A stretch of 27,716 nt of DNA from positions 1-27,716 of the IMG/VR virus record IMGVR_UViG_3300031227_000322; one strand, written 5' to 3'. The notes below the pieces were generated by a model, which made no database searches, was not told the DNA's origin, and saw nothing but the letters and a program-made list of their open reading frames with translations. This document shows positions 1 to 27,716 of this stretch, one piece after another. A program made the translations under genes and the position numbers. Every line of letters starts with the position of its first letter. The first letter of the stretch is position 1. Origin of the DNA: a virus.

Positions 1-573
1 TCAGAAGTCGAATTCGCATACCTCCTTGAGTTTGTTTATTCTTGCTGGGTGGCGCAGTTTGCGAAGGGCTTTGTTTCTTATCTCACACATGCGTTGCGCA
101 CATACTCCGTGATACTGTGCGAGTTCAATGATGCTCATTCCTTCCATAAAGTGAGAGCGCAGGACACAAGCCTCTCTGTCTGTAAGAGATTCAAGAACTT
201 CGTTGATCACATCTTTTTGCTCAGAGATTTCGCATTCGTCTACAGGTGACAGTTGCTGCGTAGCGCCATTCTCCAGCTGTGCATGTTCTATGAATGCTTC
301 AATCTTATTGGATGCAATCTCGTGGTCGAGGTACTCTGGGAATATGTCAGAAGGCTCACATGCTAACGCTTTACATATACGCAATACGCTGATCTTCCAT
401 TGTCTATTCCTTTTTTGTCTTGGTGAAGACTTGAAGTTAAGCAGTTTGCCGATCACGCTTTGTGTTACACCTGTGAGCCGATGCAGGTCGGCAGCGCTGG
501 CTATGTTCATCCTCGCCATCGCTGCCTTGAGTCTGCCTTGCTGTATCTTCAGTGTTGCATGGTAGTCGCTCAT
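1..573 (-). CDS. XRE-type HTH fused to sigma-70 region 4-like HTH; transcription regulator
   Basis: A 190-residue putative DNA-binding regulator. Residues about 27-80 read as a Cro/CI (XRE) helix-turn-helix (DLHRLTGVTQSVIGKLLN, then ICKALACEPSDIFPE, the typical closing helix). Residues about 128-176 read as sigma-70 region 4 (LTDREACVLRSHFMEGMSI... followed by a recognition helix and KALRKLRHP). Each half is a familiar domain; both in one short phage protein is less common. The ATG at 573 is preceded by AAGGAG seven bases upstream and the gene ends in TGA at the window edge. It lies last in the minus-strand cluster. By inference it could redirect host RNA polymerase or repress phage promoters; no region 2 (core binding/-10 recognition) is present, so it is not a complete sigma factor. 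Confidence 0.85.
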   Translation of the reverse strand: MSDYHATLKIQQGRLKAAMARMNIASAADLHRLTGVTQSVIGKLLNFKSSPRQKRNRQWKISVLRICKALACEPSDIFPEYLDHEIASNKIEAFIEHAQLENGATQQLSPVDECEISEQKDVINEVLESLTDREACVLRSHFMEGMSIIELAQYHGVCAQRMCEIRNKALRKLRHPARINKLKEVCEFDF

Positions 574-585
574 CCCTCGCTCCTT

Positions 586-705
586 TCATTTCTTTGCCTT
601 CCTGCGTGCAGCCCTTTGCCCCACGCCTTTGCCTCCGCCATTGAATAGCCGCTTCTTGCCACATGCTCCGCGTGAGCCTCCGCCTGGTCTTCGCTTAGCT
701 GTCAT
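586..705 (-). CDS. Small basic Gly/Lys-rich protein (39 aa)
   Basis: A 39-residue reading frame starting MTAKRRPGGGSRGACGKK and ending in a run of Arg/Lys (AARRKAKK). Its ATG overlaps the stop of the upstream gene by ATGA and has AAGGAG just upstream. The stop lies in the leader of the next gene. The composition is strongly basic, so nucleic-acid binding is possible, but no family is recognised. The overlap pattern, shared by most genes of this cluster, is the main support that it is real. Confidence 0.6.
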   Translation of the reverse strand: MTAKRRPGGGSRGACGKKRLFNGGGKGVGQRAARRKAKK

Positions 706-902
706 GCTTGCTCCTTGCTTGTTGCGATTGCGGCACTGATTCGGCCCATCATGTTTCGTTTCGTTTCCGTGATATCCGTGTTGCCGTTACTGATTTTGAG
801 GTACTCCATAACTTCCTCGCAGATCTCCAGCAGCTCATCACGCTCAGCGCGTAGCTTGGCAACGTGGCTATGCAGGTATGATCCGGTTAGTCTATCGCTC
901 AT
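702..902 (-). CDS. Small hypothetical phage protein, helical
   Basis: A 66-residue protein (MSDRLTGSYLHSHVAKLRAE...). Residues 10-40 form an amphipathic helix rich in Glu/Arg/Leu (AKLRAERDELLEICEEVMEYL), likely a short coiled coil that could mediate dimerisation. The ATG is preceded by AAGGAG with seven-base spacing and overlaps the upstream stop by ATGA; its own stop overlaps the next start in the same way. Not recognised beyond this. Confidence 0.7.
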   Translation of the reverse strand: MSDRLTGSYLHSHVAKLRAERDELLEICEEVMEYLKISNGNTDITETKRNMMGRISAAIATSKEQA

Positions 903-1147
903 ATGTCATCTCCTTGCGGCGTAGTGATCTCAGGCTCAGGCTTCGGTGCAGGGTCAACAAGCCCTCGCATCTCAACCAAGGCTTCGCGCCAAGTCGCATG
1001 CTCTGCTGTGGATATACTGTCATGGACATACAGCCTGCATATTTGCTCTGCTGTGCCATCTGTATGCTCCGTCAGCCTGTAATCCATGCTTCTGTATCGG
1101 CCTGGGCATAGCTCTGCGAATTCTTTCCGCGCTTCATCGTATGTCAT
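899..1147 (-). CDS. Hypothetical protein (82 aa)
   Basis: An 82-residue acidic protein beginning MTYDEARKEFAELCPG, with a Pro/Glu-rich tail (PAPKPEPEITTPQGDD). AAAGGAG lies upstream of the ATG. It is the first protein gene downstream of the tmRNA gene, 24 bases away in the same direction, so both could lie on one transcript. The N-terminal half (YRSMDYRLTEHTDGTAEQI) resembles a small alpha/beta domain, but no family is recognised. Confidence 0.7.
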   Translation of the reverse strand: MTYDEARKEFAELCPGRYRSMDYRLTEHTDGTAEQICRLYVHDSISTAEHATWREALVEMRGLVDPAPKPEPEITTPQGDDI

Positions 1148-1171
1148 CCTTGCTCCTTTGTTTATTGATAA

Positions 1172-1525
1172 TGGTGGACGCGGGGGGAATCGAACCCCCG
1201 TCCGTCAACAGTCCACATAAGAGTCTACGTACATATCCGGTTTAAGTCCGGCAACCAGGGGCGACAGTTTCCTGAAGCCCTCCACCAGCACGTTTATCTG
1301 TCTGTGCAGACATTCGTTGCGTTAGCCTGTCAACGGTCAGGGGTCTCAGTGGTGCGAGTCGTACTGCCGGATACTACTGATATCTTTCCGGGTTCCTAGA
1401 CGACTTTAAGCCGCCATGTCGAGAGCTTCATCAGTTCTCTGTTTCCGGGTGTTTAACGAGGCCAACCGGAGTCCTCGGTACGCATCTTATGTTTTGTCTG
1501 TCGGCGTCGAAACCATGTCGCGCCC
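1172..1525 (-). ncRNA. ssrA: tmRNA (transfer-messenger RNA), phage-encoded
   Basis: A complete 354-nt tmRNA. The ends pair as a seven-base acceptor stem (5' GGGCGCG with 3' CGCGTCC, giving G-U at the third pair, the alanine-tRNA identity signal), followed by ACCA with an encoded CCA. The T arm is GGGGG-TTCGATT-CCCCC, and the 5' part holds the conserved GGTTTCGACG of tmRNA D-loops. A long P2 helix joins the halves: CGACAG/CTGTTG, ACATAAGA/TCTTATGT and TGCGTAC/GTACGTA pair in order. Pseudoknot 1 is visible (CGAGG/CCTCG with TCCGG/CCGGA). The tag frame after it ends ...DEALDMAA and TAA; the resume codon is probably GAT or the preceding ACT, so the tag is (T)DEALDMAA. The role would be to release stalled ribosomes with host SmpB and mark nascent chains for proteolysis. 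It sits between phage genes read in the same direction, so it is cargo rather than an attachment site. Confidence 0.95.
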
Positions 1526-1569
1526 TTCTTCTTATCATCCTATTCCTATCTCACATCCGAAGATATAAT

Positions 1570-1779
1570 TCAAGAACTATCTTCATCGCCACGACCTAGC
1601 AAGTCGCAATCAGGCATCCCTTCGATCTCGCTTGCTTGCTCTTCATCGCATACGCACTCCAAGCGCATGCCGCCTATGCTATTGCTCACTGCACGCACAG
1701 CCAGGCCAGCGCCTAGCTCTATGATGCGCTTACGCAAGGCGTCGAGCTTGCCGCGCATTGGATATATTATAGCTACCAT
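1570..1779 (-). CDS. Hypothetical protein (69 aa)
   Basis: A 69-residue protein starting MVAIIYPMRGKLDALR. An upstream in-frame ATG exists (1821), but AAGGAGACAACG directly precedes the ATG at 1779, which is therefore chosen. That SD overlaps the end of the helicase gene. The pattern is strand (VAIIYP), helix (KLDALRKRIIELGA), strand (LAVRAV), strand (GMRLECVCDE), acidic tail, consistent with a small alpha/beta fold. No family recognised. The tmRNA gene begins 44 bases downstream. Confidence 0.7.
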   Translation of the reverse strand: MVAIIYPMRGKLDALRKRIIELGAGLAVRAVSNSIGGMRLECVCDEEQASEIEGMPDCDLLGRGDEDSS

Positions 1780-1790
1780 CGTTGTCTCCT

Positions 1791-3359
1791 TTATTTTACC
1801 CAGCTTGGCTTGCGGCTCCATCCGTTCTTCGCCAGCTTATCTATCTTCCCGCTTGCCTCCTCGAAGGTCATGCCGTCGAACTTGCGATAGCCAAAGCGTT
1901 GCAGTATGTTGAGCTGCTTGGCTGAGGCCAGCTTGTGATCCATGCGATCCATCACCTTGTCTAAAATCTTCGATGCATAGCCTTTGCGCATGCTGCTGCC
2001 ATCGAAGCCGAACTTGGCCAGTGTCTCCTGCTGCTTGGATGATGCCTTCTCTTTTTCCCAACCAAAAGAGGGTTCGTAATGCGTGATCTCCTCATCGTCA
2101 ACTAAGAAGCCGAACACAAGTGGATCAACAGTCTTGCTTTTCCTCTTACTGTTTGCGTCAAGGTAGGACTTCAGCACATCTTCTCTTTCTGCCTTAGCAT
2201 CAGAGTGTGCTGACTCTTCTAATGCCCCTATGTCCATCTTCCCCCCAGCCTTAGCCTTCTCCACCATGCGCTTCTCTATCTCCTCATCTTCAGCTATGAG
2301 TGAGGCAGGGTGAGCTAAGGAGTATCTTTCACTAAACCAAAGACAATCGTGTAGCATTAAGTCAGTCTTGCCTGACTCGGGGCATGGCCTTGTGCCTCGC
2401 CCTGCCATCTGAGCATAGAGCGAGCGGCTTTGCGTTGGCCTGAGTATAGTGATGCCATTGATAGGCGGGTGATCATATCCTTCGGACAATAACATGGCGT
2501 TGCACATGCATGACCCACCTACGTCACGATGGTAGTCCTCCAGCTCATCACGGTAGTCACCGGCTGCGTAGTATGAGCGGAAGCCGGCCTCTTGCATCAT
2601 CTCGCGCATGAGCTGTGCTGTGGCTTTGAGTGGCAGGAAGATGAGGTGCTTACGCTCAGGGCTCAGTTCCCACAGCTTGGCTGCTATGGCTGCGAGGTAT
2701 GGCTTGATGGCGTCGTCAATGTCACGATCCTTGTAGTCTCCTTTCTCTGTACGCACGTTGGACATGTCGATGTTAATCGGGATGGTCTGCGCTGAGATAG
2801 GACAGAGCCAACCGGCATCGATGGCATCCTTGATGTGGTACTCGAAGGCCAGCTCATCGAAGAACTGTCCGAGGTTCTTTTTGTCCCCACGATCAGGGGT
2901 CGCACTAATCCCAAGCACCTTTGCGGAAGAGAAGTGTTTCAGTATCCGCATGTACGTGGCAGCCAAGATATGATGTGTTTCGTCAACTACGATATGCGTG
3001 TAATGATCTGGCTTGAACTTATGCAGCCTCTTTTCTCTGCATAGCGACTGCACTGAGCCTATCGTCACCGGATACATCGAGCCAAGCGCAGTCTCCTTCG
3101 CCTTTTCGATGGCACACTCCATGCCCAGGAACTCCCTTGCCCTGGCTTGCGGCTGGCGTATCAGCTCATCCCTATGCGCAAGCCATAGCAGCCGGCCTCC
3201 TTGCGAGATGATGTGCTTGGCTAAGCTCAAGCCGATCACGGTCTTGCCAGATCCAGTCGGGAGTACGGCGAGCAGCTTGTCGAACTCCCGCCATTTACTC
3301 CACACTGCATTGCAGCAGTCCTTCTGGTATGGCCTCAAGAAGTTGTATTCTTCAGTCAT
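1791..3359 (-). CDS. SF2 DEAD/DEAH-box helicase (RadD/UvsW-like)
   Basis: A 522-residue superfamily 2 helicase. Visible motifs: Q-motif-like LRPYQKD (8-14), Walker A PTGSGKT (34-40), motif Ia LAHRDELI (60-67), Walker B/motif II VVDETH (124-129), motif III SATPDR (152-157), motif V-like LLSEGYDHP (290-298) and motif VI QMAGRGTR (317-324) with the second arginine finger. This order matches ResIII/RadD-type enzymes, which unwind or remodel branched DNA; phage relatives such as UvsW act in replication and recombination. The C-terminus carries two copies of a short helical module (SSKQQETLAKFGF, about 434, and SAKQLNILQRFGY, about 480, followed by TFEEASGKIDKL), common in phage proteins and of unknown function. 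Length is normal. The methyltransferase gene ends three bases upstream. Confidence 0.92.
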   Translation of the reverse strand: MTEEYNFLRPYQKDCCNAVWSKWREFDKLLAVLPTGSGKTVIGLSLAKHIISQGGRLLWLAHRDELIRQPQARAREFLGMECAIEKAKETALGSMYPVTIGSVQSLCREKRLHKFKPDHYTHIVVDETHHILAATYMRILKHFSSAKVLGISATPDRGDKKNLGQFFDELAFEYHIKDAIDAGWLCPISAQTIPINIDMSNVRTEKGDYKDRDIDDAIKPYLAAIAAKLWELSPERKHLIFLPLKATAQLMREMMQEAGFRSYYAAGDYRDELEDYHRDVGGSCMCNAMLLSEGYDHPPINGITILRPTQSRSLYAQMAGRGTRPCPESGKTDLMLHDCLWFSERYSLAHPASLIAEDEEIEKRMVEKAKAGGKMDIGALEESAHSDAKAEREDVLKSYLDANSKRKSKTVDPLVFGFLVDDEEITHYEPSFGWEKEKASSKQQETLAKFGFDGSSMRKGYASKILDKVMDRMDHKLASAKQLNILQRFGYRKFDGMTFEEASGKIDKLAKNGWSRKPSWVK

Positions 3360-3362
3360 GTG

Positions 3363-3971
3363 TTACCCCCATTGCTCGCTTTTTGCGTTCGCTATGCCTT
3401 GGTATGTCCTCGCTCTGTCCATGCTGCGCGTTTCGCTTGGCCCCAGCTTGTTCTGGCCGCTGTCGGTTTGGTTGGCCCATCGTGGCTTGCCATCAACCAA
3501 GCGCGGCTCGATGTAGTGCGTTGGCTTCAGCTTTGGCAAGCCATGTAGCCACAAGCATGTAGCTTTGCTTGCATCATGCCCGAACTGGTGCGGCTGAATG
3601 ATCTGATCAGGCTTGCGCCAGCGTGTGCTCAGACATCCGATGCTATTCTCTATGCACCACTTGTCGCACCGCACCGATGCTGAGAGTTGCAAGCTCATCA
3701 CGAATGCCAAGGCTTCTTCGGTCTTGGCTGCACGCTCAGGCTTACGCTTGTTCCAGTGCAAGCCAGAGCTGCATAGGTAGGTGCATTCAGGGTAGAAGAG
3801 GCCGAGATCCCACCATCTGCTTTCTGCCAGAACCACAATGATGTCGCTCTGTATGTGATGCTCGCTGCCATCCTCAGCTGGCTCCAGGTCGCAGCTCCAT
3901 GCATCGTGGCCTCGCTTGCGGAATGCTTCGCGCACTATGCCGCTTCGCTCGCAGCCGATGATTACTTTCAT
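3363..3971 (-). CDS. DNA cytosine-5 methyltransferase-like protein
   Basis: A 202-residue phage methylase-like protein. The N-terminus (IIGCERSGIVREAFRKRGHDAWSCDLEP) resembles the SAM-binding motif I region of C5-cytosine methylases (usual form FxGxGG or ECSGIVRxAF). Motif IV reads YPECTYL (60-66) where the family has PPCTYL, so the catalytic cysteine C63 is kept but the second proline is Glu. The ENV-type motif appears as IENSIG (107-112). The segment WRKPDQIIQPHQFGHDASK matches a conserved block of phage homologues. Only the catalytic core is present; it is short compared with the 300-400 residues of complete Dcm enzymes, as usual for this phage family. GGAGGA precedes the ATG, which overlaps the upstream stop (ATGA). 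It may modify phage DNA to escape restriction; activity is not certain given the Glu substitution. Confidence 0.75.
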   Translation of the reverse strand: MKVIIGCERSGIVREAFRKRGHDAWSCDLEPAEDGSEHHIQSDIIVVLAESRWWDLGLFYPECTYLCSSGLHWNKRKPERAAKTEEALAFVMSLQLSASVRCDKWCIENSIGCLSTRWRKPDQIIQPHQFGHDASKATCLWLHGLPKLKPTHYIEPRLVDGKPRWANQTDSGQNKLGPSETRSMDRARTYQGIANAKSEQWG

Positions 3972-4369
3972 GCATCCTCCTCCACTTTGATGTTCATCGC
4001 TGCTTCGATCAGCCCTTGCATCTCAGCTTCATGCAGTGCTGCAAGGATGCATCGCGCTGGCTTCGCTATGCCTTCTGGCACGTTGTTGTCCACTGTGATG
4101 GTGATCGTGGTCAGCGTGCTGTCCTTTCTTTCCTTTGCTATGCTTCGCGTCAGCTCGGCTTGAGCCTCTGCTTGGATCAGCTCTTCGACATCGATCTCTG
4201 CACCATGCGCATCGTTCCATGCCGTGTACTCATCGTCGCAGTGCCAGCATGGCTCGAAATCTACATCGTCCATGCCTTCCGATTGGAATCGCACGGTGTA
4301 GTCAAGTTCAATGTTCGTTTCCGGTATCGTGAATATACCTGTCACCTTGTCTGTCGTGCTTATGCTCAT
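3968..4369 (-). CDS. Hypothetical protein (133 aa)
   Basis: A 133-residue protein. The N-terminal half is beta-rich (KVTGIFTIPETNIELDYTVRFQ) and includes CWHC (41-44), a possible partial metal site. The middle is a charged helix (DVEELIQAEAQAELTRSIAKERKD), followed by a strand (TLTTITITVD) and a helical acidic end. Not recognised. Start and stop overlap the neighbours by ATGA on both sides, so it is translationally coupled to the methyltransferase-like gene downstream. Confidence 0.75.
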   Translation of the reverse strand: MSISTTDKVTGIFTIPETNIELDYTVRFQSEGMDDVDFEPCWHCDDEYTAWNDAHGAEIDVEELIQAEAQAELTRSIAKERKDSTLTTITITVDNNVPEGIAKPARCILAALHEAEMQGLIEAAMNIKVEEDA

Positions 4370-4602
4370 ACTACCCCCTCCCCTTGCGCCTTGATCAGCG
4401 CAAGCTGCACTGCGCTTAGCTCATCGATGGCTGAGCCCATGCGTCGGATTGCATCGTCTATGCTGTGGCAATCCTCTTCAAGCTCGTTCGCTATGAACTG
4501 AGCGAGGGTGTCTCCAACTGCTGCGCCTGGGTCAGTGATGATTAGCTCGATCTCCCAGCCATCGCCATACACTCCGTTACTGATTTCCTGGTACTTGTTC
4601 AT
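4366..4602 (-). CDS. Hypothetical acidic protein (78 aa)
   Basis: A 78-residue protein starting MNKYQEISNGVYGDGWEIEL. An in-frame ATG lies upstream at 4626, but AAGGAGACAGC precedes the ATG at 4602, which also overlaps the PP-loop gene's stop by ATGA. The C-terminal half is helical and acidic (DTLAQFIANELEEDCHSIDDAIRRM). No family recognised. Confidence 0.72.
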   Translation of the reverse strand: MNKYQEISNGVYGDGWEIELIITDPGAAVGDTLAQFIANELEEDCHSIDDAIRRMGSAIDELSAVQLALIKAQGEGVV

Positions 4603-5528
4603 GCTGTCTCCTTGCTTGGTTCGCATGGCACATTGATGTAGGCAAGCACTTCGCGCAAGCCTAGCTTATCCATGCAGTATGCCCATTGCTTTGGGTGCGT
4701 GCGGTACATTCGCTGGAATCTATTCTCTCCCTTCTCCATGTGTACGCCGAACATGCAGAACATGCAGCCGGTGCGATCATATCCCATGCTGTACACGGCA
4801 GGCAGCTCGATGCTGTGTAGCGATGCATATTCTCTGACATGGTGCTCCATCCATGTGGACATAGGAGATGAGTGTGGGCGCTTAGTCTTGAAGGCGTTGC
4901 ATCCTTCGTTCTGCACCCACTTCTGCTGACGCTGGAAGCTCTCGCATGTCATCACTCCGTCGATACGTTTCCTTCCAGTTTTCTTCTCGTATTGAGTAGC
5001 TGGCCTCTTCTTCATCACGTCACAGCATGTAGCTGATACCTCGAATGGAGCCTCTCTTAGGTACAACCATTTCTTTGGCACCTTGCCTGCTGGGTGAGTC
5101 TTTCCACTGCGAGGGTGCAGCCCTGTAAGTCGTAGTGTGCGCAGCCCTTCGCTTTTCGTGTGTCGTAGCTCATGTACCTGATGTGCTACACGCTTACTGA
5201 CGACAGGATAGCCATACTTCTCAAGCGTTTCCTTGAACGTCAGTTTAGGCTTTAGGAGCACGACGTTCTCACCTCTATCTCTAGCGTCGGTCACTGCCTT
5301 TCTCACTGATGGAAACTCCAAGCCTGTATCACAGAACACTGACGGTATGCTATCGCCCCAGCGTTGGCGAATGATATGCCTCAGCACAGTGGAGTCCCTT
5401 CCTCCACTCCATGCTAGGTACACCGCTCCGTTCCAATGCATTAGCCACTCTGCTATCTTGCGCTCAGTCCTTGCTACTTGGCTATCCAAGCTAAGGCTTT
5501 GCAGTTGCTGTAGTTGCCATACGTCCAT
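4599..5528 (-). CDS. PAPS/APS-reductase-fold PP-loop ATPase with [4Fe-4S] cysteine motif
   Basis: About 309 residues. The nucleotide-binding PP-loop is AWSGGRDSTVL (SGGRDS at 41-46), followed by VFCDTGLEFP, both hallmarks of the PAPS reductase family. Four cysteines have the spacing of the iron-sulfur motif of assimilatory APS reductases and DndC-like proteins: CC at 168-169, then CMFC about 86 residues later (255-258). The catalytic ECGLH-type C-terminus of true sulfonucleotide reductases is absent; the tail is NVPCEPSKETA. It is therefore better regarded as a PP-loop enzyme of unknown reaction, possibly adding sulfur to nucleic acid as DndC does. Three candidate ATGs lie at 5549, 5531 and 5528; GAGGAGGA suits 5528 best (four-base spacing), and this codon touches the upstream stop. 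Neighbours include a cytosine methylase and an SF2 helicase. Confidence 0.82.
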   Translation of the reverse strand: MDVWQLQQLQSLSLDSQVARTERKIAEWLMHWNGAVYLAWSGGRDSTVLRHIIRQRWGDSIPSVFCDTGLEFPSVRKAVTDARDRGENVVLLKPKLTFKETLEKYGYPVVSKRVAHQVHELRHTKSEGLRTLRLTGLHPRSGKTHPAGKVPKKWLYLREAPFEVSATCCDVMKKRPATQYEKKTGRKRIDGVMTCESFQRQQKWVQNEGCNAFKTKRPHSSPMSTWMEHHVREYASLHSIELPAVYSMGYDRTGCMFCMFGVHMEKGENRFQRMYRTHPKQWAYCMDKLGLREVLAYINVPCEPSKETA

Positions 5529-5932
5529 CATTCCTCCTCTATGCAGCACTTCAATGCATGCAGTGTGTTGATTGCCCGAAGCAGGGTTGCTTCCTCTTCG
5601 CTGGCTACGCGGTAAGCTCTATCCAATCCGCCATGCCAGTAAACGTAGTATGCCCCAGCATCCCCTTCTTCCTCGCATCCTTCCTTGTAGTCTGTACCGT
5701 TTATGTAGTTGTCTAAGTCCTCCTCGGTTACTACTTGCCTGTTCTGCTCATCCCACCAAGCCAAGTTGCCGATGTCTCCATCGTCATTGCTTAGCTTCAA
5801 CGCTTCCATGCGTGCTATGAGCGTGTCAAATATGATAGGCACGGTTTCTACTGTCACCTTTCTGGCGAGCTTGTCATCGCTCTGGCAATGCGCCATACCT
5901 ACGAGCGTGCAGCATATATCATTGATCTTCAT
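5528..5932 (-). CDS. Hypothetical acidic protein (134 aa)
   Basis: A 134-residue acidic protein starting MKINDICCTLVGMAHCQSDD. It has a helical middle (VETVPIIFDTLIARMEALKL), a Trp/Tyr-containing section (AYYVYWHGGLDRAYRVASEEEATLLRAINTLHAL, here given in parts) and ends ...CCIEEE. No recognised family. Its ATG overlaps the stop of the preceding small gene by ATGA, and its last codons supply the SD for the PP-loop gene. Confidence 0.75.
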   Translation of the reverse strand: MKINDICCTLVGMAHCQSDDKLARKVTVETVPIIFDTLIARMEALKLSNDDGDIGNLAWWDEQNRQVVTEEDLDNYINGTDYKEGCEEEGDAGAYYVYWHGGLDRAYRVASEEEATLLRAINTLHALKCCIEEE

Positions 5933-6099
5933 TTCTCCCCCACGAACTTGCGTTGCTCTCGCTTCATTGCATCGAGCTTATCGATTTGCTTTTGGATAGG
6001 CTTGCGCTTGGCTGCTGCTGCCTTGTCGTCGCCCTTGATGGCTTCGAGCTTGGCAAGCAGTGGCGTGAGCTGGGCGGCTAGGTATTGCGTGGTTGTCAT
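5929..6099 (-). CDS. Small Lys/Ala-rich coiled-coil protein (56 aa)
   Basis: A 56-residue frame (MTTTQYLAAQLTPLLAKLEA...) with two amphipathic helices (LTPLLAKLEAIKGDDKAAAA and PIQKQIDKLDAMKREQRKF). Both ends overlap neighbours by ATGA. The only SD is a weak GGAT, so translation probably depends on coupling to the clamp-like gene. No family recognised; the helical hairpin suggests a protein-interaction role only by inference. Confidence 0.68.
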   Translation of the reverse strand: MTTTQYLAAQLTPLLAKLEAIKGDDKAAAAKRKPIQKQIDKLDAMKREQRKFVGEK

Positions 6100-6602
6100 A
6101 TGTTGGTATCCTGTATTGGCATGATCACGGCGAAGCCTACGCCATTGATGATCTTGACTGGACTCAGCTCGTCAGTGAACTCAACGATCGCTGCCTCTTT
6201 CTTATCCGGCATAGCATCTGCGAGGTAGTCGTGGCTCAGGCATCCACCTCCAGCCTTAGTCATCCTGTGCTGTATCATCTCTGGTGATTCGCCGTTCACT
6301 GAGTTGTCGAACGAGGTAGGTATCGCCTGCTCCGTGTTCGGGAACTTCAGGTCGTCCACGCACTTGCTAAGCACGATCAGCTTGGCTGTGTTTGCCAGCA
6401 CAGCGTACAGCCCAGCAGCATGCTTCTCCACTGCCTCTGCAACGTGCAGCCTGCGCCCATCCGTTGCTATGAATTGCCCATTGCGCACGCATAGATGCGT
6501 CAGCACATGGCATGATGCGTCATCGCTCAGTGCTTTGAGCACGAAGCGAAGTGCGTCGAAGCCATTTTCCTTCTTGTGATATGTGTATCCTGTGATTTTC
6601 AT
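6096..6602 (-). CDS. DnaN-like (beta sliding clamp-like) protein, short form
   Basis: A 168-residue protein with the conserved end motifs of bacterial beta clamps. FVLKALSDDASCHVLTHLCV followed by NGQFIATDGRRLHVAEA (42-57) resembles the DnaN strand-turn block (ATDGxRL), and the C-terminus SPVKIINGVGFAVIMPIQ (147-164) resembles the terminal P-V-x-I ... AxIMPI/M of DnaN. Bacterial clamps are about 366 residues in three domains; at less than half that length this would need to form a higher-order ring or act as a partial clamp. GGAGAGAGA precedes the ATG, which overlaps the upstream stop. A processivity or recruitment role is inferred. The resemblance is by motif only; no polymerase gene is visible in the window. 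Confidence 0.55.
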   Translation of the reverse strand: MKITGYTYHKKENGFDALRFVLKALSDDASCHVLTHLCVRNGQFIATDGRRLHVAEAVEKHAAGLYAVLANTAKLIVLSKCVDDLKFPNTEQAIPTSFDNSVNGESPEMIQHRMTKAGGGCLSHDYLADAMPDKKEAAIVEFTDELSPVKIINGVGFAVIMPIQDTNI

Positions 6603-6811
6603 TCTCTCTCCAATCTGTATTGTGCTACTCGCACTGTTTCTCCGAACTGGTTCTCAACTTCCACCATCTCCATGCTTATAGGCCACCCTGCTTTGCGTAG
6701 GTCAAACACCCTTGCGCTCAGCCTGTATATGCCAAGCGCAGTCCATGATTCCAGTGGGTTTATGGGCATGTCCGTACTTAGCCAATCACTTAATCGTTCT
6801 ACCTGTGTCAT
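6599..6811 (-). CDS. HTH_39-type helix-turn-helix protein (70 aa)
   Basis: A 70-residue protein matching the small phage HTH_39 pattern: NPLESWTALGIYRLSARVFDLR (first given in part), KAGWPISMEMVEV, ending YRLERE. In this family the pattern 'INPLEAL..fG.fRLaaRI.DLRk.G..I' is a winged helix that binds DNA. GGAGG with seven-base spacing precedes the ATG. The start lies inside the 3' end of the preceding small gene (26-base overlap). A role in early gene control or replication initiation is an inference from size and position. Confidence 0.78.
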   Translation of the reverse strand: MTQVERLSDWLSTDMPINPLESWTALGIYRLSARVFDLRKAGWPISMEMVEVENQFGETVRVAQYRLERE

Positions 6812-6947
6812 GCTTAATCCTCCATGCTTTGAGTTGCTTGCTTAGCTGCCCATAGTCATAGCCCATCTGCCTTGCCAATGCTTTGATAGTGCCACCGCCT
6901 AGCAGTGCGATATGCACGCGCATCAGCTGCTTGTCTGTGTGCTTCAT
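6786..6947 (-). CDS. Small HTH-like protein (53 aa)
   Basis: A 53-residue frame starting MKHTDKQLMRVHIALLGGG. The segment TIKALARQMGYDYGQLSKQL has helix-turn-helix character: a helix, a Gly turn, then a Gln/Ser-rich second helix. GGAGG lies five bases before the ATG, and the ATG overlaps the upstream stop by ATGA. It overlaps the next gene by 26 bases in a different frame. A DNA-binding role is inferred; family unknown. Confidence 0.62.
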   Translation of the reverse strand: MKHTDKQLMRVHIALLGGGTIKALARQMGYDYGQLSKQLKAWRIKHDTGRTIK

Positions 6948-7129
6948 AGTGTCCTCCCATCGTACCTATCCTTAGCAAAGCGGAAGCGTTTGCCCCTGCC
7001 CCCCGCATTATGCGAAGTCAGGTGGCGCACTCCGCGTGCTATTTGCTTTGTCTTGCGCAGCCAGCCAAGCTGCTTGGCTTCGGCCCTGGCACGCTTCGAC
7101 GCCTGAACTTTGCGCTTAGGCTTGCTCAT
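6944..7129 (-). CDS. Small very basic protein (61 aa)
   Basis: A 61-residue Lys/Arg-rich protein (MSKPKRKVQASKRARAEAKQ...), ending GKRFRFAKDRYDGRTL. Net charge is strongly positive throughout, so nucleic-acid binding is likely. No recognised domain. The start lies within the end of the upstream gene, the stop overlaps the next start by ATGA, and there is no clear SD of its own, so coupling is expected. Confidence 0.66.
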   Translation of the reverse strand: MSKPKRKVQASKRARAEAKQLGWLRKTKQIARGVRHLTSHNAGGRGKRFRFAKDRYDGRTL

Positions 7130-7271
7130 TGCGCACCGCTTTGCCTGTTAGCTTTTTGATTATCGCCCTTGCTTCTGTCTTGGTTGGCCCACCCATGATA
7201 AGGGCACCTGCATCACTCATGCGTAGAGTGTCTTTAGCTATGCGAAGCTGATGCTTATCGAATATATTCAT
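7116..7271 (-). CDS. Small hypothetical protein (51 aa)
   Basis: A 51-residue frame starting MNIFDKHQLRIAKDTLRMSD, then AGALIMGGPTKTEARAIIKK. The second half (GGPTKTEARAIIKKLTG) has the look of a short helical domain with a Thr/Lys turn, often seen in small phage proteins that follow this layout. AGGA and GGTGA lie upstream of the ATG. It overlaps the next gene by 14 bases and ends one base from the upstream gene's stop. Family not recognised. Confidence 0.62.
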   Translation of the reverse strand: MNIFDKHQLRIAKDTLRMSDAGALIMGGPTKTEARAIIKKLTGKAVRNEQA

Positions 7272-7272
7272 T

Positions 7273-7470
7273 TCACCCGTCCTTCCTGCTTAACTCTATC
7301 GCATCCACGCATTTGCCATGCGCACCCATGATGCCGAAGCGTTGCTTTGCTTTGCCTGATGCTTTGAATTCACGCATGATTCGCTTTGCCTCAGCGATGG
7401 CGGTGAAGCCATCGTAGCCAGCGGCCATCATCGCTTTCGATGCGAAGCGTGTGGCCCTTGTATGTTTCAT
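7273..7470 (-). CDS. Small hypothetical protein (65 aa), possibly the 3' part of a frameshifted gene
   Basis: A 65-residue frame starting MKHTRATRFASKAMMAAGYD. The segment GYDGFTAIAEAKRIMREFKA resembles the last strand and helix of the small beta-beta-alpha phage module (K-G-x-T-I/L-R ... S/A-I-x-E-A-K-x-x-I). The first strands of that module (YKGHTLRIE) appear not in this frame but in the overlapping 7391-7489 frame. The ATG overlaps the upstream stop by ATGA, which supports a start here, but the SD (GAAGG) is directly adjacent and poor. Either two overlapping genes or a frameshift separates the halves. Confidence 0.55.
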   Translation of the reverse strand: MKHTRATRFASKAMMAAGYDGFTAIAEAKRIMREFKASGKAKQRFGIMGAHGKCVDAIELSRKDG

Positions 7471-7489
7471 CCTTCAGTGTGTAGCTCAT
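7391..7489 (-). CDS. Short overlapping ORF (32 aa), candidate true 5' end of the 7273-7470 gene
   Basis: A 32-residue frame, MSYTLKDETYKGHTLRIESD..., ending in Trp/Arg/His residues. AAGGAG lies five bases before the ATG at 7489, a far better SD than that of the 7470 start. The beginning (YTLKDETYKGHTLRIE) looks like the first strands of a small phage module that is completed in the other frame. A single-base shift near 7430-7450 would join the two into one protein of about 70 residues. It may be a sequencing or assembly error, a natural frameshift, or chance. Confidence 0.35.
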   Translation of the reverse strand: MSYTLKDETYKGHTLRIESDDGRWLRWLHRHR

Positions 7490-7646
7490 CATCTCTCCTT
7501 GCGTTCGGGCATCCAGCCTCGTGGCATGGTACGCCTTGGATCACCATTGCTTCGCATTGGCTGCAGCGCACTCGCCAATAGCCAACATGCCTATCGTATA
7601 CGCTAAGGTCGAAGCCTTGCTTGCGTAGGTCTTGCACTTTGCTCAT
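7467..7646 (-). CDS. Small zinc-ribbon-like conserved phage protein (59 aa)
   Basis: A 59-residue frame starting MSKVQDLRKQGFDLSVYD, with the block CSQCEAMVIQGVPCHEAGCPN (28-48, split here as CSQCEAMVIQG and VPCHEAGCPN). The pattern CxxCEA-V-xG-x-CHExGCPN recurs in many short phage proteins of unknown function; CxxC plus C-H-x3-C suggests one zinc site. A moderate GGAGA SD precedes the ATG at 7646. The stop overlaps the next start by ATGA and the start lies inside the end of the upstream gene (44-base overlap). Confidence 0.75.
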   Translation of the reverse strand: MSKVQDLRKQGFDLSVYDRHVGYWRVRCSQCEAMVIQGVPCHEAGCPNARRDDELHTEG

Positions 7647-7992
7647 TGCTTATCTCCTGTTTGAATACGTCCCTCTCCACGGCGAACAGAACATAGCCCT
7701 TCTCCATAAGCCTATGCCCCGCATCCTGCACTTGCCATGATCCGTTCCATATGTAGATATGTGGCTTTGCTGATGCTTTGCTGCGGGTGCGCAGGTATAG
7801 CTGATCATCGCTTACCATGTGTCCATCTTTCCACATGCGTTTCTTGATCAGGTCCATGCCCTGTGCATTGAGTATCTTCTTGATGTGATATAACAGTCTG
7901 CTCTCTGCGCTGCCCCACTCACTGTCTGAGTAGGATGGATCACCCTTCTCCCTCTTCACTGTTAATACATGTCTGTCTAATTCGAGTTGCAC
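7603..7992 (-). CDS. Conserved phage protein of unknown function (129 aa)
   Basis: A 129-residue protein with a GTG start at 7992, preceded by GAGGTGAAAA. The core LNAQGMDLIKKRMWKDGHMV, then DDQLYLRTRSK and HIYIWNGSWQVQDAG, matches a pattern I associate with short phage proteins of unknown function ('KKRMWKDGHLVDD.QQYLR.R..... IY.G.WQIRGA'). The residues after about 105 extend beyond that core and overlap the next gene by 44 bases. It overlaps the upstream 45-aa gene by 16 bases. Confidence 0.72.
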   Translation of the reverse strand: MQLELDRHVLTVKREKGDPSYSDSEWGSAESRLLYHIKKILNAQGMDLIKKRMWKDGHMVSDDQLYLRTRSKASAKPHIYIWNGSWQVQDAGHRLMEKGYVLFAVERDVFKQEISNEQSARPTQARLRP

Positions 7993-8114
7993 TTTTCACC
8001 TCGCTTTCTCATGCATATCATGCCCTCGCCGGTCCATAGCGTGCGCCAGCCAAGGCGTCGAGCCTTGAGGTACATGCTAAGATTTGTGTGCTTGATGCGA
8101 ATCGTGCGGGTCAT
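7977..8114 (-). CDS. Small basic hypothetical protein (45 aa)
   Basis: A 45-residue protein (MTRTIRIKHTNLSMYLKARR...). A longer in-frame start exists at 8258, but it would run through the upstream gene; the ATG at 8114 has GGAGG eight bases upstream and an ATGA overlap with the upstream stop, so it is chosen. Basic, Trp-containing (LGWRTLWTGEGMICMRKRGE). Not recognised. Confidence 0.65.
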   Translation of the reverse strand: MTRTIRIKHTNLSMYLKARRLGWRTLWTGEGMICMRKRGEKCNSN

Positions 8115-8284
8115 TTGGTTGCCTCCCATATATTCGGAACCCATACAGGGTCTACTCGCTTGGCATCGTGATCTTTGACCCACTGCTTGAACTCGTCGAG
8201 CACTGGCTTTTGGTCGCAGCCTGTGCAATCTATCCTTCCGCATGATGCAGACAAGCATCCTGTTGGATATATTCTACGCTCCAT
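8111..8284 (-). CDS. Small Cys-motif conserved phage protein (57 aa)
   Basis: A 57-residue frame starting MERRIYPTGCLSASCGRIDC, followed by TGCDQKPVLDEFKQWVKDHD and VDPVWVPNIWEATK. The cysteine spacing C-x4-C-x4-C-x2-C, followed by an L..F..W helix and D-P-x-W-x-P, is a recurring pattern of tiny phage proteins whose function is unknown; a zinc site is likely. GGAGG precedes the ATG. It overlaps the upstream gene by 11 bases and the next by 4. Confidence 0.72.
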   Translation of the reverse strand: MERRIYPTGCLSASCGRIDCTGCDQKPVLDEFKQWVKDHDAKRVDPVWVPNIWEATK

Positions 8285-8633
8285 GATTCACCTCCTCTAT
8301 AAACTTTGCATCAAACATACTGTAATCAGTTACCATATCGAACTGGCTGGCAGGGACAAAATCAACCGTGAACGCATCGAATGGTGGTATATGATCGCCT
8401 CCATGCTTTGTGCCGTCGTTCCAGTGGCGCACAAGATTGCTTATGTTTCCGGTCACAAGGAAGTAGTCCTCTGGCAGTCCGTCCATGTCGTCATAGCAGC
8501 ACCAGCCTCCTCCAAAGCTGATGTATAGCTCTCCGTGCTCGTCAACCCACATATCTGCATAGCTGTCAACCTGCAAGTGTCCGTCGCAAAGATCTGCCAC
8601 GCATTCGCACCATATCAGTCTGGGCTTTGGCAT
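8274..8633 (-). CDS. Hypothetical acidic protein (119 aa)
   Basis: A 119-residue acidic protein starting MPKPRLIWCECVADLC. A longer in-frame start lies at 8702, but AAGGAGGCGAG directly precedes the ATG at 8633. It is rich in Asp, Trp and aromatic residues (ADMWVDEHGELYISFGGGWC, CYDDMDGLPEDYFLVTG), suggesting a compact beta-rich domain. No family recognised. Its high acidity would suit a DNA mimic or a protein-interaction role, but nothing in the sequence proves this. Confidence 0.72.
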   Translation of the reverse strand: MPKPRLIWCECVADLCDGHLQVDSYADMWVDEHGELYISFGGGWCCYDDMDGLPEDYFLVTGNISNLVRHWNDGTKHGGDHIPPFDAFTVDFVPASQFDMVTDYSMFDAKFIEEVNHGA

Positions 8634-8643
8634 CTCGCCTCCT

Positions 8644-8832
8644 TTATTTGTGTCCGTATGTGAATCTGAAATACTCATCGCCTTCCCATATGCCAACGCC
8701 AAAGTCCAGCCGCTTCATATCTGCTGGCATGTTGCGCATGGCATAGCGCCTCACTGCTGCGCTGTCTTTGAACATGCGCTTGCGCCATTTCTTATCAGTC
8801 ACCCATCCTTCCATATGTTTGCATGGCTTCAT
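8644..8832 (-). CDS. Small hypothetical protein (62 aa)
   Basis: A 62-residue basic protein (MKPCKHMEGWVTDKKWRKRM...). GGGAGGAAGGC precedes the ATG, which overlaps the upstream stop by ATGA. The C-terminal part (DFGVGIWEGDEYFRFTYGHK) is aromatic and strand-like. No family recognised. Confidence 0.7.
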   Translation of the reverse strand: MKPCKHMEGWVTDKKWRKRMFKDSAAVRRYAMRNMPADMKRLDFGVGIWEGDEYFRFTYGHK

Positions 8833-9071
8833 GCCTTCCTCCCTTGTTTGTGTGACTCAAGTGTATCGAGTGTATCTATTTGCCGGTCGATCACGATGTC
8901 CAATTCTTCGATCTCTTTCCAGTCTTCGTCTTTGCATCCATATAGCCTCCATTTCTTCACAAGATGGAATCGTTTCGTGCGCAAGTCAGATACCATGTCG
9001 CGTAGCTTATCTGCCGTAGCGTTGATGCCACCGTTGCGGAACATGCGTTTTTGATCGTTTACTGTTGTCAT
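8829..9071 (-). CDS. Small coiled-coil hypothetical protein (80 aa)
   Basis: An 80-residue protein starting MTTVNDQKRMFRNGG. The ATG at 9071 is chosen over 9083 because it overlaps the upstream stop by ATGA, as do its neighbours. It is largely helical and charged (ADKLRDMVSDLRTKRFHLVK; EIEELDIVIDRQIDTLDTLE), consistent with a coiled coil. No family recognised. Confidence 0.68.
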   Translation of the reverse strand: MTTVNDQKRMFRNGGINATADKLRDMVSDLRTKRFHLVKKWRLYGCKDEDWKEIEELDIVIDRQIDTLDTLESHKQGRKA

Positions 9072-9331
9072 ACCTTGCACCATGCTATGAAGTATTGCCT
9101 CTGCGATGGCAGATCCTTAATCCATTTGCCCTCGCATTCTTCGTGTGATTTGTAGGTACACGTTGGCCCAGCCATTATGCAGCTTCGCGCTCCGAATGCT
9201 GAGCTGTCAATTTGCTGATTCTCTGCCCAGAGCAGCTCGGTAGCGCCAGTGTTGCGAATGGCTTCACGGATTGCCTGATGCACCTCTGGATCGAACTTGT
9301 CCATCATTTCTTTCATCGTTAGTTTTTGCAT
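9068..9331 (-). CDS. Hypothetical protein with Cys-rich middle (87 aa)
   Basis: An 87-residue protein starting MQKLTMKEMMDKFDPEVHQA. GAGGAGCGAACG precedes the ATG at 9331; an upstream in-frame ATG at 9361 has no SD. The second half contains CIMAGPTCTY and HEEC plus a final C, possibly a metal site. No family recognised. It overlaps a 37-residue membrane-peptide frame at its start. Confidence 0.7.
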   Translation of the reverse strand: MQKLTMKEMMDKFDPEVHQAIREAIRNTGATELLWAENQQIDSSAFGARSCIMAGPTCTYKSHEECEGKWIKDLPSQRQYFIAWCKV

Positions 9332-9432
9332 CGTTCGCTCCTCGTATCCCAGATTTGCCAAGCAACGAGCAACGGCACGCTGCCAAGCTGAGCGTAGGCC
9401 CAGGCGATCAGTAATCTTAGTGCTATGTTCAT
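9319..9432 (-). CDS. Short putative single-pass membrane peptide (37 aa)
   Basis: A 37-residue frame, MNIALRLLIAWAYAQLGS then VPLLVAWQIWDTRSERCKN, hydrophobic over residues 3-28 with a charged C-terminus. GAGGAGG lies ten bases before the ATG, which overlaps the upstream stop by ATGA; the end overlaps the next gene by 13 bases. A small membrane protein (for example a holin-like or exclusion peptide) is possible, but only hydrophobicity supports it. Confidence 0.48.
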   Translation of the reverse strand: MNIALRLLIAWAYAQLGSVPLLVAWQIWDTRSERCKN

Positions 9433-9671
9433 ATGCTTTTCACCTCCTCGGCCTCGGCTTTTGCGTCTTGCAGAATTCCCTTTGCATTGTTGATAAGCAC
9501 TGCGTCATCTCCGCATGTCATGCATTCCAATGCTTGATGCAATAGGTCTAAGGCAGATTGCTGCGCCTCCAGCACCGCATCGAAGTGATTGTAGCAATGC
9601 GCGAGCTTGGCGGCATCGGCTTTTCCTTTTGCCAGTGTTTCAGGGCTTCTGTAGTATGGCAGTGTCGCCAA
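9429..9671 (-). CDS. Small helical hypothetical protein (80 aa), TTG start
   Basis: An 80-residue, mostly helical protein (TLAKGKADAAKLAHCYNHFD; LLHQALECMTCGDDAVLINN), ending AKAEAEEVKSI. There is no in-frame ATG near the 5' end; TTG at 9671 is the most likely start, and it overlaps the upstream gene by 32 bases in another frame. No clear SD, so coupled translation is assumed. Family not recognised. Confidence 0.6.
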   Translation of the reverse strand: MATLPYYRSPETLAKGKADAAKLAHCYNHFDAVLEAQQSALDLLHQALECMTCGDDAVLINNAKGILQDAKAEAEEVKSI

Positions 9672-9801
9672 CAGTGTCGCGGAACTTTATGCCAGCGACG
9701 ACAGTTCTCTCTTTGCGGACCACTTCGCACCACCCGTTCTCATCCTCGTGTACTTCCAGAGGCCCAGCCGAAGCTATCTCCGTAAGTTTCTGATAGTTCA
9801 T
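9640..9801 (-). CDS. Small hypothetical protein (53 aa)
   Basis: A 53-residue protein starting MNYQKLTEIASAGPLEVHED. AAGGAGAGGCG precedes the ATG at 9801; a longer in-frame start at 9873 lacks this. The body (WCEVVRKERTVVAGIKFRDT) alternates strand-like segments, suggesting a small beta sheet. ATGA overlap with the upstream gene. No family recognised. Confidence 0.65.
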   Translation of the reverse strand: MNYQKLTEIASAGPLEVHEDENGWCEVVRKERTVVAGIKFRDTVGDTAILQKP

Positions 9802-10031
9802 CGCCTCTCCTTCAGTATTGCGCACACCAGCACGCATGTTGGCCTTGCCACGCCCCAATGCTGCTCCAAGCACCTTGCCTCGAACTCAGGGTGCATGCCT
9901 CGCCTGCTATGCCTGTTGCATCGGCTATTGGCCAAGGCTTGGGCTGCGGCTAAGCGCCGGCGCTCAGCGGCGTTCTGCGGGTGCAGGATGGCTCCTGCTT
10001 GCACTTGCTCGTATGTGGTAGGTAAACACAT
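9798..10031 (-). CDS. Small basic hypothetical protein (77 aa)
   Basis: A 77-residue Arg-rich protein starting MCLPTTYEQVQAGAILHPQN. A central helix (AAERRRLAAAQALANSRCNR) is followed by HSRRGMHPEFEARC. AAGGAG with six-base spacing precedes the ATG. Stop and next start overlap by ATGA. No family recognised. Confidence 0.66.
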   Translation of the reverse strand: MCLPTTYEQVQAGAILHPQNAAERRRLAAAQALANSRCNRHSRRGMHPEFEARCLEQHWGVARPTCVLVCAILKERR

Positions 10032-10034
10032 AGC

Positions 10035-10232
10035 TTACTCCTTCGCTTTGCTGACATGGATAGCCTTGCGTGTCACCTTGCGATGGCCGTCGCTTGGCTT
10101 GATCTCGTAGGTGCCTGTGCTACCGCTGCGTGGGTGGGCTTTGACGATATGGCCACGGCTAGGGCTGATGCCTGTGCCGTTGGTGTACTCAGCGTAGTCG
10201 CCTGCTTGGTAGGGTAATGTCTTGCGTTTCAT
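10035..10232 (-). CDS. Small basic SH3/KOW-like phage protein (65 aa)
   Basis: A 65-residue protein starting MKRKTLPYQAGDYAEYTNGT. The strands GDYAEYTNGTG, RGHIVKAHPRSG, TYEIKPSDG and KAIHVSKAKE suggest a small SH3- or KOW-like barrel as in short phage proteins. AAGGAGTTACA precedes the ATG. A repeated intergenic element (10254-10300) lies upstream, suggesting its own regulation. Function unknown. Confidence 0.7.
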   Translation of the reverse strand: MKRKTLPYQAGDYAEYTNGTGISPSRGHIVKAHPRSGSTGTYEIKPSDGHRKVTRKAIHVSKAKE

Positions 10233-10253
10233 TGTAACTCCTTGCTGTGAGGT

Positions 10254-10300
10254 TTACTGATAGCGTGCGAGGGTTATAGTATGCTTATAGGCTACTCCTT
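10254..10300. repeat. Intergenic repeat element, copy A
   Basis: Two blocks, TTACTGATAGCGTGCGAGG (10254-10272) and CTTATAGGCT followed by CTCCTT (10284-10300), recur almost identically at 10657-10697. On the minus strand this reads AAGGAG-Y-AGCCTATAAG, a short spacer, then CCTCGCACGCTATCAGTAA. It lies in the leader of the 10035-10232 gene. It may be a phage promoter or a protein- or RNA-binding element. Confidence 0.6.
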
Positions 10301-10301
10301 T

Positions 10302-10637
10302 CTATTCGTCGCTGTACTTGTTGACGATGGTTGCAACGTCCTTGGCTGTCTTCGCGTTCACAAGTTCGCCAAGGATACTGGCTACTGCATCGGTGGATAC
10401 CCAGCCTCGCACCGAGTCGCATCCGAGCTGAATGAAGGCTCCTTCGCTGTCGAAGCATGCAATCTCAGCGGTTTTGCTGCCTCTTTCGCCTGCTTCAAGG
10501 TCGCCGCCAGGCATGACGAGAAGGTTTGTGTTCTTGTTTTCGCAGTAGTTGTCTGAGCCAAACTGAACAGAGAGCTTGAAACCGTTTGACAGTTCGATCT
10601 GAAAACCTTTGCCGCTTGTTATCTTGAATCGCGCCAT
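10302..10637 (-). CDS. Hypothetical beta-rich protein (111 aa)
   Basis: A 111-residue protein starting MARFKITSGKGFQIELSNGF. CAGGAG precedes the ATG at 10637; an upstream in-frame start at 10808 would run through two small genes and a repeat element. Alternating strands (FKLSVQFGSDNYC; KNTNLLVMPGGDLEAG; KTAEIACFDSEGAFIQLG) give way to a helical end (SILGELVNAKTAKDVATIVN). The repeat elements flank it on both sides, so it may be separately expressed. Not recognised. Confidence 0.7.
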   Translation of the reverse strand: MARFKITSGKGFQIELSNGFKLSVQFGSDNYCENKNTNLLVMPGGDLEAGERGSKTAEIACFDSEGAFIQLGCDSVRGWVSTDAVASILGELVNAKTAKDVATIVNKYSDE

Positions 10638-10656
10638 GATATTCTCCTGTTTGTGA

Positions 10657-10697
10657 TTACTGATAGCGTGCGAGGATTTACTTATAGGCTGCTCCTT
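10657..10697. repeat. Intergenic repeat element, copy B
   Basis: Second copy of the element at 10254-10300. The 19-base block (10657-10675) is identical and the CTTATAGGCT block (10681-10690) is also identical, with a shorter spacer. Its minus-strand AAGGAG...TATAA overlaps the last codons of the 10682-10792 frame. It lies in the leader of the 10302-10637 gene. A 13-base part (AGCGTGCGAGGAT) occurs once more, inverted, at 11168-11180. Confidence 0.6.
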
Positions 10698-10792
10698 GTT
10701 GTTAGAAACTCGACCGGCATACGTGAGTTTCTGCCCTTCGGTTTGATCCATAGCCAGTATGCACCACGGATATGTATTTGCTTGGCTTTCAT
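10682..10792 (-). CDS. Short basic ORF (36 aa)
   Basis: A 36-residue frame starting MKAKQIHIRGAYWLWIKPKG, basic and Trp-rich. The ATG overlaps the upstream stop by ATGA; SD support is weak (CAAGGC). Its stop falls in repeat copy B. The arrangement fits the rest of the cluster, but the frame is short, so it may be chance. Confidence 0.45.
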   Translation of the reverse strand: MKAKQIHIRGAYWLWIKPKGRNSRMPVEFLTTRSSL

Positions 10793-10893
10793 GCCTTGCG
10801 CCTTGCAAGCAGCTGAAGCACTTCGATCAGTAGCAGCTCGTTCCTAATCGCTTTCAATTCACGCTGCATCGCTTTAATCTGTCGCATTGTCAT
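10789..10893 (-). CDS. Short helical ORF (34 aa)
   Basis: A 34-residue frame starting MTMRQIKAMQRELKAIRNEL, a single charged leucine-rich helix (LLLIEVLQLLARRKA). The ATG at 10893 overlaps the upstream stop by ATGA; an alternative ATG at 10902 would add three residues. AAAGGA lies upstream. It may be a short leucine-zipper peptide; function unknown. Confidence 0.48.
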   Translation of the reverse strand: MTMRQIKAMQRELKAIRNELLLIEVLQLLARRKA

Positions 10894-11162
10894 CGTAGCC
10901 ATGTCCTTTCTGCTTGGATTGCTTCGCGGATCTCGTGCTGCATCCGGCGTTGCTTTCTGGTGGGATTACCTGCACGCTTGAGCTGTTCTCTTGCGCAGGT
11001 CTTGCCGATGTAATTGCCGGGGCGTTTCGGGGGCTTGACCGTGGCACCGGGGTCGCAGTGGACTGTGTACATCTTCTGCCCGTAGCTCAGCTTTTCGGCT
11101 GAGTCGGCGTGGGGCATGAACATGTTTTGCGATGATTGCGCGACGAATGGGAGTTTCTTCAT
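10890..11162 (-). CDS. Hypothetical basic protein (90 aa), first gene of the long minus-strand cluster
   Basis: A 90-residue basic protein starting MKKLPFVAQSSQNMFMPHAD. The middle (YTVHCDPGATVKPPKRPGNY) is Pro/Lys-rich and the end helical (TRKQRRMQHEIREAIQAERT). GAGGA with six-base spacing precedes the ATG; this SD is part of a GCGTGCGAGGAT string shared with the repeats at 10254 and 10657. About 900 bases without convincing genes lie upstream, so the promoter of the cluster should be there. Not recognised. Confidence 0.68.
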   Translation of the reverse strand: MKKLPFVAQSSQNMFMPHADSAEKLSYGQKMYTVHCDPGATVKPPKRPGNYIGKTCAREQLKRAGNPTRKQRRMQHEIREAIQAERTWLR

Positions 11163-11227
11163 ATTTTATCCTCGCACGCTTGTCGCCCATCTCTCTGAAT
11201 GAGAGAGCCCGTCTGTTCGGGTAGGTA

Positions 11228-11259
11228 CTCCGAAGAACGCTGTTCTCGTTATCTCGGAG
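11228..11259. other. Two-part inverted repeat (hairpin)
   Basis: CTCCGA (11228-11233) pairs with TCGGAG (11254-11259), and inside it AGAAC (11234-11238) pairs with GTTCT (11242-11246) around a three-base loop; seven bases bulge on one side. It would form in the leader RNA of the minus-strand cluster or as an element of a non-coding RNA. Confidence 0.5.
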
Positions 11260-11526
11260 CGCACATTGTCTCTGCTTTTAACTCATGGCCCAGCTCGGCT
11301 CACAAGTGTAGTGAAGCGTCCATTTCAATTAAGTTTCTGGAAGTCTTGCACTCTTAGCTTGTGAAAGCTTACGGGTATAGAGACTAGGCGGAATATATCG
11401 CGCCTGTACGATCAGCAAGGAAGCATGTAAAGGCTAGTCTGGGGTTAGCAGAGATTCGCTTTGCATTCTATGGCTAGTTGCTGGGCTTTTTGATTGCATT
11501 CTGGCTGGGTGCCAGGTCACGCTTGC

Positions 11527-11550
11527 GCCGCGTGTATGCCGTCACGCGGC
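11527..11550. other. Perfect 8-bp GC-rich hairpin
   Basis: GCCGCGTG (11527-11534) and CACGCGGC (11543-11550) are exact reverse complements around an eight-base loop. No T-run follows on either strand, so it is not a typical intrinsic terminator. It is the strongest single hairpin in the gene-poor region. Confidence 0.6.
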
Positions 11551-12061
11551 CCTTGCTCGTTATCCTTCGCATCGCTCTGTAGCTGTGGCCGTTGCAATCG
11601 CGTCGGGTATTTGCCTGTTAGCCAGGGAAACCGCAAATCGCGGGGTGCAATAGCTGGAGCGTGGGAGTGGTGCAAGGTTGGATTTCTTGCAAGGTATTCA
11701 TGCTTTGTGAGCATGTCGTCAATAGGCTAGACCTTTTTTAGAACTGCGTCGCATGACTACTCTGACGAGGAGCGATATTGCGGACTACGCTCTTGCAAGC
11801 TTGTCAGCTCGTTGCGGAGTCTCGCGCATGGTCACAGTGTCGGAATATAGTGGACCGGACTACGTTCCTTTGCCTATTGCATACGGTATCGATCTGAAAG
11901 CTTTGTTTCCTTTGGCTTTCAGCTTGTCGCGTTCATTGCTTCCGGCTTGTAAACAGTGGCTTGTCAGCAATGAGAGGAAATGCGAATATCTGATAACGCT
12001 ATATTGATAGCAGGCTTTCACGCTATTAACGTGTCGGGCAGGCTATATTGAGAAAGAACAA

Positions 12062-12080
12062 GTTTCACAATAAGTGAAAC
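12062..12080 (-). terminator. Second of two tandem terminator hairpins
   Basis: On the minus strand GTTTCAC-TTATT-GTGAAAC forms a seven-pair hairpin followed by TTGTTCTTT. It lies directly after the stronger hairpin at 12083-12111, downstream of the 12124-12438 gene. Confidence 0.6.
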
Positions 12081-12082
12081 AA

Positions 12083-12111
12083 GGCAAAGGAGCAAATCGA
12101 ACTCCTTTGCC
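12083..12111 (-). terminator. Intrinsic terminator of the 12124-12438 gene
   Basis: A perfect ten-pair stem, GGCAAAGGAG / CTCCTTTGCC, with a nine-base loop, begins 12 bases after the gene's stop codon and is followed on the minus strand by TTGTTT. This makes the upstream gene a single-gene transcript separate from the cluster that starts at 11162. Confidence 0.75.
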
Positions 12112-12123
12112 AAGTTTCCTTTA

Positions 12124-12438
12124 CTATGACTTGTAACCGCTTTCATCAATACTCAGGCAGCTAAAGAGAGCTGCTGTGGCTTTGCCTGTTTTCGTCATAC
12201 CACTCCAACCGCTTTCACGGGTATCAAGATCACCTCTCTTGATAGCTGCGCGACACTTGATGCTGGCTGTGTTGCGCATGGCAACCGCCTTGTCATATGC
12301 TGCACGTTCGGCCTTCGTCAATTCGCGTAATTTCTTATCACCTAAGATCTTCTTCGCTTCGCCCTGTGCGACGGCGACAGCATCTTTGGCTTTGCAGAAT
12401 TTTGCGCTTTGCTTCGATTTCCATTCTTTCTTTGTCAT
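12124..12438 (-). CDS. Lys-rich protein of a single-gene unit (104 aa)
   Basis: A 104-residue Lys/Ala-rich protein starting MTKKEWKSKQSAKFCKAKDA. A long charged helix (VAVAQGEAKKILGDKKLREL, TKAERAAYDKAVAMRNTASI) is followed by KCRAAIKRGDLDTRESGWSG. The SD is near-perfect (AAGGAGGTG, seven-base spacing), AT-rich sequence with an inverted repeat lies upstream, and tandem hairpin terminators lie downstream, so it is probably highly expressed on its own. It resembles small basic phage proteins that bind nucleic acid or inhibit host functions, but no family is recognised. Confidence 0.75.
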   Translation of the reverse strand: MTKKEWKSKQSAKFCKAKDAVAVAQGEAKKILGDKKLRELTKAERAAYDKAVAMRNTASIKCRAAIKRGDLDTRESGWSGMTKTGKATAALFSCLSIDESGYKS

Positions 12439-12465
12439 TTTGTAACACCTCCTTCCGACAGTATT

Positions 12466-12515
12466 TTCAGCTGTGGATATACTAGCATGACTCTATATCT
12501 TTGTATATAGCTGAA
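12466..12515 (-). promoter_or_regulatory. Imperfect palindrome in the leader/promoter of the 12124-12438 gene
   Basis: TTCAGCT (12466-12472) pairs with AGCTGAA (12509-12515), and ATATAC (12477-12482) with GTATAT (12503-12508), with a four-base bulge. It sits just upstream of the SD of the left gene in AT-rich DNA, so it could be an operator or a leader hairpin. Confidence 0.5.
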
Positions 12516-12688
12516 ATGTTTTTTTCTATGTTTCTTTTTATACGTCCCAGGCGGTCACAAAACAACACGCCGAATCATACTAGCTTGCCACCACTACAAG
12601 CGACCTGACCTCTCTATGTTTATGCATACTGACACTATCACTTCACAAGCTAGAGCATAGCGTGGCATAGGCATAGGCGAAGGCACAC

Positions 12689-12742
12689 AAGGGCAAGGGC
12701 AAGGGCAAGGGCAAGGGCAAGGGCAAGGGCAAGGGCAAGGGC
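12689..12742 (+). repeat. (AAGGGC)9 hexamer array, G-quadruplex candidate
   Basis: Nine uninterrupted copies of AAGGGC, followed by AAGGGG. Read as (GGGCAA)n, this is nine G3 tracts with three-base loops on the plus strand, enough for two intramolecular G-quadruplexes; its form resembles telomere repeats. It lies between the divergent arms, where a replication origin or transcription switch is expected. Confidence 0.9.
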
Positions 12743-13167
12743 AAGGGGCTTGCTTCATGCATAGCAGCATCGCAGAGGATAGCCACGCGAAGCTTTCGCC
12801 CCTTGCTTAAGTCCTTGCAACGCAACAGCTTAGCACTAGGCCACAGCAAGGAGGCAGGGGACCCCCAAGCCAGGGCTGAGCGCAAAGCAGGAGAGGCAAG
12901 GGGGAGCTGTCCCCTCTCTCGCCAAGCCGTTATGCCTACGCAACTTAGCCTACCCTGCTCATGCCTTAGCCAATGCCCCCAAGCCCCCATGCTTTGCAGG
13001 GCCAGGGAACAGGCTCATATCTGATGTTAGGCTGTACGGCATATTATGTAAGTGATTGGTTGGTAGGTACTTAGTTTTTTGGCAAAGTAGCCTAACACGT
13101 TTGCAGTGCCCCGGCGGGGGATTGGCGGGGGAAGGGAGCAACTGACGTGGGGATGTGGGAATTGGAC

Positions 13168-13215
13168 AGACGAGAATGGTCTACTAGCCCTAGGGTTAGA
13201 CGCTGTTTTCGTCTA
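13168..13215. promoter_or_regulatory. Palindromic operator sites O1 and O2
   Basis: O1 (13168-13183) reads AGACGAGAATGGTCTA and matches all but the first base of the 17-base site inside the promoter at 13264. O2 (13197-13215) is TAGACG-N7-CGTCTA, the same half sites with wider spacing. A half site, GTCTA, lies at 13240-13244. Together with the promoter site they look like a cooperative repressor-binding array. Confidence 0.65.
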
Positions 13216-13254
13216 CTAAGGGGGTCTGAGGATGAAATAGTCTACATCAAGGGG

Positions 13255-13284
13255 TTGACATAGTAGACGAGAATGGTCTATTAT
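13255..13284 (+). promoter_or_regulatory. Sigma-70 promoter of the right arm, leaderless start
   Basis: The -35 box TTGACA (13255-13260) is exact consensus, the -10 box TATTAT (13279-13284) differs by one base, and the spacer is 18 bases. Transcription would start about seven bases after the -10, at or within a base of the ATG at 13291. No SD precedes that ATG, so the message is probably leaderless. Confidence 0.82.
13264..13280. promoter_or_regulatory. Operator TAGAC-N7-GTCTA inside the promoter spacer
   Basis: A 17-base palindrome lying almost entirely between -35 and -10. Its inner bases are identical to those of O1 at 13168. A protein bound here would block RNA polymerase, so the right arm is probably under repressor control. 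Confidence 0.7.
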
Positions 13285-13290
13285 AGCCAC

Positions 13291-13500
13291 ATGACACAGA
13301 GCACCAACAAGAGGAAGTGGGAGTATGATACGAATGTCATCGCTGCTGCAACCGGACAATCGGTGGAGGTGGTCAGGGATCACAAGCAGGGGAGGGTGGT
13401 TGACGGGAAGATGGTCACGCCTCCACGATTCAATCCTGATGATTTTGTGAGTGTGTGTCGATACGTTATGAGTAGGATATTGGAAAGGGAAGCACGATGA
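13291..13500 (+). CDS. Small putative HTH protein (69 aa), first gene of the right arm
   Basis: A 69-residue protein starting MTQSTNKRKWEYDTNVIAAA. The segment NVIAAATGQSVEVVRDHKQG may be a helix-turn-helix. A longer in-frame ATG at 13273 would overlap the -10 box and is excluded; the ATG at 13291 lies six bases after the -10, giving a leaderless message. The stop overlaps the next start by ATGA. Its place right behind operator sites makes autoregulation plausible (inference). Confidence 0.78.
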   Translation: MTQSTNKRKWEYDTNVIAAATGQSVEVVRDHKQGRVVDGKMVTPPRFNPDDFVSVCRYVMSRILEREAR

Positions 13501-13745
13501 AACCAGTGAAATTCAAAGAAGCAAATATGACCTACGCAGAGAATCAGCCGGAGTACCTGCCTTTGCCGGTGCATAAAACCAAGGAAGGCGAAGTCATCTC
13601 ATGCTGGAAGCTCTCGCTCATGGAGCGGCTGAGAGTGCTCTTCGCGGGGAATGTGTGGCTGAGCAGCCTTACATTCAACAAGTCGCTCCAGCCACAGTTC
13701 ATCACTGTAAAGAAATCTGACATGTTTGAGAAGGAGACACCATGA
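13497..13745 (+). CDS. Conserved phage protein of unknown function (82 aa)
   Basis: An 82-residue protein that follows a pattern common in small phage proteins: MKPVKFKEANMTYAENQPEY, then LPLPVHKTKEGEVISCWKLS, MERLRVLFAGNVWLSSLTFN and KSLQPQFITVKKSD. The family ('...LPvhr...G.vvscWkLs..ERl.vLf.GkiWl..ltF..pLqPq') has no assigned function. It follows the first gene by an ATGA overlap and is translated by coupling. Confidence 0.8.
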   Translation: MKPVKFKEANMTYAENQPEYLPLPVHKTKEGEVISCWKLSLMERLRVLFAGNVWLSSLTFNKSLQPQFITVKKSDMFEKETP

Positions 13746-13909
13746 ACTGGCTCATCCTCGCCTTAGCAAAGCATATGCTCGCCCGACGCCTCAAGCGCAT
13801 GGGCGGCACCTTGCTCGGCATCACAGCTTTCAAGGGAGCTACTACGCTTGGCATGGTCAAGGATATACACAAGCATCTGGACGTAGTAGAGAAAGAGGAG
13901 AGATCATGA
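13742..13909 (+). CDS. Small amphipathic protein (55 aa)
   Basis: A 55-residue frame starting MNWLILALAKHMLARRLKRM, then GGTLLGITAFKGATTLGMVK and an acidic end. The first 12 residues and GGTLLGITAF are hydrophobic, so it may associate with membrane. AAGGAGACACC precedes the ATG, which overlaps the upstream stop. No family recognised. Confidence 0.66.
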   Translation: MNWLILALAKHMLARRLKRMGGTLLGITAFKGATTLGMVKDIHKHLDVVEKEERS

Positions 13910-13980
13910 GAACAATAACGCACATCGCCCTGCTCGCCCTCGCATTAGCCATAGTCTTGGCGCTTATGGGGGTCGCATAA
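13906..13980 (+). CDS. 24-residue single-span membrane peptide
   Basis: MRTITHIALLALALAIVLAL then MGVA: one hydrophobic helix with Arg/His near the start. GAGGAGAGATC precedes the ATG, the ATG overlaps the upstream stop (ATGA) and the stop overlaps the next start (TAATG). The tight overlaps make a real gene likely despite its size. It could be a holin-like or regulatory membrane peptide (inference). Confidence 0.6.
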   Translation: MRTITHIALLALALAIVLALMGVA

Positions 13981-14243
13981 TGAAAGAACACATAGCACTC
14001 GAAGCCCAAGCCCTCGACCGAGCCCATGCTGATCTCAAGCGTGACGGCATCAAATGCCACCGCATAGCACGCGAAGGCAAGATCAGGGGCGGAGTCCGCG
14101 GGGATTGGCAGGGCTGGCCATTCATGGTGTGGGTGGATTTCCAAGGCACGGCCAAGGCATTCGCTGCCGTGGTGGTGACAAGGTACAAGAGCAGGGATTG
14201 GGCATTCAAGGCACCGCACGAGGTGCTGAGGCAGGAGGGGTGA
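13980..14243 (+). CDS. Hypothetical protein (87 aa)
   Basis: An 87-residue basic, Trp-rich protein starting MKEHIALEAQALDRAHADLK. The later part (KIRGGVRGDWQGWPFMVWVD; FAAVVVTRYKSRDWAFKAPH) has alternating strands. It has start/stop overlaps on both sides. No family recognised. Confidence 0.72.
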   Translation: MKEHIALEAQALDRAHADLKRDGIKCHRIAREGKIRGGVRGDWQGWPFMVWVDFQGTAKAFAAVVVTRYKSRDWAFKAPHEVLRQEG

Positions 14244-14437
14244 TGATTACAATGAAAGAGGTTAAAGACATATTGATGAAGGTCATACCTGGAGATGGGT
14301 ATAGACTTTTTCCGCAAACCGAAAAGGCCGAGGTGATATGCATGGCCGGAACTTCCCGCTATGTAGGGACCGAATACCTCGATCTCGCCATGACTAAAAT
14401 GCGCGAGATGGGGCTCTCCTTTCGGTTTTCGAGATGA
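14243..14437 (+). CDS. Hypothetical protein (64 aa)
   Basis: A 64-residue frame starting MITMKEVKDILMKVIPGDGY and ending REMGLSFRFSR. GGAGGGGTG precedes the ATG, which shares its A with the upstream stop (TGATG). A longer frame opening at 14054 overlaps the upstream gene and has no SD. The stop overlaps the next start by ATGA. Not recognised. Confidence 0.68.
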   Translation: MITMKEVKDILMKVIPGDGYRLFPQTEKAEVICMAGTSRYVGTEYLDLAMTKMREMGLSFRFSR

Positions 14438-15531
14438 CCGTTCATATAAGGGCTCAGACTGATATCTATGACAGATATAAGAATGGCGAGCCCTCGGAAT
14501 GTGACACCTATGCTGAGGAATGGTTGCATCGCAAGGCTATAAATTCGATTGAAGATACCGACCCATGGAAACTCAAACACAATATGATAGCCCCATTCAA
14601 ACGCAAAGACAGGATGACAAATTCCCAGCACGCCTTCATCCGGCGCTTGCTTGGCATACCGAACAACGGCCTTGTCCCTCGCTGCAAGCACAAGGTATCC
14701 AGCTTCGTGAAGCGATGCGAAGAGCTTGGCGATTTCTCACACAGCAGCAAGCGCCACATATGCAGGCAATGCAGGTGTAAAAAAGCTGCTGGCTTTGGAA
14801 CCAAGGGAGATTGGTATGGGATAGGCGAGAACACAGGGCATTATGGCTGTGGTCTATGCAGGGAGCATGAAGCGACTATGCCAAGGCATAAAGCCCTGGA
14901 GATCGCTGCGTGGGATATGTGGACGATCAGATACTATGGAGAGCAAATGATAGATGTAACAGGTTATGAAGATAATGTATCGCTAGAGGCAACGAATGCT
15001 TCGATAAGGATCGAGGCACGCAAGGAGCTTGTTGTTGTTTACGACAGCCTCAAGGAGTTGACTGAGAACCTTGTACCGAAGGACACGCTGAAGATTGTCG
15101 CAGTCTTGGAGCAGCTTGAAGAAACTGTAAAACAAATGCAGTTCGTTGACCCTGAACAGGGTGAGAAGATCATTCAGGTGCTTCAGTCAAAGATTCTTGA
15201 GCGCACCAATCTCACTGAATACCAGAAGGGCATTCTAGTTCCACTCAGTACAAAGACTGAGATCGAGCTGAAGAATGCCACAGCCAAGACGGTAAGCGGT
15301 ATCAAGATCAATGATTTTAAGCTTGAATCAAATAGCTATCTGCACAAGGATGAACTGGACAAGAGGATGGATATGCACCTTTCTATTCAGAAAAGAGCGC
15401 TTCAGAAGCATCGGGAACTGATGGCCAACTTTAAGGATGGCGATCAAGATCCTGACGAAGTCGCGTATCAATGGGCGGTAGGCGAATTGATTCTAGTCTG
15501 GGACAATGCGCAAACAGGAGCTAAGAAATAA
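14434..15531 (+). CDS. Cys/His-rich protein upstream of the large terminase; possible small terminase subunit
   Basis: A 365-residue protein. The N-terminal half has a zinc-binding pattern: CKH (84-86), C95, H108-C110-x2-C113-x-C115 and CGLC-x2-H (139-145). The C-terminal half is a long charged helical region (VVVYDSLKELTENLVPKDTL, VLEQLEETVKQMQFVDPEQG) suitable for oligomerisation. In tailed phages the gene before terL is usually terS, whose product recognises packaging sites, and helical C-termini are typical; zinc-ribbon N-termini are unusual for it. The assignment rests on position. ATGA overlap upstream, TAATG overlap with the terminase gene. Confidence 0.45.
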   Translation: MTVHIRAQTDIYDRYKNGEPSECDTYAEEWLHRKAINSIEDTDPWKLKHNMIAPFKRKDRMTNSQHAFIRRLLGIPNNGLVPRCKHKVSSFVKRCEELGDFSHSSKRHICRQCRCKKAAGFGTKGDWYGIGENTGHYGCGLCREHEATMPRHKALEIAAWDMWTIRYYGEQMIDVTGYEDNVSLEATNASIRIEARKELVVVYDSLKELTENLVPKDTLKIVAVLEQLEETVKQMQFVDPEQGEKIIQVLQSKILERTNLTEYQKGILVPLSTKTEIELKNATAKTVSGIKINDFKLESNSYLHKDELDKRMDMHLSIQKRALQKHRELMANFKDGDQDPDEVAYQWAVGELILVWDNAQTGAKK

Positions 15532-17474
15532 TGGAGATCCTCTCCAGCGTTGCTAAGCATATCAGAGATGCTGCAGATCTGAAACATGACAAGCATTTAT
15601 TTTACATGTTCGAGCCTTGGAATGTTGCGAAGCGAAGCGCCGAGATCAAGCGCAAAGCCATCGAGGATGATGCCCAGATATACACAGAGGAGTTCGTTGA
15701 CGTATTCGGCACTGATCCGCACCCATTCCAGACCGGCTACTTCCAGAGCACCAAGAAGATCAGAATACTCCTCGCCGGAAGCTCGACAGGTAAATCAATC
15801 TGCCCCTTGGTAGAGACTGGCATCATGGTTAGCGGTGAACTACCTTATACTTTCAGGTACGACGAAGGTGTGGATACAGGAGTTCCGAGAGTAATATCAA
15901 AAGAGAATATCAGGCGCTTCGGGCGAATAGACTCCAGCAATGGAAAGATCATCGACTACAATGTTAAGCCAAAGCAGGAATCGTCATGGCAGGAATGGAA
16001 TTGCGGAAACATAATGGGAGCTGGGCGGTATCCTCAGGAGAAGATATCAGAGGCTGGCAAGCAGATATGGATAGCCACTATAGCTGAATCGATCAAGAAG
16101 TTCTGGTGGCCCATGCTTGCCAATCCAGAAACAAGAATCCTGCCCGACGCATTCATCGATACGAGCAAGGGCAACAACGGGTACAACATCTCCACCAACA
16201 CAGTCCACTGCATTCGCGGTATGGAGATCTTTATTCTTTCGTTTGAGCAGGGCCACAAGAAATTTGAATCAGTGCGAGCCCATGCCATCGTAGAGGATGA
16301 AGAAACCACAACGCCTGAGCTATTTGCCTCAGCTCAAGAACATGCTCCTGAAGGATACGTCACAATAGCCATGACTCCTCTTGAAGGCATAACGTGGTCA
16401 AGAAAGTTAGTGTTCAATAAGGGTGTTGATGCTGATCGCTTCCACGCCACACAGTACGACTCTCCATATCAGGACAATAAGGAGATCGACAGGAGAAGGA
16501 CTACCTATGCCAAGTGGATCAGGCAGTCGCGTTGCTGGGGCTTATACTCCGAGCAGAGCGGTGAGCCATACTTCAACCGAGCCAAGCTCAACGTGTGGCT
16601 ACAGGCTTACTCAATGAACTATGATCTCGTATCGTTCACACCAAAATCTCAATGGTTCAAAATGAAAGGCAATACACGTATTTCATCCCTCCCTGGGCTT
16701 ATCGACACTGACGTACATAAAAATCCAGCATACGAAAACGAAGAAGCAACTGTTGCATGGAGGATGTATGAAGATCGACTGCCTGGGGTGGGGTATATTC
16801 TCGCAGCAGACGCAGCAGAAGGCGCTGAGATCCCAGAAGAAGCCGGAGATATCAACGCAGCCATGGTGATGCGGCTACCAATAGGCAAAGAGGAACACGC
16901 AAAGATCGTATGCACTATCCGCAGCACCTTGCCTACCAAAGCCTTCGCCAAGGTATGCGCCTTCGCTCTACGCTACTACAACAATGCTATGCTTGCTGCT
17001 GAGTCAGGGCAGGGTGCAGAGAACAAGGCGTTCGAGCTGGAGGTGGAGGATTGGCCTTACTTGTACATGTCAACTGTTACGAGGGATGCTACAGGCACGC
17101 CAAGGCAGAAGCCTGGCTTTGTGATGAAGTCCAATCAGAGACAGGCTATCTTCAAGGAAATCGAAGAATACATCGGAGAGTTCGATGAAGATGAATATCC
17201 TCACATTCCAGACCGGCCTTTGCTGAAAGAATTGGCTGCTGCAGTAAAGGGAAAGAAGGGCAGATGCGATCATGTGAAACGAGGATCTCTTGACACAGGC
17301 ATATGTTTTGGTATATTATTGCACGTAATTAAGCACGATTCCGATCAGATAAAATGCAATTACTTTCCACCGCCAAAGCAAAACAGACGCATCGATCCGC
17401 GTAGGCTCGCCCCTCAAGTGCCTTGCGGATTAGGTATGCTAGGTATGAAGGAGGCTCTCAATGGCAGTTCGTAA
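15531..17474 (+). CDS. terL: Terminase large subunit
   Basis: A 647-residue packaging ATPase-nuclease. Walker A is AGSSTGKS (82-89), Walker B is IVEDEE (253-258) with the catalytic Glu following the Asp, and motif III/coupling is TIAMTPLEG (278-286). The RNase H-like nuclease domain shows LAADAAEG (D427), MLAAESGQG (E491) and KRGSLDTGI (D588), the three expected acidic positions. It cuts concatemeric DNA and pumps it into the prohead through the portal. Length is within the range for large terminases. The next gene's ATG lies 14 bases before this gene's stop and its SD is GGAGG within terL codons. Order terminase-portal-scaffold-capsid is canonical. Confidence 0.93.
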   Translation: MEILSSVAKHIRDAADLKHDKHLFYMFEPWNVAKRSAEIKRKAIEDDAQIYTEEFVDVFGTDPHPFQTGYFQSTKKIRILLAGSSTGKSICPLVETGIMVSGELPYTFRYDEGVDTGVPRVISKENIRRFGRIDSSNGKIIDYNVKPKQESSWQEWNCGNIMGAGRYPQEKISEAGKQIWIATIAESIKKFWWPMLANPETRILPDAFIDTSKGNNGYNISTNTVHCIRGMEIFILSFEQGHKKFESVRAHAIVEDEETTTPELFASAQEHAPEGYVTIAMTPLEGITWSRKLVFNKGVDADRFHATQYDSPYQDNKEIDRRRTTYAKWIRQSRCWGLYSEQSGEPYFNRAKLNVWLQAYSMNYDLVSFTPKSQWFKMKGNTRISSLPGLIDTDVHKNPAYENEEATVAWRMYEDRLPGVGYILAADAAEGAEIPEEAGDINAAMVMRLPIGKEEHAKIVCTIRSTLPTKAFAKVCAFALRYYNNAMLAAESGQGAENKAFELEVEDWPYLYMSTVTRDATGTPRQKPGFVMKSNQRQAIFKEIEEYIGEFDEDEYPHIPDRPLLKELAAAVKGKKGRCDHVKRGSLDTGICFGILLHVIKHDSDQIKCNYFPPPKQNRRIDPRRLAPQVPCGLGMLGMKEALNGSS

Positions 17475-19299
17475 GCCCAGAACATCGACAGGTGACAAAT
17501 TAGTTGACGAGCTAATGGCGCAGTTTGACTTCGCCTTCGGTATAGCTCTTGAAGCATTCGAGCGCATGGAGAGGGTAAACAGGGCATATGGGAACAAGAT
17601 CAACACAGTGCAATGGCCAACGATCTCGGAGATATCTGTTCCACTCACGTTCATTTCTGTAGAAGAACAACTCCCATTTGCTATGAAGTATCTCTTCCCT
17701 CGCAACAGATGGATCGAGCTTATGCCAACGAAGGGAGTAATGGCCACTGACAGGATCGAGTTGATCGAGGACGATTTGAGATACACCCTTCTAACAGAGA
17801 TGCAGGTCCACGATGGAGTGCATAGATCTCTCAAGGACTGCTACAAGTACGGAGTTGGATACGGAGTCATCGACACAGAATGGATCTTACCGGAAGAGCG
17901 CATAGTCAATGAGTTGCTCGTTGGCGGTGAGCGGGTAGATTCGATTCCCACTCTAGGCACCGGTAAGCCTGTGCAGCAAGTCAGCTATGAATACCTTCCA
18001 CCGATCTGCGTAATTCCTATGCCTGATGGAGCGAACGTAGAGCGACCAAACAAAGCCTCTGCTCACTTCGTAGTGAAGCTATATCCAGAATTAAAGTTTC
18101 GGGACATGTATGCCAAGGCAAAGGATGCTGGCAGTCCGCTCGCTGGTGATGTAGACGAGATAGTTCTGGAAGCCAGAAGCCTCAACTTCGATCAGCGCAT
18201 GATCCCTATCAATATTATCGCAGCATTGGCCAACATCAACCTAGCCAAGACCAACGATGCCGACAAGCGAATCCCTGTCATAGTCCCTGTAATAAAATAT
18301 TATGGCGACAACCATCATGTGTGGATGGCAAACGGGAAGGTCAAAATATGGGAGCAGAAGAACAAGTATCAATCCATGCGTAGTGATCTTATCAAATGGT
18401 CTGGATGGCCGGATGGAAACGAATGGTTCCCAATGGGCGTAACCGAAGCTTCTGAGCGATTAGCGTGGGGAACGAACGTCTGGTATAACTCGCTGATCGA
18501 TCTCGCTATGTATCATCTCAATCCTACGCGAGTGCGCAATACGGAGATGATCGACCCGAACAAGCACATAGGCAGAGGCCCAGGCTCCGACGTTGCTGTG
18601 AAAGGCGATGCGACCAAAGCCATAAGCTACATGAAGTTGCCTGAATTCCCGCAGCAGCTTGGCGCTATGGGCGAAACGCTTCAGCATTTCCATGGCATGG
18701 CCAATGCCCAGCCATCAAGCGTGAGCAACGCCTCACCTGGCCTTGTGCGGGGCGGCACCAACGCGCTTGAGACATTGCTTGCCACGACTACCGGAAGGCA
18801 GCTGTTGGCCGGTATAGCGTGCAAGACAGGCGGCATGCAGCCATTGGTGGAGAAGACACTCATCAAACGTCAGCTTTTGGCCGACAAGGAAGGCAGGCCA
18901 TTCGTTGAGAAGTCATACAATGCCGACACCGGAGCACGCGAGTACCATGAGAGGAACGTGACCCTCGATGACTTGAGACATGTATTCAGGGTTTATTTGA
19001 ACCTCCCTGCAGCCCGTATGAACTCAGCAGCATCCTTCGCTGAGCGTTCAGGATACTTCGACAGGGCTCAGCAGAAGCCTGAGTTGTTCGATCAGCGTAA
19101 ACTATACGAGCATCTCACGGACGATTACGAGCTGGTACGAGGCACAATGAAGCCAATCAGCGTGGTCGAGGAGCGCGAGGAGCGTGGTGCTGAGGCAGCT
19201 TTGCAGGTGCGCGAGGCTGAAGGCGTACCTGCTGGAGCACCATCAACGCAGGGTGATCAGGCGCTGGCCGGCGCAGCAGCAATAAGCGGAGAAGCATAA
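17461..19299 (+). CDS. Portal protein
   Basis: A 612-residue protein of portal size directly after terL. Features that fit podovirus-type portals: N-terminal NTVQWPTISEISVPLTFISV with a VEEQLPFAMKYLFPRNRW segment, a central beta/alpha body (VIKYYGDNHHVWMANGKVKI), a helical LLATTTGRQLL segment, and an acidic, low-complexity C-terminal tail (VVEEREERGAEAALQVREAE). It forms the dodecameric DNA channel at a head vertex and serves as the docking site for the terminase. GAAGGAGGCTC precedes the ATG. The assignment rests on size, order and general pattern, not a single motif. Confidence 0.82.
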   Translation: MAVRKPRTSTGDKLVDELMAQFDFAFGIALEAFERMERVNRAYGNKINTVQWPTISEISVPLTFISVEEQLPFAMKYLFPRNRWIELMPTKGVMATDRIELIEDDLRYTLLTEMQVHDGVHRSLKDCYKYGVGYGVIDTEWILPEERIVNELLVGGERVDSIPTLGTGKPVQQVSYEYLPPICVIPMPDGANVERPNKASAHFVVKLYPELKFRDMYAKAKDAGSPLAGDVDEIVLEARSLNFDQRMIPINIIAALANINLAKTNDADKRIPVIVPVIKYYGDNHHVWMANGKVKIWEQKNKYQSMRSDLIKWSGWPDGNEWFPMGVTEASERLAWGTNVWYNSLIDLAMYHLNPTRVRNTEMIDPNKHIGRGPGSDVAVKGDATKAISYMKLPEFPQQLGAMGETLQHFHGMANAQPSSVSNASPGLVRGGTNALETLLATTTGRQLLAGIACKTGGMQPLVEKTLIKRQLLADKEGRPFVEKSYNADTGAREYHERNVTLDDLRHVFRVYLNLPAARMNSAASFAERSGYFDRAQQKPELFDQRKLYEHLTDDYELVRGTMKPISVVEEREERGAEAALQVREAEGVPAGAPSTQGDQALAGAAAISGEA

Positions 19300-19550
19300 T
19301 GGGAACTGACTTTATTGATGTCGAGTTGCAGTTACTGAGGGAAGAGAACATAAGGCTAAACAGACTGGAAAGGGACTCATACAGAACTGAAGAGGCGGAG
19401 TATCTGAGGAAGGCGAATGAAGAACTGAGGAAGAAGCATGACCAACCAAAGTCGGCTCTACTTCAGTTTATGACAAGCAAGGCAAAGAAGTTGGGATTCA
19501 CAATACAAACAGGAGGACAGCATGAAGCAGACAGTAGAGTTTTTGGTTAA
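19299..19550 (+). CDS. Small coiled-coil protein (83 aa)
   Basis: An 83-residue helical, charged protein (MGTDFIDVELQLLREENIRL then NRLERDSYRTEEAEYLRKAN), predicted to be mostly coiled coil over residues 8-50. The ATG overlaps the portal stop (TAATG). Position between portal and scaffold suggests a head-assembly or connector-associated role. No family recognised. Confidence 0.7.
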   Translation: MGTDFIDVELQLLREENIRLNRLERDSYRTEEAEYLRKANEELRKKHDQPKSALLQFMTSKAKKLGFTIQTGGQHEADSRVFG

Positions 19551-19821
19551 GGGAATAGGAAACCTCGGCTTAGGAGTTGCAAAGGCATTGCTCGCAGATC
19601 TTTCAGCTGTGGCCAGAAATCATGGCTTCAATCAGATCAACGAAGGCACAAGCCTTGAGCCTGGCGTGCTTAACGGCGAATTCGCATATGAGCCCGGCAT
19701 TGCCGCTCCGCCTGAGAAGCCGGTAGCAAAAGCCAAGGCGAAAGCTAAGCCGAAGGCTAAGGCGAAGGCCAAGGTTGCTAAGAAAACCGCGAAGGCGAAA
19801 GGAACTGCGAAGAAGAAATGA
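19522..19821 (+). CDS. Protein with Lys/Ala-rich histone-H1-like tail (99 aa)
   Basis: A 99-residue protein. Residues 1-60 form a small ordered part (MKQTVEFLVKGIGNLGLGVA, KALLADLSAVARNHGFNQIN). Residues 68-99 are alternating Lys/Ala (PVAKAKAKAKPKAKAKAKVA, KKTAKAKGTAKKK), like the C-terminal tails of bacterial and phage histone-H1-like proteins. Such tails bind DNA without sequence preference, so DNA condensation in the capsid is possible (inference). AGGAGGACAGC precedes the ATG; it overlaps its neighbours by 29 and 4 bases. Confidence 0.72.
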   Translation: MKQTVEFLVKGIGNLGLGVAKALLADLSAVARNHGFNQINEGTSLEPGVLNGEFAYEPGIAAPPEKPVAKAKAKAKPKAKAKAKVAKKTAKAKGTAKKK

Positions 19822-20258
19822 ATGAGAAGTCGCTCCAAGCTATGGATAATGATGGGTTGAAGCTTGAGGCGCGAGAGCTGGATAGGCAGACAGGGCATGA
19901 AACTGAATACGAAGCCCTGAAACTTATACCTCATGGTCAGTTTCTGCTGAAGGAATTGAAGCTGAGGAAAGCTTACGCTCTTGCATGCTACAAGCATATC
20001 GATCCGGCGCATGAGCATGCACTGGTTGCGCTCATGGCGATTCAAAGCGCGGAGATAGAGGCGGAGCACTGGATCAACCGCATAGAGAATAGCGGTGATC
20101 GACTGGAAGAACTTAACGCTCGGCGGGAGACTTTGGCGAAGATTGCTGCTTTCCGTAAGAAGGAAGCAGATAGCGGTCCTCACTTTATGCCAGAGGCGCT
20201 GAGAAAGGATAGAGAAAATGACACCCGAACAAGAAAAAGAACTGATGAAGAAGGTTGA
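19818..20258 (+). CDS. Helical hypothetical head-module protein (146 aa)
   Basis: A 146-residue, almost wholly helical protein (MNEKSLQAMDNDGLKLEARE; ALVALMAIQSAEIEAEHWIN; RLEELNARRETLAKIAAFRK) with a charged C-terminus. ATGA overlap upstream and a 41-base overlap with the next gene, which starts in a different frame. Its place just before the scaffold-like protein suggests a role in prohead assembly. Not recognised. Confidence 0.7.
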   Translation: MNEKSLQAMDNDGLKLEARELDRQTGHETEYEALKLIPHGQFLLKELKLRKAYALACYKHIDPAHEHALVALMAIQSAEIEAEHWINRIENSGDRLEELNARRETLAKIAAFRKKEADSGPHFMPEALRKDRENDTRTRKRTDEEG

Positions 20259-20895
20259 GAAGATGGAAGGCCAGATCAATGGCCAGGAAACTCTGATGCA
20301 ACAGCATAAGACTGAGATCGGAGAGGCACGCAAAGAGTTCAAGGATGCCATAGCAGCGACCACAGACGTTGCTAAAAAGGCCGATTTACAATCTGCCCTT
20401 GACAAATTGACAGAATTAGAGGATACTGTGACTCTGAAGTTGAAGACTGCGGAAGGTGATCGGGGAGGAGCAGGAGGAACTGGTGAACCGAAGACTCTTA
20501 ATGAATTGCAGACAGAACTTGTCGCTAAGGTTAAGTCGAACCCAAAACTCGACGTACACTGGAAAGGCATGTCTGACGAAGCTCGACAGGAAATATGGAG
20601 TGATCCAAAAGTCCTAGAGCCATTCATTAAGGCTGCGTCAGAAGTTCCCCAACCTGTCCCTGGTAGCTTACTGGATGTGGTTATGGTTGATGAATCTGAT
20701 CAAGGCGATCAGACATTAGAAAGGTTTCGCCGTCAATTCAGAGGAGAAGCTGATCGCGGAACTCAACTCCCAAGCGGAGGCGGAGGCGGAGGCTCGACAG
20801 GATTTGCTGATGCAACTAAGCACGGCAAAGAGGAACCCGGAGTAAGCAGAAGGCTACCTGGGGGAGTGATGCCAACAGGACCAGCGCAAGGGTAA
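20218..20895 (+). CDS. Scaffold-like protein
   Basis: A 225-residue acidic, low-complexity protein located directly before the capsid gene, as scaffolds are. Residues 1-80 are coiled coil (MTPEQEKELMKKVEKMEGQI; ADLQSALDKLTELEDTVTLK); residues 84-92 form a Gly-rich linker; the middle is a compact helical block (SNPKLDVHWKGMSDEARQEI, then WSDPKVLEPFIKAASE); residues 185-195 are a second Gly run. The tail is charged (KEEPGVSRRLPG). Scaffolds of small tailed phages show this coiled-coil and disordered design. The assignment is by position and composition only. Confidence 0.6.
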   Translation: MTPEQEKELMKKVEKMEGQINGQETLMQQHKTEIGEARKEFKDAIAATTDVAKKADLQSALDKLTELEDTVTLKLKTAEGDRGGAGGTGEPKTLNELQTELVAKVKSNPKLDVHWKGMSDEARQEIWSDPKVLEPFIKAASEVPQPVPGSLLDVVMVDESDQGDQTLERFRRQFRGEADRGTQLPSGGGGGGSTGFADATKHGKEEPGVSRRLPGGVMPTGPAQG

Positions 20896-20916
20896 AAAAG
20901 AAAATAAGGATACGTC

Positions 20917-22143
20917 ATGTATAGAGTAACATTGCCTTACACCACTCGGACTACCGGAGTCGATATCTTCGACACTGATAATCTGTTTCGGCAGAGGGAG
21001 ATTGATAGTCAGATCGATATGCTCAACAAGGATGATGGCACCTTCTTGAAGGCGCTGGACTTGTGGAGCACGAAGGAACCTGTCAGTCAAGCCCTTTACT
21101 ATTGGGTCGAAGATGAAATGCTTCCGATCCACACGCAGGTCAACCTCGCTGCAGGTTATCTTGCGACGGACACCTCGATAGTAGTTGATGACGCGAAACT
21201 GTTCATCGTCAACACTGAAGTGCATATCACGCGAACACTGGAGAATATGCGGGTCACGGCTGTAAATTACACTACCAATACCATCACGGTAACTCGTGGC
21301 TGGAACGGAAGTGTTACGGCAGCTCTCGTTGATAACGATATTCTCGTTTCCGGTATTGCGCATCTTGCAGAACTCGCAGACGCAAACGAAGGAACTGGCC
21401 GTATCCCTGGAACAGAGAAGTACAACTTCATCTCCAGGTTTTCGGAGTCCTTCAAGATATCGGACATGGAAGCTGTAGCCGCGAAGTTTGAAACCGGCAT
21501 CGGCAAAGTCGCCACTATTGAGTGGGAAGTTGCCAACAAGATGTTCGAGATCAAGCGTAAGGTCAACAAGGCGCTTATCTTCCAGCATCGCGGAACAACC
21601 ACTACCGGCGATGGAACGATCTACTGTTCGCAGGGATTCGTTCATTACATCAACGACAACGTGCTGACGCTTGGCGAAAAGAACGATTCGCTTACATGGC
21701 CCATTCTTTCTGAATGGCTGGACACCATGTTCAATCCGACTGCAAGCTCAAGTGAGAAGCTTTGCAACTCCGGTAACAACCTCTTCGGGGCTGTCAACCG
21801 TATGCAACGCGACATGGGTACTCCTCCGAAGAAGTATTACAGTCCTGAGTTGGCAACAGACATGATGGACGTGTATACAGAAGAGGGCAACATGGTCAAG
21901 TTTGCACGCGACAAGCATGGCTTCCCTGCTGCTGAAGGACTGGCAGGATGGGGAACGGTCATCGATATGGGTCACGTTTACAAGCGTGAGTACACGAACG
22001 AGCCCATGACATGGCGGCAGGGCATCCAGGCTGGAGTATCTCACTTCAGGCAGGACGAGTACTTCGGTAGTTTCTCCCTCGAACTTCGGCACCCTGAGTG
22101 TCACGGTTTCGTTAGAGGCGCTGCTCCGTCGATAATAGATTAA
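20917..22143 (+). CDS. Major capsid protein, DUF5309/SU10-like
   Basis: A 408-residue protein with the pattern of DUF5309 (SU10-type) capsid proteins: an N-terminal DIFDTDNLFRQREIDSQIDM with LTKA-type T-loop features, a WVEDEMLPIHTQVNLAAGYL stretch, a beta module with VTAVNYTTNTITVTRGWNGS, then a helical FEIKRKVNKALIF core and a C-terminal LELRHPECHG. The HK97-type fold is inferred. AAGGATACGTC precedes the ATG. It is normally the most abundant gene product in the virion. Confidence 0.8.
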   Translation: MYRVTLPYTTRTTGVDIFDTDNLFRQREIDSQIDMLNKDDGTFLKALDLWSTKEPVSQALYYWVEDEMLPIHTQVNLAAGYLATDTSIVVDDAKLFIVNTEVHITRTLENMRVTAVNYTTNTITVTRGWNGSVTAALVDNDILVSGIAHLAELADANEGTGRIPGTEKYNFISRFSESFKISDMEAVAAKFETGIGKVATIEWEVANKMFEIKRKVNKALIFQHRGTTTTGDGTIYCSQGFVHYINDNVLTLGEKNDSLTWPILSEWLDTMFNPTASSSEKLCNSGNNLFGAVNRMQRDMGTPPKKYYSPELATDMMDVYTEEGNMVKFARDKHGFPAAEGLAGWGTVIDMGHVYKREYTNEPMTWRQGIQAGVSHFRQDEYFGSFSLELRHPECHGFVRGAAPSIID

Positions 22144-22197
22144 GGAAATCATTGATAGTTTAAGCTCAACTTAAACAATGCTAAACTGGAGACTATC
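22144..22197 (+). other. Intergenic hairpin between capsid and next gene
   Basis: A 54-base gap after the capsid gene. TTTAAG-CTCAA-CTTAAA forms a six-pair hairpin, and GATAGT near the start is complementary to ACTATC just before the next ATG. No T-run follows, so it may attenuate or process the message rather than end it. Confidence 0.45.
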
Positions 22198-22737
22198 ATG
22201 CAAACAGAAAAGACAGATAAACCAACGCCCAAAGCTTCGGCAAAGATCGCAGCTGAGGGTACGGAAAAGGACGAAGCAATGGAGTTGCCCAAGGAAGATA
22301 AGAACATTGTCACATGGCAGTTCAGATACAGGAATTATCGAACTATTCTTCCTTATGTCGATGAAGCAGCGGGACTTACTCCGACTAGAAAGCGGTCAAA
22401 CGCCGTGATGAAAGCTCGGAATTATCGCCGCGATCTCGACCTTCGCATACCTGAAGAGAAGAAGATGCACAAAGCGCTGTTGAAAGACTCGCGCCGAGAT
22501 CTTGACTTCTGGCTGCTTAGCGATGCAAAGCACAAGCAGAAGGCAGCGGAGCAAGGGCAGAACTTGAAGAAGCTTCTGTCTATGCCTGAGCCTCAGCTGA
22601 GGGGGATGCTGAGCGGAGATGAAATGCTGGCTGTTGGTTTGAATCCTGCTACTGCTGATGTTTATGACATAGCGATGGCAGTCATTACGAGCTACAACAA
22701 AACACTGGCTAGACAGCCAGAGAAGGAAAACGAATGA
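22198..22737 (+). CDS. Putative head-tail connector/adaptor protein (179 aa)
   Basis: A 179-residue protein with a Lys/Pro-rich, probably flexible N-terminus (KTDKPTPKASAKIAAEGTEK), then helical blocks (VMKARNYRRDLDLRIPEEKK; RRDLDFWLLSDAKHKQKAAE) and an end (AMAVITSYNKTLARQPEKENE, last residues). Its position right after the capsid gene fits an adaptor or head-completion protein, but nothing in the sequence is diagnostic. GGAG precedes the ATG; ATGA overlap with the next gene. Confidence 0.45.
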   Translation: MQTEKTDKPTPKASAKIAAEGTEKDEAMELPKEDKNIVTWQFRYRNYRTILPYVDEAAGLTPTRKRSNAVMKARNYRRDLDLRIPEEKKMHKALLKDSRRDLDFWLLSDAKHKQKAAEQGQNLKKLLSMPEPQLRGMLSGDEMLAVGLNPATADVYDIAMAVITSYNKTLARQPEKENE

Positions 22738-23807
22738 GAAAATATATATGCATAGGATTGATGTTCGCTCTTGTAATCGCTCCGGCGTTTGCAGGGAACG
22801 TGGAAGAGGTGACTACGCGGCAGGGATTCACTACCCTCTACGAGGTGAAGGATTCTCTGAATGCGTTGGCTACGGGCGGCACGCTTACGAACGGGCTGGA
22901 CGTTACCGGCACGGTTGGTGCTGATATAGTTAAGTCGGACGCAGTGACGGAGGATACGGCTGGAGAGGGTGTCACTGTAGATGTGCTAACTCGCGTCAAG
23001 GATGGCTCCGTGCTGTATAAAGGCACTGTTGGCACCGATGCGAGGGCTGGATGGCCGATTGCATTCCCTCCTGGAAAATACTCGGTGTTTAAGGATGACT
23101 TCTATACCGCTGGGTACGTGGCTGATGCTGGAACTCATACGAATAACTCGCCTAAGTTCTCGGAAGATGCCGATGCAGGGGCATGGCTGGTTACGGTTGT
23201 GGACGGCGGTTCTGACAATGGAGAAAGCATCATTGTATCCGACACAGGGCGTGGAGGAATCCTTGCGATTAAGTGCAACGACGCCAAAGACGATGGAAAT
23301 AGTATCCAGAAGAACGGCATGGGAATGGAACTCGTTAGTGGCAAGAAGTTGTGGTTTGAAACCAAGTTCGCGATTGAAGATGCAGACACAAATGCTGTGT
23401 TTATCGGACTGTCGATTGCTGACACCGCTATGACTGCGGGGCTGTCGGATGACCATATCGGTTTCTACATGACCGGACTTGAAGATGCTACACTGTACAT
23501 TGACTGTGAGTATAACGGCACTAATTGTAACTTTGCAACTACTACTACGATGGCTGACAGTCATGCGACGTTTACGAATATGACCACCGCTGGATTCTAC
23601 TACGATGGAGCCAATGCGCTTTATACGTGGGTGAACGGAAACAACACCGGCATGGCAATGAGTACAACCATAACTCACACCACGACATTGGTAACAAACC
23701 TGCTGCCGAAAGCAACAGATATGAGTACGATCATGGAGATCATCAGCAAAGACACCGCCGCAGATGATCTGTACGTTGACTATATCTGGTACGCAGTGGA
23801 ACTATAA
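22734..23807 (+). CDS. Signal-peptide-bearing fibre-like protein with lectin-like C-terminal part (357 aa)
   Basis: A 357-residue protein starting with a Sec signal peptide: MRKYICIGLMFALVIAPAFA, with AFA as -3 to -1, predicted to be cut before G21. Residues 22-66 form a module (TRQGFTTLYEVKDSLNALAT, GGTLTNGLDVTGT) that is also present in the next gene. After about 100 the sequence is beta-rich and resembles a jelly-roll/lectin-like domain (DDFYTAGYVADAGT, LYIDCEYNGTNC, LYVDYIWYAVEL). It overlaps the upstream gene by ATGA, so it is part of the structural operon. A signal peptide in a phage structural operon is unusual. Confidence 0.7.
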   Translation: MRKYICIGLMFALVIAPAFAGNVEEVTTRQGFTTLYEVKDSLNALATGGTLTNGLDVTGTVGADIVKSDAVTEDTAGEGVTVDVLTRVKDGSVLYKGTVGTDARAGWPIAFPPGKYSVFKDDFYTAGYVADAGTHTNNSPKFSEDADAGAWLVTVVDGGSDNGESIIVSDTGRGGILAIKCNDAKDDGNSIQKNGMGMELVSGKKLWFETKFAIEDADTNAVFIGLSIADTAMTAGLSDDHIGFYMTGLEDATLYIDCEYNGTNCNFATTTTMADSHATFTNMTTAGFYYDGANALYTWVNGNNTGMAMSTTITHTTTLVTNLLPKATDMSTIMEIISKDTAADDLYVDYIWYAVEL

Positions 23808-23819
23808 GGAGAAGGGATA

Positions 23820-24980
23820 ATGAAAAAGTATGCCTGCATAGGTCTGATGTTCGTTTTAGCAATCACTTTCGTTTTTGCTGAGAACGTGACTGAAGTACAA
23901 ACACGGCAGGGATACATAACTCTCTATGAGTTACAAGACTCCCTGAACGCCTTGGCTGCTGGCGGTACGTTGACTAACGGGTTGAATATTACCGGCACGC
24001 TGGATGCTGATGTAGTGGATACGGAGGAATTGGACCTTCAGGGCGTATTCACTGCAGTCAGCACCAATGGCGCAACGACCAACGTGATTGTAGACGCTGA
24101 CGGAGAGCTTGCGGTTGACCCCGACTTGGCGACAGAGACGAATCGTGCTCAAGTAGCAGAGGGTGCATTAGGCGATCGGATTGACCTTGAAACGCTTGAA
24201 GTTGTGGCAGGACGCGGCGGCGCAGTATCCAATAGCGCAATCACGTTCGACGCGGCAGCGGAGAGAACGAACACTTATGGCGGATATTTGTCTATTCTCG
24301 GCCTCAACGTGCAATCAGGATTAAGCAGTACTGCAGGTGGTTCGGGTGCGACAGCTTTAGGAGCTTTCTGTGAGGCTAGTGGTGCCTTTGCTCCAACGGC
24401 ATTTGGATACCACACCGAGGCTAGCGGTGCGAATTCAACCGCTGGTGGCTTTCGAGCTAAGGCCATCCATGACGGCGCATTCGCTATGGCCGATGGAGAG
24501 AGTGCTGACTTCTATAGCACGGCAAACAATCAGGTGCGGATGCGCTTCGCCAACGGATACGACCTTACAGGTGGTCCGATCAGCGGCGATGGTTCAGGTC
24601 TATCAAACCTTTCCGTATTCGCATCGGTGACGATAGAGACAGCATCGGTGTCGGGAACACAGGCTACTATAACAGTGACATGCAAGGACTTGGGTGGAAA
24701 TACGCTTGCCGCCGCCAAGACGTTTCCGTTTTGGTTCACGACTGCTGCGGTCAGCACCACCCCGTCCACGAACGGGATAGAAAGTTGGAGCTATGTAGCT
24801 CATGGCAACGTGGAGACGTACCTGAATTATACTACGTGTCCACAATACATAGGAACCACTCATACGGATGGAACGATGGACTTTCTCGTTACATCAGAGA
24901 ATGATGGTTTCACAAACCGATTCGTAGTGGAGGGTCCGAATGGAAGCTACACGAATCTGGTAGTTACATATACCAACTAA
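23820..24980 (+). CDS. Signal-peptide-bearing YadA-like repeat fibre/adhesin (386 aa)
   Basis: A 386-residue protein starting with a signal peptide (MKKYACIGLMFVLAITFVFA, VFA at -3 to -1). Residues 22-66 repeat the module of the previous gene (TRQGYITLYELQDSLNALAA, GGTLTNGLNITGT). Residues about 168-228 read as a trimeric-autotransporter YadA-head repeat (STAGGSGATALGAFCEASGA, FAPTAFGYHTEASGANSTAG), a left-handed beta roll used for adhesion. Then NNQVRMRFANGYDL and GDGSGLSNLS, common in phage fibres, and a beta-rich end. AAGGAGAAGGGATA precedes the ATG. Likely a host-binding fibre that trimerises. Chain export to the envelope is inferred from the signal peptide. Confidence 0.75.
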   Translation: MKKYACIGLMFVLAITFVFAENVTEVQTRQGYITLYELQDSLNALAAGGTLTNGLNITGTLDADVVDTEELDLQGVFTAVSTNGATTNVIVDADGELAVDPDLATETNRAQVAEGALGDRIDLETLEVVAGRGGAVSNSAITFDAAAERTNTYGGYLSILGLNVQSGLSSTAGGSGATALGAFCEASGAFAPTAFGYHTEASGANSTAGGFRAKAIHDGAFAMADGESADFYSTANNQVRMRFANGYDLTGGPISGDGSGLSNLSVFASVTIETASVSGTQATITVTCKDLGGNTLAAAKTFPFWFTTAAVSTTPSTNGIESWSYVAHGNVETYLNYTTCPQYIGTTHTDGTMDFLVTSENDGFTNRFVVEGPNGSYTNLVVTYTN

Positions 24981-25027
24981 GAGCAGAAATAAGCAACGAG
25001 TAAATGAGCAAACAAGGAGAATGACCA

Positions 25028-25849
25028 ATGAGAGACAGAGCAAATGATTCACGCCCAATCCGCACAGCTTTCCTGGACTTTTCGGATAGCAAAAACGGAT
25101 TGCTGAGGTTGAAGTGGAACGATATCGAGAAGGATGCTGAGAATCCTAATCCATATGCAACTGTGACCATCGATCACAATGCAAGCGGCGGCACCAAGCT
25201 GATCATACTGCTTAACATCGGAGCCTCGGCTACCGACTACGAGCAGTACCAGTTCTCTGCTTATGCTACTGGCATAGCAGACCCTGGCGGCATCGATGCT
25301 ACGCCTACGCATACGCAGGTGCTGACGCTTGGCGCGTTGGTTGATGCGCTGAATGCGCTTCACGACAGCGACATCGGCATCTATGCAGCGCGTCTGCATG
25401 GGCCTGCTGATTACTCGCTGGACACTGATGACTTCATCACTCAGGCTGTAGCACGGATCAGTCCGTTCTTCACTGAGATGCTGTACAAGGATGCCAGCGA
25501 GGTGAAGACTGCTGCATTCAGGCTTGGCGTGCCGGAAGATGCAAACGGCAAAGTCGGACGTGGCCGCATCGAAATCGTGCGAATCGTCGCATTCGCTAAC
25601 TCGAACAGCGCGACGGACTGCGTGTTCAAGATGTCCTACGATCCCACTGAGGGGTCTGGAGGGGCAGACGACGAGGTTGAGCTGGCCTACAGTCGCTATG
25701 TGCCTGACGCGGCCATCACGGAGCTGTATGACTTCCATGAGGCTCCCCCTGTCGAAAAGGGACCGATCCTCGTGGAGCTGACCGCGACGACCACGCTCAC
25801 CGAAGACACCACGTATGCTCGCATCGCATACCGCAACGCCGAATACTAA
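25028..25849 (+). CDS. Structural-region protein of unknown function (273 aa)
   Basis: A 273-residue protein without a signal peptide. The N-terminus is charged (MRDRANDSRPIRTAFLDFSD), then beta-rich (YATVTIDHNASGGTKLIILL, NIGASATDYEQYQFSAYATG) with a helical middle (ARISPFFTEMLYKDASEVKT) and a beta-rich end (LVELTATTTLTEDTTYARIA). AAGGAGA precedes the start at 25028; an ATG at 25021 in another frame ends after eight codons. It lies among fibre genes, so a tail or decoration role is inferred. Confidence 0.6.
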   Translation: MRDRANDSRPIRTAFLDFSDSKNGLLRLKWNDIEKDAENPNPYATVTIDHNASGGTKLIILLNIGASATDYEQYQFSAYATGIADPGGIDATPTHTQVLTLGALVDALNALHDSDIGIYAARLHGPADYSLDTDDFITQAVARISPFFTEMLYKDASEVKTAAFRLGVPEDANGKVGRGRIEIVRIVAFANSNSATDCVFKMSYDPTEGSGGADDEVELAYSRYVPDAAITELYDFHEAPPVEKGPILVELTATTTLTEDTTYARIAYRNAEY

Positions 25850-25865
25850 GCTACAAAGCTACCTG

Positions 25866-25894
25866 GCCGGAGCGGAGCAAGCCTTCGCTCCGGC
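25866..25894 (+). terminator. Strong GC-rich hairpin after the 25028-25849 gene
   Basis: GCCGGAGCG (25866-25874) and CGCTCCGGC (25886-25894) form a perfect nine-pair stem with an 11-base loop, 17 bases after the stop. No T-run follows, so it may be a partial terminator or a processing site between structural genes. Confidence 0.6.
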
Positions 25895-25912
25895 TAAACT
25901 TGGAGGATTTAC

Positions 25913-26413
25913 ATGAAACGCATCGCACTCTCTTTATCTTTGATTCTCCTGATGGCTATGCAATGCCATGGCGAAGGCCGGCAATATGAAGATCCGCTGA
26001 CTCCTGGCGAGCTATATTTCGTGCAGGTGCAGCAGATTATTGGCGGATCTTTCGTATGGACGAACGAGCTAACGTACATGTGGTATCTGGACAAGGCCGT
26101 GGTCCTTTCTCCGAATACGAATTGCACAAGCGTAAATGCTGCCTATCTGGTTGTAAAGCATACTGATGTTCTGGAGACTCCGTATACAGTTGTTACGAAT
26201 GATTTTGGAAACATCCAGACGAACTATCTGCATGGCATCACAGGAACCACTGATACGTACATGACGAATCTCATCACCAGTGCTTCGTGGAGTAACTCTT
26301 GTTCGGCAAGATCTGAAATCACACCGGAGGACGACTACATTCAGAGAGGCGATATACTGAGATTTACTTTCAGTAATACGAACATCTTTCTGAAGCTCAC
26401 CGGAAGGAGGTAG
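25913..26413 (+). CDS. Secreted small structural-region protein (166 aa)
   Basis: A 166-residue protein with an N-terminal signal peptide (MKRIALSLSLILLMAMQCHG; possible cut after CHG or a weak lipobox at C18, although AMQC does not fit the usual lipobox). The mature part is Thr/Asn/Tyr-rich and beta-like (VQQIIGGSFVWTNELTYMWY; TCSARSEITPEDDY-type end). GGAGG precedes the ATG. Not recognised. Confidence 0.6.
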   Translation: MKRIALSLSLILLMAMQCHGEGRQYEDPLTPGELYFVQVQQIIGGSFVWTNELTYMWYLDKAVVLSPNTNCTSVNAAYLVVKHTDVLETPYTVVTNDFGNIQTNYLHGITGTTDTYMTNLITSASWSNSCSARSEITPEDDYIQRGDILRFTFSNTNIFLKLTGRR

Positions 26414-26415
26414 AC

Positions 26416-27716
26416 ATGCGCTCCTTCATCATCGCATCACTCACAGCTATGCTGTGCCTTAGCTCCTTCGGGGCTACGAACACCATCCCTCGCCTGAAGG
26501 ATCAGACTGCCAACTTCATGCTGCCAAGCGATGTGTCGCAATGGCATATCAAGGCTAAGCAAAACAACGTAGGCATAGTGCAGAGATTCTACACGGTCAA
26601 CGGATCGAATGTGCTCAACCTTGCGAATAAGACAGTCGTATTGAAGCGAGGCAAGAATGACAATGATCCAAGCATGGCTACGCTTACCGGCGTAGTGTCT
26701 ACCACCTACGTTGATTTCACTATGACTGCTGCGTTCCTGGCTCAGCCTACAGCTATTCCGTGGTATAGCGTTATCATGGTTACTGATACATCTGCGCCGA
26801 CATATCAGGTGTCGCAACCCAAGGGGCAAATCACAGTAAAGAATGCTCCAGAGACAGACAATTCAGACATGGTTACTTCCAGGCGTATTGACTTTCAGAA
26901 CAAGACCTACGCTTCGGTAACCAACCTTGGTCCTTATATATTTTCTGGAGGCGGGGCAACAGTTACAGAGGATTCTGATGGCAGGGCATTGGTAAGCATC
27001 TCATCTGCCGGAGCCGCTGGAACTTGGGCAAGCAACGTAGTCATAGCAGTTAGCAACGAGGTAGACGTACTCCAGACCAACACAGCCACAGCAGCTCAGG
27101 GAGCCAACGCCGATACAGCCTACGGATGGGGCAACCATGCCACGAACGGCTACGGCACGGGCGATGTATCCCAAGCCTACGTTGATGCTCAGGACATCGT
27201 TGTAAGCAATGGCGTCATAGCACAGATTGGCGGCAGTAACTATCTCACGGCGGAGGCTGACACCTTCCAGACCATGCTGAATCGTGGCAAGACCGCAACG
27301 AATGATGATGTGCGGGTGGGATCAATCGGGATCGTGAGTGATGTTAAAGGCAGCTTTATGAATTGGGGCTATGCAGACGCAACTGAAAGCACGATGACAT
27401 TGGAATGGAATGAGTCAGAGCAACGAGAGTTCTATCTTGCCTTTGACCGACTCGGGGTATACATGTCTACTGGTGCAGTATTCTTAGTAAATAATCCGAT
27501 TGAAACAGGGGTGGAACAAGGGTTGGCAACGGGAACTTATTATCGTGGCGCGATGAATGTTCGGTCAGCAGACATCCGTTACGTCAACACCAACGAAGCC
27601 GACAGCATCACAAGTCCTATGATTGTGGACGGAACTATCGCGGCAGCTGACATCGACACAAACTCGCTTGATGTTACAGGGAAGATGTCTACGGATGTGG
27701 AACGGATTGCCAGCAC
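26416..27716 (+). CDS. Partial tail-fibre/baseplate-like protein with signal peptide (runs off window)
   Basis: An open frame of 433 codons with no stop to the window end. It starts MRSFIIASLTAMLCLSSFGA, a signal peptide with SFG or FGA before the cut, preceded by GGAAGGAGGTAGAC. The N-terminal part (FMLPSDVSQWHIKAKQNNVG, KTVVLKRGKNDNDPSM, YSVIMVTDTSAPTYQV) resembles a BppU-type baseplate/fibre N-terminal beta domain, then a coiled-coil-like section (VVIAVSNEVDVLQTNTATAA) and repeated short motifs (AADIDTNSLDVTGKMSTD) typical of fibres. The 3' end, which normally binds the host, is missing from the window. Confidence 0.65.
   Translation, partial: MRSFIIASLTAMLCLSSFGATNTIPRLKDQTANFMLPSDVSQWHIKAKQNNVGIVQRFYTVNGSNVLNLANKTVVLKRGKNDNDPSMATLTGVVSTTYVDFTMTAAFLAQPTAIPWYSVIMVTDTSAPTYQVSQPKGQITVKNAPETDNSDMVTSRRIDFQNKTYASVTNLGPYIFSGGGATVTEDSDGRALVSISSAGAAGTWASNVVIAVSNEVDVLQTNTATAAQGANADTAYGWGNHATNGYGTGDVSQAYVDAQDIVVSNGVIAQIGGSNYLTAEADTFQTMLNRGKTATNDDVRVGSIGIVSDVKGSFMNWGYADATESTMTLEWNESEQREFYLAFDRLGVYMSTGAVFLVNNPIETGVEQGLATGTYYRGAMNVRSADIRYVNTNEADSITSPMIVDGTIAAADIDTNSLDVTGKMSTDVERIAS

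Follow-up and report, generated by a model that had tools for sequence, protein, structure and literature searches.

It is generally taken that tailed phages synthesise their structural proteins in the cytoplasm and put them together there. Four genes lying downstream of a phage capsid gene open with what read as export signals, and the question they raise is whether these N-termini are genuine signals and where the proteins that carry them would act. The window, which is the whole stretch of DNA analysed here, is the entire IMG/VR virus record IMGVR_UViG_3300031227_000322 (27,716 bases), and genes are named below by the position of their first base. The reading preferred here, at a probability of roughly 0.55, is that 22734, 23820, 25913 and 26416 encode Sec-exported phage adhesin- or fibre-type proteins that would act outside the cytoplasm.

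Genomic context

The record is probably a fragment of a larger genome, given that its last gene (26416) runs past the record end. Genes left of ~13 kb lie on the minus strand, and those from ~13.3 kb on lie on the plus strand. The minus-strand left arm encodes a helicase, a DNA methyltransferase, a PAPS reductase and an HTH/sigma-like regulator. Phage P8625 also has a gene like the PAPS reductase-like gene (4599–5549, minus), and the protein encoded at 1–573 (minus), with HTH_26 (Cro/C1-type) and sigma-70 region 4 domains, is possibly a repressor/sigma-like fusion regulator. A tmRNA gene lies at 1172–1525 (minus; Rfam RF00023, 121.9 bits, E=1.7e-47; ARAGORN agrees); its tag peptide is odd, with an end that is not ALAA, and its acceptor stem is able to form G3-U70. 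Phage tmRNAs are already known from 402 phages, or 2.3% of surveyed genomes (PMC9004378). On the plus strand, a 24-codon ORF after a Shine-Dalgarno (SD) site (13908–13979; MRTITHIALLALALAIVLALMGVA) is a possible small membrane protein.

The capsid protein matches Pfam SU10_MCP (Table 1), which identifies a tailed phage, and itself has no leader. The large ORFs at 15531–17474 and 17461–19299 are presumed from size and position to encode the terminase and portal; neither could be matched credibly to anything in Pfam, PHROGs, NCBIfam or 50,697 phage records, and judged by these two the head module is very divergent. No prohead protease was recognised in it by family profile scans, including Pfam. 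The ATGA overlap with the preceding gene ties the first signal gene, 22734, to the phage head operon, and from their position within the structural operon the signal-bearing genes may be expressed late. A chimeric assembly was considered and is unlikely, with the start of 22734 overlapping the preceding stop and its body being a phage-type domain.

Table 1. Features of the capsid-proximal region; hyphens within residue motifs mark predicted cleavage sites.
Feature	Coordinates	Strand	Remarks
Major capsid protein (context)	20917–22143	+	Pfam SU10_MCP, 60.8 bits, E=2e-16
179-aa gene	22198–22737	+	stop overlaps start of 22734 (ATGA)
Gene 22734, 357 aa	22734–23807	+	signal, short N-terminal module, C-terminal concanavalin A-like lectin domain (by model)
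Putative Sec/SPI signal, 22734	22734–22793	+	20 aa, AFA-GN; AAGGA at 22723–22727
N-terminal module, copy 1	22734–22931	+	signal plus ~46 aa; common to 23820
Lectin-like domain, residues 111–356	23064–23801	+	homologues near major capsid genes; AF2 beta-sandwich, Foldseek
Gene 23820, 386 aa	23820–24980	+	signal, N-terminal module, YadA-head-like fibre segment
Putative Sec/SPI signal, 23820	23820–23879	+	20 aa, VFA-EN; AAGGAG at 23806–23811
N-terminal module, copy 2	23820–24017	+	signal plus ~46 aa; common to 22734
YadA-head-like segment, residues 167–252	24318–24575	+	similarity to P8625 tail fibre and cellular proteins
Intervening gene 25028, 273 aa	25028–25849	+	without signal peptide; strict caller negative
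Gene 25913, 166 aa	25913–26413	+	no family match
Putative Sec/SPI signal, 25913	25913–25972	+	20 aa, CHG-EG; GGAGG at 25902–25906
Gene 26416, tail-fibre-like	26416–27714	+	phrog_9729; runs off record
Putative Sec/SPI signal, 26416	26416–26475	+	19–20 aa, SFG-AT or FGA-TN; AAGGAGG at 26404–26410

Signal-like N-termini

The original prediction placed Sec-type signal peptides, all 20 residues long, at the start of the four genes. Each gene begins exactly at the predicted position, with an ATG after a good SD sequence, and all four N-termini look like those of Sec/signal peptidase I (SPI) substrates, in which positive charge at the beginning is followed by a hydrophobic core and by small residues at -3 and -1 (4/4 by a strict caller). 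The equal length holds for three, which end at residue 20, and not strictly for 26416, which ends at residue 19 or 20 and gives the weakest of the four calls. The predicted leaders and the residues following cleavage are MRKYICIGLMFALVIAPAFA then GN for 22734, MKKYACIGLMFVLAITFVFA then EN for 23820, MKRIALSLSLILLMAMQCHG then EG for 25913, and MRSFIIASLTAMLCLSSFG then A and TN for 26416, where cleavage is predicted on either side of the A.

No twin-arginine (RR) Tat motif occurs in the four N-termini. The lipobox [LVI][ASTVI][GAS]C is likewise absent, as AMQC in 25913 does not fit because Q precedes the Cys, AMLC in 26416 does not fit, and no other Cys lies near a cleavage site. The +1 residues (G, E, E and A/T) do not follow the SPI Q rule of Bacteroidota, with Gln at +1. 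Neither an outer-membrane anchor nor a dedicated secretion partner is visible.

The segments might instead stay uncleaved, as membrane anchors tethering fibres to the inner membrane at assembly or as membrane-penetrating N-termini at infection. The hydrophobic cores (8-residue mean 2.2–3.1) and the maximum 19-residue hydropathy of 22734 and 23820 (2.15 and 2.07) would suit such a role. However, the cores are short, a small-x-small motif follows each at the right distance, and 25913 and 26416 (1.33 and 1.62 by the 19-residue measure) are weak as transmembrane helices, so that anchoring is judged unlikely.

Excess over chance and a shared module

Signals were called with a home-made, rule-based caller in a strict and a loose form. 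The strict form was positive for four of the 14 right-arm genes and negative for the other ten, compared with 0/486 non-redundant phage ORFs with SD and ATG from the comparison loci; cellular ORFs were positive in 10/71 cases. The binomial probability is ~2e-8, or ~2e-6 with the two paralogues counted once, and shuffling residues 2–60 left a called signal in 0.2–0.8% of cases. The loose form was positive for 14/1061 phage ORFs, the majority of which lacked an SD site, and for two of the 52 P8625 proteins, against none in the SignalP run of that phage’s authors. This excess bears out the earlier view that the signals are not a chance hit. The accompanying view, that an entire gene set coherently shares them, is not supported, since a signal is missing from 25028 within the run and two of the four belong to copies of one module. 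With this module shared by 22734 and 23820, the independent signal-bearing N-termini number three.

The first ~66 residues of 22734 and 23820 are 70% identical, and the DNA of the module is 72% identical over 197 bp, after which identity is lost abruptly; past the shared module the bodies are unrelated. One signal-bearing module on two unrelated bodies is what would be expected of a targeting module. Within the signal parts, 18 of 60 nucleotides and 12 codons differ (five silently, seven with a change of residue). For this one paralogue pair, random substitution gave seven or fewer residue changes in 1.3–1.6% of trials and left a callable signal in 46% of stop-free trials. The few residue changes, together with this rate of retention, make the signal appear mildly conserved between the paralogues, which is weak evidence that it has been kept by selection.

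A further reading, that the signal-like N-termini are accidental and have no targeting function, draws on the descent of two of the four from one event and on the rule-based nature of the prediction. Set against the probability that persists when the paralogues are counted once, and against the mild conservation between them, such an accident is very improbable.

Bodies behind the signals

The C-terminal 246 residues of 22734 form a domain also found in Caulobacter phage GB2A, in ct7ZZ929 and in many IMG/VR phages, where, in the cases whose neighbours were checked, its gene mostly adjoins or closely follows a capsid gene. An AlphaFold model of this part (AF2, 23 sequences) is a beta-sandwich, much of it predicted with good confidence. 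Foldseek matched the model to SO2946, legume-type lectins and GH16 enzymes, with probability 1.00 to SO2946 and lectins and TM scores normalised by target of about 0.5–0.6. By the modelled fold, the body is a concanavalin A-like lectin domain, and its carbohydrate binding is putative.

Over 86 aa, gene 23820 is 48% identical to tail fibre gp22 of P8625, a stronger similarity than that to Pfam YadA_head, which falls below the cut-off of 25 bits (15.2 bits, E=0.029). Pfam and NCBIfam scans found no C-terminal YadA beta-barrel anchor in 23820. Residues 223–424 of 26416 match phrog_9729 ‘tail fiber protein’ (E=6.9e-9), and its C-terminus lies beyond the record; single-sequence AlphaFold of its N-terminus was useless (pLDDT 31). 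No family was found for 25913 in PHROGs, Pfam, NCBIfam or INPHARED, nor did it match in Zixibacteria genomes. Searches of PDB sequences yielded no credible match. By similarity, phage-structural kinship is thus indicated for the bodies of 22734 and 23820, with a family match for that of 26416.

These bodies also bear on whether the genes are cargo (morons) from secreted host adhesins that have kept host signals and have no role in the phage particle. Cellular proteins with the YadA-head segment of 23820 are mostly signal-bearing (9/12 called), which speaks for such an origin and also for the export reading preferred here. On the other hand, the lectin body of 22734 is a phage-type domain whose phage homologues carry no signal and are encoded close to the capsid gene, and 22734 is unmatched in 392 Planctomycetota genomes; the genes sit within the structural operon; and 26416 belongs by match to a phage tail-fibre family. 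A moron origin is therefore quite unlikely.

Relatives without signals

The original prediction stated that phage structural proteins normally lack such peptides, and the homologous phage proteins compared here bear this out. No signal was called in 82 lectin-domain homologues with complete N-termini (0/82, with many loci near-duplicates and the independent cases fewer), nearly all of which begin directly at the domain. The tail fibre of P8625 and the fibre of L088 are also without a signal, and SignalP gave none for P8625 in the original description (PMC4642752). Of 20 Planctomycetota loci around capsid homologues, none has an SPI-type signal on the genes between the capsid gene and the large gene that resembles a tail gene; in several of them a small gene at the far end carries a lipoprotein-type signal, and in two an SPI-type signal is called on a gene that is not part of this run. 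The signals are thus explained neither by the lectin family nor by the fibre family, nor by the relatives of the capsid protein.

Related phages sharing the signal pattern were searched for in IMG/VR and INPHARED, and none was found. Single- and two-sequence IMG/VR scans with the capsid protein, 26416, 22734 and the N-terminal module gave no signal-bearing relative, and nothing in INPHARED matched 25913, 26416, the presumed terminase, the presumed portal or the module. The suggestion that the host is unusual is weakened by the verrucomicrobial phage P8625, which shares the fibre segment and has no signals. Homologues of the capsid protein occur more often in Planctomycetota (37/294) than in either Bacteroidota (2/296) or Zixibacteria (1/129), a weak hint at a planctomycetal host; 26416 is unmatched in Planctomycetota genomes.

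A separate observation concerns a gene run conserved in many Planctomycetota genomes after an SU10-like capsid gene (loci L122, L124, L125 and L127–L132). It encodes proteins of about 220, 436, 375 and 1200–1500 aa, often followed by a small lipoprotein, and could be a widespread prophage or gene-transfer-agent-like element.

Proposed role outside the cytoplasm

Under the preferred reading, the four proteins would be made as Sec precursors, the 19–20-residue N-termini would direct them across the inner membrane, and signal peptidase I would take off the leader. The mature lectin-like domain, YadA-head-like fibre, tail-fibre-like protein and small 25913 product would then act outside the cytoplasm. 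Either they would attach to glycans on the surface of the infected cell and mask receptors, countering superinfection and re-adsorption to debris, or they would stay in the envelope until lysis and then become part of the virions. The signal-like N-termini, more frequent than chance allows, the kinship of the bodies and the signal-less homologues suggest export, cleavage and this site of action, while virion membership of the window’s proteins is suggested by homologues.

Alternatively, these could be virion proteins whose 20-residue leader is an assembly propeptide, merely resembling an export signal and cut in the cytoplasm by a host or phage peptidase. Phage P22 gp7 loses 20 N-terminal residues to host OpdA (PMC8402733), and capsid signals of Porphyromonas gingivalis phages are thought to be removed by the prohead protease (PMC10367356). 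Nonetheless, the head module has no recognised prohead protease, the capsid protein is without a leader, and three unrelated proteins show the complete n-h-c pattern together with a small residue at -1, which leaves a propeptide doubtful.

A bolder proposal is that completion of the virion takes place outside the cytoplasm. Sec would export the fibre and decoration proteins, which would mature in the periplasm and be attached only at or after lysis, by means of a transferable signal-bearing attachment module that takes different receptor-binding bodies; this is regarded as rather doubtful. A run of intact export signals on lectin- and fibre-type genes whose homologues are signal-less would point either to adhesins that work outside the cell, in receptor masking or debris binding, or to a virion partly built in the periplasm.

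Comparison with known systems

Superinfection-exclusion lipoproteins of the T5 Llp type are phage-encoded, exported and block receptors. Unlike these, the proteins described here have no lipobox, and their genes lie in a structural operon. Salmonella phage P22 gp7 likewise has a 20-residue leader, removed from a virion protein, and its deletion costs little (PMC8402733); however, the peptidase is host OpdA and gp7 is an ejection protein, whereas the proteins here are adhesin-type. P8625 gp22 resembles 23820 in its YadA-head-like segment (PMC4642752), yet only 23820 has a signal. The lectin-like proteins of GB2A, ct7ZZ929 and IMG/VR phages have the same C-terminal domain as 22734 and are encoded at a comparable place with respect to the capsid gene; nearly all differ in starting at the domain, where 22734 has a signal.

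The likeness to the ‘Nixviridae’ of P. gingivalis lies in tailed-phage genes with predicted Sec signals, which there were assigned to major capsid proteins and to five proteins of unknown function fitting the host’s Q rule (PMC10367356). In that group the structural signal is on the capsid protein, whereas here the capsid protein has none, the signals are on lectin/fibre-type and unmatched proteins, and the predicted mature N-termini do not begin with Q. Signal peptides on phage proteins, including a structural protein, are therefore already known. A direct precedent for tail-fibre signal peptides was not found in the open-access subset of the literature, and nor was the feature that appears new here, a cluster of signals on lectin/fibre-type proteins whose homologues are signal-less.
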